From Enterococcaceae bacterium OF42-14pH9A (GTDB lineage: Bacteria; Bacillota; Bacilli; Lactobacillales; Enterococcaceae), in assembly GCA_027692465.1 (NCBI GenBank), contig JAQEYU010000001.1, positions 558,001-622,000 of the forward strand: a DNA stretch of 64,000 nt, read 5' to 3'. The notes beneath the pieces were generated by a model. It saw only the letters and a program-made list of their open reading frames with translations, did not search any database and was not told the origin of the DNA. Each line of letters starts with the position of its first letter. Position 1 is the stretch's first letter. A program made the position numbers and the translations under genes. Shown here in pieces: positions 1-64,000 of the stretch.

Positions 1-2
1 CG

Positions 3-353
3 ACTTTGTCCGGCGGAGAAGCCCAACGGATGAAGCTGGCCAGTGAACTTCATAAAAATTCCAATGGTAAGAGCTTTTATATCCTGGACGAACCGACTAC
101 CGGATTGCATACCGATGATATCGCCCGCTTGTTGAAAGTGTTGGAACGTTTGGCGGATGCCGGTAATACAGTATTGGTGATCGAACACAATCTGGATGTC
201 ATCAAATCTGCCGACTGGGTGATTGATTTGGGTCCGGAAGGCGGAGATGGCGGCGGAACCATTCTTGGGACCGGGACGCCGGAAACGATTGCCCAACTGC
301 CGGAAAGTTATACCGGTCAATACCTGAAACGAGTTTTGAAAAAGACCAAATAA
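3..353 (+). CDS. uvrA: UvrABC system protein A, C-terminal fragment
   Basis: The gene enters from the left edge, so only about the last 116 residues are present. They begin inside the ABC signature (LSGGEAQR), followed by a Walker B segment ([12 protein letters not shown]), the H-loop region ([11 protein letters not shown]) and the GPEGGDGGG stretch typical of UvrA C-termini. UvrA is the damage-recognition ATPase of nucleotide excision repair, working with UvrB and UvrC. The frame ends in TAA and is followed by a hairpin terminator about 200 bases downstream. The identification is firm because the signature, D-loop and glycine-rich tail appear in family order; the start and zinc-finger domains lie outside the window. 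Confidence 0.96.
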
Positions 354-453
354 GTTTGGGGTGTGTCTGAAAACGCCGAGGAAATCCGGATTTTTGCTGA
401 TCTTTTTGTCGAAATCAAGGAGTAAAGCGGGGGCGAAGTTGCGCCTTTACGAC

Positions 454-496
454 GCAGATTGCGGCGAAAAGAATCAAAATAGCTGCCACTGGAGTT
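454..496. repeat. Dispersed intergenic repeat, copy A
   Basis: These 43 bases match 30117-30159 at 36 of 43 positions without gaps, ending in the identical CTGCCACTGGAGTT. Both copies are in non-coding DNA downstream of operon ends, and weaker similarity extends to the left (AAGCGGGGGCGAAG versus AAGCGAGGGCTGAAG). This suggests a decayed member of a genome-wide repeat family. Confidence 0.6.
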
Positions 497-551
497 CTCA
501 GATCTGCCCTGAGCAGATTTTCTTAAGATCCGGCAAGCTGCATTGCTGTAT

Positions 552-579
552 AAAGCGTAAAGCCTTGCTTTGCGCTTTT
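552..579 (+). terminator. Intrinsic terminator after uvrA
   Basis: AAAGCGTAAAGC pairs with GCTTTGCGCTTT across a three-base loop with one G-U/mismatch position, followed by a short T run. Confidence 0.7.
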
Positions 580-676
580 GCTGTGGTATGATAACGTTAT
601 TGAAAAATGGTGCCGCTGCTGACTGGGATGCCAGCAGCGGCAGCGTTCAGATTTTGGCAGGAAAGAGGAAGACCAG

Positions 677-1390
677 GTGGAAAATTTCTTCAGTATTTTA
701 GGCGGTATGGGAACGCTTGCTACCGAAAGCTTTGTGCGGATTCTGAATCATCGGACTGTAACCCATAAAGATCAGGACTATTTGAACTATGTGTTGTTCA
801 ACCATGCGACGGTTCCGGATCGGACCGCAGCGATTCTTGATCCTCAGCATGCGGAAGATCCGCTGCCCTATTTGTTGGATGATATCGCTAAGCAGAATCT
901 TCTGCAGCCGAATTTTATCGTGCTGACCTGCAACACAGCTCATTATTTTTTTGATACGCTGCAAAAGGCAACCGCAATCCCGATCCTGCACATGCCCAGA
1001 GAAGCCGCGTTGGCGCTTAAACGGCAGCAAAAAGGCGGCAAAGTGGCCTTTTTGGGAACTGAAGGCAGTGTCAAGGCAGGGGTTTATGAGCGTGAGCTGA
1101 CGGCTGCCGGTTTCGAGGTCATGATTCCGAAAGCGAAACTGCAAAAAAAAGTCAATGATCTGATCTATCGAGACATCAAAGAGCGGGATTTCTTGAACAA
1201 AGATCTTTATTACGAAATCCTGTTCGATACGGTAGAAACTTACGGGTGTGACAGTGTTGTGCTGGGCTGTACAGAATTATCCCTGATGGAAGAGTTCGCT
1301 GCAGGACATCCATATCACGTGGTAGATGCCCAGTCGATTTTAGTGGATCGTACCATTGAAAGAGCAATTGCTGATCGTAAAAAGGGCTGA
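677..1390 (+). CDS. Aspartate/glutamate racemase family protein
   Basis: The 237-residue protein belongs to the PLP-independent Asp/Glu racemase superfamily, which interconverts L- and D-amino acids using two cysteines. The N-terminal GGMGTLAT loop, first catalytic cysteine C85 in TCNTAH and second C198 in GCTELS are all visible with normal spacing, so the enzyme should be active. It is closer to aspartate racemase/RacX-type proteins than to MurI glutamate racemase by these motifs, though the substrate cannot be settled by reading. It is transcribed alone: a terminator precedes it and another follows at 1429. The start is ATG or GTG-adjacent; the ATG-less GTGGAAAATTTC reading gives GTG at 677 with a GGAAAGAGGAAG-type ribosome site just upstream. 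D-aspartate is a cross-bridge residue in many enterococci, so a wall role is plausible but inferred. Confidence 0.85.
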
Positions 1391-1428
1391 CAAAGAATGT
1401 ATCACTGTTTAAATGAAAAGCTTACAGG

Positions 1429-1467
1429 TTGCTGAAAACGAAATGTTTCGGCAATCTGTTTTTTATT
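1429..1467 (+). terminator. Intrinsic terminator after racemase gene
   Basis: TTGCTGAAA (1429-1437) pairs with TTTCGGCAA (1445-1453), followed by TCTGTTTTTTATTA. Confidence 0.8.
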
Positions 1468-1488
1468 AGGAGATTTTCAGACGCCGTC

Positions 1489-1624
1489 CTAGTGTAGCGT
1501 CTGCTTGATAATGCTGACCCAGTTCGTAAAGAAGCCCACGCTCTGGATATTGGCAATAGATCGTATTTTATGGTCTATGACAACTTTTTCGAAAATTTGA
1601 AATGTCAGCACGACACTACACTAG
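1489..1624. repeat. Inverted-repeat-bounded segment, possible mobile-element or gene remnant
   Basis: The segment opens with CTAGTGTAG (1489-1497) and closes with its exact complement CTACACTAG (1616-1624). A second pair, TGCTGAC/GTCAGCA, lies just inside (1512-1518 and 1604-1610). The interior is open in one forward frame for 43 codons (1498-1629) and reads like ordinary protein (contains NADPVRKEAHALDIGNRSYF), but has no start codon with a ribosome site. It could be a MITE-like element or the tail of a lost gene. Confidence 0.4.
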
Positions 1625-1664
1625 TCTAACAGAAGGGTTTTAGGTGCCTTTACGGCTTTTTTTT

Positions 1665-1673
1665 TGCTATAAT
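1665..1673 (+). promoter_or_regulatory. Extended -10 promoter of the GH1 gene
   Basis: TGCTATAAT is a consensus extended -10 about 60 bases upstream of the TTG start; the -35 is poor. The same nine bases occur upstream of tmcAL, ylaN and the DUF1149 gene, suggesting a shared vegetative sigma-factor promoter form. Confidence 0.65.
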
Positions 1674-1719
1674 TTGAATGATGGCAGCTGAAACCAAGGC
1701 TGCCGGAGGAATCATATAA

Positions 1720-3165
<1,446 letters not shown>

Positions 3166-3170
3166 AAGAA

Positions 3171-3209
3171 AAGTCGTTGGCGGATTTCAAACGTCAACGG
3201 CTTTTTTGC
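3171..3209 (+). terminator. Intrinsic terminator after GH1 gene
   Basis: AGTCGTTGGCG pairs with CGTCAACGGCT around a nine-base loop, followed by a six-T run. Confidence 0.8.
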
Positions 3210-3457
3210 TTTGGTGTGGGAGATGTATCAGCTGCTGGGAATTTTCCGGTGACAGATGCCTTACTCAGGAGGAAAGGGCTTTTTGAGTCTTTTCGATATT
3301 GGCGCTGAAGAGTTTCTGAAAACTGACGACTGTTAAATTTTTGTTTAAAAAACAGCTTTTTGAAACTTGGCGAATGAAAGGAATGTCCGACCACTTTATA
3401 ATTCAAATTAAGTGATGTTATATTCTTAATTTGAATAAAAATAAACGGAAGTGGTGC

Positions 3458-4099
3458 GTGAATATGAGTAAAATGATGAAGCTGCTGACTGTTCTACCTC
3501 TGGTTATCAGTTGTTGTGCAGTGGCGTTTTTTCCAACGCAGGTGCTTTTGCAGTATCGTTTGCCGACAAGTGATGGTGCTTTTGGCAGCAAATATGAACT
3601 TTTTTTGCTGCCGTTGGTCACCCTTTTAGCAGGATTTGTACTGGATTTTGCAGATAAAAAGGTCCGACGACAGGGTGAGTCTGCTGTCCTTACACTTGTA
3701 AGTCTGCTTTTTTTGAATGGATTGAATGCAACGGCCGTGTATGCAGCTGGTACTGGAGTCGAAGGCGTATATCAGCTTGCTGTCGGAAAAAATCATCTGC
3801 TGTTCGTAATGATTGCGGGCTTATTCGTACTTTTGGGTAGTCTGCTGCCTTCGTAGGTCAATCGAAATCAGTCGACCTGGAGCCTGACTCGTTATACAAT
3901 GCTCAAGGAAAGCCGCAGGTATGGCAGCTATGCCTTGATTGCTGTCGGAATCAGCGGTCTGGTTTTGAGTGCCCTGCCAGTAAGTAATCTTGCCGGTTGG
4001 CTGCTGCTTTCGGCTGTGCTGGTGGCAGCCAACGGGGCGGCGGCAGTCTGTGTTTTGGCGATCCGTCGTAAGTTAATCCGGCAACAGGAACGCAGTTGA
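3458..4099 (+). pseudogene. SdpI/DUF1648-like membrane protein interrupted by an in-frame TAG
   Basis: Two open stretches lie in the same frame, 3458-3856 and 3857-4099, separated only by TAG at 3854-3856. The first half has a hydrophobic N-terminus, the DUF1648-like LPTSDGAFGSKYELFLLP segment and further membrane helices. The second half continues with RNQSTWSLTRYTMLKESRRYG, which resembles the GIRTPWTL...W..THRFGG region of SdpI-type immunity proteins, then two more helices. Read through, the product would be about 213 residues, the usual size for the family. SdpI proteins protect against SDP-type toxins in Bacillus; relatives elsewhere are often uncharacterised. GTG 3458 (after GGAAG) or ATG 3464 are candidate starts. 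Likely a recent nonsense mutation; a sequencing error is possible. Confidence 0.7.
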
Positions 4100-4120
4100 T
4101 GATCTGAGTAATGATTCGAA

Positions 4121-4166
4121 AAAAGGGTAAAAATCCGGCGCTGTCCGGTTTTTTTACCTTTTTTTG
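4121..4166 (+). terminator. Intrinsic terminator after the SdpI-like gene
   Basis: GGGTAAAAATCCGG (4125-4138) pairs with CCGGTTTTTTTACC (4145-4158), followed by a T-rich tract. Confidence 0.85.
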
Positions 4167-4226
4167 CTGTCGCTGAGCTGTACCCTGACAATGGCAACTG
4201 CTATAATCCAAGAAGAGGTGGGGCAG

Positions 4227-5387
4227 ATGAAAGCATGCGGAGTGATTGTTGAGTACAATCCGTTTCACAATGGGCATCAATACCATGTCCAGCAGGCTCG
4301 GGCGCGTTCCGGAGCCGACGTGGTGATCGCTTGTATGAGCGGGAATTTTCTGCAACGGGGTGAGCCGGCGATTATCGATAAATGGTTGCGAGCAGAAGCA
4401 GCTTTGAAAAACGGGGTAGATATCGTGGTGGAGCTACCAATCTGCTGGTCGCTGCAGGCCGCTGATTATTTTGCCCGGGGGGGGGTCAAGCTGCTCCAGG
4501 CAATCGGCTGCGACAGCCTGTGCTTTGGGACCGATAGCGATAAAGCTTTTGATTATCAGCAGTTTGGCAGCTTTGTGCAGGAAAATCAAGCAATGATCAA
4601 CAAAGAATACCAACTGCTGCAAGACGAAAAACTCAGCTATCCCCAGAAAATGAATCAAGTTTATGCGCGGTTTTTTCCTGAGTTGGGCTTGTCCGAAGAA
4701 ACGCCCAATCATATACTCGGATTGGCTTATGCAAAGGAGAATGCCGCCTATGCTCATCCGATGAGACTGATCCCGCTGCCGCGGATCGGTGCCGGCTATA
4801 ATGAAAGAAATTTGGCGCAGGGGATGCTTGCCAGCGGTACCGGCATCCGTGAAGGTGTGTCCCGGGGGCAGGATATTTCCGCCTTTGTTCCTCAGGAGAC
4901 GCAGGAAGCTTTGAGGCGAGAATATGCGGACTGGTCTCAACTGTGGCCGTATCTGCGGTACCGCCTGCTGTCAGCGGGAACAGAAGAACTGGGCAGTCTT
5001 TATCAGATGACAGAAGGGCTGGAGCACCGGTTGAAGGAGGTTGCCAAACAAACTGCTGATTATCAGCAGTTTGTGCAACGGGTGAAATCAAAACGTTATA
5101 CCTGGACACGTCTGCAGCGTCTGTTTTGCTGTGTACTGCTGAATATCAAAGAGACAGAGATGCATACAGCCTGGCAACAAGATCAGCTGCGGCTGCTGGG
5201 ATTTACTGCGACGGGACGCAGGTATCTCAGTCAGCAGAAGAAAAAGTTGGTCCTGCCCTTGATCTCTCGTGTCGGCAAGGCCCAAGACATGCAGCAGGAA
5301 TTGACATTGCGGGCAGATGAGATTTACCGATTAACGGATCCCCGCATCCCGGAGCAGGCCATCGGGCGAATCCCTATTCGCATCTGA
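4227..5387 (+). CDS. tmcAL: tRNA(Met) cytidine acetate ligase
   Basis: A 386-residue protein of the YlbM/UPF0348 family. In Bacillus subtilis TmcAL uses acetate and ATP to make N4-acetylcytidine at the wobble base of elongator tRNA-Met. The nucleotidyltransferase-like N-terminus is diagnostic: ACGVIVEYNPFHNGHQYH with the HxGH element, then VIACMSGNFLQRGEPAIIDKW, and later the PLPRIGAGY segment. ATG 4227 is chosen because it is preceded by AAGAAGAGGTGGGG and begins exactly at the conserved N-terminus; upstream in-frame codons run into the promoter (TGCTATAAT at 4199-4207). In B. subtilis the gene sits by ylbL and coaD; here it is about 50 kb from those genes, so the cluster is split. It stands alone between two terminator-bounded units. 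Confidence 0.93.
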   Translation: MKACGVIVEYNPFHNGHQYHVQQARARSGADVVIACMSGNFLQRGEPAIIDKWLRAEAALKNGVDIVVELPICWSLQAADYFARGGVKLLQAIGCDSLCFGTDSDKAFDYQQFGSFVQENQAMINKEYQLLQDEKLSYPQKMNQVYARFFPELGLSEETPNHILGLAYAKENAAYAHPMRLIPLPRIGAGYNERNLAQGMLASGTGIREGVSRGQDISAFVPQETQEALRREYADWSQLWPYLRYRLLSAGTEELGSLYQMTEGLEHRLKEVAKQTADYQQFVQRVKSKRYTWTRLQRLFCCVLLNIKETEMHTAWQQDQLRLLGFTATGRRYLSQQKKKLVLPLISRVGKAQDMQQELTLRADEIYRLTDPRIPEQAIGRIPIRI

Positions 5388-5486
5388 ATCGATAGAAAAC
5401 TCTTCACAGATTGCTGTCAGACAAGTATAATGGACGAGGACGTTTTTTATTGAAATCACAACAACTACAGAAAGCGAAGTGTAATT

Positions 5487-6206
5487 ATGGGTCGTAAATG
5501 GGCAAACATCGTTGCAAAGAAAACAGCCAAGGACGGTGCGAACAGTCGGGTCTATGCCAAATTCGGTATCGAGATCTACGCTGCCGCAAAATCAGGTGAT
5601 CCGGATCCCCATGCCAACCAGAAATTGCGTTTTGTCATTGAACGGGCGAAAACATACAACGTGCCTCGTCATATCATCGACCGAGCAATCGAAAAAGCAA
5701 AAGGCTCCGGTGATGAAAACTACCAGGAACTCCGTTATGAAGGGTTCGGTCCCAATGGCTCGATGGTGATCGTTGACGCCTTGACTAACAATGTGAATCG
5801 GACTGCAGCTGATGTTCGGGCAGCATTCGGTAAAAACGGCGGGAACATGGGTGTTTCCGGTGCGGTCGCCTACATGTTTGATAACACGGCTTTGTTCGGC
5901 TTTGCCGGGGATGATGCCGATGATATTTTGGAATATTTGATGGAAAAAGACATCGATGTCCGCGATGTAGAGGCAGAGGAAGGTCAGATCATCGTATACG
6001 GCGAACCGGAAGATTTCAGCGCTATCGATGCTGCTTTGAAAGAAAAGGGTATCAGTGAATTTTCGGTAGCCGAATTGCAGATGATCCCGCAAAACGAAGT
6101 GACTTTGAGCGGCGATGACTTGGAAAAATTTGAAAAAATGATTGACGTTTTGGAAGACTTGGAAGATGTTCAGTCTGTCTATCACAACGTAGCTTTGGAA
6201 GATTGA
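5487..6206 (+). CDS. YebC/PmpR-family regulator
   Basis: A 239-residue YebC-family protein, recognised by the MGRKWANI start, the conserved [17 protein letters not shown] segment, [24 protein letters not shown] core and the acidic C-terminus ([13 protein letters not shown]). Members were named as transcriptional regulators, and some have been reported to help ribosomes through difficult sequences, so the role is not fixed. Firmicutes often carry two paralogues; the [10 protein letters not shown] start fits the YeeN-type branch rather than the GHSKW-type YebC. The ribosome site (GAAAGCGAAG) is weak for this genome. It is monocistronic, with an upstream TATAAT around 5426 and a terminator directly after the stop. 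Confidence 0.92.
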
Positions 6207-6210
6207 AAAT

Positions 6211-6258
6211 GAAAATACCGCAGTCGACGGAAAAGCCATCGTCGATTGCGGTATTTTT
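6211..6258 (+). terminator. Intrinsic terminator after YebC-family gene
   Basis: AAAATACCGCAGTCGACG pairs with CGTCGATTGCGGTATTTT, a long near-perfect stem with terminal T run; probably works in both directions. Confidence 0.9.
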
Positions 6259-6479
6259 CTGTGTTGTTATTCAGTAAGCGGCAGCTGCAGATTTGTTCGG
6301 GTCTGTCTGCAACCGGCAGCACCGGATTTATCGGTTGTATCTGGATCCATATCGCTTGGAGTAATCTTGTGAAGGATGTAAGCAGACTTCACAACAAAGT
6401 CGATAAAGTGAGCTTTACTTCTTGATTATTCCGGCAGATCTGCAAAAATCTGGATCTCATCGGGGGATTCAGACGTGTC

Positions 6480-7085
6480 TTATTTCGAATCATCCTCATC
6501 TTGTTGGTGGGCGATCTTGTTTTGGACATCTGACAGCATCTGCTGCAGTTTTTGTTCCTTTCGTTTGAGGACCACCAAATCTTCCTCGATTTCTGAAGCT
6601 TTTTCATGTTCCGGCGGTCGGATCAGAAAGTTCAAAGCAATCGCCACGAAGGTTCCGATAAAGGTGTCAATCACTCGCTGCAATGCGAAATAAATCGATT
6701 CGTTTTTACTGACACTCAACGTAATCAGCAACATGGTGGCGATGGCTGAGATGATTCCGGCGTTATTGTTGATGCCGTCGGAAACGATGATCAAGAGGGC
6801 GACTAAAAGAGGCAGCAGGAAAACTTCCAATAAGAAATCCTCTTTAAAGAACTGCTTGACAAAAAAGTAAAAAATCGCAAAGGCACCCCCCAGACTGTTT
6901 CCCAGGATCCGGGATTTGCCGAATGAAACAGTGGTGGTCAAGTCCTGCCTCAAAGAAAAGACAGCTGCTAAGGCGGCAATCAGGGGCTCACCACGGTCTG
7001 TGAAGTGAAAAAGCAGGATACAGATCATGACGGCAATGGCTGTTTTCAGCGTCCGCATCCCGATCCGAAAGCGACCCAAGTGCAT
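6480..7085 (-). CDS. Aromatic acid exporter family (ArAE-like) membrane protein, short form
   Basis: A 201-residue protein starting RIGMRTLKTAIAVMI, typical of the FUSC/aromatic-acid-exporter N-terminal domain. Five or so hydrophobic segments span residues 10 to 150, with a central LRQDLTTTVSFGKSRILGNSLGGAFA motif characteristic of the family. The C-terminus (about 160-201) is a charged, probably coiled-coil tail. It lacks the long cytoplasmic domain of full-length exporters. AAGGAG lies eight bases before the ATG. It is divergent from a longer relative at 7222, so the two may be co-regulated from the shared 136-base region. Substrate unknown; transport role is by family only. Confidence 0.8.
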   Translation of the reverse strand: MHLGRFRIGMRTLKTAIAVMICILLFHFTDRGEPLIAALAAVFSLRQDLTTTVSFGKSRILGNSLGGAFAIFYFFVKQFFKEDFLLEVFLLPLLVALLIIVSDGINNNAGIISAIATMLLITLSVSKNESIYFALQRVIDTFIGTFVAIALNFLIRPPEHEKASEIEEDLVVLKRKEQKLQQMLSDVQNKIAHQQDEDDSK

Positions 7086-7156
7086 TCAAACCACTCCTTT
7101 CTTAATGGTCAGGCACGACGTTAGCTTACATTCAATGATAGCTGAAAAAGCATGAG

Positions 7157-7187
7157 ATTGCCAATTTTAGGCAATTTTCGTTACAAT
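7157..7187 (+). promoter_or_regulatory. Promoter with overlapping dyad upstream of the long ArAE gene
   Basis: TTGCCA (7158-7163) and TACAAT (7182-7187) are spaced by 18 bases. A dyad, ATTGCC (7157-7162) and GGCAAT (7170-7175) with seven bases between, covers the -35, which is a position where a repressor could block RNA polymerase. The dyad itself is seen; its function is inferred. Confidence 0.5.
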
Positions 7188-7221
7188 AGAAAAGAAAAAC
7201 GAGTTAATAGGAGGATGCTTT

Positions 7222-8181
7222 GTGAAAATCGGATTGCGCACAGTCAAAACGGCTGTCTGTGCTGTATTGGCGATGATCATCGCGCAATGGCTGGGCTTGT
7301 TGTATGCACCGGCCGCCGGGATCATTGCGGTATTAAGTGTCGGCAATACCAAGCGGTCCTCTTGGCTGATTGCCCGCAACCGTGTGTTGTCCCTGGTGAT
7401 GGCCACAGGAATCGCTTTTGCCGCTTTTTCCCTGGTGGGTTACAATCCGGTAGCATTCGGCGTGTATTTGTTGTTTTTCATTCCCTTGTCGGCCAGATTT
7501 GGCTTGGGAGACGGAATCGTTGTCAATTCTGTGCTGATTACTCATTTTATGTCAGAGGCTTCTTTTGCACCGGCGATGCTGCTCAATGAATTCCTCTTGA
7601 TGGCTGTCGGTGCCGGCTTGGCTCTGGCTGCCAATCTGTACATGCCGGATCTTGAAAGATCACTGCGACAGGATCAAATGGTGGCTGAGACGATGTTTGC
7701 GCGGCTGTTGCTGCTTTTGTCGGAGAGTTTGAATCATCCGCAAAAAGCCGTTCAATTGCAACAGCGGTGCCAAAATCTGTTGGCTTTCTTGCGGGAAGCT
7801 CAAGAAAAAGCGGCTCGCCATCGAGAAAACCGCTGGAGCAGCCAAGAGGAATACTTTGAAGCTTATTTTTCCATGCGCCGCTCTCAACTGCGTCTGCTGA
7901 ATGATATGATTGCCTTCACTGGACAAATCAGTGTAGCCGATGACATGGTTTCTGATCTCAGAGCACTGCTGGCAGAAACGGCAGCAGGTTTTTCTGAGGA
8001 AAACGATGGCCGCGAAATCCTGAATGAAATCATGAGGATTTATGAAAACTATCGCCTGGCCCCCTTACCCAAAGATCGGGAAGAATTCGAAAGCCGGGCC
8101 CTCTTGTTTCAGTTCCTGCAAAGTTTTACCAGTTTTATCGAAATCAAAGCAGAGTTTGCTGCGGTCAATCAAAAAAGCTGA
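7222..8181 (+). CDS. Aromatic acid exporter family (ArAE-like) membrane protein, long form
   Basis: A 319-residue protein with an N-terminal membrane domain (residues 1 to about 140, six predicted helices, opening KIGLRTVKTAVCAVLAMII) and a soluble alpha-helical C-terminal half (about 150-319) rich in RQDQMVAETMF- and EEYFEAYFSMRRSQLRLL-like heptads, as in the DUF939 plus DUF939_C layout. The opening is clearly related to the divergent short protein (RTLKTAIAVMI), so the two are paralogues or partner subunits. Start is GTG at 7222 behind AGGAGG. It is a single-gene unit ending in a strong terminator. The family is named for aromatic acid efflux but most Gram-positive members are untested. Confidence 0.82.
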   Translation: MKIGLRTVKTAVCAVLAMIIAQWLGLLYAPAAGIIAVLSVGNTKRSSWLIARNRVLSLVMATGIAFAAFSLVGYNPVAFGVYLLFFIPLSARFGLGDGIVVNSVLITHFMSEASFAPAMLLNEFLLMAVGAGLALAANLYMPDLERSLRQDQMVAETMFARLLLLLSESLNHPQKAVQLQQRCQNLLAFLREAQEKAARHRENRWSSQEEYFEAYFSMRRSQLRLLNDMIAFTGQISVADDMVSDLRALLAETAAGFSEENDGREILNEIMRIYENYRLAPLPKDREEFESRALLFQFLQSFTSFIEIKAEFAAVNQKS

Positions 8182-8205
8182 ATGTCTGCCTCAATTTCAA
8201 AAGAA

Positions 8206-8248
8206 AAAAACCATCCCGGTTGCCGATTTCTGCCGGGATGGTTTTTTC
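8206..8248 (+). terminator. Intrinsic terminator after long ArAE gene
   Basis: AACCATCCCGG (8209-8219) pairs with CCGGGATGGTT (8233-8243), followed by TTTTTT. Confidence 0.9.
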
Positions 8249-8394
8249 GAACAGCCTGTGTCTGCGAGTGCCGACGACAGCTGCTTTGTTTTTTTGTATC
8301 TTGTCAACAAATCAGCATCAGCTGTGCATTCCTCTTGATTTTCGGTAAAACGTCTTACAAAAATCCCAACCTGGCTGAAGCTTGTGGCCAACGT

Positions 8395-9345
8395 TTATTT
8401 TTTCCAGGCTTTAAGCATTTGGTCCAGAACGGAGATTGTATCGTAGGTCAGTGCCAACGAAGTGTTCTCTGCTCCGTTTATGCAGGCAATCATATTCGCG
8501 ACTTCATAGTTCATAGCCTGAGAAGTTTCACCGACTTCGATGTATTCCCGAGTCCCGTCGTTGTAAATGATTTCAGCTGCTTGAGCCCGCGGATACTCCG
8601 GAACAGTGATGTATCCGTTTTCGTAGGCTGCGATCCCGATTTTCGGCATTTTTGCCTGGAAGGTCAAGGTGACAGCTGCCATTTCGGCTTTCTCGTTATT
8701 CAGAATGGTAACGGATTGTTCATCCACACCCGTGAAGAAAGGTTGCATCTGGCTGGCCATCACTTGCGGACGAGCATTCATAAAGCGGCGGACAAAGCTG
8801 ACTGCATAGGTACCGATATCCAACAGGGCGCCACCGGCCAGATCAGGATTGAAGAAGCGATTGCCGGGATCCGGTTCTTTGTAGCTGCCAAAGGGTGCCT
8901 GGATCATTTTCAGTTTCCCCAGCTTTCCGGAGTCGGCAATCTTTTTGAGTTCCGTAAACAGCGGCATATTGAAGATGGTCATGGCTTCTTGCAAAATCAG
9001 TTTTCGTTCTTTGGCTACAGCCATGACTGCTTCCAATTCCGCAAGATCCATGGTAATGGCCTTTTCACAGAGAACATGCTTACCCGCCTGCAGTGCTTTC
9101 AGGATATACTCTTTGTGGAAACGATTAGGTACAGCCACGTAGACGATATCGACTTTTTCATCCGCTAAAAGTGCATCGTAAGAACTGTAGCGGGCCGGGA
9201 TCTGATACTCATCGGCGAAGCGGTCGGCTGTCGCCTGATTCCTGGAACAGACAGCATAAAGTGTACTTTGTGGATTGGCAAAAACCATTGCCAGTTGGTG
9301 GGCGATATCCCCGGTTCCGGCAATTGCCCAGTTGTAATTTGTCAT
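8395..9345 (-). CDS. Gfo/Idh/MocA-family NAD(P)-dependent oxidoreductase
   Basis: A 316-residue protein with an N-terminal Rossmann fold (WAIAGTGDIAHQLA, residues 5-18) and the family's substrate-linked motif HVLCEKAITMDLAE (about residues 92-105), where the usual EKP is EKA. The C-terminal half carries the conserved GGALLDIGTYAVSF segment (about 170-185). Such enzymes oxidise or reduce sugars, inositols or dihydrodiols; the GGALLDIG form is common in glucose-fructose oxidoreductase/dihydrodiol dehydrogenase relatives. GAGGAG precedes the ATG by nine bases. It is a lone gene on the minus strand facing the previous unit. Substrate cannot be told from sequence. Confidence 0.88.
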   Translation of the reverse strand: MTNYNWAIAGTGDIAHQLAMVFANPQSTLYAVCSRNQATADRFADEYQIPARYSSYDALLADEKVDIVYVAVPNRFHKEYILKALQAGKHVLCEKAITMDLAELEAVMAVAKERKLILQEAMTIFNMPLFTELKKIADSGKLGKLKMIQAPFGSYKEPDPGNRFFNPDLAGGALLDIGTYAVSFVRRFMNARPQVMASQMQPFFTGVDEQSVTILNNEKAEMAAVTLTFQAKMPKIGIAAYENGYITVPEYPRAQAAEIIYNDGTREYIEVGETSQAMNYEVANMIACINGAENTSLALTYDTISVLDQMLKAWKK

Positions 9346-9649
9346 GATTGAAAACTCCTCTCAAAATAACTTGAAACGCTTCGTTAAAAACGTTTTCGCA
9401 GATGCGGATTCGGAAGTGGGTTCCCAGATGATACCGAAACGGTGAAAATTGTTAAAAAAAACAAAGCCGCATCATACCTACAGTTTAGCAATCCTTTAAA
9501 AAAAAGGGAAGTTCTTTGCAAAAGTCTGGTATTTACAGATAATTTCAGTAAAATAGATTGAGAAGCTTTGTAACAGGTTGTTCGTCACAGCCGTGATCCG
9601 AGCTGAGGGTTTTGATCAGACAGAATATATAAAAAAAGGATGAGCGACT
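9346..9649. other. Divergent intergenic region
   Basis: Carries the minus-strand leader of the oxidoreductase and the promoter of the wall-hydrolase operon: TTGCAA, 16 bases, GATAAT, near 9515-9542. Two ACG/CGT-rich near-palindromes around 9373-9400 recall CcpA sites but each misses key positions. No gene seen. Confidence 0.5.
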
Positions 9650-10165
9650 ATGCATGACGTGTACATTGAAATTTTGGTCTCTACGATCAAAGAACAGTAT
9701 TTGACAGAAAAAAACTTTTTCGACGGAGTTCTCAGCATTTCCGAAGATACTTGGGAAAATTGGAAGCGGGGCAGCGTCAATCTGCCGGGAGAACAGAGTC
9801 AAAAGATCAAGAATCTTTTCAGCGACTATGAATGGATGCTGGTGCAGAAAATCCTGCGACAAACCATCATTTTTCCGGAGAAGCGAACGACGGCAGTCAC
9901 AGATTATCGTCAAATGAAGACCCGGATTGCACAAAAATGGCTGAAAGCCGAAGCGGCTGAAGTTTCCGTGAAGCAGCGGGAGGAAAATCACAATGCCCAG
10001 ATGGTGGAGCTTTTGGTGGTAGTCGACTACGGCAAATGGGGCTTTGATGACATTTTAAGCTTCCGACTGCCGGCGCGGATCCAACAACAGATTGAAAGTG
10101 AACAGGTGGCTCTCTTGGACTGGGTCAACGAAAATCTGGAGGAAACCTATCTTGAAAAGCAATAA
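9650..10165 (+). CDS. Conserved hypothetical protein, helix-turn-helix-like N-terminus
   Basis: I do not recognise this 171-residue protein as a named family. The N-terminal half (about residues 5-60) has helices and an LSISEDTWENWKRGSVNLP segment that looks like an XRE-type turn-and-recognition helix, followed by a charged helical region and a C-terminal part with VVVDYGKWGFDDILSFRLP. There is no signal peptide or membrane helix. It leads an operon whose next gene overlaps it by 14 bases (10152 versus stop at 10165), so it is co-translated with a membrane-anchored VanY-like peptidase. A role in regulating that operon is possible but only inferred from position. Confidence 0.65.
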   Translation: MHDVYIEILVSTIKEQYLTEKNFFDGVLSISEDTWENWKRGSVNLPGEQSQKIKNLFSDYEWMLVQKILRQTIIFPEKRTTAVTDYRQMKTRIAQKWLKAEAAEVSVKQREENHNAQMVELLVVVDYGKWGFDDILSFRLPARIQQQIESEQVALLDWVNENLEETYLEKQ

Positions 10166-11111
10166 ACCCGCAAATGCAGGTCATTTGGCGGGCATTTTGG
10201 GGCTGCTTACGTTGCTGGGAATCAGTATCGTGCTTTTTTGGCCGTTTTCCCGATCCGCTTTCAATATCGAAGGATTTGCGACTGAAAAGCAGGTGACTTT
10301 TGTTTCTGCAAAGCTGCCAGACCCGTTGCTGGACGAACTTTCAAAGTCAGTTGCAGATGCAACGCAAGCGGGCGGGTTCGATACGAATCATGCTGTGAAG
10401 GGTAAAAATGAACTGCTGGAGGGACTGGTTTTGGAATTTCCTGACTCACCTGCTGCAGAAAAAGCCCAGTCTGTAATCCCGGCAGATTTTCCCAAAGTAG
10501 CAACTGCTGATTGGCGGTTGCAGCTGGTAGGACCGGATCATAAATTGCAGACTGAGGTTGATGAGAGCCGATTGATCGATATCGGTGGCGGTGAACGAAT
10601 GGATGCACGAGTAGCAGCTTCCTTTAACGAGCTGTTACAAGGAGCCGCTGCGGCCGGTGTCAACATTGATGTCGTGTCGGCTTATCGTTCGGTTGCTGAT
10701 CAAACAGCAGTCTTCAACGAGAAGTTTGAACGGATGAAGCGACAAGGGAAAACAGACGAAGAAGCCGAGCAGGAGACCATGACCAACATGACCCGTCCCG
10801 GATACAGCGAACACCATACCGGTCTGGCAGTGGATGTCGTTGACGAAGCCTGGCTGGCAAGTGATCCCGACTGGACGCTTGATGAGCGCTATGGGACAAC
10901 CAAAGGGGGCAGCTGGCTGGCGGAGCATGTGGCCGATTACGGCTTTGTGATCCGTTACCCGGCTGACAAAACCGCCATCACCAAGATCACTTATGAACCT
11001 TGGCATTTACGGTATGTCGGAAAAGAAGTTGCCGGATATATGACTGAACATGGCCTTTGTTTGGAAGAGTTTGTGGCAGAAGCAGAAAAGTGGGAGCAAT
11101 ATGGCGATTAG
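10152..11111 (+). CDS. Membrane-anchored D-Ala-D-Ala carboxypeptidase, VanY/peptidase M15B type
   Basis: This 319-residue protein has one N-terminal membrane helix (about residues 10-30) and a C-terminal M15B domain. Zinc and catalytic motifs are intact: SEHHTG..VDVV gives H221 and D228, and EPWHLRYVG gives E282 and H285. VanY/DacY-type enzymes trim the last D-Ala from muramyl pentapeptides outside the membrane. The start is TTG at 10152, chosen because GGAGG lies nine bases upstream and it places a short basic leader before the helix. The gene overlaps the preceding gene by 14 and the following gene by 11 bases, indicating tight coupling with the GH73-like hydrolase. No vanR/vanS/vanX genes are near, so this is most likely an intrinsic wall-remodelling enzyme rather than a vancomycin-resistance determinant. 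Confidence 0.87.
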   Translation: MKSNKPANAGHLAGILGLLTLLGISIVLFWPFSRSAFNIEGFATEKQVTFVSAKLPDPLLDELSKSVADATQAGGFDTNHAVKGKNELLEGLVLEFPDSPAAEKAQSVIPADFPKVATADWRLQLVGPDHKLQTEVDESRLIDIGGGERMDARVAASFNELLQGAAAAGVNIDVVSAYRSVADQTAVFNEKFERMKRQGKTDEEAEQETMTNMTRPGYSEHHTGLAVDVVDEAWLASDPDWTLDERYGTTKGGSWLAEHVADYGFVIRYPADKTAITKITYEPWHLRYVGKEVAGYMTEHGLCLEEFVAEAEKWEQYGD

Positions 11112-11733
11112 ACGTTATCGATCCAAAAAGAAAATAAATCTGCCGTTGATCTTGTTCGGCATGCTCCTAATCGGGGTCGCCTTTGTGTTTTCATTGGCGA
11201 CCCTTGCCGATTTTTCCGGGGAATCAGAGCCGGTTGCAACTAAGGAAAGTAGTATGTCTCGCCAGGAATTCATTGACCGTCTCGTCCCCCACGCCCGCGA
11301 GTTGCAGGCGGGTTATGGCGTCCTGCCCAGTATCATTATTGGTCAGGCGGCATTGGAGTCAAATTTTGGTCAGGCAACACTGGCCAGTAAGTACAATAAC
11401 TTATTCGGTGTCAAAGCTTTCGGAGATCAACCGAAAGTAAATCTCGAGACCCAGGAATATCTCGATGGTCAATGGGTCACGATCAAAGGGGATTTCCGCG
11501 TTTACGAATCTTGGGATGAATCCATGGATGCCCACACGCGGCTTTTTGTCAATGGTGTCGACTGGGATCCCAAAAAGTATGAACCGGTCTTGTTGGCCAA
11601 AGATTACAAGGAAGCCGCACATGCGCTGCAGCAGGCGGGATATGCGACAGATCCCACCTATGCTGATAAAATAATAGGTATGATAGAAGAGTACCGTCTG
11701 GACCAGTACGACCAGCCGGATGAGCAGAATTAA
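11101..11733 (+). CDS. Membrane-anchored GH73-type N-acetylglucosaminidase
   Basis: A 210-residue protein with a basic N-terminus, one membrane helix (about residues 15-35) and a glucosaminidase domain (about 55-205). The catalytic glutamate is likely E86 in GQAALESNFGQ, followed by the family's YNNLFGVKAF motif and the late YATDPTYADKI segment. GH73 enzymes cut N-acetylglucosamine-linked bonds in peptidoglycan. ATG 11101 lies inside the end of the VanY-like gene with a GGGAG site, so the pair forms one translational unit; together they would trim both peptide and glycan. There are no LysM or other wall-binding repeats, so the membrane helix is the only anchor seen. Confidence 0.87.
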   Translation: MAIRRYRSKKKINLPLILFGMLLIGVAFVFSLATLADFSGESEPVATKESSMSRQEFIDRLVPHARELQAGYGVLPSIIIGQAALESNFGQATLASKYNNLFGVKAFGDQPKVNLETQEYLDGQWVTIKGDFRVYESWDESMDAHTRLFVNGVDWDPKKYEPVLLAKDYKEAAHALQQAGYATDPTYADKIIGMIEEYRLDQYDQPDEQN

Positions 11734-11755
11734 TCGAAAGAACAGGAGTGAGCCG

Positions 11756-12448
11756 ATGGAGCAGACCAAAAATAAAAAAGCCCCGGAAATCATGACCGAG
11801 CTGAGAAAAGACATTGTTCGAGTACCTGCTGTGATCCGGGAGTCCAGTGGTATCATGATTTTCGGAAAGCGGATCAAGTCGATCATTTTTACTACAGACA
11901 TTGCAATCATTCGTAATACCGATGCGGATGCGGTGATTGCGGTTTATCCTTTTACTCCGCACCCGGCCATCACCAAAAGCATTATCGAAGCTGCGGACAT
12001 TCCGGTCTTTTCCGGCGTCGGTGGCGGACTGACGCAAGGCAACCGCTCTTCTTATATGAGCATGTTTGCCGAAGCACAGGGGTCTTTGGGGGTCGTCTTG
12101 AATGCACCGACTCCGGTAGAGACAGTCAAAATGGTGGCACAAGTTGTAGATATCCCTGTAGTCAGTACAGTGACTTCGATTTATACACCCATTGATGAAA
12201 AGTTGGCGGTGGGGGTTAAGATCATCAACATCAGTGCCGGTAAAGAAACAGCCGCAACCGTTCGACACTTTCGTGAGCAGTATCCGGATCTGGCAATCAT
12301 GGCTACCGGTGGTCCTACCGAAGCCAGCATCAAAGAAACCATTGAAGCCGGCGCCAATGCTATCACGTATACCCCTCCGACAAATGGGGAATTGTTTCGT
12401 CGTAAAATGGAGCATTACCGGGAACAGGAAAAAGATGCCGATGAATAA
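11756..12448 (+). CDS. Conserved protein with barrel-type phosphate-binding motifs, function unknown
   Basis: A 230-residue soluble protein I cannot name. It looks like an alternating beta/alpha barrel: repeated hydrophobic strands (DAVIAVYPFTPHP, IPVFSGVGGGLT, GVVLNAPTPVETV, IPVVSTVTSI, KIINISAGKETA, LAIMATGGPTEASI) alternate with helices, and late MATGGPT and GANAITYTPP segments resemble phosphate-binding loops of TIM-barrel aldolases and epimerases. ATG 11756 follows AACAGGAGTGAG. It sits 22 bases after the GH73-like gene and before a terminator, so it probably ends that operon, though a wall-related role is not otherwise supported. Confidence 0.7.
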   Translation: MEQTKNKKAPEIMTELRKDIVRVPAVIRESSGIMIFGKRIKSIIFTTDIAIIRNTDADAVIAVYPFTPHPAITKSIIEAADIPVFSGVGGGLTQGNRSSYMSMFAEAQGSLGVVLNAPTPVETVKMVAQVVDIPVVSTVTSIYTPIDEKLAVGVKIINISAGKETAATVRHFREQYPDLAIMATGGPTEASIKETIEAGANAITYTPPTNGELFRRKMEHYREQEKDADE

Positions 12449-12450
12449 GA

Positions 12451-12501
12451 AAAACCAGAGTCAAGGGGACATGAAAATGTCGCAACTGACTCTGGTTTTT
12501 T
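12451..12501 (+). terminator. Intrinsic terminator ending the wall-hydrolase operon
   Basis: AAAACCAGAGTCA (12451-12463) pairs with TGACTCTGGTTTT (12487-12499) around a long loop; T run follows. Confidence 0.85.
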
Positions 12502-12676
12502 ACAGCCTTAATTGGGAAAAGTCTGAGAGAAAAGCTGGTTGCTGCTATATTTTAAAACACCCGCAACTTATCGGCGTGTTGTGATTATTTTGCGAGTCTT
12601 GGTTTCCTTGAATTCTTGCCTGTTTAGCGGGCGGTGTGGTCTCATTCGTTTGATGAGGGGAATGAAAAGTGCCTAC

Positions 12677-12961
12677 TCAGAGAATCAGGTTATTCTTTTC
12701 TTCCTTGAAACCATAGACAGCTGCTGTGTGTTTTCCATCTGAATAAAATAGCTGATAGCGGCGGTGAGTCATCAACAGAGTGACAAGCTTGGTCATGGAC
12801 AGGGGCGGTCGGCTGCTGTCGGCAACCAGGATCAACTGCTCTGCCTGATAATCCACACGGCTGCAGGGGCGCAGGGAGCCGGCGACTGAAATTTGTATCT
12901 GACGCAGCTCCTGACCTTGACTTGGTAAGGTCAGCGCTGTCAAGAGTTCACTTGCTCGCAT
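12677..12961 (-). CDS. Small hypothetical protein, second of a two-gene unit
   Basis: A 94-residue protein of no family I recognise. It is soluble, with a beta-rich middle (RVDYQAEQLILVADSS) and a C-terminal RRYQLFYSDGKHTAAVYGF stretch. The ATG is preceded by GGCAGGG six bases upstream and lies 14 bases inside the end of the upstream gene, so the two are translationally coupled. Coding is supported by the overlap and ribosome site rather than by homology. Confidence 0.55.
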   Translation of the reverse strand: MRASELLTALTLPSQGQELRQIQISVAGSLRPCSRVDYQAEQLILVADSSRPPLSMTKLVTLLMTHRRYQLFYSDGKHTAAVYGFKEEKNNLIL

Positions 12962-13247
12962 GAAAATCCCTGCCTTTTCGTCGTGAAGGGTAGAGACTCA
13001 GATCGAAATCGATCATCAGCCTGGTCTTACCCAGTACACAGTACTCTCTTGCTACGAACTGGCCGCGTTTGTTGTAATCTCCTGAGACTGTGATAGTCAT
13101 ACCCGGGACTGCATCTGCAAAAAAATTCAATCCATGGCGGGCGATGAGGCAGTGTTCGTTATTTAATTGAAAATAGACCAACACCGGATCTGTTGAAATC
13201 AGTCGGGTCTTGATCAGCTGTCCTTTTTTGGTGATCATAGGGATCAA
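12948..13247 (-). CDS. Small hypothetical protein, first of a two-gene unit
   Basis: A 99-residue soluble protein, not recognised. It seems beta-rich (TRLISTDPVLVYFQL, GMTITVSGDYNKRG, TRLMIDFDLSLY), which could suit an OB-like or barrel fold, and ends in a basic tail. AAGGAG lies nine bases before the ATG. A good minus-strand promoter (TTTACA, 17 bases, TATAAT) stands about 110 bases upstream, and its spacer contains a CGAACATTTG motif like the PurR boxes of this window. A link to purine control is an inference from that motif and from being divergent to xpt. Confidence 0.6.
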   Translation of the reverse strand: MIPMITKKGQLIKTRLISTDPVLVYFQLNNEHCLIARHGLNFFADAVPGMTITVSGDYNKRGQFVAREYCVLGKTRLMIDFDLSLYPSRRKGRDFHASK

Positions 13248-13358
13248 CTCCTTATAAGAAAGCAGAGCGAGGATTGTCTGATATCAGCTGCATCTGCTGC
13301 TGAGATTGGATGGCGCAAGAGTTGGATTCTGTATGAATGATGGCCAGTCTCTAGTTAA

Positions 13359-13387
13359 ATTATACAAACAAATGTTCGCTTTGTAAA
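13359..13387 (-). promoter_or_regulatory. Minus-strand promoter with PurR-box-like spacer
   Basis: On the minus strand TTTACA (13382-13387) and TATAAT (13359-13364) are 17 bases apart. The spacer contains GCGAACATTTG with CGAAC at 13374-13378, matching the boxes before purE and purC. Being inside the promoter, it would be expected to hinder polymerase here, while lying about 91 bases upstream of the xpt start in reverse orientation. Confidence 0.55.
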
Positions 13388-13431
13388 GCGGAAGCAGGAA
13401 TGAAAGAGTATGAAAAAATGATGAAAAGATG

Positions 13432-13460
13432 TTGCGGCTTTACAAAGTCGGTGTTATACT
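13432..13460 (+). promoter_or_regulatory. Promoter of xpt-pbuX
   Basis: TTGCGG (13432-13437) and TATACT (13455-13460) are separated by 17 bases, placing the transcript start about 30 bases before the guanine aptamer. Confidence 0.65.
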
Positions 13461-13497
13461 CGGCAACATAAATGGTTCAGCTGTAAAAATAATTATC

Positions 13498-13561
13498 GCT
13501 TATATATCGTCGTAATCGGTCGACAGTCTCTACCCGATACCGTAAATATCGGACTATAAGC
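13498..13561 (+). promoter_or_regulatory. Guanine (purine) riboswitch aptamer
   Basis: P1 forms between GCTTATA (13498-13504) and TATAAGC (13555-13561). Between them are the P2 arm with the CGTAATCGG-type loop, the joining segment GTCTCTACC, and the P3 arm with the ACCGTAAAT-type loop, all hallmarks of the class. The residue in GGACTAT that pairs with ligand is C, which specifies guanine (or hypoxanthine) rather than adenine. Gene context (xpt, pbuX) agrees. Confidence 0.95.
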
Positions 13562-13570
13562 AAAAAATGT

Positions 13571-13621
13571 GCGCAGACACTTTTTTTGCTTATGCAGGGG
13601 AAGAGTCTGCGCTTTTGTTTC
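13571..13621 (+). terminator. Riboswitch-controlled terminator before xpt
   Basis: GCGCAGAC (13571-13578) pairs with GTCTGCGC (13605-13612), then TTTTGTTT. An alternative stem, ATAAGCAAAAAA with TTTTTTTGCTTAT, reuses the 3' strand of P1 and would break this terminator, so bound guanine should favour termination (an OFF switch). Confidence 0.88.
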
Positions 13622-13711
13622 TTATTGTTCAGAAACGTGCAAGAAGCCAAACAACGGCAGGCGAATGCTGAACCGCTAAAATCATAATAACTAAAGGGGA
13701 GTTTTCGCAAG

Positions 13712-14293
13712 ATGAAAGAATTGATCGAACGCATCAAGGCTGACGGCCGTGTCCTGGGTGAAGGAGTCTTGAAGGTCGACAGCTTTGTGACCCACCAGGT
13801 AGATCCGATATTGATGGAGCAGCTGGGCAGACGCTTTGCCGAATGTTTCGCCGACAGCAAAATCACAAAAGTAGTGACTATCGAAGCATCAGGAATTGCG
13901 CCGGCTCTGTATGCTGCTCAATTTTTGGGAGTGCCGATGGTTTTTGCCCGCAAATCCAAGAGCTTGACGATGGATGAAGAGCTCCTGACTTCTGAAGTTT
14001 ATTCCTTTACAAAACAGGTAACCAGCACGATTTCTATCTCGCGAAAGTTTTTGTCGGCAGACGATAATGTGCTGATTATCGATGATTTCCTGGCAAACGG
14101 TCAAGCTGCAAAAGGACTAATCGAATTGTGTCGACAGGCAGGTGCCCATGTTGAAGGAATTGGAATCGTAATCGAAAAATCCTTCCAAGACGGTCGCCAG
14201 CTGCTGGAAGATATGGGGCTGAAGGTAGTTTCGCTGGCGCGGATCGAGTCTCTTTCAAACGGGCAAGTCAGCTTTTTGAAGGAGGATGCCTGA
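13712..14293 (+). CDS. xpt: Xanthine phosphoribosyltransferase
   Basis: A 193-residue type I phosphoribosyltransferase that converts xanthine and PRPP to XMP for salvage. The N-terminal [29 protein letters not shown] start, [11 protein letters not shown] loop and PRPP motif [13 protein letters not shown] (about residues 120-132) are all as in Bacillus Xpt, and length is normal. AAGGGGAG precedes the ATG. It follows a guanine riboswitch and is joined directly to pbuX (the GTG of pbuX follows its TGA without a gap), the classic salvage pair. Confidence 0.96.
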
Positions 14294-15610
14294 GTGGAAA
14301 AGCAAACACAGACAGGAAAAGCAGCCGTTTTGGGGCTGCAACATTTATTGGCGATGTATGCCGGTGCGGTAGCTGTTCCGCTTTTGATTGGTACCGGGCT
14401 GGGCTTTAATGAACAACAGATGACCTATCTGATTTCTATTGATATTTTTATGTGTGGCGTGGCGACCCTGCTGCAGCTGACTGTCAACCGGTTCTTCGGG
14501 ATCGGACTGCCGGTGGTGTTGGGATGTGCGATCCAAGCAGTGGCACCGTTGATTTTGATCGGTACCAAGTCCGGAGTCGGTGCAATCTACGGTTCGATCA
14601 TTGCAGCGGGGATTTTTGTGGTATTAATCGCCGGTGTATTTTCGAAAATCAAAAAATTATTCCCGCCTTTAGTTACAGGGACAGTCATCACGGTCATCGG
14701 CTTGACGCTGATTCCGGTTGCAATCACTAAAATGGGTGGTGGCGATGCGACCGCCGGAAGCTTCGGCGATACAGACAATCTGATCCTGGCTTTTGTCACC
14801 ATTGCATTGATCATCGGGATCCAGATTTTTGCTAAAGGATTTATCCGCTCCATCTCTGTTTTAATCGGACTGGTAGGCGGCACGCTCTTGGCCTATTTTA
14901 TGGGAATGGTAGACTTCAGCGCAATCGGACATGCGCCGATCTTTCACGTACCGCAGCCGTTTTATTTTGGTAAGCCTACTTTTGACATCTGGTCGATCCT
15001 GTTGATGATCATCATCTCGATTGTCAGCATGGTGGAATCTACCGGAGTTTACTTCGCCTTGGGGGATATCACCGGTCAAGCCATCAATGAAGACGACTTG
15101 AAGCGCGGCTATCGTGCGGAAGGTTTGGCGGTGATCCTGGGAGGGATCTTCAATACCTTCCCGTATACCGGTTTTTCACAAAATGTCGGTCTGGTACAAC
15201 TTTCCGGAATCAAAACCAAAAAACCGATTTATTTTTCTGCGCTGTTCCTGATTGTATTGGGACTCTTTCCAAAAATTGGGGCGATTGCTCAGATCATTCC
15301 TGAACCCGTATTAGGCGGCGGGATGCTGGTGATGTTCGGTATGGTCGCAGTTCAGGGGATGCGGATGCTCTCAAAAGTTGATTTTGCCAACGATAAAAAT
15401 CTGCTGGTCATCGCAGTCTCCCTTGGTTTCGGCTTAGGGTTCAACATCATGCCCCAGTTGTTTGCCAAGCTTCCTGAAACCTTGCAGATGTTTACCGGTA
15501 ACGGGATTGTGATGAGCTCTCTGTGTGCTATCCTACTGAATCTGCTTTTTAATGGCATCAAGGAAGAAAAGACACCGTTGGCTGAAACGGTTGAAGAATA
15601 TTCCCGTTAA
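14294..15610 (+). CDS. pbuX: Xanthine permease, NCS2 family
   Basis: A 438-residue polytopic membrane protein (12 to 14 hydrophobic segments) of the nucleobase-cation symporter-2 family. The N-terminal GLQHLLAMYAGAVAVPLLIG, the central ESTGVYFALGDI motif and the following GGIFNTFPYTGFSQNVGL segment are family signatures. It should import xanthine to feed Xpt. Start is GTG immediately after the xpt stop, with GAAGGAGG about eight bases upstream. Expression should follow the upstream guanine riboswitch. A likely terminator lies about 125 bases downstream. Confidence 0.95.
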   Translation: MEKQTQTGKAAVLGLQHLLAMYAGAVAVPLLIGTGLGFNEQQMTYLISIDIFMCGVATLLQLTVNRFFGIGLPVVLGCAIQAVAPLILIGTKSGVGAIYGSIIAAGIFVVLIAGVFSKIKKLFPPLVTGTVITVIGLTLIPVAITKMGGGDATAGSFGDTDNLILAFVTIALIIGIQIFAKGFIRSISVLIGLVGGTLLAYFMGMVDFSAIGHAPIFHVPQPFYFGKPTFDIWSILLMIIISIVSMVESTGVYFALGDITGQAINEDDLKRGYRAEGLAVILGGIFNTFPYTGFSQNVGLVQLSGIKTKKPIYFSALFLIVLGLFPKIGAIAQIIPEPVLGGGMLVMFGMVAVQGMRMLSKVDFANDKNLLVIAVSLGFGLGFNIMPQLFAKLPETLQMFTGNGIVMSSLCAILLNLLFNGIKEEKTPLAETVEEYSR

Positions 15611-15735
15611 AACAGCCGAAATATCCCGGGAAAAGCGAACACCGGGCAGTCTTCGGTAGTGAAGCACCTGATTTGAATATAGCTGTGGTGTGAGTCTTCT
15701 GCCCTGCAGTTTCCAGCTGTTTTTGAGGCGTTCAA

Positions 15736-15766
15736 GGTCGGATCGATACTTTCGGTCCGGCTTTTT
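15736..15766 (+). terminator. Probable terminator after pbuX
   Basis: GTCGGA (15737-15742) pairs with TCCGGC (15756-15761) with a wobble pair, followed by TTTTT. Confidence 0.6.
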
Positions 15767-15806
15767 CTGTGCAGAGGTGATTTTAGTAGAGTTTGTCAAT
15801 TGAAAT

Positions 15807-15821
15807 AAACACGAACGTAAA
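15807..15821 (+). promoter_or_regulatory. PurR-box-like site upstream of purE
   Basis: AAACACGAACGTAAA contains the CGAAC core (15812-15816) of Firmicute PurBoxes. Its centre is about 40 bases before the -35 and about 75 before the estimated start of transcription, the geometry known for activation by PurR in Lactococcus. Confidence 0.65.
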
Positions 15822-15853
15822 TTCTTGTTTGCAGATTATCATTCGATATTTCT

Positions 15854-15882
15854 TTGACTGTGTTGGCTGGAATTGATACACT
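15854..15882 (+). promoter_or_regulatory. Promoter of purEK
   Basis: TTGACT (15854-15859) and TACACT (15877-15882), spacing 17. Confidence 0.75.
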
Positions 15883-15935
15883 GAAAACGAAAAGATGCGA
15901 TGTTTCAAAAACATCGAAAAAAAGGAGAGACAGAA

Positions 15936-16424
15936 ATGGATGCAAAAGTCGCCGTGATCATGGGCAGTCAGTCGGACTGGGAAACGATGAAGGCTGCCTG
16001 TGAAAGTCTGGATGAGCTGCAAATACCTTATTTGAAAAAGGTCGTGTCGGCTCACCGGACACCGGATCTGATGTTTGAATTTGCTGAAACAGCCCGCGAA
16101 AACGGGATCAAGGTGATTATTGCCGGAGCGGGCGGAGCGGCCCATCTGCCGGGCATGGTAGCTGCCAAAACGACATTGCCGGTCATTGGTGTGCCGGTCC
16201 AATCCCGAACGTTAAACGGGTTGGATTCCCTTTTATCCATTGTGCAGATGCCAGGCGGGGTGCCGGTCGCGACGACGGCTATCGGAAAAGCCGGTGCTGT
16301 CAATGCAGGTTTACTTGCAGCCCAAATGCTTTCCATGTATGATTTAGATATCGCGCAACGCTTGGCAGACAAGCGGGAAACAATGCGTAAAACTGTTATG
16401 GAAAGTAGTGATCAACTTGGGTAA
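15936..16424 (+). CDS. purE: N5-carboxyaminoimidazole ribonucleotide mutase, class I PurE
   Basis: A 162-residue cytoplasmic enzyme that moves the carboxylate of N5-CAIR (product of PurK) to C4, giving [18 protein letters not shown] at the N-terminus, [13 protein letters not shown] and [11 protein letters not shown] are class I PurE signatures. ATG 15936 is chosen over an in-frame ATG at 15900 because AAAGGAGAG sits just upstream of it. It begins a two-gene unit with purK, whose start overlaps its end by 17 bases. Confidence 0.96.
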
Positions 16425-17538
16425 GCCGTTAAGACCAGGTGCTGTGATCGGCATCGTAGGTGGAGGGCAGTTGGGTCGGATGATGGCCATCAGTGCAAAA
16501 GAAATGGGTTTTCGAGTAGGTATCTTGGACCCGACAGAAGATTGCCCGGCATCACAAGTGGCAGATTGGCATATTGTAGCCAGTTATGAAGATATTTTTG
16601 CATTGGAGGAGCTGGCACGACGATGTGAAGTGATCACTTACGAATTTGAAAACGTCAGTGTGGAAGCTTTGAATACAATCCTGCCTTACGCCAATGTGCC
16701 GCAGGGGACCGATCTTTTAGCAATCACTCAAGACCGCTTGTTGGAAAAATCCTTTTTGGAAGCCAATAATATTGTAATTGCACCTTATGAGACGATCATC
16801 AGCCCCACCGACATTCAGGACGCCATCGATCGAATCGGCTATCCTTGTGTGTTGAAAACAACGCGGGGCGGCTATGACGGAAAAGGACAGTATGTTTTAT
16901 ACAGTACTGCTGATCTGGCTCCCTCAATGAACCTGCTGCGGCAGGGGACCTGCGAGTTGGAAGCCTGGATTCCATTTGAAAAGGAGCTTTCAGTGATGGT
17001 CGCCGGCAATGGCCGTGGCGAGTATTCGGTTTTTCCGGTGGTAGAAAATATCCACCGCAACAATATTCTTCATGAGACGATTGCACCGGCTCGAGTAGCA
17101 CCGGAAGTTGCGGAAGAAGCCGCGCGTATCGCTAAGGAAATCGCTCAGGCTCTGGATCTTCACGGTTGTTTGGCGATTGAGATGTTTCTGACCAAAACCG
17201 GCAGTATCTATGTCAATGAATTGGCTCCGCGACCGCATAATTCCGGACACTACACGATTGAAGCTTGTAATTTCAGCCAATTTGATGCCCATATCAGAGG
17301 GGTCTGCGGTTGGCCTTTAGGGGAGGTTCAGTTGTTATCAGAAGCTGTTATGATCAACGTACTGGGAGAACACCTGGAGGAAACCTATGACCTGATTGAT
17401 ATCAAGCCGCAGTGGCAGTTTCATTATTACGGCAAGGCCGAAGCGAAAAAAGGCCGCAAGATGGGACATATTACTGTGACTACTGAAGATATCTACGGGG
17501 TTTTGGAGGAAGTTTACCAGACAAACATCTGGGATTAG
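16408..17538 (+). CDS. purK: N5-carboxyaminoimidazole ribonucleotide synthase
   Basis: A 376-residue ATP-grasp enzyme that carboxylates AIR with bicarbonate and ATP to N5-CAIR. The N-terminal [21 protein letters not shown], the [14 protein letters not shown] loop and [16 protein letters not shown] near residue 270 are typical of PurK. Start is GTG 16408 inside purE; TTG 16417 is an alternative with better spacing from GGAAAG. It has its partner purE just upstream, so the bacterial two-enzyme route is present. Confidence 0.95.
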
Positions 17539-17718
17539 GACAGGTCTGAGAAACTCAACGGGATTCAGAGTTTGGAGACTTGTTGTATGCAGGCAGCACC
17601 GGCCTCTTTATGGGGTTCATAGGCGGACATTTACGATGCCGTTTACAGTGACAGGAACCCAAACAGCTGTCAGCTGTTTTAAATTTAAAATTAATCCGCT
17701 AAAGGAGTACATTCACTT
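17539..17718. other. purK - purB spacer
   Basis: A 180-base spacer with no clear promoter. A hairpin AAACAGC/GCTGTTT around 17669-17687 is followed by an A/T-rich stretch. It could attenuate or simply separate purB from purEK. A weak local resemblance (GCAGCACCGG...TTTAT) to 6317-6335 was noted but is short. Confidence 0.4.
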
Positions 17719-19017
17719 ATGTTAGAACGTTATTCACGACCTGAAATGAGCGCTATCTGGACTGATCAAAATCGTTATCAGGCCTGGTTGGAAGTTGAAA
17801 TTTTGGCCGATGAAGCCTGGGCCGAATTAGGAGAGATTCCTAAAGAGGATGTAGCAAAAATCCGTGAAAAAGCAACATTTTCGATTGATCGGATTCTGGA
17901 GATCGAAGAAAGCACCCGCCACGATGTTGTTGCTTTTACTCGTGCAGTTTCGGAATCATTGGGAGAAGAGCGCAAATGGGTACATTACGGGTTGACCAGT
18001 ACAGATGTCGTTGATACTGCGTACGGCTATTTATTGAAGCAAGCCAACGATATTTTGCGAACTGATTTGCAAAACTTTCTGGAGATCATCGGCAACAAAG
18101 CCAAGGAACACAAATACACCGTCTGCATGGGACGTACCCACGGAGTTCACGCAGAACCGACGACCTTCGGATTGAAATTGGCTACCTGGTATTCGGAAAT
18201 GAAACGCAACATTGAACGCTTCGAACATGCTGCCAAGGGAGTGGAAGCCGGTAAAATCTCCGGGGCAGTGGGAACATTTGCCAACATTCCGCCTTTTATC
18301 GAAGAGTTTGTCTGCGATAAGCTGGGGATCCGCCCACAAGAGATTTCAACCCAAGTACTGCCACGAGACCTTCATGCCGAGTACTTTGCGGCCCTGGCAC
18401 TGATTGCAACTTCTATTGAGCGTTTTGCTACTGAGATTCGGGGACTGCAAAAATCGGAGACGCGGGAAGTGGAAGAATACTTCGCCAAAGGTCAGAAGGG
18501 CTCGTCGGCAATGCCACACAAACGCAACCCCATCGGTTCAGAAAATATGTGCGGCTTGGCCCGCGTGGTGCGTGGTCATATGTTAACTGCTTATGAAGAT
18601 GTGCCGCTATGGCATGAACGGGACATTTCCCATTCTTCTGCTGAACGGATTATTGTTCCGGATACGACGATTCTGCTGAACTACATGTTGAACCGGTTTG
18701 GCAATATCGTGAAAAACCTGACTGTCTTTCCGGAGAACATGAAACGCAATATGAATGCGACATTTGGACTGATTTACAGTCAACGAGTGATGCTGAAGTT
18801 AATCGACAAGGGAATGACCAGAGAGCAGGCTTATGATCTGGTGCAACCGAAAACGGCTTTTGCCTGGGATCACCAAACTGCCTTTCGACCACTCTTGGAA
18901 GAAGATGACAAGGTCACCTCTGTGTTGACTAAAGAAGATCTTGACGAGGCCTTCGATTACCATTACCATCTGCGCAACGTCGATGAAATCTTCAAACGAA
19001 TCGGATTAGGCGAATAA
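17719..19017 (+). CDS. purB: Adenylosuccinate lyase
   Basis: A 432-residue lyase used twice in purine synthesis: SAICAR to AICAR plus fumarate, and adenylosuccinate to AMP plus fumarate. The start [28 protein letters not shown] with the catalytic histidine region, and the superfamily signature loop [16 protein letters not shown] are all present, and length equals the family norm (about 430). AAAGGAG precedes the ATG by several bases. It follows purEK after a 180-base spacer and ends at a strong terminator, so it may be partly read from the purE promoter. Confidence 0.97.
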
Positions 19018-19057
19018 ACTGATTTCTGAAACGAAAGCAGATGTTTGATTGCTTTCA

Positions 19058-19117
19058 AAAAAACAAGCTCCTAAAACCAACTCTTCACTTCGGGAGAGTG
19101 GTTTTGGGAGCTTGTTT
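19058..19117. terminator. Bidirectional terminator between purB and a minus-strand gene
   Basis: AACAAGCTCCTAAAACCA with ACTCT pairs with AGAGT and GGTTTTGGGAGCTTGTT around a short loop; A and T runs flank both ends, so it can serve the convergent gene at 19162 too. Confidence 0.92.
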
Positions 19118-19161
19118 AGTTTGGTCTGTAAGTGGTTGCCAACACTGACTGAAGGCTCTGC

Positions 19162-19542
19162 TCACGCATAAGCAGTCTGACTTGTATAGTAGCGCAGCTG
19201 TTCTTTGCGCAGAGAGTCCAGCAGCTGCTCGACAAATTCAAAAGACTGTTCCTCCATGTTGAAGAAGACCTTAAAGTGGTAGTGGTTTTTAAAAAGGTGC
19301 TGCTCGTGGATCTGACTAATTACCAGTTCGTCATTTCTCAAGTTGCGAAATTGCAGCGTCCGCTTGCGACACTCCACATGACGTCGGCTGGCTTGGCGAA
19401 TCTTGCGAAAAGTATAAAAGGTAGTTTTCCGGTTTTGCCGGTAGACGGCTTCAATCGCTAATAAATCATTGAACAAATCTCGTTTTTCTTCCAGAGAAAG
19501 AGGGGAAAGAAATTGTTCGATGGCTGATTCTTGCTCTGACAT
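19162..19542 (-). CDS. Hypothetical protein with a CcpA-type operator in its promoter
   Basis: A 126-residue soluble protein I do not recognise. It is rich in charged and aromatic residues: an acidic helical N-terminus (LSLEEKRDLFNDLLAIEAVY), a very basic middle (FRKIRQASRRHVECRKRTLQFRNLR) and a histidine-rich EQHLFKNHYHFKVFF segment. The start is ATG 19542, seven bases after GGGAGG. It sits alone on the minus strand inside the purine cluster. Its promoter (TTTACA, 17 bases, TATATT) overlaps a good cre sequence at 19601-19614, so glucose repression is predicted. The protein itself gives no functional clue. Confidence 0.6.
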   Translation of the reverse strand: MSEQESAIEQFLSPLSLEEKRDLFNDLLAIEAVYRQNRKTTFYTFRKIRQASRRHVECRKRTLQFRNLRNDELVISQIHEQHLFKNHYHFKVFFNMEEQSFEFVEQLLDSLRKEQLRYYTSQTAYA

Positions 19543-19600
19543 ACACAGGCCTCCCAAGTCACATCTGATACGAGATTAATATATCAAAAAAAGGCGCTTG

Positions 19601-19614
19601 TGTAAACGGTTACT
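19601..19614 (-). promoter_or_regulatory. Catabolite-responsive element (cre) over a minus-strand -35
   Basis: TGTAAACGGTTACT matches the CcpA consensus TGWAANCGNTNWCA at all but the last base. It overlaps the TTTACA -35 of the 19542 gene, the usual repressing position. Confidence 0.65.
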
Positions 19615-19884
19615 AAAGATGTTTCGGCAACCGCTGATTTTTATGCGTTTGTTGCTGGGTGTGTCGGAAACTACCAGCAGCAGCTGTCTTGCTTCCTTTT
19701 TGCAGTCTACTTCTCGAATGCATAGCTTTTACACCATAGCCGCTGCGTGTCAGCCGTTGATTTCGGCAGAAAAGCCTCGAACTTCTGAATCCTGTCGGAG
19801 TTTTCAGATACACTTTGAGATCAAATAAATCCTGAAATCGGTTTTTGAAACTGTAAAAAGGTGGTTTTTTAGCAAATAACCGGT

Positions 19885-19899
19885 AAATTACGAACAATA
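19885..19899 (+). promoter_or_regulatory. PurR-box-like site upstream of purC
   Basis: AAATTACGAACAATA with CGAAC at 19891-19895, centred 41 bases before the -35 and about 76 before the estimated transcript start, essentially the same geometry as at purE. Confidence 0.7.
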
Positions 19900-19933
19900 A
19901 ATGTTTTTGAAGGATTTAATATAAAGAATCCTG

Positions 19934-19962
19934 TTGACCCTCAAAGTTGTCCTTGTTAAAAT
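19934..19962 (+). promoter_or_regulatory. Promoter of the purCSQLFMNHD operon
   Basis: TTGACC (19934-19939) and TAAAAT (19957-19962) are 17 bases apart. Confidence 0.75.
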
Positions 19963-19974
19963 GAACACAACAAA

Positions 19975-19987
19975 AGGCGAACATTTT
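19975..19987 (+). promoter_or_regulatory. Second PurR-box-like site, in the purC leader
   Basis: AGGCGAACATTTT has the CGAAC core at 19978-19982, about ten bases after the estimated transcript start. Its CGAACATTT matches the box at 13370-13378 on the other strand. Confidence 0.5.
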
Positions 19988-20028
19988 TACGCCTTCATGT
20001 AAAGAACGTTAATTTAGAGGGGTGCAGG

Positions 20029-20736
20029 ATGGAAAAGAAGGAACTGCTCTATGAAGGCAAGGCAAAAAAGCTCTACAAAACGGATGAATCCGGTGTTCTG
20101 TGGGTAGCATACCTTGATCAGGCGACGGCTTTGAATGGTGCCAGAAAAGATGCCGTCAACGGAAAAGGTGCGTTGAACAACCAAATCACCAGCTTGATTT
20201 TTGAACGTTTAAAAGACGAAGGGATCCCATCTCATTTCATCGAAAAACTATCAGAAACCGAACAATCTGTGAAGTCTGTCAGTATCGTTCCTTTAGAAGT
20301 TGTTGTCCGTAATGTAGCTGCCGGCAGTTTTTCGAAAAGATTGGCTATTCCGGAAGGCACAGCATTGGCATTTCCGATCATTGAGTTCTATTTCAAAGAA
20401 GATCGACTGGATGATCCGTTTATCAATGAAGACCACATCCGTGTGTTAGAGATTGCTACGGAAGAAGAAATCGCTGAAATCAAGCGGTTGGCGCAAAAAG
20501 TTAATGAAGCTTTGCTTACAATTTTCCAAAAAGCCGAGATTCGTCTGATCGACTTCAAGATTGAAGTCGGTCGTGATGAAGAGGGAGCTATCTTGCTGGC
20601 GGATGAAATTTCGCCGGACACTTGCCGCCTCTGGGATATGAAAACACAAGCACATTTGGACAAAGATATTTATCGCCGCGACTTGGGTGATCTGGTTCCG
20701 GTGTATCAGGAAGTATTACAGCGTTTGGCTGACTAA
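20029..20736 (+). CDS. purC: SAICAR synthetase
   Basis: A 235-residue enzyme joining CAIR and aspartate with ATP. The LLYEGKAKKLY start, the ATALNGARKDAVNGKG stretch, EVVVRNVAAGSFSKR and late LADEISPDTCRLWD are textbook PurC motifs, and length is normal. AGAGGGGTGCAGG precedes the ATG. It heads the nine-gene operon purC-S-Q-L-F-M-N-H-D with a PurR-box-regulated promoter. Confidence 0.97.
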   Translation: MEKKELLYEGKAKKLYKTDESGVLWVAYLDQATALNGARKDAVNGKGALNNQITSLIFERLKDEGIPSHFIEKLSETEQSVKSVSIVPLEVVVRNVAAGSFSKRLAIPEGTALAFPIIEFYFKEDRLDDPFINEDHIRVLEIATEEEIAEIKRLAQKVNEALLTIFQKAEIRLIDFKIEVGRDEEGAILLADEISPDTCRLWDMKTQAHLDKDIYRRDLGDLVPVYQEVLQRLAD

Positions 20737-20761
20737 CCCCACAAAAGAAAGGAAATCTGTC

Positions 20762-21016
20762 ATGTATTTCGTAAAAGTTTATGTAACCTATAAAGAATCT
20801 GTATTGGACCCTCAAGGAGAAGCGGTGAAAGGGGCCGTTCATCGAATGGGTTTTGAAGAAATCCAAGAGATTCGTATCGGAAAATATTTTGAGATCAAGG
20901 TTGCCAAATCCGATCGCCCGGTTGACGAAATGATCGAAGAAGTCTGCGACAAATTATTGGCAAATGTCAATATGGAAACTTACCGCTATGAAATCGCGGA
21001 GATGGAGGAAGCCTGA
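20762..21016 (+). CDS. purS: FGAM synthase subunit PurS
   Basis: An 84-residue protein of the PurS family, the small dimeric subunit that bridges PurQ and PurL in the Gram-positive FGAM synthase. [19 protein letters not shown] and [11 protein letters not shown] match the family start. The ATG follows AAAGAAAGGAAA. Its TGA overlaps the purQ ATG (ATGA type, shared base at 21016), so the subunits are translated together. Confidence 0.96.
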
Positions 21017-21696
21017 TGAAATTTGCAGTGATCGTATTTCCCGGTTCCAACTGCGATATGGATATGCTGTGGGCCATCAAAGATATTATGGAAGCTGATG
21101 CGGAATATGTTCGTCACGATGCTGAATCATTGGCGGGATATGACGGTGTTCTTTTGCCGGGAGGATTCTCATATGGCGATTACCTGCGCTGTGGGGCGAT
21201 CGCCCGTTTTTCTCCGATTATGAAAGAAGTTGTGCGGTTTGCTGAAGAAGGAAAACCGGTTTTTGGTACTTGTAATGGATTTCAGGTGCTGACTGAAGCC
21301 GGTCTGCTCCCGGGTGCTCTGATTCGCAACAAATCGCTGCACTTTATCTGTAAGACTACACCGCTGAAAGTCGTGAATGATCAGACCGGCTTTACCAGTG
21401 AATACCAAAAAGACGAAATCATTCATATCCCGGTTGCACACGGCGAAGGGAATTATTTTTGTGATGAAGAAACATTGGCTGAACTGAAAGCCAACAATCA
21501 AATTGTTTTCACTTACGAAGAAGACATTAACGGCAGTTTGGAAAATATTGCCGGTATTATTAATAAAGCGGGCAATGTCATGGGGATGATGCCCCATCCG
21601 GAACGGGCGATGGAAGAGCTCTTGGGCTCTGCTGACGGCAAACGCTTTTTTGCTTCCATCCTGAAAAACTTTGGAAAGGTGTCTGTGACCAAATGA
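21016..21696 (+). CDS. purQ: FGAM synthase glutaminase subunit
   Basis: A 226-residue class I glutamine amidotransferase supplying ammonia to PurL. The N-terminal [15 protein letters not shown], nucleophile C86 in [10 protein letters not shown] and the HPERAM motif near the end (catalytic His/Glu) are visible. It overlaps purS by one base and purL by four, consistent with stoichiometric expression of the PurS-PurQ-PurL complex. Confidence 0.97.
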
Positions 21697-23912
21697 CGAA
21701 TTTTGAACCAACACCCCAACAGATCAAAGACGAAAGAATCTATGCGCAATGGGGGCTGACTGATGAAGAATACCGCATGATCGCTGAGGATATTCTCGGT
21801 CGGATGCCGAATTACACGGAAACCGGTCTTTTTTCGGTAATGTGGAGTGAGCATTGCTCTTATAAAAACTCAAAGCCGGTCTTGCGCAAGTTTCCTACCA
21901 GCGGGCCCCAAGTATTGCAAGGACCCGGTGAAGGTGCCGGAATCGTGGATATCGGCGACGGTCAGGCGGTAGTTTTCAAGGCGGAAAGCCATAACCACCC
22001 TTCTGCTGTGGAACCTTATGAAGGAGCTGCTACCGGTGTCGGCGGGATCATCCGAGATATCTTTTCCATGGGTGCCCGTCCTATCGCTGTCTTAGATTCC
22101 CTGCGTTTCGGCGAACTGGACAATTCCCGTACAAAATATCTGTTGGAAGAGGTTGTGGCCGGAATTTCCGGTTATGGAAACTGTATCGGTATCCCGACAG
22201 TTGGCGGAGAAGTAGCTTTTGATCCCTGCTATGAGGGAAATCCGCTGGTAAATGCTATGTGTGTCGGACTCATCGATCACAAGGACATCCAAAAAGGTCA
22301 GGCCAAGGGTGTCGGCAATGCCATCATGTACGTTGGTGCCAAGACTGGTCGTGATGGGATACACGGAGCGACCTTTGCCTCTGAAGAATTTTCAGAAGGA
22401 GAAGAACAACAGCGTTCAGCCGTCCAAGTCGGGGATCCTTTTATGGAAAAATTACTGTTGGAAGCCTGCTTGGAATTGATTTTGGATCATTCGGATATTC
22501 TGGTGGGGATCCAGGATATGGGCGCTGCCGGGCTGGTATCTTCCAGTTCAGAAATGGCTTCAAAAGCCGGTTCAGGATTGAAATTGTTCCTGGATGATGT
22601 ACCGCAACGGGAAACCGGTATGACACCATACGAAATGATGCTTTCAGAATCCCAAGAACGCATGCTGATCTGTGTTGAAAAAGGTTCGGAGGCTCAAGTA
22701 GTCGAGTTGTTCCAAAAATACGATCTGGATGCGGTAACCATCGGCGAAGTGACTGATGACGGCTTGTACCGCCTGTACCACAAAGGAGTAGAAGTGGCCA
22801 ATCTGCCTGTCGATGCCTTGGCAGAGGACGCGCCGACTTACTATAAAGAATATCAGGAACCGGCGCGAATCAAGGAATTTGCGGAGATGGCTGATTTTGT
22901 ACCGACTGTTGCTGATGTAACGGCGACTCTGGTGCAACTGCTGCAACAGCCGACTGTCGCATCGAAAAAAATGATTTATGAAACTTATGACGCACAAGTA
23001 CGGACCAATACGGTTGTTTTGCCGGGTTCGGATGCAGCCGTTTTGCGAGTGCGGGGAACGGAAAAAGCTCTGGCGATGACCACAGATTGCAATGCTCGTT
23101 ACCTATACTTGAATCCGGAAGTAGGCGGACAGATCGCAGTCGCTGAAGCAGCGCGAAATATCGTAGCTTCCGGAGGCCAACCGTTGGCCATCACCGACTG
23201 TTTGAATTACGGCTCGCCCGATAAACCGGAGGGCTTCTGGGAGCTCTGGACTTCTGCTGACGGAATCGCTGAAGCCTGTCGTGTCTTGGATACACCGGTC
23301 ATCTCCGGCAACGTGTCCTTGTACAATGAAACGGACGGCAAAGCAATCTACCCGACACCGATGATCGGGATGGTGGGCTTAGTAGAAAATCTGAAACATA
23401 TCACGACGCAAGATTTCAAACAAGCAGACGATTTGATTTATGTGATAGGTGAAACCAAAGAGGACTTCAACGGTTCCGAGATTCAAAAAATGCAGCTGGG
23501 CCGGATTGAAGGGAAATTGATGGCCTTTGATCTGGCAACAGAAAAGGCCAATCAGGATCTGGTTTTGCAAGTCATCAAAGCCGGCTTGCTCCAAAGTGCT
23601 CATGACTGTGCAGAAGGCGGTTTGGCTGTGGCCGTTGCAGAGAGCGCCTTTAAAAACGGTTTGGGAGTGGATGTCAAAGCAGACCTGCCGAAAGAAAACC
23701 TGTTTTCAGAAACACAATCCCGTTTTGTCGTATCCGTTCGTCCGGAAAAACGCGCTGAATTTGAAGCTGTGGCCGGAGAAAAAGCGCAATATATCGGGAA
23801 AGTCACTGCTGACGGTCAATTACAAATGACTGCGGTTGATGGTCAGGTGCAGCTCGCCACGGCGACTGCCAAGGAATTATGGGAGGAAGCCATTCCATGT
23901 CTTATGAAGTAA
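21693..23912 (+). CDS. purL: FGAM synthase large subunit (small-type PurL)
   Basis: A 739-residue ATP-dependent amidotransferase that makes FGAM from FGAR. Length marks it as the small PurL that needs PurS and PurQ. Visible motifs include [12 protein letters not shown] near the N-terminus, [32 protein letters not shown] and the second-half [10 protein letters not shown]. The start overlaps purQ (ATGA) and the end overlaps purF by 16 bases. Confidence 0.97.
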
Positions 23913-25342
23913 AAAGTCTGAACGAAGAATGTGGCATTTTCGGCGTCTGGGGTCACCCAGACGCTGCACGTGTCACTTATTTTGGCTTGCATAGTCTCCA
24001 GCATCGGGGCCAAGAAGGAGCAGGTATTGTCTCTAATGACCAGGGTAAGCTTCACGGCTACCGGGATTTGGGATTGCTTTCGGAAGTGTTCAAAGATGAT
24101 CGTGACCTGGAAAATCTGAAAGGCTCCGCTGCTATCGGCCACGTGCGCTATGCGACCGCCGGTAACGGCAGTGTCGACAATATCCAGCCGTTCCTGTTTA
24201 AATTTTACGACTGCTCTTGCGGTCTGGCCCACAACGGCAATCTGACCAATGCCCGCAGCTTGCGGACCCAATTGGAGCAAGACGGTGCGATTTTTCATTC
24301 CAACTCCGATACTGAGATCTTGATGCACCTGATCCGTCGCAGCAAAGCCGCCAATTGGCTGGATCAGCTGAAAGAGGCGCTGAATACTGTCAAAGGCGGA
24401 TTTGCCTATATCCTCATGCGGGAGGACTGCATGGTAGCGGCTTTGGATCCTAACGGTTTCCGGCCGCTGGCAATCGGTCAGATGAAGAACGGGGCCTATG
24501 TCATCGCTTCTGAAACCTGTGCTTTGGAAGTTATCGGTGCCGAGTTTGTACGGGATGTTCAACCGGGAGAGATCATCATCGTCAATGATGAGGGCTTCAC
24601 TGTTGATAAGTTTACAGAAGATACCCAACATGCAATCTGTTCCATGGAATATGTCTATTTCGCCCGCCCGGATTCCAATATTGCCGGCGTCAATGTACAT
24701 ACCGCCCGCAAAAACATGGGGCGCATCCTTTCTCAGGAAGCGCCAATCGAGGCAGATATGGTCATCGGCGTACCAAATTCATCGCTTTCTGCTGCCAGTG
24801 GGTATGCGGAAGCTTCCGGTATTCCTTATGAATTAGGCTTGGTCAAAAACCAGTACATCGCCCGGACTTTTATCCAGCCGACACAGGAACTGCGAGAGCA
24901 GGGGGTGCGTATGAAACTTTCGGCCGTTCGCGGGGTGGTGGAAGGTAAAAAGGTGATTATGGTGGATGATTCCATTGTGCGAGGCACTACCAGTCGGCGG
25001 ATTGTCCAGCTGTTGAAAGAAGCGGGAGCCAAAGAAGTCCATGTCCGGATCGCATCCCCGCCACTGAAATACCCTTGTTTTTATGGAATCGATATTCAGA
25101 CGCGCAAAGAATTAATCGCTGCCAACCATTCAGTCGCTGAAATCTGTGAATGTATCGGTGCGGATTCCCTCAGCTTCTTGAGTGAGCAGGGTCTGATCGA
25201 TGCGATTGGTCTGGATTTTGCTGCGCCGTATTCCGGGTTGTGTATGGCTTACTTCAACGGGGATTACCCGACGCCGTTGTACGATTACGAAGAACAGTAT
25301 CAGGCATCGTTAAAAGAAAAAGTATCTTTCTTTGATCTGTAG
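23897..25342 (+). CDS. purF: Glutamine PRPP amidotransferase
   Basis: The committing enzyme of the pathway, turning PRPP and glutamine to phosphoribosylamine. ATG 23897 gives an 11-residue propeptide before C12 of [10 protein letters not shown], as in the Bacillus-type enzyme whose propeptide is removed to expose the N-terminal cysteine. The PRPP loop [16 protein letters not shown] lies near residues 352-367, and later cysteines in the C-terminal part ([23 protein letters not shown]) fit the iron-sulfur-containing group. 481 residues is normal. An upstream in-frame ATG would alter the propeptide and lacks spacing to GGGAGG. Confidence 0.97.
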
Positions 25343-25398
25343 AACTATCAAAATCCGGATCAGTGTTCAGCGCTGATCGAAAAAGGAGTCTTTCATCT

Positions 25399-26445
25399 AT
25401 GGCAAATGCCTATCAAAAGGCCGGCGTCGATGTCGAAGCCGGTTACGAAGTAGTAGAGCGTATCAAAAAGCACGTGAAAAAAACTGAACGTCTGGGAGTC
25501 ATGGGTGCAATCGGCGGTTTCGGCGGCTGTTTTGACCTGAGCCTTCTGAAGGTAAAAGAGCCGGTGCTGATTTCCGGAACTGACGGTGTCGGTACCAAAC
25601 TGATGGTCGCCATTCAAGCCGATAAGCACGAAACCATCGGCGTCGACTGCGTAGCCATGTGTGTTAACGACATTGTCGCTCAAGGTGCGGAACCTTTATA
25701 TTTCCTCGACTATATCGCAACCGGGAAAAATGTTCCTGCTCGATTGGAACAAGTGGTTGCCGGTGTGGCAGAGGGCTGTGTTCAAGCAGGCGCCGCTTTG
25801 ATCGGTGGAGAAACTGCAGAGATGCCGGGGATGTACAGCGATACTGATTATGATCTGGCGGGCTTTGCTGTGGGGATCGCTGAAAAATCCCAGCTGGTCA
25901 CCGGTGCAAAGATCAAAGACGGGGATATTCTCTTGGGCCTGACCTCTTCGGGTATCCACTCCAACGGGTACTCATTGGTCCGAAAAGTCTTTTTTGAAAT
26001 GAACGATTTTACAGTGGCAAGTCGCTTGCCTGAACTTGATGAAGGGCTTCTCGGAGATGTTCTGCTGACACCGACGCGAATTTATGTAAAACAACTGCTG
26101 CCTTTAGTAAAAGCTGGTCTGGTGAACGGGATCGCCCATATCACGGGGGGCGGCTTTGTCGAAAATATTCCTCGGATGCTGCCTGAAGGACTTGCTGCAG
26201 AGATCACCGTTGGCAGTTGGCCGGTCCCTGCAATTTTTAAGGCTTTAGAAACTTATGGCAAAATTCCTCACAGTGAGATGTATGAAATCTTCAATATGGG
26301 GATCGGCATGGTGTTGGCAGTAGCTCCTGAAAAAGTTGCAGCTGTCAAAGAGGTTTTGGCGAAAATTGAAGAACCCTGCTACGAGCTGGGAATTGTTGCA
26401 GCGGCTGAAAATCATGCCATTACAATCAAAGGTGAGGGGCTATGA
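25399..26445 (+). CDS. purM: AIR synthetase (FGAM cyclo-ligase)
   Basis: A 348-residue enzyme closing the imidazole ring. Conserved [15 protein letters not shown], the [15 protein letters not shown] loop, [18 protein letters not shown] and [11 protein letters not shown] motifs are in order. ATG 25399 follows AAAAAGGAG at ten bases. It overlaps purN by four bases and lies 56 bases after purF. Confidence 0.97.
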
Positions 26446-27011
26446 GATTTGCGGTCTTAGCTTCGGGTAACGGCAGTAATTTTGAAGCAATCGTCACTGC
26501 ATATGAAGCCGGACAGATTGATGGTGAGTTGGCATTGGTCTTTTCTGACAAACCGGAGGCGGTTGTGCTGCAACGGGCAAAGGCTCATCAAATTCCTGAC
26601 AAAACATTTACCGTCAAGGAGCACGGCAGCAAGGCGGCTTATGAAGCTGCGCTTTTGGATCTGCTGCAGCAAGAAGCTATCGATTACCTGGTATTAGCGG
26701 GATATATGCGGATTTTGGGGGCGGAGCTGATTGCAGCTTTTCCTGAACGGATCATCAATATCCATCCCTCTCTTTTGCCGTCGTTTCCCGGCCTGCACGG
26801 GATCAAGGATGCTTTTGAATATGGCGTAAAGATTACCGGTGTCACTGTCCATTTTGTCGACAACGGCGTAGATACGGGACCGATTATTGCACAAGAGGCT
26901 GTTAAGATTGAAGCTTCCGATACATTGGAAAGTCTGGAGCTTAAGATTCATCAGGCAGAGCATGGGCTTTATCCAAGGGTGCTGCAGAAGCTGTTTGCAG
27001 GTAAAAAATAA
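26442..27011 (+). CDS. purN: GAR transformylase
   Basis: A 189-residue enzyme transferring formyl from 10-formyl-tetrahydrofolate to [19 protein letters not shown] at the start, [10 protein letters not shown], the catalytic segment [13 protein letters not shown] and [14 protein letters not shown] (catalytic Asp) identify it. The ATG overlaps the purM stop (ATGA). Confidence 0.97.
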
Positions 27012-27050
27012 CTGAGACGGAAAACGAATAATCAAAAAGGGGAGACCATC

Positions 27051-28595
27051 ATGAAAAAAAGAGCGCTGATCAGTGTTTCTGATAAAACCGGGATCGTCGA
27101 ATTGGCGAAAGGACTTTTAGCATCCGGTTTGGAGATCATTTCTACCGGTGGGACTAAAAAAGCATTGGATGATGCCGGCATTGAAACTATGGGAATTGAA
27201 GAGGTCACCGGCTTTCCGGAAATGATGGATGGGCGCGTCAAAACACTGCATCCTTTGATCCACGGCGGCCTGCTGGGACGACGTGACCTGCAAAGTCATA
27301 TGGATGCCATGAGTGCCCACGGAATAACCCCCATCGATGTGGTCGTGGTCAACCTTTATCCTTTCAAAGAAACGATCCAAAAGGCAGGCGTGACGGAAGA
27401 AGAGGCGATCGAAAACATCGATATCGGCGGGCCTTCCATGTTGCGTTCAGCAGCCAAAAATTTTGCCGCAGTCACCGTGATCACAGATCCTGAAGATTAT
27501 GCGCAGGTGTTGGATGAATTGAAGACTGCCGGTGAAACGTCCCTTGCGACTCGGAAATACTTGGCAGCCAAAGTTTTCCGCCACACCGCTGCATACGATG
27601 CGTTGATTGCTGGTTACCTGAGTAAACTGGTAGGCGAGGAGCGTCCGGAAAAACTGACGTTGACTTATGATTTGAAACAAACACTGCGCTACGGTGAAAA
27701 CAACCATCAGCAGGCGGCCTTTTATCAAGAGGCGCTGCCGGTCGCTTATTCCATTGCCGCCGCAAAACAGCTGCACGGCAAAGAATTATCCTATAACAAC
27801 ATCAAAGACGCCGACGCTGCCCTTCGTATTGCCCGTGAGTTCGAAGCGCCGACTGTGGTGGCATTAAAGCACATGAATCCGTGCGGTATCGGGACTGGTG
27901 AAACGATTGAAAAAGCCTACGATTTTGCTTATGATGCCGACCCGGTCTCGATCTTTGGCGGGATCTTGGTGGCAAATCGGGAAATCGACCTTGCGACTGC
28001 CGAAAAAATGCATAAGCTGTTTTTGGAGATCATCATTGCGCCTGGGTTTGCGCCGGAAGCTTTTCAACTGTTAAGCAGCAAAAAAAATCTGCGGCTGATG
28101 ACTTTGGATTTTTCAGAGAAAGCGGCCAGCAACGAACCGGAAAAAGTTTCGGTCCTTGGTGGACTGCTGGTTCAAGACCAAGATGTCTTGGCGGAAGATC
28201 CTACTACCTGGCAAGTCGTGACGAAACGTCAACCGGATGAGGACGAGCTGGCAGCTTTGAGTTTTGCTTGGAAAGCGGTCAAACACGTCAAATCCAATGC
28301 AATCGTCCTTGCAAACGGACAGCAAACTGTAGGGATCGGTGCCGGTCAGATGAATCGTGTAGGATCAGTGAAGATTGCTATCCAGCAGGCTGAAGAAGCC
28401 GGCAAGATGGATGGTGCGGTCTTGGCATCGGATGCATTTTTCCCAATGGGTGACAGTGTGGAGTATGCAGCAGCCCATGGGATCAAAGCAATTGTTCAGC
28501 CGGGGGGCAGTATCAAAGATCAGCAGTCCATCGATGCAGCCGATGCGGCAGGGATTGCTATGGTATTCACCGGCGTCCGTCATTTCCGTCACTAA
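27051..28595 (+). CDS. purH: Bifunctional AICAR transformylase / IMP cyclohydrolase
   Basis: The 514-residue enzyme carries out the final two steps to IMP. The N-terminal cyclohydrolase domain (about 1-195) opens [17 protein letters not shown] and includes [16 protein letters not shown]; the transformylase domain follows with [21 protein letters not shown] and [21 protein letters not shown] precedes the ATG. The operon continues to purD after a 139-base spacer that contains a 13-bp-stem hairpin. Confidence 0.97.
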
Positions 28596-28670
28596 TCAAA
28601 AACATGTCAACCATCTCGAAAAAAATTCGCTTAATGGCTGATCTTTTGAGGGCATTTAAAGCCTGACTCA

Positions 28671-28706
28671 AGCTAAAGCAACTGTCTCTGCGGTTGCTTT
28701 AGCTTA
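28671..28706 (+). terminator. Hairpin between purH and purD, weak terminator or processing site
   Basis: AAGCTAAAGCAAC (28671-28683) pairs perfectly with GTTGCTTTAGCTT (28694-28706). Only AATTTAG follows, so there is no proper U-tract. It may reduce read-through into purD or protect the upstream mRNA. Confidence 0.55.
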
Positions 28707-28734
28707 ATTTAGAAAATAAAGGAGAGCTTTTCAT

Positions 28735-29994
28735 ATGAAATTGCTGGTAATCGGTTCAGGCGGACGGGAGCATGCTATCGCTAAAAAACTGGCAGACGAT
28801 CCTAAGGTCAGTCGAGTCTTCTGTGCGCCGGGCAATCCCGGTATGAAAAAGGACGGAATCGAAACCGTCGCTTTAACGGAAAATGATCAAGCCGGACTGA
28901 CTGCATTTGCCGAGGAACAGGGAGTCGATTGGACCTTTGTCGGACCGGAAGCGCCGCTGGCTGCCGGCTTGGTGGATACTTTTGAAGCTGCCGGACTCAA
29001 AGCGTTCGGACCTTCCAAAGCAGCCGCGATGATCGAAGGATCGAAAGACTTCGCCAAACAGCTGATGGTAACTAACGGAATTCCGACAGCCGCTTATCAA
29101 ACCTTTACCGATTTTGCCGCAGCAAAGGCCTATGTTGAAGCACAGGGAGCACCCATTGTCATCAAGGCAGATGGTTTGGCAGCCGGCAAAGGTGTGGTGG
29201 TAGCCGAGACGCTGGAGCAGGCGATAACGGCTTTATCAGACATGCTGGAAGGCAATAAATTCGGTGAGAGCGGCGCCCGTGTCGTAGTGGAAGAATTTTT
29301 GGCAGGGGAAGAATTTTCACTGCTGGCTTTTGTCCGCAATGACAATGTTTATCCGATGGTGATTTCTCAAGATCATAAACGGGTATACGATGGCGACAAA
29401 GGGCCAAATACCGGCGGAATGGGTGCGTATTCACCGGTGCCGCAAATTCCACAGTCCATGGTGGATGAAGCAGTGGCAACAATTCTGGTTCCCGCAGCCA
29501 AGGGGATGATTGCAAACAAAACCCCTTTCACCGGAATTTTGTATGCCGGTTTAATCGCAACTGAAAAAGGACCGAAAGTCATTGAATTCAACGCCCGCTT
29601 CGGAGATCCTGAAACACAGGTGGTGCTGCCTCGCTTGAAGAGCAGTTTGGCGGAAATCATCTCGGCGTTATTGGCAGATGAAGAACCAGTCCTTGAGTGG
29701 TCAGACACAGCTGCCTTTGGTGTGGTCGTTGCTGCTGCCGGCTATCCCGGCACCTATGAAAAAGGGATGCCATTGCCTGAGATCAATGATCCGGAAGTCA
29801 CCGTCTACTATGCCGGTGTCGCAGAAAATGAAGGCAGCTTGACTGCTGCCGGCGGGCGGATTTTTCTGGTGGAAGCAGAAGGCACTGACCTGGCCGAAGC
29901 AAAAGAAAAAGTTTACCAGGCCTTGGCAGCGGCAAAACCAACGGGGATGTTTTACCGCAAAGACATCGGTGCCAAAGCGCTGGAAAATAAATAG
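28735..29994 (+). CDS. purD: GAR synthetase
   Basis: A 419-residue ATP-grasp ligase joining phosphoribosylamine and glycine. LLVIGSGGREHAIA, the VFCAPGNPG and FVGPEAPLAAGLVD segments, IVIKADGLAAGKGV and the late FNARFGDPETQV motif are all present. AAAGGAGAG lies before the ATG. It completes the pathway; the operon then meets a terminator at 30021. Confidence 0.97.
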   Translation: MKLLVIGSGGREHAIAKKLADDPKVSRVFCAPGNPGMKKDGIETVALTENDQAGLTAFAEEQGVDWTFVGPEAPLAAGLVDTFEAAGLKAFGPSKAAAMIEGSKDFAKQLMVTNGIPTAAYQTFTDFAAAKAYVEAQGAPIVIKADGLAAGKGVVVAETLEQAITALSDMLEGNKFGESGARVVVEEFLAGEEFSLLAFVRNDNVYPMVISQDHKRVYDGDKGPNTGGMGAYSPVPQIPQSMVDEAVATILVPAAKGMIANKTPFTGILYAGLIATEKGPKVIEFNARFGDPETQVVLPRLKSSLAEIISALLADEEPVLEWSDTAAFGVVVAAAGYPGTYEKGMPLPEINDPEVTVYYAGVAENEGSLTAAGGRIFLVEAEGTDLAEAKEKVYQALAAAKPTGMFYRKDIGAKALENK

Positions 29995-30020
29995 GATGAT
30001 ATAGGGTTTGTCTTTTCAAA

Positions 30021-30054
30021 GGGCTCTGAAATTTCCAGAGGCACTTTTATTTTG
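30021..30054 (+). terminator. Terminator of the purC-purD operon
   Basis: GCTCTG pairs with CCAGAGGC around an AAATTT loop, followed by a T-rich tail (TTTTATTTT). Confidence 0.65.
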
Positions 30055-30116
30055 AGTGTCAGATGAAAGCGAGGGCTGAAGCGCAGCTAGGTGCTACTAA
30101 AGCTGCGTGTCACATT

Positions 30117-30159
30117 GCAGATTGTGGTAAAAAGGACCAGAATATCTGCCACTGGAGTT
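30117..30159. repeat. Dispersed intergenic repeat, copy B
   Basis: Ungapped match to 454-496 at 36 of 43 positions, ending CTGCCACTGGAGTT in both copies. It lies downstream of the purD terminator. Confidence 0.6.
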
Positions 30160-30425
30160 TTCCGGGATATGTGCTTTCACGCCCTGACTATCTGTCGCCG
30201 GAGTTGTCGGATACCCGGTAACACAGGCTTGATCGACGGGTTGCCTATGTGTTTTACAGGAGCTGAAGGATTTTTCGGCTGTTGTTAGATACATGAGCAT
30301 TCCCGGGCAATCAGGCTTTTTTGTCTTTAGGCGACAGCATTCCGGAGATTTCCAACATAATATTGTTAGCGCTATCTTAGCGATGTGGTACACTAAGAGT
30401 GTGAAAAAAATTTAGGAGGGGCATT

Positions 30426-31340
30426 ATGAAAACAGTCAATCTCGGTCCAAATGAGGTAGGAGCATCCAGCATTATTCTCGGCTGTATGCGGATCACGCAG
30501 GCAGAAGATCCGGCAGCGGTTATCCGCACGGCGGTGGAAAACGGCATCAACTTTTTTGACCATGCAGATATTTATGGTGGAGGAGAATGTGAAACAATTT
30601 TTGCGAAGGCATTCAAAGAGACCGGCTATAAACGAGAAGATATGTTCATCCAATCCAAGTGCGGGATCGTCCCCGGCGTGATGTTCGATTTTTCAAAAGC
30701 ACATATCATTGAGGCGGTAGAAGGCAGCTTGAAACGGCTGCAGGTGGATTATCTGGACAGTCTGCTTTTGCATCGTCCTGATACTCTGATGGAGCCGGAG
30801 GAAGTTGCTGCTGCCTTTGATCAATTGGAGTCGCAAGGTAAAGTCAAATACTTCGGTGTCAGTAACCAATACTCCCGCCAAATCGAGCTGCTGAAAAAAT
30901 ACGTGCGCCAACCACTGATCATCAATCAACTCCAGTTCGGTGTCATGCATACCGGAATGGTGGACTTCGGGCTGCATGTCAACATGACGGACTCCCGCAG
31001 TGTTGACCATGATGACGGCGTTTTGGAGTTTTCCCGGATGAACGACATGACTATCCAGGCTTGGTCACCTTATCAATACGGCTTTTTTGAAGGGGCTTTT
31101 ATCGGTAATGAGAAATTTCCGGAACTGAATCGCAAGTTAACAGAAATGGCTGAAAAGTATGAAACCACGCCTACCGGTATCGCCTCGGCATGGATCCTGC
31201 GTCATCCTGCCAACATGCAGGTGATCGCCGGCACCATGACGCCAAGTCGCATCAAAGAGATCGCCGCTGCCGCGGATGTCCACCTTTCTCGGGAAGATTG
31301 GTACGGTATCTACTTGGCTGCCGGAAATGATTTGCCTTGA
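30426..31340 (+). CDS. Aldo/keto reductase
   Basis: A 304-residue NADPH-type aldo/keto reductase of the YdhF-like group. The catalytic tetrad region is visible: FFDHADIYGG (Asp and Tyr), IQSKCGI (Lys) and LLLHRPD (His). The C-terminal AGTMTPSRIKEIAAA contains the cofactor phosphate-binding segment. TTTAGGAGGGG precedes the ATG. It is a single-gene unit. Substrate cannot be inferred; such enzymes reduce a range of aldehydes and ketones. Confidence 0.9.
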   Translation: MKTVNLGPNEVGASSIILGCMRITQAEDPAAVIRTAVENGINFFDHADIYGGGECETIFAKAFKETGYKREDMFIQSKCGIVPGVMFDFSKAHIIEAVEGSLKRLQVDYLDSLLLHRPDTLMEPEEVAAAFDQLESQGKVKYFGVSNQYSRQIELLKKYVRQPLIINQLQFGVMHTGMVDFGLHVNMTDSRSVDHDDGVLEFSRMNDMTIQAWSPYQYGFFEGAFIGNEKFPELNRKLTEMAEKYETTPTGIASAWILRHPANMQVIAGTMTPSRIKEIAAAADVHLSREDWYGIYLAAGNDLP

Positions 31341-31357
31341 TTTTTAATGGGAACTGC

Positions 31358-31390
31358 AAAGAATGTTCGGTAAATCCGAACATTCTTTTT
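31358..31390 (+). terminator. Intrinsic terminator after aldo/keto reductase gene
   Basis: AAAGAATGTTCGG pairs with CCGAACATTCTTT around TAAAT, followed by a T run. Confidence 0.92.
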
Positions 31391-31514
31391 GTGTAAAGGT
31401 AAGATTCGGGGGAATACAGTTGCTTTCCCAAATATTCTGCGCTAAAGTACTATGGGCGCCGGAAGTGGAAACGACCACGCCCTAATATGAGTATTTTCAT
31501 GGAGGATGGACAGC

Positions 31515-32501
31515 ATGTTTGATATGAAAGTTTTTGATTATGAAGATATCCAGTTGATTCCGAATAAATGTATTGTGACCAGCCGCTCGCAATGTGACAC
31601 GAGTGTGACTCTCGGGAAACACACTTTTCGGATGCCGGTGGTTCCAGCCAATATGCAGACGATCATCGACGAAAAGATCGCCGAGTTTCTGGCGGAAAAC
31701 AACTATTTTTATATCATGCACCGTTTCGACGAGGCTGGCCGGATTCCCTTTGTAAAACGTATGAAAGAACGTGGATTGATCAGCTCCATCAGTGTCGGCG
31801 TAAAACCGGCGGAGTATGATTTTGTCGATGAAATGGCAAAACAGGATCTGGTGCCGGATTATATCACCATCGATATCGCCCATGGTCATTCCAACAGTGT
31901 TATTGATATGATCCAGCACATTAAAAAGCAGTTGCCGGAAACCTTTGTGATCGCCGGTAACGTTGGGACACCGGAAGCGGTGCGGGAGCTGGAAAATGCC
32001 GGTGCCGATGCAACAAAAGTCGGCATTGGACCAGGTAAGGTATGTATTACCAAAATCAAGACCGGTTTTGGGACCGGCGGCTGGCAATTGGCAGCCGTTC
32101 GCTGGTGTGCCAAGGCAGCCCGCAAACCGATCATTGCCGATGGTGGGATCCGGACCCACGGAGACATTGCCAAATCTGTCCGTTTCGGTGCCACTATGGT
32201 CATGATCGGCTCCTTATTTGCCGGCCACGAAGAATCACCTGGTGAAACCAAAGTAGAAAACGGTGTTGTTTACAAAGAATACTTCGGTTCGGCATCTGAA
32301 TTCCAAAAAGGCGAAAAGAAAAACGTCGAAGGCAAAAAAATCTGGATTCCTTATAAGGGTTCTTTGCGGGATACTTTGGTGGAAATGCAGCAGGACTTGC
32401 AGTCGTCGATTTCCTACGCGGGCGGCAAAGATCTGGAAGCAATCCGTAAAGTTGATTATGTCATCGTGAAAAATTCGATTTTCAACGGAGATACCATCTG
32501 A
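31515..32501 (+). CDS. guaC: GMP reductase
   Basis: A 328-residue NADPH-dependent enzyme that deaminates GMP to IMP, letting guanine nucleotides return to the pool made by the neighbouring pur genes. [22 protein letters not shown] at the start, the [17 protein letters not shown] segment and catalytic C177 in GPGKVCITK support GuaC rather than IMP dehydrogenase, as does the lack of CBS domains. ATG 31515 follows GGAGG by nine bases; an in-frame ATG at 31506 is too close to that site. The leader has a hairpin at 31453-31482 (GTGG AAACGA CCAC within GGGC/GCCC) of unknown role. Confidence 0.93.
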
Positions 32502-32522
32502 TAGACAGCAAATCCAACAGTT

Positions 32523-32590
32523 AAAATACCGGAACAACTGATTGTGCAAAGGTGTACTGGGCACGAGGCAGTTGTTCCGGTATTTTTTTA
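32523..32590. terminator. Bidirectional terminator between guaC and the Mga-like gene
   Basis: AAAATACCGGAACAACTG pairs with CAGTTGTTCCGGTATTTT around a long loop; A and T runs on both sides serve the convergent genes. Confidence 0.92.
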
Positions 32591-34120
32591 TAATGGCGCG
32601 GGAAAATCTGAAATGCTTGGATCTTCAAGCTGCCACAGGACTTTCTCTTGGCGCATTTGTTGGAGTTTTTGATGCAGGAGATCGAGGTCGTGATAATTCA
32701 AGAAAGGATCCATCAGCCAAAAAGGGTGGTGCATCAAAGTGGCTTCCGGAGAAAAAGTAGCGATAATCAAGTCGAAATCTCCCAGAAAAACATTCAATTT
32801 TTCATCTGTAAAATAAGCGGCGGGAATGGTCTCAAAGCTCAGGTTGCGGCCCATCAATTCCTGCAGTCGGACTGCCATGTGCCGGTCGTGACCGTCAGTC
32901 AAATCACTCATCACGAGAATTTTGAGAGGGAGTGTCCCGCAGATGATTTCCGGAATCTCCTTCATAAGATAAAACAGCAGATACTCTTTCAACTGGGGCG
33001 AAACCGCCAGTTTTTCTTTATTCAAAAATTTTTCCAGTTCACGGCGGATTTGGTTTGTTCCATGAGGATAAAAAGCGGCAGCGCGACTCAAAAAACTGTC
33101 GGTAGGATGACGAAAGATCCTGACCAGATCACTTTGCGGGCGAAAAGCCGTATTCTCCTGCAGAAAACCGTATGTGATTTTTTCCAGATGCGTGTCGGTG
33201 TAAGCGAGTTTTCGTTGAGATACTGTTTGAGAGAGGAAGCCGGTGATCTGTTTTTTCAAAACGGACAACTCTTGGTCAGTTTCTGTCACCTTTTGATAAT
33301 GTTCATGCGACAAAAGGCAGCAGTTGGAGTAGCATAACCACAGCAGGTCAGCACTTTGGGATGTCAGTTGCTGGAAAGCAGTCATCGAGGCTCTTTCCGG
33401 ATTCTTTTTCAAAAATAGCGCCGGATCGTCAAAGTACGGATGCTGCCAGGAACCGTTGAAGAGCTGCTGTCCGCAGTGATTCCGCTGCCAGCCGATTGCC
33501 ATAGAAAGCAGTAGTTTGCTATGGCGGTAGTGATTTTCCGGAATCTTATGGTGGTGTAAAAAGTCTGTCAAAAGACTGTCCATTTCAGAAAGCACCTGAG
33601 GAGAAACGAAGCAGTGCTCAGTTTTCAGTCCGCCGGTTTCAGAAAAAAAGCGGGTATAAAAATGCCGAAGAAAGCATTCATTTCCGGCAAGACGCATCGG
33701 TTTGTTCATGAGGGTCACACCGTATTCAGAAAACATTTTCTGGATTTTCAGAAGGATGCGGTTGGCATGGGAGACACTGATGAACACGGCATCGGCACAA
33801 TCCGTTTGAGTCTGGCAGTCTTCTAAGAACAGATGCCTCAACAGTTTGACTTCGCTGGTTTTTGACAGATAAGTCAAACATAGACCATCATAGCCGATAG
33901 CATCCAACCGGGACATCAAGTAGTGACCGTTGCTTCGCGAGAAATTCAGACCCGGGCAGCATTCAGAAAGGCGGGAAAAATTTTTCTGCAGCAAGTTATT
34001 GGAAAGGCTGAAACGTTGCTGCAGCAATACTTCGTCAACGGCGAAATCATTTGTATAAAAATAGTCCAACAGCTTTAGGTCTCGTTGATGTTGTTTGGTT
34101 AAGATCTTACGAAAATCCAT
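32588..34120 (-). CDS. Mga-like HTH transcriptional regulator
   Basis: A 510-residue protein resembling Mga/AtxA-type regulators. The N-terminus (about 1-130) has two helix-turn-helix regions (FAVDEVLLQQRFSLSNNLLQKNFSRL and AVFISVSHANRILLKIQKMFSEYGV), a long helical middle resembling PRD-like domains, and a C-terminal part with LKILVMSDLTDGHDRHMAVRLQELM that looks like an EIIB-type fold. Such proteins are often phosphorylated by the PTS and control surface or metabolic genes. ATG 34120 is preferred because AGGAG lies ten bases upstream; an in-frame ATG at 34129 abuts that site. It is divergent from the M-box/mgtA unit. Targets are unknown. Confidence 0.75.
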   Translation of the reverse strand: MDFRKILTKQHQRDLKLLDYFYTNDFAVDEVLLQQRFSLSNNLLQKNFSRLSECCPGLNFSRSNGHYLMSRLDAIGYDGLCLTYLSKTSEVKLLRHLFLEDCQTQTDCADAVFISVSHANRILLKIQKMFSEYGVTLMNKPMRLAGNECFLRHFYTRFFSETGGLKTEHCFVSPQVLSEMDSLLTDFLHHHKIPENHYRHSKLLLSMAIGWQRNHCGQQLFNGSWQHPYFDDPALFLKKNPERASMTAFQQLTSQSADLLWLCYSNCCLLSHEHYQKVTETDQELSVLKKQITGFLSQTVSQRKLAYTDTHLEKITYGFLQENTAFRPQSDLVRIFRHPTDSFLSRAAAFYPHGTNQIRRELEKFLNKEKLAVSPQLKEYLLFYLMKEIPEIICGTLPLKILVMSDLTDGHDRHMAVRLQELMGRNLSFETIPAAYFTDEKLNVFLGDFDLIIATFSPEATLMHHPFWLMDPFLNYHDLDLLHQKLQQMRQEKVLWQLEDPSISDFPAPL

Positions 34121-34157
34121 GTTATTCATTCTCCTTTTGGAAATTTCTGAAAAGGGG

Positions 34158-34186
34158 TTGACGCTTTTGCAGAACGAGTCTATGAT
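34158..34186 (+). promoter_or_regulatory. Promoter of the M-box/mgtA transcript
   Basis: TTGACG (34158-34163), 17 bases, TATGAT (34181-34186), about 15 bases before the aptamer. Confidence 0.8.
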
Positions 34187-34205
34187 GAGTATGTAAATAA
34201 ATAAT

Positions 34206-34364
34206 TGTTAGGTGAGGCTCCTATAAGGACACAGGCTGCTGCCGCGAAAGGATCGAGAGACCCTTAGTTTGGTAGAACAGGGATGGTCGTGAAGGTCATC
34301 CATAATGCAGCTGATAACGCTTTTTGTTATCTACGCCCTATAGTGCTAAAGCTCTACGATGAAC
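34206..34364 (+). promoter_or_regulatory. M-box (ykoK) magnesium riboswitch
   Basis: The conserved blocks occur in order: TTAGGTGAGGCTCCTATA, the GCTGCTGCCGCGAAA internal loop, the AATGCAGCTGATAA arm, and the 3' block TAGTGCTAAAGCTCTACGATGA. This class binds Mg2+ and shuts down Mg2+ transporter genes when Mg2+ is plentiful. It stands upstream of an mgtA-type ATPase, as expected. Confidence 0.95.
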
Positions 34365-34379
34365 TGACGATCTCTTTTT

Positions 34380-34409
34380 CGCGCGCTCATTGTAGAGTGC
34401 GCGTTTTTT
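34380..34409 (+). terminator. M-box-controlled intrinsic terminator
   Basis: CGCGCGCTC (34380-34388) pairs with GAGTGCGCG (34395-34403), then TTTTTT. The competing antiterminator pairs the aptamer's 3' segment GCTCTACGATGA (34350-34361) with TCATTGTAGAGT (34387-34398), a clear switch geometry. Confidence 0.92.
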
Positions 34410-34539
34410 AATTTCTTTCATTTTGTAATTTTATCATAAACAAACGGATAATTGTTATTTATTTTCTGTTTTTGATGAATTACCAATGGAGATTAAAAAT
34501 AACCTAAGGAGTCGGTCAAAATCAGAAAGGATGATGAAC

Positions 34540-34587
34540 ATGGAAGCACCCAGTCCCGAACCGTTGCAATTGAATAACAACAGCTGA
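34540..34587 (+). CDS. Putative Mg2+-sensing leader peptide (MgtL-like)
   Basis: A 15-codon ORF reading MEAPSPEPLQLNNNS, with AAAGG nine bases before its ATG; two upstream in-frame ATGs (34531, 34534) are too close to that site. It lies between the M-box terminator and mgtA. The N-terminus is an acid/proline mix (E2, P4, P6, E7, P8), like Salmonella MgtL (starting MEPDPTPLP), whose E/D-P stretch destabilises ribosomes when Mg2+ is low and so raises mgtA transcription. Sequence, ribosome site and position are seen; the leader-peptide role is inferred. Fifteen codons can arise by chance, so confidence is limited. Confidence 0.5.
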   Translation: MEAPSPEPLQLNNNS

Positions 34588-34658
34588 GGAAGGGGTGCCT
34601 TCTTCGGCCGTCGTCGAGATGAATGAGTTCTCGGAGACAAAGAGAAGGAGGAAATGAC

Positions 34659-37253
34659 ATGTTGAATAAAAAAACATTATCCAAAGATACAGAACTGAAA
34701 AAAATGGCTTTACTGTCGGAGCGAGAGCTGTTAATGGAGCTGCGGACCTCGCTGAAGGGTTTGTCCGAAGAAGATGCGCAGGAGCGCTTGGAGGAATTCG
34801 GTCCGAATGAAGTAAATGCTCAAAAGCCGACACCAGCATGGCTGCTGTTTTTAGGTGCCTTCAAAGATCCCTTTGTTTTGGTTTTGGCACTTTTGATGGT
34901 CGTATCGGCCGCTACCGGAGATTTTGAAGCAGCTGTCGTGATGGGGATTATGATCTTGGCTAGTGTCGTGATCACCTTCGTGCAGGAATATCGCTCGCAA
35001 AAAGCGAGTCTGGCGTTGAAAGAATTGATCGAAAACACGACGGCTGTCACTCGCGGGGGAGTGACCCGCGAAATTCCAATGGATGAAGTGGTTCCCGGGG
35101 ATATTATTACACTGGCAACCGGCGATATGATACCGGCAGATGCTGTGCTCATCTGGACAAAAGATTTGTTTGTCAATCAGTCCTCTTTGAGTGGCGAATC
35201 GATGCCGGTGGAAAAATTTGTTCGCAGTCGTGTTTCTGCAGGGCTGAACTCCTCAGCAATCGAATTTCAGGATCTGGTTTTCATGGGAACCGATGTCCTG
35301 AGTGGTCAAGGGAAGGCCATTATCATAAAGACCGGTCAGGAAACGTTTTTTGGCGATATTGCCAAAAATGCGACGACCAAAAGAGGCAATACAGCTTTTG
35401 ATGTCGGCTTGAAAAAAGTCAGCCAGCTGCTTTTGCGGATGGTCGTCGTTTTATTCCCGGTTGTTTTTCTGATCAACGGTTTGACTAAAGGTGACTGGAG
35501 TGCTGCCTTTTTCTTTGCAATTGCTGTTGCTGTCGGATTGACACCGGAGATGCTGCCGATGATTGTTACCAGTAATCTGGCGAAAGGAGCGATGGCCCTT
35601 TCCAAGCAGAAAGTGATCGTCAAGGAGCTGCCGTCAATTCAAAATCTGGGTGCTATGGATGTGCTGTGTACAGATAAGACAGGGACGATAACCGAAGACC
35701 GGGTGGTGCTGGTGCAGCATCTGGATCCGCTGGGGAGTGAAAACCAGCAAGTGTTGGACATGGCTTACTTGAACTCTTTTTACCAGACCGGGTGGAAAAA
35801 CCTGATGGATATCGCTGTAATCAACTACTATGGCGAAAAGAAACGACAGCTGCCCTTTGAAGAGGTTGTGAAAATCGATGAGATCCCTTTTGATTTTTCC
35901 CGTCGGCGCTTAACGGTAGTGGTCAAAGCGGACGAACATCAGATTATGATTACTAAAGGGGCCGTTGAAGAAATGGAACGGGTCTGTCGCTATGTAGAGA
36001 TTAATGGCAAGATTACGGAACTGACCGATGAGCTGCGACAAGAAATGCGGCGGGTAAATCGTCGCATGAACGAGCAGGGAATGCGGGTAATCACAGTAGC
36101 AATCCGTCGTGACGCACATTCGGATGCGACGTATTCGGTAGAAGATGAGAATGAAATGATTCTGATCGGGTTTATGGGTTTTTTGGATCCTGCTAAAGAA
36201 TCCGCGGTAACGGCAATCAAATCGCTTCATGAACACGGCGTTTCCGTGAAAGTGCTGACCGGCGACAATCAGATCGTTGCTAAAAAGGTCTGTCAGGATG
36301 TAGGAATCAAAGTTACAACGATCTTGTTGGGAACCGATATCGAAAAGATGACAGACGAGGAACTAACCGCAACTATCGATGAAACCAATCTTTATGCTAA
36401 ACTTGATCCGTTGCAGAAATCGCGGATCATCGATATTCTGCAACGTAAAGGTCACACTGTCGGCTTTATGGGTGACGGAATCAATGATGCGCCAGCTCTG
36501 AGAAAAGCTGATGTCGGAATCTCCGTGGACACTGCGGCGGATATCACAAAGGATGCCAGTTCGATTATTCTGTTGGAGAAATCACTGAATGTTTTGGAGT
36601 CAGGTGTCTTGGAAGGACGCAAAGTCTTCAGCAATATGATGAAATATATTAAATTTACAATCTCGTCGAATTTCGGAAATGTGTTTTCGATTCTGGTTGC
36701 CAGTGCTTTTCTTCCGTTTCTGCCGATGGTTTCGATTCAACTGCTGGTACAGAATCTGATCTACGACATGGCGCAGCTGACGATTCCTTGGGACAATGTC
36801 GATGAAGAAGAACTGGCACGGCCGGTTCGCTGGGAAATCCGTGACTTGTTCAAGTTTACTGTTGCCATCGGTCCAGTCAGTTCGATTTTCGATATTCTCA
36901 CTTTCCTGGTGATGTGGTTTGTCTTTCATGCAGATACGGTTGCTTCGCAGCAGTTGTTTCAGACGGGATGGTTTGTTGTCGGTTTGACGACGCAAACATT
37001 GGTTGTCCATATGGTTCGTACCCGCAAAGTTCCGTTTTTTCAGAGCATTGCTTCTCCGCCGGTTCTCTTGGCCAGTATCGGAGCGATTGCTGTCGGTTTG
37101 GCAATTGTGCTATCTCCTATCAGAGAGGTCTTTGAATTTGTGCAGCTGCCGCACAACTACTGGTTCTGGTTTGTCGGCATCGTGGTATGTTATCTGATTA
37201 CGATCGAAATAGCTAAACGTATTTATATTCGGGTCACAAAATCCTGGGTTTGA
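34659..37253 (+). CDS. mgtA: Magnesium-importing P-type ATPase
   Basis: An 864-residue P3B-type ATPase of the MgtA/MgtB group, importing Mg2+ across the membrane. Features in order: cytoplasmic N-terminus, first membrane pair (about 70-120), actuator TGES-type loop SSLSGESMPVEK, phosphorylation motif with D339 in CTDKTGTITED, nucleotide-binding region (KGAVEEMERVCRY), hinge GFMGDGINDAPALRKADVGISVD and C-terminal helices. ATG 34659 follows AAGGAGG; an ATG at 34623 would place the start inside the leader. Control is by M-box, and possibly also by the leader ORF. The next operon is pdhABCD, an order also known in Enterococcus faecalis. Confidence 0.95.
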   Translation: MLNKKTLSKDTELKKMALLSERELLMELRTSLKGLSEEDAQERLEEFGPNEVNAQKPTPAWLLFLGAFKDPFVLVLALLMVVSAATGDFEAAVVMGIMILASVVITFVQEYRSQKASLALKELIENTTAVTRGGVTREIPMDEVVPGDIITLATGDMIPADAVLIWTKDLFVNQSSLSGESMPVEKFVRSRVSAGLNSSAIEFQDLVFMGTDVLSGQGKAIIIKTGQETFFGDIAKNATTKRGNTAFDVGLKKVSQLLLRMVVVLFPVVFLINGLTKGDWSAAFFFAIAVAVGLTPEMLPMIVTSNLAKGAMALSKQKVIVKELPSIQNLGAMDVLCTDKTGTITEDRVVLVQHLDPLGSENQQVLDMAYLNSFYQTGWKNLMDIAVINYYGEKKRQLPFEEVVKIDEIPFDFSRRRLTVVVKADEHQIMITKGAVEEMERVCRYVEINGKITELTDELRQEMRRVNRRMNEQGMRVITVAIRRDAHSDATYSVEDENEMILIGFMGFLDPAKESAVTAIKSLHEHGVSVKVLTGDNQIVAKKVCQDVGIKVTTILLGTDIEKMTDEELTATIDETNLYAKLDPLQKSRIIDILQRKGHTVGFMGDGINDAPALRKADVGISVDTAADITKDASSIILLEKSLNVLESGVLEGRKVFSNMMKYIKFTISSNFGNVFSILVASAFLPFLPMVSIQLLVQNLIYDMAQLTIPWDNVDEEELARPVRWEIRDLFKFTVAIGPVSSIFDILTFLVMWFVFHADTVASQQLFQTGWFVVGLTTQTLVVHMVRTRKVPFFQSIASPPVLLASIGAIAVGLAIVLSPIREVFEFVQLPHNYWFWFVGIVVCYLITIEIAKRIYIRVTKSWV

Positions 37254-37270
37254 TGAATACCGAAGTATTA

Positions 37271-37314
37271 AGCGGTGCATCGCGACTTTAAAAGTCGCAG
37301 ATGCGCTGCTTTTT
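37271..37314 (+). terminator. Intrinsic terminator after mgtA
   Basis: AGCGGTGCATC and GCGACTTT pair with AAAGTCGC and GATGCGCTGCT, forming a long stem followed by TTTT. Confidence 0.92.
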
Positions 37315-37337
37315 GTTTGTTAAAAGGAGACTTGCTT

Positions 37338-37427
37338 GTGGCAGAAAAGTTGTTAGAAACAGCAACGCAGCTTTTATTGTTGCAGGCTCGGGCGTATTAC
37401 AGAATTTCAATGACGAAAAACAGGTGA
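37338..37427 (+). CDS. Possible small peptide gene
   Basis: A 29-codon ORF starting GTG with AAAGGAG nine bases upstream, one of the better ribosome sites in the region. The peptide (starts MAEKLLETATQLLLLQARAYY) would form an amphipathic helix and ends basic (TKNR). It starts only 24 bases after the mgtA terminator, leaving little room for its own promoter. It may be a real small gene, the remains of a longer one, or chance. No family recognised. Confidence 0.3.
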   Translation: MAEKLLETATQLLLLQARAYYRISMTKNR

Positions 37428-37528
37428 TGTCTTTCGCAGTTTTTACATTGCAAATGGTATAGAGATTGATACTGTGTTATTGGATCCTCTGATACCTTGT
37501 AAAAAGCTCATTAAATCAGTAAGCGTTT

Positions 37529-37556
37529 CATATTTGTGACTAGACTCACAAATATG
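37529..37556. promoter_or_regulatory. Rex operator upstream of pdhABCD
   Basis: The core TTGTGACTAGACTCACAA (37534-37551) fits the Rex consensus TTGTGAN6TCACAA exactly, and symmetry extends to CATATTTGTGA/TCACAAATATG (11-bp arms, 6-base spacer). Rex is the NADH/NAD+-sensing repressor of Gram-positive bacteria. Confidence 0.82.
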
Positions 37557-37724
37557 GTTTGGAAAGTTATGATTTCATCAAGGTTTATTTAAGTTCAGCT
37601 GTGAGCACTTCGCTTGTAAGTTCTTAGAAGAAATGATAGTTTAATGATGTAAGATATTTTTGGTACTAGTACAGAATACAAACCTGTTACAGCAGCCGAA
37701 AGATAACCAGAGAGGAAAGTGTGA

Positions 37725-38831
<1,107 letters not shown>

Positions 38832-38833
38832 TC

Positions 38834-39811
38834 ATGGCGCAAAAAACGATGATCCAAGCCATTACCGATGCGTTGGCTTTGGAATTGAAACGTGATGAAA
38901 ATATTTTGGTATTCGGGGAAGACGTCGGTAAAAACGGCGGTGTTTTCCGGGCTACTGAAGGGTTACAGGATAAATTCGGTGAAGACCGGGTATTCGATAC
39001 ACCGTTGGCAGAGTCAGGAATCGGCGGTTTGGCGTTCGGCTTGGCTTTAGAAGGCTATCGTCCGGTACCGGAAATCCAGTTCTTCGGATTTGTATTTGAA
39101 GTAATGGATGAAATCGTCGGTCAAATGGCTCGTACTCGTTACCGTATGGGTGGGACCCGCAATCTGCCAATTACTATCCGTTCACCATTTGGTGGCGGTG
39201 TTCACACCCCGGAACTCCACTCTGACAATTTGGAAGGTTTGATGGCGCAATCACCGGGTCTGCGGGTTGTTATCCCTTCAAATCCTTACGATGCCAAGGG
39301 ACTTTTGATCTCTTCTATCCGCAGCAACGATCCGGTGGTCTTTTTGGAACATATGAAATTGTACCGTTCTTTCCGCGAGGAAGTGCCGGACGAAGCGTAT
39401 GAAGTACCCTTGGATAAAGCAGCCGTAACACGTGAAGGAAAAGATGTTTCCATCATTACCTATGGTGCAATGGTCCGAGAAGCGATTAAAGCTGCAGATA
39501 ATCTGGCAAAAGAAAATATCGATGCTGAAATCATCGACCTGCGGACAGTGGCGCCATTGGATGTCAATACGATTATCGCTTCTGTTGAAAAAACCGGGCG
39601 TGTTGTCGTTGTTCAAGAAGCTCAAAAACAAGCTGGTGTCGGCGCCCAAGTCGTTTCAGAAATTTCTGAAAGAGCAATTTTATCATTGCAGGCTCCAATT
39701 GGACGAGTTTCTGCTCCGGATACAGTTTTCCCATTCGGACAAGCAGAAAATATCTGGTTGCCTAATGCAGCGGATATTGAAGCCAAAGTCAAAGAAATCG
39801 TGAACTTTTAA
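38834..39811 (+). CDS. pdhB: Pyruvate dehydrogenase E1 beta subunit
   Basis: A 325-residue transketolase-like subunit. [23 protein letters not shown], the [17 protein letters not shown] segment with the TPP-activating glutamate, and [15 protein letters not shown] are typical. The C-terminal transketolase domain (about 200-320) includes [12 protein letters not shown]. The start is two bases after pdhA with GAAGGAG inside the pdhA end. Confidence 0.97.
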
Positions 39812-39836
39812 GGTATAGCAGAAGGGAAGTAGAACA

Positions 39837-41456
39837 ATGGCTTATCAATTCAAATTACCGGACATCGGTGAAGGCATCGCGGAAGGTGAAATCGTTAAGT
39901 GGTTCGTTAAACCCGGCGATACCATCAAAGAAGACGATACTTTGCTCGAAGTCCAAAATGATAAATCGGTAGAAGAAATCCCATCACCAGTCACCGGGAC
40001 TGTCAAAAATGTCCTGATTCCTGAAGGGACTGTCGCAAATGTCGGTGATGTACTGGTGGAAATTGACGCACCTGGTTTCGAAGGAAACGATGCAGCGTCC
40101 GCCCCGGTGGCTGAAGCGCCAAAAGCAGAGGCGGCAGCCCCGGCGGCTTCCAGTGGCGGTGTGTTCCAATTCAAATTGCCGGATATCGGCGAAGGGATCG
40201 CAGAAGGTGAAATCGTCAAGTGGTTCGTTAAACCCGGCGATACCATCAATGAAGATGACACATTATTGGAAGTCCAAAACGATAAATCAGTAGAAGAAAT
40301 CCCTTCCCCGGTCACCGGGACTGTTAAAAATGTCCTGGTACCAGAAGGAACAGTAGCACAAGTCGGAGATGTCTTAGTCGAAATCGATGCTCCGGGACAC
40401 AATGATGTGCCGGCTCCGACAGCTGCTCCCAAAGCAGAAGCTCCTCAAGCAGCCGCTGCGGCTCCTACAACTGCTGCGACTGCAACTGTTGTGACCGCAG
40501 CCAATCCTGATAAGCGTGTGTTGGCTATGCCTTCTGTTCGTCAATACGCTCGTGAAAAAGATGTCGATATTTCCCAAGTTACCGCTACCGGAAAAGGTGG
40601 ACGTGTAATCAAGGAAGACATCGATCAGTTTATTTCCGGCGGCAGTCAAGCACCGGTCGCAGCGACTGAAGCAAATACCGAAACAACGGCTGCACCTCAA
40701 GCAGAAGCACCAAAAGCAGCCGCTCCGAAAGCCTTTGTCTCTAATCTGGGAGACTTGGAAACTCGTGAAGCTTTGACTCCGACACGTAAAGCAATTGCCA
40801 AAGCGATGGTTAACAGCAAACATACCGCACCTCACGTAACACTGCATGACGAAGTTGAAGTATCCAAGTTATGGGATAACCGCAAACGTTTCAAAGAAGT
40901 GGCTGCCCAACAAGATACTAAGCTGACTTTCCTGCCGTATGTGGTGAAGGCTCTGACAACGACTGTCAAAAAATATCCGGTGTTGAACGCATCCATCGAT
41001 GACGCCAAACAGGAAATTGTCTACAAACATTACTATAATATCGGGATTGCTACTGATACTGACCACGGTCTGTATGTACCAAATGTGAAAAATGCCGATA
41101 CAAAAGGTCTGTTTGCGATTGCCGATGAAATCAATGAAAAAGCTGCTTTGGCTCATGACGGCAAGCTTTCAGCTGAAGATATGCGCAACGGGACGATTAC
41201 TATCAGCAACATTGGTTCAGTTGGCGGCGGCTTCTTTACACCGGTCATTAATTATCCGGAAGTTGCGATCTTGGGTGTGGGAACGATCTCACAACAACCA
41301 ATTGTCAATGCTGAAGGTGAAATCGTTGTCGGCCGCGTCATGAAACTTTCTCTGAGCTTCGATCATCGGATCGTGGATGGTGCGACTGCTCAGAAAGCTA
41401 TGAACAACATCAAACGCCTGTTGGCAGATCCTGAATTGATGTTGATGGAAGGATGA
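39837..41456 (+). CDS. pdhC: Dihydrolipoamide acetyltransferase (E2) with two lipoyl domains
   Basis: A 539-residue core subunit. Two near-identical lipoyl domains (about residues 2-76 and 109-183) carry the lipoylated lysines K43 and K150 in NDKSVEEI, joined by Ala/Pro-rich linkers. A subunit-binding domain follows (about 220-257, [15 protein letters not shown] and [13 protein letters not shown]), then the catalytic acetyltransferase domain with H510 in FDHRIVDG. Two lipoyl copies is normal for enterococcal E2; the copies are still very similar at DNA level, a possible site of recombination. It links E1 and E3 in the complex. Confidence 0.97.
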
Positions 41457-41463
41457 TAAGAAA

Positions 41464-42870
41464 ATGGTAGTTGGAGATTTTGCTATCGAATTGGATACAG
41501 TTGTAATCGGTGCCGGACCCGGCGGCTACGTGGCCGCTATCCGGGCCGCTGAAATGGGCCAAAAAGTTGCCATTATTGAACGGGAATTTATCGGCGGCGT
41601 TTGTCTGAACGTCGGTTGTATTCCTTCCAAAGCATTGATTGCAGCCGGACACCATCTGCAAGAGTCTAAAGATTCCAGTGTCTTCGGTGTCTCTGCTGAA
41701 AATGTTCAATTGGATTTCACCAAGACCCAAGCGTGGAAAGATAACAACGTTGTTCATAAATTGACCAGCGGTGTCGAATTTCTTTTGAAAAAGCATAAAG
41801 TTGAAATTTTGATGGGTGAAGCATTCTTTGTGGATGACCATACGCTGCGGGTGATGCATCCGGACTCTGCGCAAACTTATTCTTTCAATAACGCAATCGT
41901 GGCAACCGGTTCACGACCGATCGAAATCAAAGGCTTTAAGTTCGGGGGCCGGGTTCTGGATTCCACCGGCGGGTTGAATCTGAAAGAAGTGCCTAAGAAA
42001 TTTGTCATTATCGGTGGCGGTGTCATCGGTGCTGAACTGGGTGGCGCTTATGCCAACCTTGGTGCAGAGGTGACGATTCTTGAAGGATCTCCGCAAATTT
42101 TGCCAACCTATGAAAAGGATATGGTAAAACTGGTAGAGGACGACTTCAAGAAAAAAGGTGTGACTGTTGTAACCGGTGCGATGGCTAAAGAAGCAATCGA
42201 TAACGGTGAGAGTGTAACTGTGAAGTACGAAGTCGACGGCAAAGAACAATCGGTAGTTGCAGACTATGTAATGGTAACTGTCGGACGCCGTGCCAATACC
42301 GATGACCTCGGTTTGGAACAAGCGGGTGTTGAAGTTGCTGAACGTGGTTTGATCCCGGTAGATGCCCAAGGCCGGACCAATGTGAAGAATATCTTTGCGA
42401 TTGGGGACATCGTAGCCGGTGCTGCTTTGGCACACAAAGCCAGCTATGAAGCTAAAATTGCAGCTGAAGCAATTGCCGGTAAAAAGGTTGCCGTGGATTA
42501 CAAAGCCATGCCGGCGGTAGCTTTCACCGATCCTGAACTGGCCTCTGTCGGCTTGACGATCGCTGAAGCAAAGGAAAAAGGCTATGATGCCAAAGCCTTC
42601 AAGTTCCCGTTCTCAGGTAACGGTCGGGCGTTGTCCTTGGATAAAACGGAAGGGTTCCTGCGTCTGGTAACCACTGTGGATGATAATGTCATCATCGGTG
42701 CACAAATCGCAGGTGTCGGAGCTTCTGATATGATTTCCGAGTTGGCACTGGCTATCGAGTCCGGGATGAACGCGGAAGATATCGCTCTTACGATTCATCC
42801 ACATCCATCTTTGGGTGAAATCACGATGGATACCGCCGAATTGGCACTTGGTTTGCCGATTCACATTTAA
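41464..42870 (+). CDS. pdhD: Dihydrolipoamide dehydrogenase (E3)
   Basis: A 468-residue flavoprotein that reoxidises the lipoyl arm and makes NADH. FAD-binding [18 protein letters not shown], redox-active C47 and C52 in [17 protein letters not shown]-binding [17 protein letters not shown], and the catalytic base region [11 protein letters not shown] are all present. It is the last pdh gene, seven bases after pdhC, and is followed by a terminator. NADH made here is the signal Rex reads, giving a plausible feedback loop. Confidence 0.97.
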
Positions 42871-42880
42871 TCCTGCTGTC

Positions 42881-42925
42881 AAACAGTCGGTCTGCCTGAA
42901 TCTGGGCGGGGCGGCTGTTTTTGTT
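42881..42925 (+). terminator. Terminator of the pdh operon
   Basis: AACAGTCGGTCTGCC pairs imperfectly with GGGCGG and GGCGGCTGTT, then TTTTGTTT. Confidence 0.65.
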
Positions 42926-43050
42926 TGTATTTTGGCAGTTGATTGTTTGCGGGCGAGACAGAGAATCAATTTTGAAATTAGCTGCGATTTGTCTGCTTTT
43001 GGAAGAAGGGCAGTTGTGTTACACTGGGGAAGAATGTGCGAGGTGAGAGC

Positions 43051-43329
43051 ATGCGGGATTATCAATATCCACTGGATTTGGACTGGACGACCGATGAGAT
43101 GGTAACAGTGATGAAAATGTGGGAACTGTTGGAACAGGCTTATGAAGAAGGCCTTGCAGCAGAAGTATTTTTGAAAGGATACGCTGAATTTAAAAAGGTC
43201 GTTCCTTCGATTGGAGAAGAACGACGGTTGGGGCGCGACTTTGAGAAGCTGTCGAGCTATTCGTTGTACCGGACTTTGCAGAGAGCAAGAGAAAAAGGTT
43301 GTGGCCGCTTTAAAATGTCAGCTTCTTGA
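43051..43329 (+). CDS. UPF0223 (YktA-like) family protein
   Basis: A 92-residue soluble helical protein. The YQYPLDLDWTTDEMVTVMKMWELLEQAYE opening and KGYAEFKKVVPSIGEERRLGRDFEKLSSYSLYRTLQ are typical of UPF0223, a family of unknown function in Firmicutes. ATG 43051 follows GAGGTGAGAGC. It is next to an inositol-monophosphatase-family gene 43 bases downstream, an arrangement also common in relatives. Confidence 0.9.
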   Translation: MRDYQYPLDLDWTTDEMVTVMKMWELLEQAYEEGLAAEVFLKGYAEFKKVVPSIGEERRLGRDFEKLSSYSLYRTLQRAREKGCGRFKMSAS

Positions 43330-43371
43330 AAAATGCTGCAACCTACCGTAAATAACAGAAGGGAAAGAGCT

Positions 43372-44148
43372 ATGACACAACTACAACAACTGACAGAAGA
43401 AATCAAAGGCTGGATCTATGAAGCCGGTGAAAAAATCAAAGACAGCTTTCAAAAGGCTGATTTGGTAGTCGATACCAAATCCGGTCGAACGGATTTGGTG
43501 ACGGAGATGGATAAAGCCACTCAAGATTTTTTGTCACAAAAAATCATGGCCTATGATCCAAATGCAAAAATCATGGGTGAAGAAAACGGGAAGGACCACC
43601 TGGCGGATCTGTCCGGTCGGGTCTTTATCATTGATCCTATCGACGGAACGATGAATTTTGTACTGGAACAGGAAAACTTCTGCATCATGGTGGCCGTCTA
43701 CGAAGAAGGCATCGGCCAATTGGGCTTTGTTTATGATGTGATGAAAGATGAATTTTTGTATGGCGGCAGTAAGACGGGGGTTTTCTGCAACGGCAAACGC
43801 GTGACGGCACCGGAAGACAAGACATTAGCTGCCGGTTTGGTTGGGATGAATCATGTGATGTATCAAAGAAATGATTATCATGTCCAAGAAATCGGCGATA
43901 TCGCTATGGGAGTCCGAATGTCCGGCTGTGCCGGCTATGAGCTGATTGATTTGGCGCTGGGACGCAGGGTTGCCTACATTTCACGACTGGCGCCGTGGGA
44001 TTACGCTCCCGGCGGGGTCTTGATTGAAGCGCTGGGGTTGAAAATGTCCAATATCAGCGGTACGGCCTTACAACTTGAAGGCCGCGAAGTATTTTTGGCA
44101 GGGACTCCCAACGCTTACGCTGAGTGCCTGAAGTTAGCGAACGGATAA
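43372..44148 (+). CDS. Inositol monophosphatase family protein
   Basis: A 258-residue Mg2+-dependent phosphatase. Metal-binding motifs are clear: GEENG (glutamate of the first site), DPIDGTMNF (second site) and WDYAPGGVLIEALG (late aspartate). In Firmicutes the natural substrate is uncertain; relatives act on inositol-1-phosphate, fructose-1,6-bisphosphate, pAp or NADP. ATG 43372 follows GAAGGGAAAGAG. It probably forms a two-gene unit with the UPF0223 gene. Confidence 0.92.
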   Translation: MTQLQQLTEEIKGWIYEAGEKIKDSFQKADLVVDTKSGRTDLVTEMDKATQDFLSQKIMAYDPNAKIMGEENGKDHLADLSGRVFIIDPIDGTMNFVLEQENFCIMVAVYEEGIGQLGFVYDVMKDEFLYGGSKTGVFCNGKRVTAPEDKTLAAGLVGMNHVMYQRNDYHVQEIGDIAMGVRMSGCAGYELIDLALGRRVAYISRLAPWDYAPGGVLIEALGLKMSNISGTALQLEGREVFLAGTPNAYAECLKLANG

Positions 44149-44279
44149 GCAGAAAGATCTTTGCCAGCTTGGAACAATCTTTAAGAAAGCTTGGATTTTC
44201 GGAGAAATGAAACATTTTCACTATATTTCAGAAAGAGTTTCTGATATAATAAGCCGTCGAGTGAAACAATCGTGTATCG

Positions 44280-44307
44280 AAACCGGCCGCAATGGGCTGG
44301 TTTTTTT
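44280..44307 (+). terminator. Hairpin terminator in the typA leader (candidate attenuator)
   Basis: AACCGGCC (44281-44288) pairs with GGCTGGTT (44295-44302), running into seven Ts. It lies after a TATAAT (44245-44250) and 23 bases before the typA start, so it either ends the upstream unit or attenuates typA. Confidence 0.7.
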
Positions 44308-44330
44308 AAGGAAAAGAGGAGTTTACAACA

Positions 44331-46169
44331 GTGAAATTACGTGAAGACATCCGTAACGTGGCCATCATCGCCCACGTCGACCACGGGAAAACCACATTAG
44401 TCGATGAATTATTGAAACAGTCCGATACCCTGGACAGCCATACGCAATTGGCAGAGCGGGCGATGGACTCCAATGCATTGGAAAAAGAGCGGGGCATCAC
44501 CATTTTGGCGAAAAACACCGCTGTTGAGTATAAGGATCATAAGATCAATATCATGGACACTCCTGGGCACGCGGACTTCGGTGGCGAAGTAGAACGGATC
44601 ATGAAAATGGTCGACGGTGTGTTGTTGGTGGTAGATGCCTATGAAGGGACGATGCCGCAAACTCGTTTCGTATTGAAAAAAGCCTTGGAACAACATCTGA
44701 TCCCAATCGTAGTCGTAAACAAAATCGACAAACCTTCCGCTCGTCCGGAACACGTTGTCGATGAAGTTTTGGAATTATTCATTGAATTGGGTGCAGACGA
44801 TGATCAACTGGATTTTCCGGTGATTTATGCTTCTGCGTTGAACGGAACTTCCAGCTTGTCGGATGATCCGGCTGATCAAGAAGCAACGATGGCACCAATC
44901 TTTGATACTATTTTGGAACATATTCCGGCTCCTGTCGATAATAGTGATGAACCGTTGCAATTCCAAGTCTCTCTTTTGGATTATAACGAATATGTAGGTC
45001 GTATCGGGATCGGGCGTGTTTTCCGTGGGACGATTCGCGTCGGTGACCAGGTAGCCTTGATGAAACTGGACGGAGAAGTCAAGAAATTCCGAGTTACCAA
45101 ACTGTTTGGTTTCTTTGGATTGAAACGTCAAGAGATCCAAGAAGCCAAAGCCGGCGATTTGATCGCTGTGTCCGGGATGGAAGATATCTTTGTCGGCGAG
45201 ACGGTCACACCTGTCGATCATCAGGATGGACTGCCGATTCTGCACATTGACGAGCCGACGTTGCAGATGACTTTTTTGGTAAACAACTCACCATTTGCCG
45301 GTCGTGAAGGGAAATTTGTCACTGCCCGCAAGATTGAAGAACGTTTGATGTCACAACTGCAGACGGATGTTTCGCTGCGAGTGGACTCCATTGCCCCTGA
45401 TGCATGGATTGTTTCCGGTCGTGGGGAGCTGCATCTTTCCATCTTGATCGAAAATATGCGTCGCGAAGGATTCGAATTGCAGGTTTCACGTCCTGAAGTA
45501 ATCGAACGGGAAATCGACGGTGTCAAATGTGAACCTTTTGAACGGGTGCAGATTGATACACCGGAAGAATACATGGGTTCGGTAATCGAAGCTTTAGGAA
45601 TGCGCAAAGGCGAAATGCAGGACATGATCCATACCGGTAACGGTCAAGTTCGGATTATTTTCCTGGTGCCGGCTCGCGGGTTGATCGGTTTCAGTACTGA
45701 TTTCCTTTCCATGACACGGGGCTATGGGATTATGGCCCATACCTTTGATGCTTACCTGCCAATGGTTCCGGGTCAAATTGGCGGCCGCCATCAAGGAGCG
45801 CTGGTTTCCATCGATCAAGGGAAAGCCACCACTTACTCAATTATGTCGGTTGAAGAACGGGGAACCGTTTTTGTTGAACCGGGTACCGAAGTATATGAAG
45901 GTATGATTGTCGGCGAAAATTCCCGTGACAAGGATCTGACCGTCAATATCACTAAAGCTAAGCAGATGACAAACGTCCGTTCCGCAACAAAAGACCAGAC
46001 TTCTGTCATCAAAAAACCGCGGATTTTGACTTTGGAAGAGTCTTTAGAGTTCTTGAATGAAGATGAATACTGTGAAGTAACGCCGGAAAGTATCCGCTTG
46101 CGCAAACAGATTTTGAACAAGAATGAACGGGAAAAAGCTGCCAAAAAGAAAAAAGTCGCTGCTGAATAA
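44331..46169 (+). CDS. typA: Translational GTPase TypA/BipA
   Basis: A 612-residue ribosome-binding GTPase involved in 50S assembly and stress growth. G1 [13 protein letters not shown]2 ERGITI, G3 [10 protein letters not shown] and G4 NKIDKPSA are present, followed by the EF-G-like domains and the BipA C-terminal domain (about 500-600), including [10 protein letters not shown]. The start is GTG with AGAGGA ten bases upstream. Single-gene unit; a terminator follows its stop. Confidence 0.96.
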
Positions 46170-46177
46170 TTTGAGAA

Positions 46178-46213
46178 ACACATCATTGCCAAAGGGTGAT
46201 GGTGTGTTTTTTT
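46178..46213 (+). terminator. Intrinsic terminator after typA
   Basis: ACACATCAT (46178-46186) pairs with TGATGGTGTGT (46197-46207), followed by seven Ts. Confidence 0.88.
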
Positions 46214-46570
46214 ATAAATCAAGTGAGATTGTGTCTGAAGATTGGTTCAATCAATGAGCTTCTATTTCAAGGTACGGACTGGCAGTTTATGGTGTGTTGC
46301 CCCCTTTATGGATGAGGTGATTTGAAATTTCGAGTGATCTTCCCAGCAATGGGCAAGCATGCTGGCGTTGTTCAATATTGCCGGATATTTCTTAACGCAA
46401 TCTCAGAAAGACGGATTTTCTTTTTTTGAGGCAGGATAAAATATGCTCGTTATCTGAGTTGCAGCTCCGGACTTTTGACGTATTTGTTTTGATGACTTGG
46501 GAGCTGTGTGGAAAACTATCTGTTACCCAGCCATTAGATTAGCGACATAAAGGTATTCCTGGATAGACTA

Positions 46571-46610
46571 AAGAAACACCCATCCTACGTCGGCAAGGTG
46601 TTTTGTTTCA
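46571..46610 (+). terminator. Orphan terminator-like hairpin
   Basis: GAAACACC pairs with GGTGTTTT around a 16-base loop and is followed by GTTTC. No gene ends nearby, so it may mark a small transcript. Confidence 0.4.
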
Positions 46611-46764
46611 TATTGTTGTTTTGTTTCACGGGGGCTCTTTTTTGAACATGTTTTTTTATCCGAATGCTAAAAAAATCAGCAGCAGATTTGTTCGTGATTT
46701 CATACTCTTTCTTGAAAATATTATGAAAGGTTCTTGAGAGGGTATCCAAATCAATGATGAATTA

Positions 46765-46826
46765 TGCTATAATGATGAAACTGAAGAATACCGGACTCTA
46801 CAACGTGCAATTGTAAAGAGTTCGGG
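46765..46826 (+). promoter_or_regulatory. ylaN promoter and leader hairpin
   Basis: Extended -10 TGCTATAAT (46765-46773) is followed within the leader by a hairpin, CCGGACTCTACAA (46791-46803) with TTGTAAAGAGTTCGG, which has no U-tract and ends just before the AAGGAAGG ribosome site. Confidence 0.5.
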
Positions 46827-46844
46827 CCGAAAGGAAGGATAATC

Positions 46845-47138
46845 ATGGAATTTTCACCGGAATTCGCTTTAGAATTACTGGTCCAAGATGCCGACCGCAT
46901 CAAAAAACTCATCAAAAATCAAAAGAACAGTCAGTGCATCTCGCAATGCAAAGCCTTTGAAGAAGTGGTCGATACACAAATGTACGGTTTTTCCCGGCAG
47001 GTGACCTATGCCGTCCGTCTCGGTCTGGTCTCTAACGAAATGGGCCACCAATTGATGGCAGAATTGGAAAAAGAACTCAACCGCCTCTATACAGAAGTCT
47101 ACGAAGATCAAAAATCCGACGTCAGCAAGGAGGCCTAG
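46845..47138 (+). CDS. ylaN: YlaN/UPF0358 family protein
   Basis: A 97-residue helical protein of the YlaN (DUF1507) family. FALELLVQDADRIKKLIKNQKNSQCISQCKAFEEVVDTQ and FSRQVTYAVRLG match the family well. In Bacillus and Staphylococcus YlaN has been linked to iron homeostasis and Fur. AAGGAAGG precedes the ATG. ftsW starts four bases after its stop, and pyc comes next, reproducing the Bacillus ylaN-ftsW-pycA order. Confidence 0.92.
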   Translation: MEFSPEFALELLVQDADRIKKLIKNQKNSQCISQCKAFEEVVDTQMYGFSRQVTYAVRLGLVSNEMGHQLMAELEKELNRLYTEVYEDQKSDVSKEA

Positions 47139-47142
47139 GCCG

Positions 47143-48336
47143 TTGCCGACTAAGTTAAAAAAACGCCACCTGATGGATTATGGAATCTTGATTCCCTATC
47201 TGATTTTGTGCATTTTCGGGTTGGTGATGGTTTACAGTTCGACATCTTATGATCAGCTGGTCAAAGGACTCAATCCGATGGAACCGGTCATCAAGCAGGC
47301 AGCTTTCTTTATTATCAGCCTGATTTTGATCGGAATTATCTATAAAATGAAGACAGATTTTTTGAAACGCAGGAATCTGTCGGCAATTGCTATCGTCGTA
47401 ATGCTGTTTCTGTTGATCTTCACGCGTTTTTTCTACAACCATCAAGTAAATGGCGCGTACGGCTGGATTAAGCTGCCTGGTATGACAATCCAACCGGCAG
47501 AATTTTTTAAGATTATTGTTATCTGGTTTTTAGCGGTGAAGTTGGCTGCTCGTCAAAAAATTATCAATGAGCCGGGAGCGCCAAAGCGTCTCTCTATGCC
47601 GCTGTTGTATGTTTTTTCAGGAATCATCATCATCGCATTGATGCCCGATTTGGGAAATGCTGCTATCATCATGCTGATAGCTATTGCAATGCTTTTAGCC
47701 AGCGGAATTAACTTCTGGTACAGCGTTGTAGTAGGCGTAGCCGGAATTATTGCTTCTGTGGGGCTCATCAAGGGAATTGCACTGATGGGAACTGCGCTGG
47801 GCGATAAAATCGAATCCCTTCCCTTTAGCCACATGTTCGAACGCTTTATCGTTTTTCAGGATCCCTTTAAGTACTTGTATGATAAAGGGCATCAGCTGGT
47901 AAATGGTTATTACGCCTTTTATAACGGCGGTCTGTTTGGTCGGGGGTTAGGTAACAGCATACAGAAAAAAGGCTTTCTGCAGTTTCCTTATACCGACTAT
48001 ATCTTTGCAGTAGTAGTCGAAGAGTTGGGATTGATTGTGGCAATTTTGATTTTGGCGTTGGTTTTCTATATGATCGTTCGTATTTTTATCGTCGGAATCC
48101 GTTCAACAGATGCCTTCAATTCCCTGATGTCCATCGGGATCGGAACCTTGTTCATGGTCCAAGTCTTTGTCAATTTAGGCGGGGTTCTGGGGATCATCCC
48201 ATTGACCGGTGTTACTTTTCCGTTTCTCAGTCAAGGTGGCTCGAGTTTGTTGATGCTTTCCATCTGCATCGGCTTTGTATTGAATATCAGTGCAGAAGAA
48301 AAGCGAAAAAAATACGGTATCAGTCTTAGTAAATGA
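47143..48336 (+). CDS. ftsW: Peptidoglycan glycosyltransferase FtsW
   Basis: A 397-residue SEDS-family membrane protein, with about ten membrane helices, that polymerises septal peptidoglycan. DYGILIPYLILCIFGLVMVYSSTSY, the LPGMTIQPAEFFK motif, NGYYAFYNGGLFGRGLGNSIQKKGFLQFPYTDYIFAVVVEELG and the final FPFLSQGGSSLL are SEDS signatures. Choice of FtsW over RodA rests on the ylaN-ftsW-pyc context. Start is TTG with AAGGAGG nine bases upstream, inside the end of ylaN. Confidence 0.92.
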   Translation: MPTKLKKRHLMDYGILIPYLILCIFGLVMVYSSTSYDQLVKGLNPMEPVIKQAAFFIISLILIGIIYKMKTDFLKRRNLSAIAIVVMLFLLIFTRFFYNHQVNGAYGWIKLPGMTIQPAEFFKIIVIWFLAVKLAARQKIINEPGAPKRLSMPLLYVFSGIIIIALMPDLGNAAIIMLIAIAMLLASGINFWYSVVVGVAGIIASVGLIKGIALMGTALGDKIESLPFSHMFERFIVFQDPFKYLYDKGHQLVNGYYAFYNGGLFGRGLGNSIQKKGFLQFPYTDYIFAVVVEELGLIVAILILALVFYMIVRIFIVGIRSTDAFNSLMSIGIGTLFMVQVFVNLGGVLGIIPLTGVTFPFLSQGGSSLLMLSICIGFVLNISAEEKRKKYGISLSK

Positions 48337-48362
48337 TCTCGCCATTAGTTAAAAAATAAGTT

Positions 48363-48393
48363 CACGGCATCTGTTTCAGATGTCGTGTCTTTA
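48363..48393 (+). terminator. Hairpin after ftsW
   Basis: ACGGCATCTG (48364-48373) pairs with CAGATGTCGT (48377-48386), followed by only GTCTTTAAAA, so termination may be partial. Confidence 0.55.
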
Positions 48394-48505
48394 AAAAGAG
48401 AAGTGTCACAATTTTCAAAATCATGTCTGATATTGCAACAGAAGACGCATGGCAGCAAGACAACGCTATCCAGTGGGATTTGGAAAGCTGATATTATGAA
48501 ATTAT

Positions 48506-48825
48506 TAATATGAACGAGGATGTCAGTTCCACTTTTTACAGGTTATCTAGTGGAATGATATACGGAGAGAAGATAAGCTTGATTTTCGCTTGAGAAAATC
48601 ATTACTTTAATATGAACGAGGATGTCAGTTCCACTTTTTACAGGTTATCTAGTGGAATGATATACGGAGAGAAGATAAGCTTGATTTTCGCTTGAGAAAA
48701 TCATTACTTTAATATGAACGAGGATGTCAGTTCCACTTTTCACAGGTTGTCTAGTGGAATGATATACGGAGAGAAGATAAGCCTGATTTTCGCTTGAGAA
48801 AATCATTACTTTAATATGAACGAGG
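48506..48825. repeat. Three tandem 102-bp repeats plus partial fourth, pyc leader
   Basis: Units at 48506-48607, 48608-48709 and 48710-48811, with the first 14-15 bases repeated again at 48812. Units 1 and 2 are identical; unit 3 differs at three bases. Each unit holds two dyads (TTCCACT/AGTGGAA with a 15-base loop, and GATTTTC/GAAAATC with a 6-base loop), and its end joins to the next unit's TAATAT, a possible -10. The last junction is the natural pyc leader, so the promoter-proximal segment itself is multiplied. Confidence 0.95.
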
Positions 48826-48834
48826 AGTGGTAAA

Positions 48835-51800
48835 ATGAAAAAAGTTCTGGTGGCCAATCGGGGAGAAATTGCTATTCGGGTCTTTCGAGCCTGCAGTGAG
48901 CTGCATATTAAGACAGTAGGGATCTATGCAGCAGAAGATGAGTATTCGGTGCATCGTTTTAAAGCAGATGAAGCTTATCTGGTAGGAAAAGGGAAAAAAC
49001 CGATTGATGCATACCTGGATATTGATGACATCATTCGGATCGCCAAAGACTCCGGTGCCGAAGCTATTCATCCGGGCTATGGTTTCTTGTCGGAAAATCT
49101 GGAATTCGCTCAGCGCTGTGAGGAAGAAGGGATCATTTTCATCGGTCCGTCTACTTACCACTTGGATATTTTCGGAGATAAGATCAAAGCCAAGGAAGCG
49201 GCGATTGCAGCCGGCATCCAGTCAATCCCTGGCTCAGACGGTCCGGTGGATTCGATCGATGATGTGCTGGAATTCGCTCGAACCCATGACTATCCGGTCA
49301 TGATCAAAGCCGCTCTCGGGGGAGGCGGCCGCGGCATGCGGGTAGCACATGATGAAAAGGAAGCGCGAGACGGTTATGAACGAGCGAAAAGTGAAGCGAA
49401 AGCTGCCTTTGGGTCGGACGAAGTCTATGTTGAAAAATACATTAGTGATCCAAAACATATTGAAGTCCAAATTCTAGGGGATACTCATGGCAATGTGGTG
49501 CATCTCTTCGAACGGGATTGTTCTGTACAGCGGCGCCATCAAAAAGTTGTAGAAGTTGCTCCATGTGTTTCTCTGAATGATGAGCAGCGTCAGACGATCT
49601 GTCAAGCTGCAGTTCAGCTGATGAAGCATGTCGGCTATATCAATGCCGGAACCGTCGAATTCCTGGTGGAAGGTAGCAAATTTTACTTTATCGAGGTGAA
49701 TCCGCGGGTCCAGGTGGAACATACCATCACGGAAATGATCACGGATGTGGATATTGTGACTTCACAGATTTTGATTGCACAAGGCAAAGACCTGCATCGT
49801 GAAATCGGTATCCCGCAACAAGAGGCAATCACTATCAAGGGTGCGGCAATTCAATGCCGGATCACGACCGAGGATCCTTTAAACAACTTTATGCCGGATA
49901 CCGGTAAGATCGACACATATCGGTCACCAGGTGGTTTCGGCGTACGGTTGGATGTCGGCAATGCGTATGCCGGAGCTGTCGTGTCTCCATACTTTGATTC
50001 ACTTTTGGTAAAAGTCTGTACATTTGGTGCGAATTTCGAACAGGCTATTCAAAAAATGCAGCGCTGTTTGCGGGAATTTCGAATTCGCGGTGTGAAGACC
50101 AACATTCCTTTCATGCAAAATGTCATCAATCATCCGGAGTTCCAGTCTGGTAATGCTAAAACGACTTTTATTGACAATACTCCGGGCTTGTTCGAGTTTC
50201 CGAAATTGCGGGACCGGGGCAATAAGACGATGAAATATATCGGCGAAATTACTATCAACGGGTTTCCGGGGATTGAGCAATCCAAAAAGAAATATTTCGA
50301 TGCGCCTCGTATCCCTAAAAAACTTGAAACACTGGAGAACTATCGCTCAGCTAAAAATGTATTGGATGAAGAAGGGGCCGATGCTTTATCCGCCTGGATC
50401 AAAGACCACAAAGAGCTGCTTTTGACCGATACCACTTTCCGTGATGCCCATCAGAGTCTTTTGGCGACGCGGGTGCGTACGAAGGATTTCAGCAAGATCG
50501 CTGACTTGACTGAAAAAGCGATGCCGCAGTTGTTCTCTGCAGAGATGTGGGGCGGGGCTACCTTTGATGTAGCTTACCGGTTTCTGAACGAAGATCCGTG
50601 GAAACGGCTGCGAATGATCCGTGAGCTGATGCCGAATACGTTGTTGCAGATGCTTTTCCGCGGTTCGAATGCCGTTGGTTATTCAAACTATCCGGACAAT
50701 GTTCTGGTTGAATTCATCAAAGAATCTGCCGCTCAAGGGATCGATGTGTTCCGAATCTTTGACAGTTTGAACTGGGTACCGCAGATGGAAAAATCGATTC
50801 AAGCTGTTCGGGATACCGGTAAAATTGCTGAGGCCGCCATTTGTTACACCGGCGATATCAACGATCCGTCCCGTGATAAATATACCGTCCAATACTACAA
50901 GAACATGGCAAAGGAACTGGAAAACAGCGGTGCCCATATCATTGCAATCAAAGACATGGCCGGTCTCTTGAAACCGCGTGCTGCTTATCGCCTGATCAGT
51001 GAGCTGAAGGCGACCGTGGATTTGCCGATTCATCTGCATACGCATGATACTGCCGGCAATGGAGTCATCACTTATTCTGCTGCCACACAGGCCGGCGTTG
51101 ATATTGTCGACGTTGCCATCAGTGCAATGAGTGCTTCAACAAGTCAGCCAAGTCTCAGCGGTCTCTATTATGCATTGGCCGATGATGAACGTCAGCCGCA
51201 GATTAATGTTGATAATGCTCAGCAGATCAACCACTATTGGGAAGACGTCCGCATGTATTATAAGCCTTTTGAAAACGGCTTGAACGCGCCTCAGACAGAA
51301 GTTTACAAACATGAAATGCCTGGTGGTCAATATTCTAATCTGCAGGTTCAGGCAAAAGCAGTCGGGCTTGGTGAGAAGTGGGATGAGATCAAAGACATGT
51401 ATCATACAGTCAATATGATGTTCGGAGATATCGTCAAGGTGACACCGTCTTCTAAGGTGGTGGGCGACATGGCTCTGTTTATGGTCCAAAATAACCTTTC
51501 CGAAGCGGATGTTTACGAAAAGGGCTTGGAATTGAATTTTCCTGAATCGGTTGTGACTTTCTTCCAAGGTGAATTGGGTCAACCGGTAGGCGGTTTCCCG
51601 GAAAAACTTCAGAAAATCATTTTGAAAGGACGGCCTGCTTTTACTGATCGTCCCGGAGTTTTGGCGGCACCGGTCGATTTTGATAAAGTGAAGCAGGAAC
51701 TGGCTGAAAAAATCGGGTATGAACCGCAGCAAGATGAAGTACTCAGCTATTTGATGTACCCGCAAGTCTTTTTGGACTATCGGGATGCTTATAATATGTT

Positions 51801-52263
51801 TGCCGATGTTACGATGCTGGACACGCCGACCTTCTTCAAGGGTATGCGTTTGGGTGAGACAATCAATGTTGAGATTGAAAAAGGTAAAATGTTGATTATC
51901 CGTTTAGATGAAATTGGAGAGCCGGATATCGAAGGCAATCGCACCCTGTTCTTCAACTTGAATGGTCAGCGACGGGAAATCGTCGTGAAAGACAGCTCTA
52001 TCAAGAGTGCAGTTCAAACAAAGCGCAAAGCTGAACCTACCAATAAAGAGCAGATCGGAGCAACGATGCCCGGTTCGGTTCTGCAGATTCTGGTGAAAAA
52101 AGGGGATCGAGTGAAACAAGGCGATACCTTGATGGTCACAGAAGCTATGAAAATGGAGACAGCGATCGAGGCCCGCTTTGATGGTGAGATCAAACATATT
52201 TATGTAGCAGAAGGTGAAGCAATCGCACAAGATGACCTTTTGATCGAAGTCGTAGAAAAATAA
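48835..52263 (+). CDS. pyc: Pyruvate carboxylase
   Basis: A 1142-residue biotin enzyme that makes oxaloacetate from pyruvate, bicarbonate and ATP. Biotin carboxylase domain (about 1-455: KVLVANRGEIAIRVFRA, GGGGRGMRV, EVNPRVQVEHTITE), carboxyltransferase domain (about 530-800: TDTTFRDAHQSLLATRVRT, LHTHDTAGNG), allosteric/tetramerisation region, and a biotin carrier domain at the C-terminus with K1106 in EAMKME. GAGGAG before the ATG lies in the partial fourth repeat unit. In lactic bacteria this enzyme feeds aspartate synthesis. Single-gene unit. Confidence 0.97.
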   Translation: MKKVLVANRGEIAIRVFRACSELHIKTVGIYAAEDEYSVHRFKADEAYLVGKGKKPIDAYLDIDDIIRIAKDSGAEAIHPGYGFLSENLEFAQRCEEEGIIFIGPSTYHLDIFGDKIKAKEAAIAAGIQSIPGSDGPVDSIDDVLEFARTHDYPVMIKAALGGGGRGMRVAHDEKEARDGYERAKSEAKAAFGSDEVYVEKYISDPKHIEVQILGDTHGNVVHLFERDCSVQRRHQKVVEVAPCVSLNDEQRQTICQAAVQLMKHVGYINAGTVEFLVEGSKFYFIEVNPRVQVEHTITEMITDVDIVTSQILIAQGKDLHREIGIPQQEAITIKGAAIQCRITTEDPLNNFMPDTGKIDTYRSPGGFGVRLDVGNAYAGAVVSPYFDSLLVKVCTFGANFEQAIQKMQRCLREFRIRGVKTNIPFMQNVINHPEFQSGNAKTTFIDNTPGLFEFPKLRDRGNKTMKYIGEITINGFPGIEQSKKKYFDAPRIPKKLETLENYRSAKNVLDEEGADALSAWIKDHKELLLTDTTFRDAHQSLLATRVRTKDFSKIADLTEKAMPQLFSAEMWGGATFDVAYRFLNEDPWKRLRMIRELMPNTLLQMLFRGSNAVGYSNYPDNVLVEFIKESAAQGIDVFRIFDSLNWVPQMEKSIQAVRDTGKIAEAAICYTGDINDPSRDKYTVQYYKNMAKELENSGAHIIAIKDMAGLLKPRAAYRLISELKATVDLPIHLHTHDTAGNGVITYSAATQAGVDIVDVAISAMSASTSQPSLSGLYYALADDERQPQINVDNAQQINHYWEDVRMYYKPFENGLNAPQTEVYKHEMPGGQYSNLQVQAKAVGLGEKWDEIKDMYHTVNMMFGDIVKVTPSSKVVGDMALFMVQNNLSEADVYEKGLELNFPESVVTFFQGELGQPVGGFPEKLQKIILKGRPAFTDRPGVLAAPVDFDKVKQELAEKIGYEPQQDEVLSYLMYPQVFLDYRDAYNMFADVTMLDTPTFFKGMRLGETINVEIEKGKMLIIRLDEIGEPDIEGNRTLFFNLNGQRREIVVKDSSIKSAVQTKRKAEPTNKEQIGATMPGSVLQILVKKGDRVKQGDTLMVTEAMKMETAIEARFDGEIKHIYVAEGEAIAQDDLLIEVVEK

Positions 52264-52266
52264 TGA

Positions 52267-52302
52267 CAAAAAGTCGTGGCCGTTTCGGTCTCGGCTTTTT
52301 GT
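52267..52302 (+). terminator. Intrinsic terminator after pyc
   Basis: AAAAAGTCGTGGCC pairs with GGTCTCGGCTTTTT around GTTTC with two mismatches; a T run is included. Confidence 0.8.
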
Positions 52303-52496
52303 TTGGTACAAATTGAGAAGCGGGCGGTAATTGTTAAAGAAGCGGGGTGATCTTTCTCCTTCCGTTTTCTTATAGTTTTTTTAGCAGGACAGTTCTCAAG
52401 TACAAAGGAGTATAGTATGATAAAGAATAGTTGAGCATCGGCTGATTTTGAAAAAACTTTTAAAAATCTTTATATATGAGGAAGGACGTGGCAGAG

Positions 52497-53627
52497 ATGA
52501 ACAAAGGTCTGTTTAAAAAGCGCTGGTTGATTTTTGTGATTTTGCTGCTGGCTTCCTTGACGGCCGTTTATCTTCAGCCGATTTTTTTCCCCAGACAAGT
52601 GCAGACGATTCGTCCTCACGATTCACAGATCATCGGGGAAGGGGGAAATACCAGCCTGCAAGTGGAGCCGATCCCGGCAGAAGGTTTTGCCAAATTGATC
52701 GGAAAGTCCCAAAAAGAGTTTGAACGGACTTATGGCAGTCCTATTGTCAGCTATGATTCAGGATACGGTTTTTCGATCAATCGCTATCAGACCGAGCTGG
52801 CTAATTCTTTTCTGGAAGTCAGCATCCAAAAAGGGAAAGTTGCCGCTATTAAGACCACCGGCATCAACGGAGCGGATATTGCACCTTTTCAATTGCAGAT
52901 GAGCATGGGAGATCTGGCACAGATTACGATGCTCTATCCTAATTTCACGATTGAAACCGGTGAAGCAGAGGTCACGATCGAGCTGATGGAAGAAGATTTG
53001 AACTATCGACCATTGGTAGCTTTCGACAACGGTACTTACGGAATTTTATTTTTTAACAACAATTCCGAGCTGATTGCTGTCGCGTATTTGACAAAAGAGA
53101 TGCTCTTAGAATTGGCACCGTACAATCTGACTGATGGGTCAGCCACAGCAATGACACCTGCAGCTGATGATTGGGAGAGTGTGAATCAGCAAAAGGAAAC
53201 GCAAGGCTTCAGACTGTTGAATATTTTGCGGCGAAACGAGGCTCTTACTCCTTACGAGACAACGTACACACTTCAGGGTCAGAGTCGGGATTTTTTGACC
53301 CGCTTTTTGAAAAAGCCTGAGAACTATCTGAGCGGATCCCGGTTGGACAGTTTTACGCGGGTGACGCAAGGTTCCGGAAATGAAGTCTTCATTGTAGGAG
53401 GGAAGGAATTCGAGGAGCTGGCGGCTGCTCTTGAAGTTTCAGGAGTATACGGCTTTTTCGAAACCCCTTGTTATGACCTGACGTTTCAAATCCTTTCCTG
53501 GTACAGCGATCCCTACATGCATGAACGTTTTATCAAAGACGGGACCCAGGCGGTGGCTATTGGCATCTCTCAGCAGAATATGGTAATCTTATTTGAAGAC
53601 AGAGCAGCAACAGAGGACAGTGAATGA
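52497..53627 (+). CDS. CAP-associated domain membrane protein
   Basis: A 376-residue protein with a short basic leader, one membrane helix (about residues 8-27, RWLIFVILLLASLTAVYL) and an extracellular part. The middle (about 65-200) looks like a CAP-associated (YlbC/CwlO-linked) domain: IGKSQKEFERTYGSPIVSYDSGYGFSINRY. The C-terminal third (GSGNEVFIVGGKEFEEL ... FIKDGTQAVAIGISQQNMVILFEDR) resembles the end of CAP-type proteins but a full CAP domain with its HN motifs is not seen. Function unknown; Bacillus YlbC lies in the same gene neighbourhood. Start ATG 52497 after GGAAGGACGTGG; 52476 is possible. Confidence 0.7.
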   Translation: MNKGLFKKRWLIFVILLLASLTAVYLQPIFFPRQVQTIRPHDSQIIGEGGNTSLQVEPIPAEGFAKLIGKSQKEFERTYGSPIVSYDSGYGFSINRYQTELANSFLEVSIQKGKVAAIKTTGINGADIAPFQLQMSMGDLAQITMLYPNFTIETGEAEVTIELMEEDLNYRPLVAFDNGTYGILFFNNNSELIAVAYLTKEMLLELAPYNLTDGSATAMTPAADDWESVNQQKETQGFRLLNILRRNEALTPYETTYTLQGQSRDFLTRFLKKPENYLSGSRLDSFTRVTQGSGNEVFIVGGKEFEELAAALEVSGVYGFFETPCYDLTFQILSWYSDPYMHERFIKDGTQAVAIGISQQNMVILFEDRAATEDSE

Positions 53628-54064
53628 TCATGATATATGATGAAAAGATGCTGGCAGTTGAGCAAAAGATCGATCAGCTGGTCTCAGCAATTGCCAACAG
53701 TGATATTTGTGAGGAGTATCAGAGCGCCCATAAAAAATTGACAGATGATCCGGATGCTCTGATTTTGCGGCAAGTATTCGCCGAAAAAAAAGACAGGTAT
53801 GAAGCAGTGACTGCATATGGTGAATATGCGCCGGGATTCATGGAGGTCCGCTCGGCAGTGATGGCTGCTAAACGACAGTTAGATCTGCAGCCGACAGTCG
53901 CGGAGTACCGCTTGAGAGAAACGCGGTTACAGACTCTGTTAGACGAAATCACGAAGACGATTGCTCACAAAATCGATGAAAAAATCAAAGTCGACGCCGG
54001 AAATCCTTTCTTTGAGACCGGCGGGCAGCACGAGGGTTGCGGAGGAAATTGCCATGCAAGTTGA
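53624..54064 (+). CDS. ylbF: YlbF-family regulator
   Basis: A 146-residue helical protein of the YlbF/YmcA family. In Bacillus, YlbF works with YmcA and YaaT in a complex that affects RNase Y and mRNA maturation. The LVSAIANSDICEEYQSAHKKLTDDPDAL segment, the following helical core and a C-terminal cysteine motif (HEGCGGNCHAS, with CGGNC) are typical of YlbF rather than YmcA. The start overlaps the upstream stop by four bases. ylbG begins inside its end. Confidence 0.88.
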   Translation: MIMIYDEKMLAVEQKIDQLVSAIANSDICEEYQSAHKKLTDDPDALILRQVFAEKKDRYEAVTAYGEYAPGFMEVRSAVMAAKRQLDLQPTVAEYRLRETRLQTLLDEITKTIAHKIDEKIKVDAGNPFFETGGQHEGCGGNCHAS

Positions 54065-54401
54065 TACAACTGAAGGATTCGAGATCAAACAAAGACGGGG
54101 ACTGGTGGTATGGGTCTACAGTCTGAAACAATTGAAAAATCTGAAGCGTTATGGGCTGGTCCACTACGTTTCCAGAAAAATGAAGTATGTATACCTGTAT
54201 CTGGATGAGGACCACTTTGCCGAAAATCTCGAAAAAATCGAACGACTGCATTTTGTTCGCAGCGTGGAGCCTTCCTATCGTCCGGATGTCGAGATGAATT
54301 TTGCAGATAAGATCGGCACCAGAGCAGCCTATCAAATGGATGAAGACGGCTTTGAAGTGGAGGAGCTTTCCACAACTATCCGTTTGGCAGAAGATGTTTG
54401 A
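54054..54401 (+). CDS. ylbG: YlbG/UPF0298 family protein
   Basis: A 115-residue soluble protein; QRRGLVVWVYSLKQLKNLKRYGLVHYVSRKMKYVYLYLD and the RSVEPSYRPDVEMNF segment match UPF0298. The ATG (54054) follows GGAGGAAATTGCC and overlaps ylbF by 11 bases. Function unknown, but it travels with ylbF in Firmicutes. The C-terminal 30 residues are acidic. Confidence 0.9.
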   Translation: MQVDTTEGFEIKQRRGLVVWVYSLKQLKNLKRYGLVHYVSRKMKYVYLYLDEDHFAENLEKIERLHFVRSVEPSYRPDVEMNFADKIGTRAAYQMDEDGFEVEELSTTIRLAEDV

Positions 54402-54441
54402 TACGGGTCCGGATATTCGTATCGGATATTCGGATCATCGG

Positions 54442-54478
54442 AGGCGGGAATCCCAACAGGATCATCCCCGCCTTTTTT
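54442..54478 (+). terminator. Intrinsic terminator after ylbG
   Basis: AGGCGGG (54442-54448) pairs with CCCGCCT (54467-54473), followed by six Ts. Confidence 0.82.
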
Positions 54479-54598
54479 GTGCGTTGCTGACAAGCGAAAA
54501 GCACATTGATTTTTCAAACTTTATTCGTTGCCCTCTTAAAAGTCCGGTGGTAGGATCAAAGGCAGTGAAGTAAATCGAAACAGAAAGCAGGAGAAACT

Positions 54599-56680
<2,082 letters not shown>

Positions 56681-57078
56681 ATGATTATCTGTGAACTGCC
56701 GGTAACAGCCGACCGGCTCGTTCCAGTGAAACAGCGATCGAAAACATCGAGGTATGTGTAATATAGAGCAGCGCATCAAAATTGCAAAAATGCAATTCAC
56801 CGGACTTTTAGACATCTTTTCGAGTTGTTTGGTTGCAGTCCGGTTCTGATTACAAGCTGACCGGACAACAAGTATTCAAGGTTTCGGTGGAAGCCGACTT
56901 TGCAGGTGTGCTATAATCTTTTTATAACAATAACAGCGGAAAATGCCGGGATGTAGGCTTGATTCTGCAAAAATGCATATAAGCTCAAAAAAACCGAAAA
57001 TCAGTGAGGTCGGGAGAAGGATACCGAAAATATTTGTCTCAGCAGAGTCCACTGGAAACGGTTATCAGGAGGAAAATA
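56681..57078. other. Intergenic region before the DUF1149 gene
   Basis: A hairpin between ACCGGAC (about 56798) and GTCCGGT (about 56849) lies in the first half without a proper U-tract. The DUF1149 promoter (TGCTATAAT, near 56909) gives a leader of about 150 bases with no gene and no recognised riboswitch. Confidence 0.5.
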
Positions 57079-57477
57079 ATGAAAATCGAACGCCACAAAC
57101 CATTGGTAGAAAGCTATCACTATGATCACCGTATTCCTGACCAGGAATATGAAACTAAATTGAATGTCGGCTTTGCCCCGCTGCAGACAAGTGATCCTGA
57201 TTATCCGAAAGAAAACAGTATCTTGGGGGCTCGTCTTGAATTCAATCTGATTTTTAAGGAATATGTTCTTTCCGGGAGCATCAGCCAAGTAAATCATCTG
57301 GTGGATCGCAAGGTAGACAAGCAGGAAGATCTGACAAAAGAAGAGATTGACGAAATTGTTGCGCCGCTGTTTGATATTGTCGAGCGAATCACTTATGAAG
57401 TGACTGAAATCGCAACCGACGAACCGGGACTCAAGTTGAATTTCCAATCAAATGCCAGTCAAGCTGAGGAAGGGTAA
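57079..57477 (+). CDS. DUF1149 family protein
   Basis: A 132-residue soluble protein of the DUF1149 family (related to SecB-like folds). YDHRIPDQEYETKLNVGFAPLQ, LGARLEFNLIFKEYVLSGSISQVNHL and the following acidic segment fit. AGGAGG precedes ATG 57079. It is followed two bases after its stop by a VOC gene, so they form a unit. Function unknown; resemblance to SecB-type export chaperones is known for the family but untested. Confidence 0.85.
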   Translation: MKIERHKPLVESYHYDHRIPDQEYETKLNVGFAPLQTSDPDYPKENSILGARLEFNLIFKEYVLSGSISQVNHLVDRKVDKQEDLTKEEIDEIVAPLFDIVERITYEVTEIATDEPGLKLNFQSNASQAEEG

Positions 57478-57479
57478 TT

Positions 57480-57857
57480 ATGTTTAATGGGAAAACCCAA
57501 GTCATGCTGTACTTGGAAGATGTAGCCAAGGCGGTCACTTTTTGGCAGTCTTTGGGATTTGTTTTACTAGACACACAGGAAGCGGACGGTACGATGGTGG
57601 CGGAGATTGCACCTTCAGCGGCAGCCGATCTCAGTTTTGTTTTGTATGATCTGACATACGTTCAAAGCCATTCTCCCGAGGTCAATGTTGCAGCACCTTC
57701 GATCATGTTTACCGCTGATGATGTGACCGCTCTGTATAAAAAGCTGATGGCGCAAAAAGTACAACTAGGTGAGTTGATCCAACTAGGGGAACGGCTGATC
57801 TTCAATTTTGCCGATCCAGAAGGAAATTATTTTGCTGTCAGCGGCAATGCCGAATAA
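57480..57857 (+). CDS. VOC (glyoxalase/bleomycin-resistance-type) family protein
   Basis: A 125-residue protein with the paired beta-alpha-beta modules of the vicinal-oxygen-chelate fold: QVMLYLEDVAKAVTFWQSLGFVLLDT for the first half and MFTADDVTALYKKLMAQKVQLGE ... FADPEGNYFAV for the second. The DPEGN motif is typical. Members bind metals or small drugs; activity here is unknown. It starts two bases after the DUF1149 gene with GAGGAAGGG as ribosome site, and is followed by a strong terminator. Confidence 0.85.
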   Translation: MFNGKTQVMLYLEDVAKAVTFWQSLGFVLLDTQEADGTMVAEIAPSAAADLSFVLYDLTYVQSHSPEVNVAAPSIMFTADDVTALYKKLMAQKVQLGELIQLGERLIFNFADPEGNYFAVSGNAE

Positions 57858-57872
57858 GCGACAACAATTCGG

Positions 57873-57902
57873 ACCGAGAGTTTCCCGACTCTCGGTTTTT
57901 TG
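57873..57902 (+). terminator. Intrinsic terminator after the VOC gene
   Basis: ACCGAGAGT (57873-57881) pairs with ACTCTCGGT (57888-57896), followed by six Ts. Confidence 0.92.
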
Positions 57903-57927
57903 ATTTCAAAATATTTTTTAGGTGAAA

Positions 57928-57956
57928 TTGAAAATTTTTAGCTATCGTGCTATCAT
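57928..57956 (+). promoter_or_regulatory. Promoter of the dihydropyrimidinase gene
   Basis: TTGAAA (57928-57933), 17 bases, TATCAT (57951-57956). A TGAAACGCTTACA directly downstream resembles a cre but lacks one central base. Confidence 0.6.
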
Positions 57957-58056
57957 TAGGTGAAACGCTTACAGATGTCGATGCTTTTACACCAACTATT
58001 CCATGCACCGAATACAACCGTAGCGCTGAAAATGAAAGATTTCAGGGGGAAGCACA

Positions 58057-59439
58057 ATGGCTAAATTATTAAAGGGCGGCATCGTAGTTACTGCCCACGG
58101 ACGGAGACAAGTCGATGTTCGTATTGAAGGTGAAAAAATCAGTGAGATCGGTACCAATCTGTCAACAGAGGGTGCCGAAGTAGAGGATGTCAGCGGCTGC
58201 TATCTGCTGCCGGGGTTCATCGATGCTCATACCCATTTGGAACTAAACAACGGACCTGGCAGTCAAGGCAGTGCCGATAATTTTTACACCGGCAGCCGGG
58301 CCGCAGCAGCAAAAGGAACGACCACAGTCATCGACATGGCCACACCCACCAAAGGGCAGAGTTTGAAGGACTGTCTGGCGGTCTGGAACGGTTTCTCGGA
58401 AGGAAAAAGTTCTTGTGATTATACTTATCATATGTCCATCATCGAGTGGAACGAGGAGATCAAACAAGAAATCGGGGAAATGATCGCTGCCGGGATTACC
58501 TCGTTCAAAATGTATATGGCATACGACAATCTGCGAGTCACAGACGGTGAACTGTTCGAAGCTATGAGAGAACTGAAAAAATACGGTGCCATGCTGGGGG
58601 TCCATTGCGAAAACGGGGATCTGGTAAACGAGAAAATCCGTCAGTTGGTATCAGAAGGTAAGGCGACGCCCCATTACCATCCGTTATCCCGACCGGACGC
58701 CATCGAAGCCGAAGCCGTCGAGCGCTATTTGATGATTGCTAATGAAGCCGAGTTATCGGTCAATATCGTCCATTTGTCCACCCGCCGTTCACTTGATGCC
58801 GTTCGCCGTGCCCGTCAGCGGGGGCAAAAGCTTTACGTGGAGACCTGCCCGCAGTATCTGCTTTTGGATGACAGCGTGTACGATCAGCCTAATTTTCTGG
58901 GAGCAAAATACGTCTGTTCACCGCCCATTCGCAAAGTCGATGATCAAAAGGCGTTATGGGAAGGGATTGCAGACGGTTCCGTGAACACCATCTCGACAGA
59001 TCATTGCAGTTTCAACTTTGAAGGTCAAAAAACATTGGGTCGCGAAGATTTCAGCAAGATTCCTAATGGCATGCCGGGTGTAGAGACCCGACCGGAAGTG
59101 ATTTATACCGCAGGAGTTGCCGCTGGTAAAATGAGCTTGGAGAAGATGGTGGCCTTGTTATCGGAAAATATTGCCCGCCAATTCCACCTCTTCCCGCAAA
59201 AAGGGATCCTGCAGGAAGGGTCCGACGCAGATATCGTTGTCTGGGATCCCGAATTGAGAGGAGTGATCGCTGCCGCTACTCAGCTGCAAAATGTCGATTA
59301 TACTCCTTATGACGGCTTTGCTACCAAAGGCGGGGCGACGGCCGTCTATCTGCGGGGAGAAAAAGTTGCTCAAGGCGGGGAAATAGTAAACGAAAAACAA
59401 GGGCATTTCGTTTATCGTAAGGTTCCGTCAGCTGATTGA
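58057..59439 (+). CDS. Dihydropyrimidinase/hydantoinase
   Basis: A 460-residue cyclic amidohydrolase. Metal ligands H58 and H60 in DAHTHLE, carbamylated lysine K151 in TSFKMYMAY, and later histidines in GVHCEN and NIVHLSTRR, with the catalytic aspartate in STDHCSF. Length and motifs fit D-hydantoinase/dihydropyrimidinase rather than dihydroorotase. GGGGGAAGCAC precedes the ATG. No dihydropyrimidine dehydrogenase, ureidopropionase or transport genes are adjacent, so the substrate is unclear; hydantoins or phenylhydantoins are alternatives. Confidence 0.88.
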   Translation: MAKLLKGGIVVTAHGRRQVDVRIEGEKISEIGTNLSTEGAEVEDVSGCYLLPGFIDAHTHLELNNGPGSQGSADNFYTGSRAAAAKGTTTVIDMATPTKGQSLKDCLAVWNGFSEGKSSCDYTYHMSIIEWNEEIKQEIGEMIAAGITSFKMYMAYDNLRVTDGELFEAMRELKKYGAMLGVHCENGDLVNEKIRQLVSEGKATPHYHPLSRPDAIEAEAVERYLMIANEAELSVNIVHLSTRRSLDAVRRARQRGQKLYVETCPQYLLLDDSVYDQPNFLGAKYVCSPPIRKVDDQKALWEGIADGSVNTISTDHCSFNFEGQKTLGREDFSKIPNGMPGVETRPEVIYTAGVAAGKMSLEKMVALLSENIARQFHLFPQKGILQEGSDADIVVWDPELRGVIAAATQLQNVDYTPYDGFATKGGATAVYLRGEKVAQGGEIVNEKQGHFVYRKVPSAD

Positions 59440-59833
59440 AAATAAGGCGTATCTAAAAAAGCGCCAATGACAGGTATTTTAGCGTTTTGTGTCATAAATC
59501 TGTGACTTGAGCATTGAATAAACTGTATGGTCCTCTTTTCTTTCGGCAATCAGTCTGCAAAAAACGGGCTGCCGTCGACATGTTTAGAATCAGTTAGCAA
59601 AAGGCAGGATCTGTTGTTTTACTTCTCGTCAGCACGAGAGAAGAAAACAGCAGATCCTGCCTTTTTGTAAATGATCGCCGGACAGCGGCATTGGGCAGCA
59701 GCCGAAAACTGAGGAAATACAGTTTTTGAAGCTGCCAAAATCAATGTAAAGTCTCGTTTACACCGTAGAAAAGCAGGCCTTGATATCGAAAGTTTACGCA
59801 AGACGTTGAATCGCAATCATTGAGAGAGCCGAC
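59440..59833. other. Intergenic region with a very long hairpin
   Basis: Contains a strong bidirectional terminator (59597-59666) after about 150 bases of featureless sequence, and then about 165 bases with no supported gene before the convergent minus-strand gene. Confidence 0.6.
59597..59666. terminator. Long bidirectional terminator
   Basis: AAAAGGCAGGATCTG pairs with CAGATCCTGCCTTTT, continuing with TTTT, CTTCTCGT and GAGAGAAG inner parts; the stem is about 25 bp and flanked by A and T runs, serving both convergent genes. Confidence 0.88.
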
Positions 59834-60709
59834 CTATTCATTTTTGTCGATGAGTCCTTCTTGGAGCTGTTCTGCAGGAGCAAGTACGACCAAATTATTT
59901 TCAGTTAGGCCCTCAATGATTTCTATTTGCGATTGCGATGAGAGTCCAAAAACCGGGGCGACCTTTTGAAGCTGGCCGGTACTTGAAATCGTATAAACAG
60001 ACGGAACATTGTTTTCGTCTTGTAAAAGAGCTTTTTTGGGTAGACACAGCACGTTGCGGGCGATGCCGGTAATAATGATCTCTGCCTTGAATGGCTGGCC
60101 CGGCTGGATGTCAGACGGCTGTTGATTGAACGAGACATAAACCGTGCGGACCGATTGTTGCCCCTGATCCTCGTAATGACTGCTTGAATCGATTTCAGAG
60201 ACGAAACCGGAGTACTCGCGATTATTCGCAGTCAGGCGAACTGTGTGACCGGGTTGGACTGCGGCACTCGTTTTTTCCGGTACGAGGAGCCGAACGTGGA
60301 ATTTTTCCAGTCCCTGCAGTGTGAAAGAAACCAGTTCTGCCGGTTTGTTCGGATCTGAGTGTTCGCTGAATTTCAGATCGGTCAGCTGAGCTCTGCTGGC
60401 AGCGGTCATTTCCGTTCCGTTTTCGTAGGCTACAATCAAATCCTCTTCTTCCAGGATATCTCCGATTTTTGGAGGAATTCTTTTTACCAACCCTCTATTG
60501 GGTTCACTGGTGCTGTCAAATGTCAAAGTGGTGGTCACCGGTGCTGTGGCGGGCTCTGCTTTACCTGAAACCACAGTTTTCTTGACAATCGTGTCCCTCG
60601 TCACGAGAGTAGTTTTACCATTGAATAGAGCAGGTTCCGGCTGGGTGAAATCAGAGTTTAAAAGGGCCCAACCGCAAAAAAGAAGCAGCAGGAATCCGCC
60701 GGCAAACAT
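59834..60709 (-). CDS. Efflux RND/HlyD-type periplasmic adaptor-like protein, start region apparently frameshifted
   Basis: A 291-residue protein with an N-terminal hydrophobic helix (FAGGFLLLLFCGWALL) and an extracytoplasmic part typical of membrane-fusion proteins: a short hairpin/lipoyl-like region (about 75-110, PPKIGDILEEEDLIVAYENG), a beta-barrel (FHVRLLVPEKTSAAVQPGHTVRLT) and a C-terminal membrane-proximal domain (NVPSVYTISSTGQLQKVAPVFGL ... IEIIEGLTENNLVVLAP). Such proteins link an ABC or RND pump to the envelope. No pump gene is adjacent. The called ATG has no ribosome site at normal spacing; see the finding on the poly-A at 60712-60716, which suggests one extra base before it. Confidence 0.7.
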   Translation of the reverse strand: MFAGGFLLLLFCGWALLNSDFTQPEPALFNGKTTLVTRDTIVKKTVVSGKAEPATAPVTTTLTFDSTSEPNRGLVKRIPPKIGDILEEEDLIVAYENGTEMTAASRAQLTDLKFSEHSDPNKPAELVSFTLQGLEKFHVRLLVPEKTSAAVQPGHTVRLTANNREYSGFVSEIDSSSHYEDQGQQSVRTVYVSFNQQPSDIQPGQPFKAEIIITGIARNVLCLPKKALLQDENNVPSVYTISSTGQLQKVAPVFGLSSQSQIEIIEGLTENNLVVLAPAEQLQEGLIDKNE

Positions 60710-60716
60710 TATTTTT

Positions 60717-60733
60717 CATGAACATTCCACCTT
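60717..60733 (-). promoter_or_regulatory. Ribosome site and first ATG upstream of the adaptor gene
   Basis: On the minus strand AAGGTGG lies seven bases before an ATG (60719-60717), but that ATG reads out of the adaptor's frame and stops after about 22 codons. The in-frame ATG is ten bases later. Confidence 0.6.
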
Positions 60734-60994
60734 TTTGATTTGGTAATGTCTGGAAACTCCGGCAGGATTCAGATTTTCGCGAACTTTTTGCCGGATTCAG
60801 GAAATAGTGCACAACTCATAGGATGTTACGGCCGCTGACGGCTTCAGATACACTTTAACCACTATCGTTAGTGTAATCGCTTTTCTTATTCCGGTAAACG
60901 AAAAAATCCGTCAAAGTTCTGCCTTTCGCATTTTTTTCGTGTATGGCGTACACTTGAAGCAGAGGCATTGGAAGGTCCCAAAAGGAGGATAAGG

Positions 60995-61729
60995 ATGAAA
61001 CCATTTGTTTTTGCTATCAGTGATATTCACGGGATGTTTGCTCTGTTTGAAAAAGAAGTTACCAATTATGATCCCAAATTGCATCAGTTGGTTTTAATCG
61101 GTGATTTGAATGATCGGGGTCCCAAGAGCAAAGAAAGTCTTCTTTTAGGCAAAAAGTTGGTAGAGGAATCCGGAGCAGTCTATTTGATGGGCAATCACGA
61201 AGAATATCTGTTGGATTTTTTACAGCAGCCGGAAGATGTTGCGCCGATGTATCGCTATAACGGCGGTAAAGAAACCGTGGAGAGTCTGCTGCATAAAGGT
61301 GCTTGGGACGAATATTCACCCACCGAGATTGCAATGATGATCCGCAGCCGCTACAAAGAGCTCATCACTTTTTTAAGGGAACGTCCTTTGTATTATGAAT
61401 GGGGACCCTATGTTTTTGTGCATGCCGGGGTAGACCTGACTAAGCGGGACTGGCATAAAACAGCGCCCCATGACTTTATCTGGATTCGCGAACCGTTTCA
61501 CACCGGGAAAAACAATACCGGCAAGACCATCGTGTTCGGTCATACGATTACACCGATGCTGCACGGAGATATGCAGACCACAGATTTATGGCTGTCTGAC
61601 AACAAGATTGGGATCGACGGCGGGGCTGTCTTCGGTGGAAGTGTTCATGGGGTGATTTTCAATGAAGAAGGGATCATACAGGATATCGAATATCAAAATA
61701 TTGACAGACCGTGGCAGCCGGACAGATGA
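60995..61729 (+). CDS. Metallophosphoesterase, Ser/Thr-phosphatase (PPP) type
   Basis: A 244-residue phosphatase. D10 and H12 in SDIHG, D37 and R41 in IGDLNDRGP, and GNHE at 66-69 are the PPP metal-binding signatures, followed by HAGVD and GHTITPM histidines. The usual GDYVDRG has become GDLNDRG, with the key residues kept. ATG 60995 follows AAAAGGAGGATAAGG; TTG 60968 would overlap this site. Related enzymes dephosphorylate proteins or small molecules such as Ap4A; which applies is unknown. Single gene with its own terminator. Confidence 0.9.
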   Translation: MKPFVFAISDIHGMFALFEKEVTNYDPKLHQLVLIGDLNDRGPKSKESLLLGKKLVEESGAVYLMGNHEEYLLDFLQQPEDVAPMYRYNGGKETVESLLHKGAWDEYSPTEIAMMIRSRYKELITFLRERPLYYEWGPYVFVHAGVDLTKRDWHKTAPHDFIWIREPFHTGKNNTGKTIVFGHTITPMLHGDMQTTDLWLSDNKIGIDGGAVFGGSVHGVIFNEEGIIQDIEYQNIDRPWQPDR

Positions 61730-61754
61730 ACGGCGCCTTAGATAATCAGAAAAA

Positions 61755-61796
61755 TGAGCAGGCAGCTGTAAAACAGACTGTCTGCTTATTTTTTTC
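61755..61796 (+). terminator. Intrinsic terminator after the phosphatase gene
   Basis: AGCAGGCAG (61757-61765) pairs with CTGTCTGCT (61778-61786), followed by a T-rich run. Confidence 0.82.
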
Positions 61797-61888
61797 GCTT
61801 CCTCGAGATATTAGGGCGTGTCTGAAGCTTTTCTTTTTCCAATAAAATTATGATAAAATAAACCGGTATGCAGTCCGGGGCGGTCAGA

Positions 61889-61933
61889 CATGCAGCAAAG
61901 TTGGGAGTGAGACTTTGTTTCGCATGCTTTTTT
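61889..61933 (+). terminator. Hairpin terminator in the tex leader (candidate attenuator)
   Basis: CATGC (61889-61893) with GCAAAGT pair with ACTTTGT and GCATG (61922-61926), followed by CTTTTTTGG. It lies after a putative promoter and 31 bases before tex. Confidence 0.6.
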
Positions 61934-61964
61934 GGCAGCCCTGCGCAAGAAAGGTGTGGCACAA

Positions 61965-64000
61965 ATGGATCAGGCAATAGTAGATCTTTTAAAAGCAGAG
62001 TTGAAGAAGTACCATCCGGGACAGTTGAAGCGGGTGCTGGAATTATTATCAGAGGGCAATACTGTCCCTTTTATCGCACGTTACCGAAAAGAAGTCACCG
62101 GCAATCTTGATGAGGTGCAGATTCGGGAAATCGAGGAACGCTACCAATACTTGAGCAATCTTGAGAAACGCAAAGAGGAAGTCTTGCGTTTAATCCAAGA
62201 GCAGGAAAAGTTGACACCACAACTGGCCCAAGCAATCAAAGCGGCTGTGAAAATGCAGCAGGTAGAGGATCTTTACCGTCCTTACAAGCAAAAACGCCGC
62301 ACCAAAGCGACAATCGCCAAAGAACGTGGGTTGGAGCCCTTGGCACAATGGCTTTTGATGTTTCCCGCAAAAGGGGATGTCTATCAGCAGGCGGAAAGCT
62401 TTGTGGATTCGGAAAAAGAAGTCATGACGCCGGAAGAAGCACTGGCGGGAGCGCACGAGATTCTGGCGGAGCAGTTCGGGGATGTCGCTGAATTCAGAGC
62501 GTGGATTCGTGACTACACCTTTGAACACGGCAGCTATACCAGTACGGTCAAAGACGCTGACAAAGATGAAAAAGCTGTCTTTGAAATGTATTACGAATTC
62601 AGCGAGCCGGTGAAAAAAATGGTCTCCCACCGGATATTGGCTACCAATCGTGGTGAAAAAGAAGCAGTCCTGAAAGTCGCGATTCAAGTGGATGATACTA
62701 AGATTATGGCTTACTTCAAGCGTAAATTAATCACAGGCGAAGCTTCTCCGACGGCCCCCTTTGTCATTGAAGCGTATGAGGATGCCTACAAGCGGTTTAT
62801 CGGACCGGCTATCGAACGGGAGCTGCGGAATCAGTTGACCGAAGAAGCCGATGAACAGGCAATCAGTGTCTTCGGGGACAATCTTCGTAATTTGCTGTTG
62901 CAGCCGCCTTTGAAGGGCAAAGTGGTATTGGGCTTTGACCCGGCTTATCGAACCGGCTGTAAATTGGCTGTGCTGGATGCCACCGGCAAGGTACTGGATA
63001 TTGCAGTGATTTACCCCCACAAGCCGGCAAATGAAGCAAAACGTTCCGCTGCCGGACCGGCATTTCGCCAGCTGATTGAAAAACACCAGGTGGATATGGT
63101 GGCAATCGGTAACGGCACCGCCAGCCGAGAATCGGAACAATTCGTCGCCGAACAGTTGCGTCTGGTTTCCCGGGAAGTTTATTATGTGATCGTTAACGAA
63201 GCCGGCGCGTCTGTCTATTCCGCCAGCGATACGGCACGGGCCGAGTTTCCTGATCTGGCCGTGGAAGAACGCAGTGCTATCAGCATTGGCCGCAGACTGC
63301 AAGATCCCTTGGCAGAGCTGGTGAAAATCGATCCGCAGGCAGTAGGGGTCGGGCAATACCAGCACGATGTTTCGCAGAAGCGATTGGCGGAACAGTTGGA
63401 TTTTGTCGTGGAAACGGTGGTTAACCAAGTGGGGGTGGACGTGAACACGGCCAGTCCGCAGCTGTTGCAGCGGGTGGCTGGGTTGAACAAGACTACCGCG
63501 CAAAACATCTTCGCTTACCGGGAAGAAAATGGTGCCTTCACTGCCAGAAACCAATTGAAAAAAGTTCCCCGCTTGGGACCAAAAGCATATGAACAAGCAA
63601 TCGGCTTTCTGCGAATCCCAGGAGGCAAACATATTCTGGACAATACCGGCATCCATCCGGAAAGCTATGGGGCAGCGAAGGAGATTCTCTCCCTGGCCGC
63701 AATTACTGAAAAACAACTGGGCTCACCAGAAGCCTCAGATGCCTTAAAAAAACTCAAAATAGAAGAACTGAGTCGCCAACTTGGCATCGGTAAAGAGACG
63801 GCGAGCGATATTTTGAAAGCACTGCTGCAACCGGGGCGGGACATGCGGGATGAGCTGCCGGCACCGCTTCTGCGCAAGGATGTTTTGAAAATGGAGGACT
63901 TGAAAGCCGGTATGGAGCTCAAGGGGACCGTTCGCAACGTGATTGATTTCGGTGCTTTTGTGGACATCGGCGTTAAACAGGATGGCCTGGTGCACATTTC
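61965..64000 (+). CDS. tex: Tex-family transcription accessory protein, N-terminal 678 residues
   Basis: The gene runs off the right edge. The part seen contains the Tex N-terminal HTH-like region (GNTVPFIARYRKEVTGNLDEVQIREI), the YqgF/RNase-H-like domain (VVLGFDPAYRTGCKLAVLD), helix-hairpin-helix motifs (TASPQLLQRVAGLNKTTAQNI, FTARNQLKKVPRLGPKAYEQA) and the start of the S1 domain (MELKGTVRNVIDFGAFVDIGVKQDGLVHI). Tex binds nucleic acids and helps transcription or RNA metabolism. AAAGGTGTGG precedes ATG 61965. About 45 residues of S1 and tail are missing. Confidence 0.95.
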   Translation, partial: MDQAIVDLLKAELKKYHPGQLKRVLELLSEGNTVPFIARYRKEVTGNLDEVQIREIEERYQYLSNLEKRKEEVLRLIQEQEKLTPQLAQAIKAAVKMQQVEDLYRPYKQKRRTKATIAKERGLEPLAQWLLMFPAKGDVYQQAESFVDSEKEVMTPEEALAGAHEILAEQFGDVAEFRAWIRDYTFEHGSYTSTVKDADKDEKAVFEMYYEFSEPVKKMVSHRILATNRGEKEAVLKVAIQVDDTKIMAYFKRKLITGEASPTAPFVIEAYEDAYKRFIGPAIERELRNQLTEEADEQAISVFGDNLRNLLLQPPLKGKVVLGFDPAYRTGCKLAVLDATGKVLDIAVIYPHKPANEAKRSAAGPAFRQLIEKHQVDMVAIGNGTASRESEQFVAEQLRLVSREVYYVIVNEAGASVYSASDTARAEFPDLAVEERSAISIGRRLQDPLAELVKIDPQAVGVGQYQHDVSQKRLAEQLDFVVETVVNQVGVDVNTASPQLLQRVAGLNKTTAQNIFAYREENGAFTARNQLKKVPRLGPKAYEQAIGFLRIPGGKHILDNTGIHPESYGAAKEILSLAAITEKQLGSPEASDALKKLKIEELSRQLGIGKETASDILKALLQPGRDMRDELPAPLLRKDVLKMEDLKAGMELKGTVRNVIDFGAFVDIGVKQDGLVHI

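Follow-up and report, generated by a model that had tools for sequence, protein, structure and literature searches.

A probable MgtQ-like leader peptide in series with an M-box riboswitch before mgtA in Enterococcaceae

Known magnesium leaders and the layout of the mgtA locus

Sensing of Mg2+ through destabilization of the ribosome has been worked out in enteric bacteria with the leader peptides MgtL and MgtQ, and the M-box riboswitch is known to decide by intrinsic termination whether a transcript is completed. The M-box of Bacillus subtilis mgtE (ykoK; RF00380) joins an aptamer to an intrinsic-terminator switch, and we know of no leader ORF described behind it. The accessible part of PMC4072509 presents the M-box as a second riboswitch, mechanistically distinct from the enteric mgtA leader. 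For Salmonella mgtQ, which precedes mgtB, the excerpted text describes release of the Shine-Dalgarno (SD) sequence at the level of translation. The gene of the Mg2+ P-type ATPase is preceded there by a tiny SD-led ORF that contains acidic residues and a CCC codon for proline; stem 2:3 is opposed by stems 1:2 and 3:4, the latter containing the ribosome-binding site of the transporter; the proline codon lies in stem region 1 and worked through RNA pairing, not as a codon; and loss of the start codon lowers expression (PMC8092293). Salmonella and E. coli mgtL has an acid/proline N-terminus (EPDP) before mgtA, for which excerpts describe Mg2+-dependent ribosome drop-off and a Rho-dependent terminator (PMC11282234, PMC11552253). 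In Mycobacterium tuberculosis, a conserved, translated small ORF, Rv1805A, follows an Mbox, and it shows a conserved N-terminus and proline; in the excerpted text, that Mbox governs uORF translation along with Rho termination, pe/ppe genes lie downstream, and the peptide is said to have an unclear role (PMC12810186). A word search of the full text of that paper found neither destabili- nor MgtL, and stall- only as a surname.

The window analyzed here comprises 64,000 nt of Enterococcaceae bacterium OF42-14pH9A, a relative of Enterococcus, and all coordinates refer to it (Table 1). The original prediction had placed a complete M-box with antiterminator and terminator before mgtA, and a 15-codon ORF with an AAAGG between terminator and gene; every one of these parts was found. 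The RF00380 covariance model is matched over its whole length (1-169) against a gathering score of 44, and the match begins a few bases before the predicted start at 34206. By folding, the antiterminator competes both with the 3' portion of the M-box and with the terminator, and with the latter it makes up the mutually exclusive pair of the expression platform of this class: the minimum free energy (MFE) structure of 34340-34412 (-24.1 kcal/mol) contains the antiterminator, and the terminator alone reaches -16.8. The aptamer had also been assigned control of initiation; the M-box acts on transcription termination instead. Two further in-frame ATGs lie close upstream of the leader start, at 34531 and 34534. 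Start 34540 is favored because its distance of 9 nt from the SD five-mer is shared by 42 of the 75 leaders, most of the rest having 8-13 nt.

Table 1 Features of the mgtA leader region, in window coordinates
Feature	Position	Strand	Details
Sigma-70-like promoter, suggestive (TTGACG, 17 nt, TATGAT)	34158..34186	+	Consensus 10/12; just 5' of the M-box
M-box (ykoK-type) Mg2+ riboswitch aptamer	34197..34371	+	Rfam RF00380, 122.6 bits, E 5.7e-27
Antiterminator helix (folding)	34351..34398	+	34351-34362 with 34387-34398
Intrinsic terminator, M-box platform	34380..34409	+	9-bp stem 34380-34403, then TTTTTT
Leader-ORF SD, AAAGG	34526..34530	+	9 nt 5' of leader ATG
Leader ORF, 15 codons, MEAPSPEPLQLNNNS	34540..34587	+	ATG 34540, TGA 34585-34587; acid/proline N-terminus
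Predicted switch element 1	34546..34556	+	Inside leader ORF; holds first CCC Pro codon; pairs with element 2
Predicted switch element 2	34583..34598	+	Spans leader stop codon; pairs with element 1, or 34583-34593 with 34598-34608
Predicted switch element 3 (anti-SD), CCTTCTTCGGC	34598..34608	+	Pairs with element 2, or 34599-34605 with mgtA SD
Predicted switch element 4 (mgtA SD region), GAAGGAGG	34644..34651	+	From folding
mgtA, Mg2+-translocating P-type ATPase	34659..37253	+	NCBIfam TIGR01524, 1202.5 bits

A short, SD-led acidic ORF directly before the gene of a Mg2+ P-type ATPase is the layout of mgtQ, and acid/proline N-terminal codons before mgtA are those of mgtL. The likeness to mgtQ is one of design only, since peptides of this size allow no homology test. 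mgtQ sits within the mgtCBRU operon under the control of PhoP, with no M-box mentioned in the available text (PMC8092293), whereas the ORF of the window follows an M-box in the 5' leader of a Gram-positive gene, and the two are conserved together. This conserved ORF would also separate the window from the M-box of B. subtilis mgtE.

Conservation of the leader and selection on its codons

The leader is kept almost without exception among related loci, as the original prediction required. By an automatic rule, 71 of 76 Enterococcaceae mgtA orthologues (loci that are related to one another) are preceded by an SD-led short ORF (sORF) starting ATG with D or E at codon 2, a count that allows ORFs overlapping mgtA; with these excluded it is 49 of 76. 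Admitting four variants by eye raises the number to 75, and the one orthologue left over also has no M-box. The acid/proline character of the N-terminus, which had been named as key evidence, is likewise conserved within the family: 68 of 76 add a proline in residues 3-9. An ORF of only 15 codons might arise by chance between a working M-box and mgtA, but in 100 dinucleotide shuffles the rule was satisfied on average 1.13 times and at most 5 (0.31 and 2 with the proline), and we reject this explanation as next to impossible. The leader ORF is not a chance ORF, and the same pair of M-box and leader recurs in many relatives. In the gene table of Enterococcus gallinarum, which may be incomplete, the leader ORF carries no annotation.

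Beyond the family the acidic start persists and the proline mostly does not. Elsewhere in the order, 26 of 42 M-box mgtA loci have the SD-led M[D/E] sORF (shuffles, mean 0.7), and only 3 of the 42 also have an early proline. Among 15 scored M-boxes before other genes at this level, a single one is followed by such an sORF; therefore, the leader goes with the Mg2+ pump.

Selection on the ORF is visible at the level of codons. D or E occupies codon 2 in 74 of 75 leaders. Residues 2-8 are 29% D/E and 18% P, against 8% and 3% from residue 9 onward (the latter in the 53 leaders that stop before mgtA). Between the window and its nearest relative (L010), codons 8, 9, 11 and 12 of the first 12 differ, all synonymously, and the 100 nt 5' of the leader SD align at only 55 of 113 positions. 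Among 15 relatives with an MDHEDSRP-like leader, the codon pairs that differ in the frame of the leader comprise 159 synonymous and 189 non-synonymous ones, against 34:337 and 41:327 in the other two frames. An alternative reading of the leaders of L060-L077 as MKIVDPK was rejected, as it is the MDHEDSRP frame that shows the excess of synonymous differences.

That the stretch is kept as RNA structure alone, with the ORF incidental, would fit the overlap of the predicted pairing with the ORF and the excessive conservation of some nucleotides (CCC, AGT). The confinement of excess synonymous change to the leader frame, the GAA/GAT exchange at codon 2, the retained leader SD and the failure of dinucleotide-preserving shuffles to yield the ORFs argue against it, and we regard it as very improbable. 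That the amino acids close to the N-terminus are under selection would also suit a small functional protein, for example a regulator of the activity or stability of MgtA. Yet acid and proline content drops after about residue 8, lengths range from 12 to 30 codons with tails that differ among relatives, the switch predicted below requires only the position of a ribosome, and in 22 relatives the leader runs out of frame across the mgtA start, its tail being read from mgtA sequence in another frame. A protein product is improbable on these grounds. The 22 overlapping leaders appear to be an alternative architecture with the same logic, one that sets these relatives apart from mgtQ in the available part of its description.

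Predicted switching of the mgtA Shine-Dalgarno sequence

The two-step control we propose, which we hold to be likely, places the M-box in series with an MgtQ-like, ribosome-abort leader that senses Mg2+ before mgtA. The M-box would decide, via intrinsic termination, whether the transcript is completed, and on completed transcripts the 15-codon ORF would serve as the leader peptide. With no ribosome, or with a ribosome at the leader stop, element 3 would pair with the mgtA SD and mgtA would be off. A ribosome held on, or repeatedly lost at, the acid/proline codons 2-8 would cover element 1, so that elements 2 and 3 form an 11-bp hairpin, the SD is freed and mgtA is on. Low Mg2+ would favor the SD-free state because acidic and proline-containing N-termini destabilize ribosomes when Mg2+ is scarce; thus, the leader probably opens mgtA when ribosomes falter at low Mg2+. 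Loss of the leader start codon is predicted to lower expression, as it does for mgtQ.

Two Mg2+ devices in series had been suggested from the outset, and the M-box and the conserved acid/proline ORF support this. MgtQ is a closer model than MgtL, as the leader lies across alternative, incompatible predicted folds in which the mgtA SD is either buried or accessible. A device of the Rho type, as in mgtL, was ranked lower, the predicted target here being the mgtA SD.

Folding of the window gave exclusive pairings and an SD freed by an early ribosome. The predicted fraction of unpaired mgtA SD is 0.09 without a ribosome, 0.72-0.93 while the P-site lies within codons 1-10 (0.93 with the ribosome on the acid/proline codons), 0.00-0.01 on codons 12-15 and 0.15 at the stop (11 nt past the stop covered). 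The early-minus-stop difference was reached by none of 500 shuffles. Two points speak against the switch: in the window, one codon further forward the value is 0.47, and after ribosome drop-off the RNA could refold to the SD-hidden state.

Across the family, the mean supports a predicted SD switch, with exceptions and with dependence on the footprint. The SD is more exposed than in shuffles in the early state (0.607 vs 0.387, n=51) and less exposed in the stop state (0.284 vs 0.554, n=34); without a ribosome it is not clearly more hidden (0.345 vs 0.412, p 0.08). Early exceeds stop in 30 of 34 loci, by more than 0.1 in 24; eight differ by 0.1 or less, and two (L028 and L051) run the opposite way. 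No state exposes the SD in L055 and L067. Grouped by single linkage on string similarity, which merges broadly (13 clusters, two of them with 19 and 20 members), early exceeds stop in seven of the eight clusters with a usable stop state under the footprint adopted here (Wilcoxon p 0.11). With different footprints the counts were 8, 7, 6 and 5 of 8 (p 0.008, 0.20, 0.38 and 0.46), the last two being those that cover 14 nt after the stop. At 40 loci of the order the early state is again more exposed (0.579 vs 0.416), early exceeds stop in only 25 of 39, and the Listeria-like L138-L140 show no difference between the two states.

The signal read by the leader

A conserved, translated leader could work the same RNA switch in answer to an input other than Mg2+, such as charged tRNA-Pro or tRNA-Ser, EF-P or ABC-F status, ATP, polyamines or general ribosome stress. 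The strong codon choice speaks for this: AGT encodes 71 of 98 serines in leader residues 2-9 but 19 of 318 in the opening 60 codons of mgtA, and for proline the share of CCC is 73 of 102 compared with 18 of 119. The incomplete set of tRNA genes found in one relative (G001) holds tgg and cgg for proline and no ggg, and in E. coli MgtL is reported to be a target of EttA, a protein of the ABC-F group. However, acidic residues are spread more widely than proline outside the family, and the leader is tied to the Mg2+ pump. An input of this kind is rather unlikely, and Mg2+ is our preferred signal.

More broadly, and with the chances close to balanced, the ribosome may be a permanent second sensor of Mg2+, coupled in series to the M-box, in Bacilli and above all in the order of Enterococcus. 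Acidic leaders rich in Ser (AGU), which in the family also carry proline, would stall or drop the ribosome at low Mg2+, and the stalled or lost ribosome would free the SD of the pump gene. Either of two architectures would serve, a stop-proximal anti-SD hairpin switch and a reading frame overlapping the mgtA start, and weakly read codons (AGU, CCC) would be preferred, tuning the abort. When Mg2+ rises again, such a gate would at once stop the translation of mRNA already made, a step closed to the co-transcriptional M-box.

An M-box in series with an MgtQ-like sensor would be a new combination of known kinds of device. If true, ribosome-based Mg2+ sensing would be a general strategy that is either ancient or arose repeatedly; one gene would be under an AND gate of two Mg2+ sensors with independent mechanisms; and leader ORFs such as the one left unannotated in the E. 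gallinarum gene table would gain a function. The need for a second check downstream of a working riboswitch becomes a testable question.

The TTGACG/TATGAT site may drive the leader transcript, and is suggestive only because the region holds two such sites against 1.3 expected in shuffles. The second promoter-like match lies within the leader, at 34423-34452.

M-box and leader ORF upstream of mgtA

The M-box and the 15-codon acid/proline ORF that separates it from mgtA (the leader) are each a known kind of device; the novelty, as far as could be seen, lies in their conserved pairing in series in Bacilli. By title, opening abstract lines or the parts available, no open-access paper listed in the searches, a coverage that leaves out most subscription papers and preprints, reports an M-box with an acid/proline leader ORF after it. 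The closest published match found is an M-box of M. tuberculosis, behind which lies a conserved uORF whose role is unclear (PMC12810186, in the part available).

Features of the mgtA upstream stretch and other elements of the window (SD, Shine-Dalgarno)
Feature	Position	Strand	Remark
Promoter-like pair	34158-34186	+	first feature of mgtA upstream stretch
M-box	34197-34371	+	RF00380, 122.6 bits
Antiterminator	34351-34362 / 34387-34398	+	competes with terminator
Terminator of M-box	34380-34409	+	
Second promoter-like match	34423-34452		between terminator and leader ORF
Leader SD	34526-34530	+	AAAGG
Leader ORF	34540-34587	+	MEAPSPEPLQLNNNS
Element 1	34546-34556		
Element 2	34583-34598		
Element 3	34598-34608		
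Element 4	34644-34651		mgtA SD region
mgtA	from 34659	+	TIGR01524
Divergent regulator gene	32588-34129		AcpB/EbpR/MafR family, NF053736
Purine riboswitch	13480-13576		RF00167, 60.9 bits
ORFs behind purine riboswitch	13712-14293, 14294-15610		presumably xpt and pbuX, respectively

The MgtA of the window is 93% identical to that of Enterococcus sp. CU9D, and Enterococcus genomes are the closest relatives found, which places the window in Enterococcus or a close relative. Promoter-like matches occur near shuffle expectation (2 in the region vs 1.3 expected); the second, if used, would yield a transcript without the M-box. Roughly 30 nt separate the start of the divergent regulator gene from the promoter-like pair of mgtA.

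Conservation and composition of the leader

The family and order sets were those of CU9D (Enterococcaceae, Lactobacillales), and MgtA was matched in 94 of the 105 genomes of its family at the cut-off used. The family set held 76 loci, the window and the upstream regions of 75 orthologues (at least 65% identity; one broken partial match was excluded), and a distant mgtA class was represented by 16 picked loci (45-49% identity). A leader was scored as an ATG with an SD, at least 8 codons, Asp or Glu at codon 2 and a distance to mgtA of at most 260 nt, with out-of-frame overlap of the mgtA start allowed. This rule found a leader in 71 of the 76 loci, which come from related species and are not independent, vs on average 1.13 and at most 5 in 100 dinucleotide-preserving shuffles. 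It failed at L024 and L062, where the leader starts with TTG, at L040, where it reads MVDPSQ, at L079, whose leader SD is absent from the SD list used, and at L085, where neither leader nor M-box was found (motif search; Rfam, none at E up to 1). The other 75 loci all carry the M-box motif. Leaders were present in 12 of the 16 distant loci. Many leaders of that class combine an MDDSS-like start with a common C-terminal stretch, for example YYCLFVS, LLSICF or IYLFSAPL (leaders with the stretch: L020, L021, L087, L089-L092, L098, L111, L118, L119, L121, L126, L127, L132, L134-L136). Of 88 family leaders, 11 lack a five-T run 150-270 nt past the start of the M-box motif, so in these the platform of the M-box may be something other than a simple terminator.

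A comparison of the window with its nearest relative shows leader flanks that have turned over and leader codons 1-12 that kept their amino acids: the 100 nt 5' of the leader SD align at 55/113, the four codon differences in codons 1-12 are all synonymous, and non-synonymous differences lie in codons 13-15. Residue 2 is Glu in 39 leaders and Asp in 35 (together 74/75), and residue 4 is Pro in 55/75. Residues 2-8 are 29% Asp/Glu and 18% Pro, vs 8% and 3% from residue 9 onward (53 leaders ending before mgtA, 12 to 30 codons long). The other 22 leaders read through the mgtA start in the +2 frame, with their stops 35-89 nt inside the gene; in 15 of these, the leader frame has 159 synonymous to 189 non-synonymous differences, vs 34:337 and 41:327 in the other frames of the same region.

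Codon choice is also skewed. Ser is AGT in 71/98 cases at leader residues 2-9 vs 19/318 in the first 60 mgtA codons, and Pro is CCC in 73/102 leader codons vs 18/119 in mgtA. Either slow reading or RNA pairing might account for this skew. Among 39 tRNA matches in the draft genome of one relative (G001), an incomplete set with no Val or His tRNA seen, Pro tgg and cgg are present and ggg is not.

Predicted RNA switch and proposed mechanism

Folding of the window predicts two exclusive pairings: 1:2 with 3:4, which hides the mgtA SD, and 2:3, an 11-bp hairpin that begins two bases 5' of the leader stop codon and frees the SD. For each codon position of a ribosome the uncovered RNA was folded, with the 3' edge of the ribosome set 16 nt from the first base of the P-site. 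The predicted probability of an unpaired SD is 0.09 on ribosome-free RNA, rises to 0.72-0.93 when codons 1-10 are in the P-site, and falls to 0.51 for codon 11 and 0.00-0.01 for codons 12-15; one codon further on it is 0.47, and covering 11 nt past the stop gives 0.15. The difference between a ribosome on the acid/proline codons (early state) and one at the stop (stop state) is 0.78, equalled by 0/500 shuffles. For the window, then, the switch is strongly predicted.

According to the part of PMC8092293 available, Salmonella mgtQ is an 8-codon ORF encoding Asp2 and Glu5 whose CCC codon falls in stem region 1; pairings 1:2 and 3:4 compete with 2:3, the mgtB ribosome-binding site lies in 3:4, start-codon loss and acid-to-Ala changes reduce mgtB translation, and L31 opposes the mgtQ effect. 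By that partial account the window leader has the same design. E. coli MgtL, at which ribosomes are dropped at EPDP under low Mg2+, acts via Rho (PMC11282234, in the part available). We therefore propose that an MgtQ-like step may follow the M-box in the mgtA leader. In the overlapping-frame relatives, a ribosome completing the leader would run over the mgtA start and an aborting one would not, which fits the same on/off logic as the hairpin switch. Because both architectures exist, in our view the best argument, we infer that leader completion means mgtA off.

Folding of 51 family loci (those 53 whose leader ends before mgtA, excluding L040 and L062 with their far-upstream leaders) supports the switch prediction for the family mean. 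With kinship ignored, openness of the SD exceeds that of shuffles in the early state (0.607 vs 0.387, Wilcoxon p 6e-6, n=51) and falls below it in the stop state (0.284 vs 0.554, p 4e-6, n=34), and the no-ribosome state is not clearly different (0.345 vs 0.412, p 0.08, 51 loci). Early exceeds stop in 30/34 loci, by more than 0.1 in 24; eight lie within 0.1 either way, and L028 and L051 show the reverse order by more than 0.1. By cluster the count is 7/8 (p 0.11; shuffled representatives, 1 to 5 of 7). With other footprints, early exceeds stop in 32/34, 26/34, 19/32 and 18/32 loci (8, 7, 6 and 5 of 8 clusters), the two lowest assuming 14 nt covered past the stop.

Beyond the family the prediction is weaker. 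Some loci have no predicted switch: at the family loci L055 and L067 the SD is hidden in every folded state. Among the order-level matches listed, 40 loci with such a leader out of 48 examined (six of the 48 in family genomes) gave 0.579 vs 0.416 shuffled for the early state (p 8e-5) and 0.456 vs 0.578 for the stop state (p 0.007, n=39), with early above stop in 25/39.

Reach across order and class

The M-box is present in 174/246 genomes drawn from the order. We examined 69 of these M-box loci, the 29 best-scoring and 40 chosen, among the matches listed, in genomes outside the family set; five were left out, four without an M-box by simple motif search and one without a long ORF. In 48 of the 64 loci kept, an MgtA-like gene follows, and 42 of these 48 come from genomes not in the family set. 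Among these 42, likewise from the matches listed, an SD-led ATG short ORF with Asp/Glu at codon 2 occurs in 26 (shuffles, mean 0.69, maximum 3), and only 3 also have Pro in residues 3-9 (0.14, maximum 2). Inspection by eye of the other 16 found in 13 an acidic ORF of some sort, with another start or outside the rule, such as MAHHQEDEVEEPDSYY at L138, a near copy of which, MDHHQGEEVEEPDSYY, precedes L. monocytogenes mgtA (L172); L161, L164 and L168 showed no acidic ORF by eye.

Before non-mgtA genes, under a slightly looser rule and without shuffles, such an ORF was found in 1 of 15 order-level M-box loci scored among the matches listed (L153), which cover few gene kinds; six further loci went unscored. 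Pfam gave PAP2, FtsW/RodA and MgtC for those of these genes submitted to it, and the others were assigned by likeness. Some Enterococcaceae genomes carry up to six M-boxes (L101-L123, L153, L156), including before PAP2-, FtsW/RodA- and MgtC-type genes.

Among 20 M-box loci of a class-level draw, an acidic leader precedes an MgtA-like gene in four (L181, L182, L191, L192; the genomes of the last two belong also to the order draw) and a permease-like gene in L173 and L186. Twelve others have no acidic leader with ATG, one of which (L184) has a GTG-started ORF with Asp at codon 2. In L176 and L179 the M-box is followed by an SD-led ORF, MDSPSSSR or MDSPASSR, that overlaps out of frame the start of an Nramp-type gene (by Pfam for L176, by similarity to L176 for L179), a putative leader of similar kind before another transporter class.
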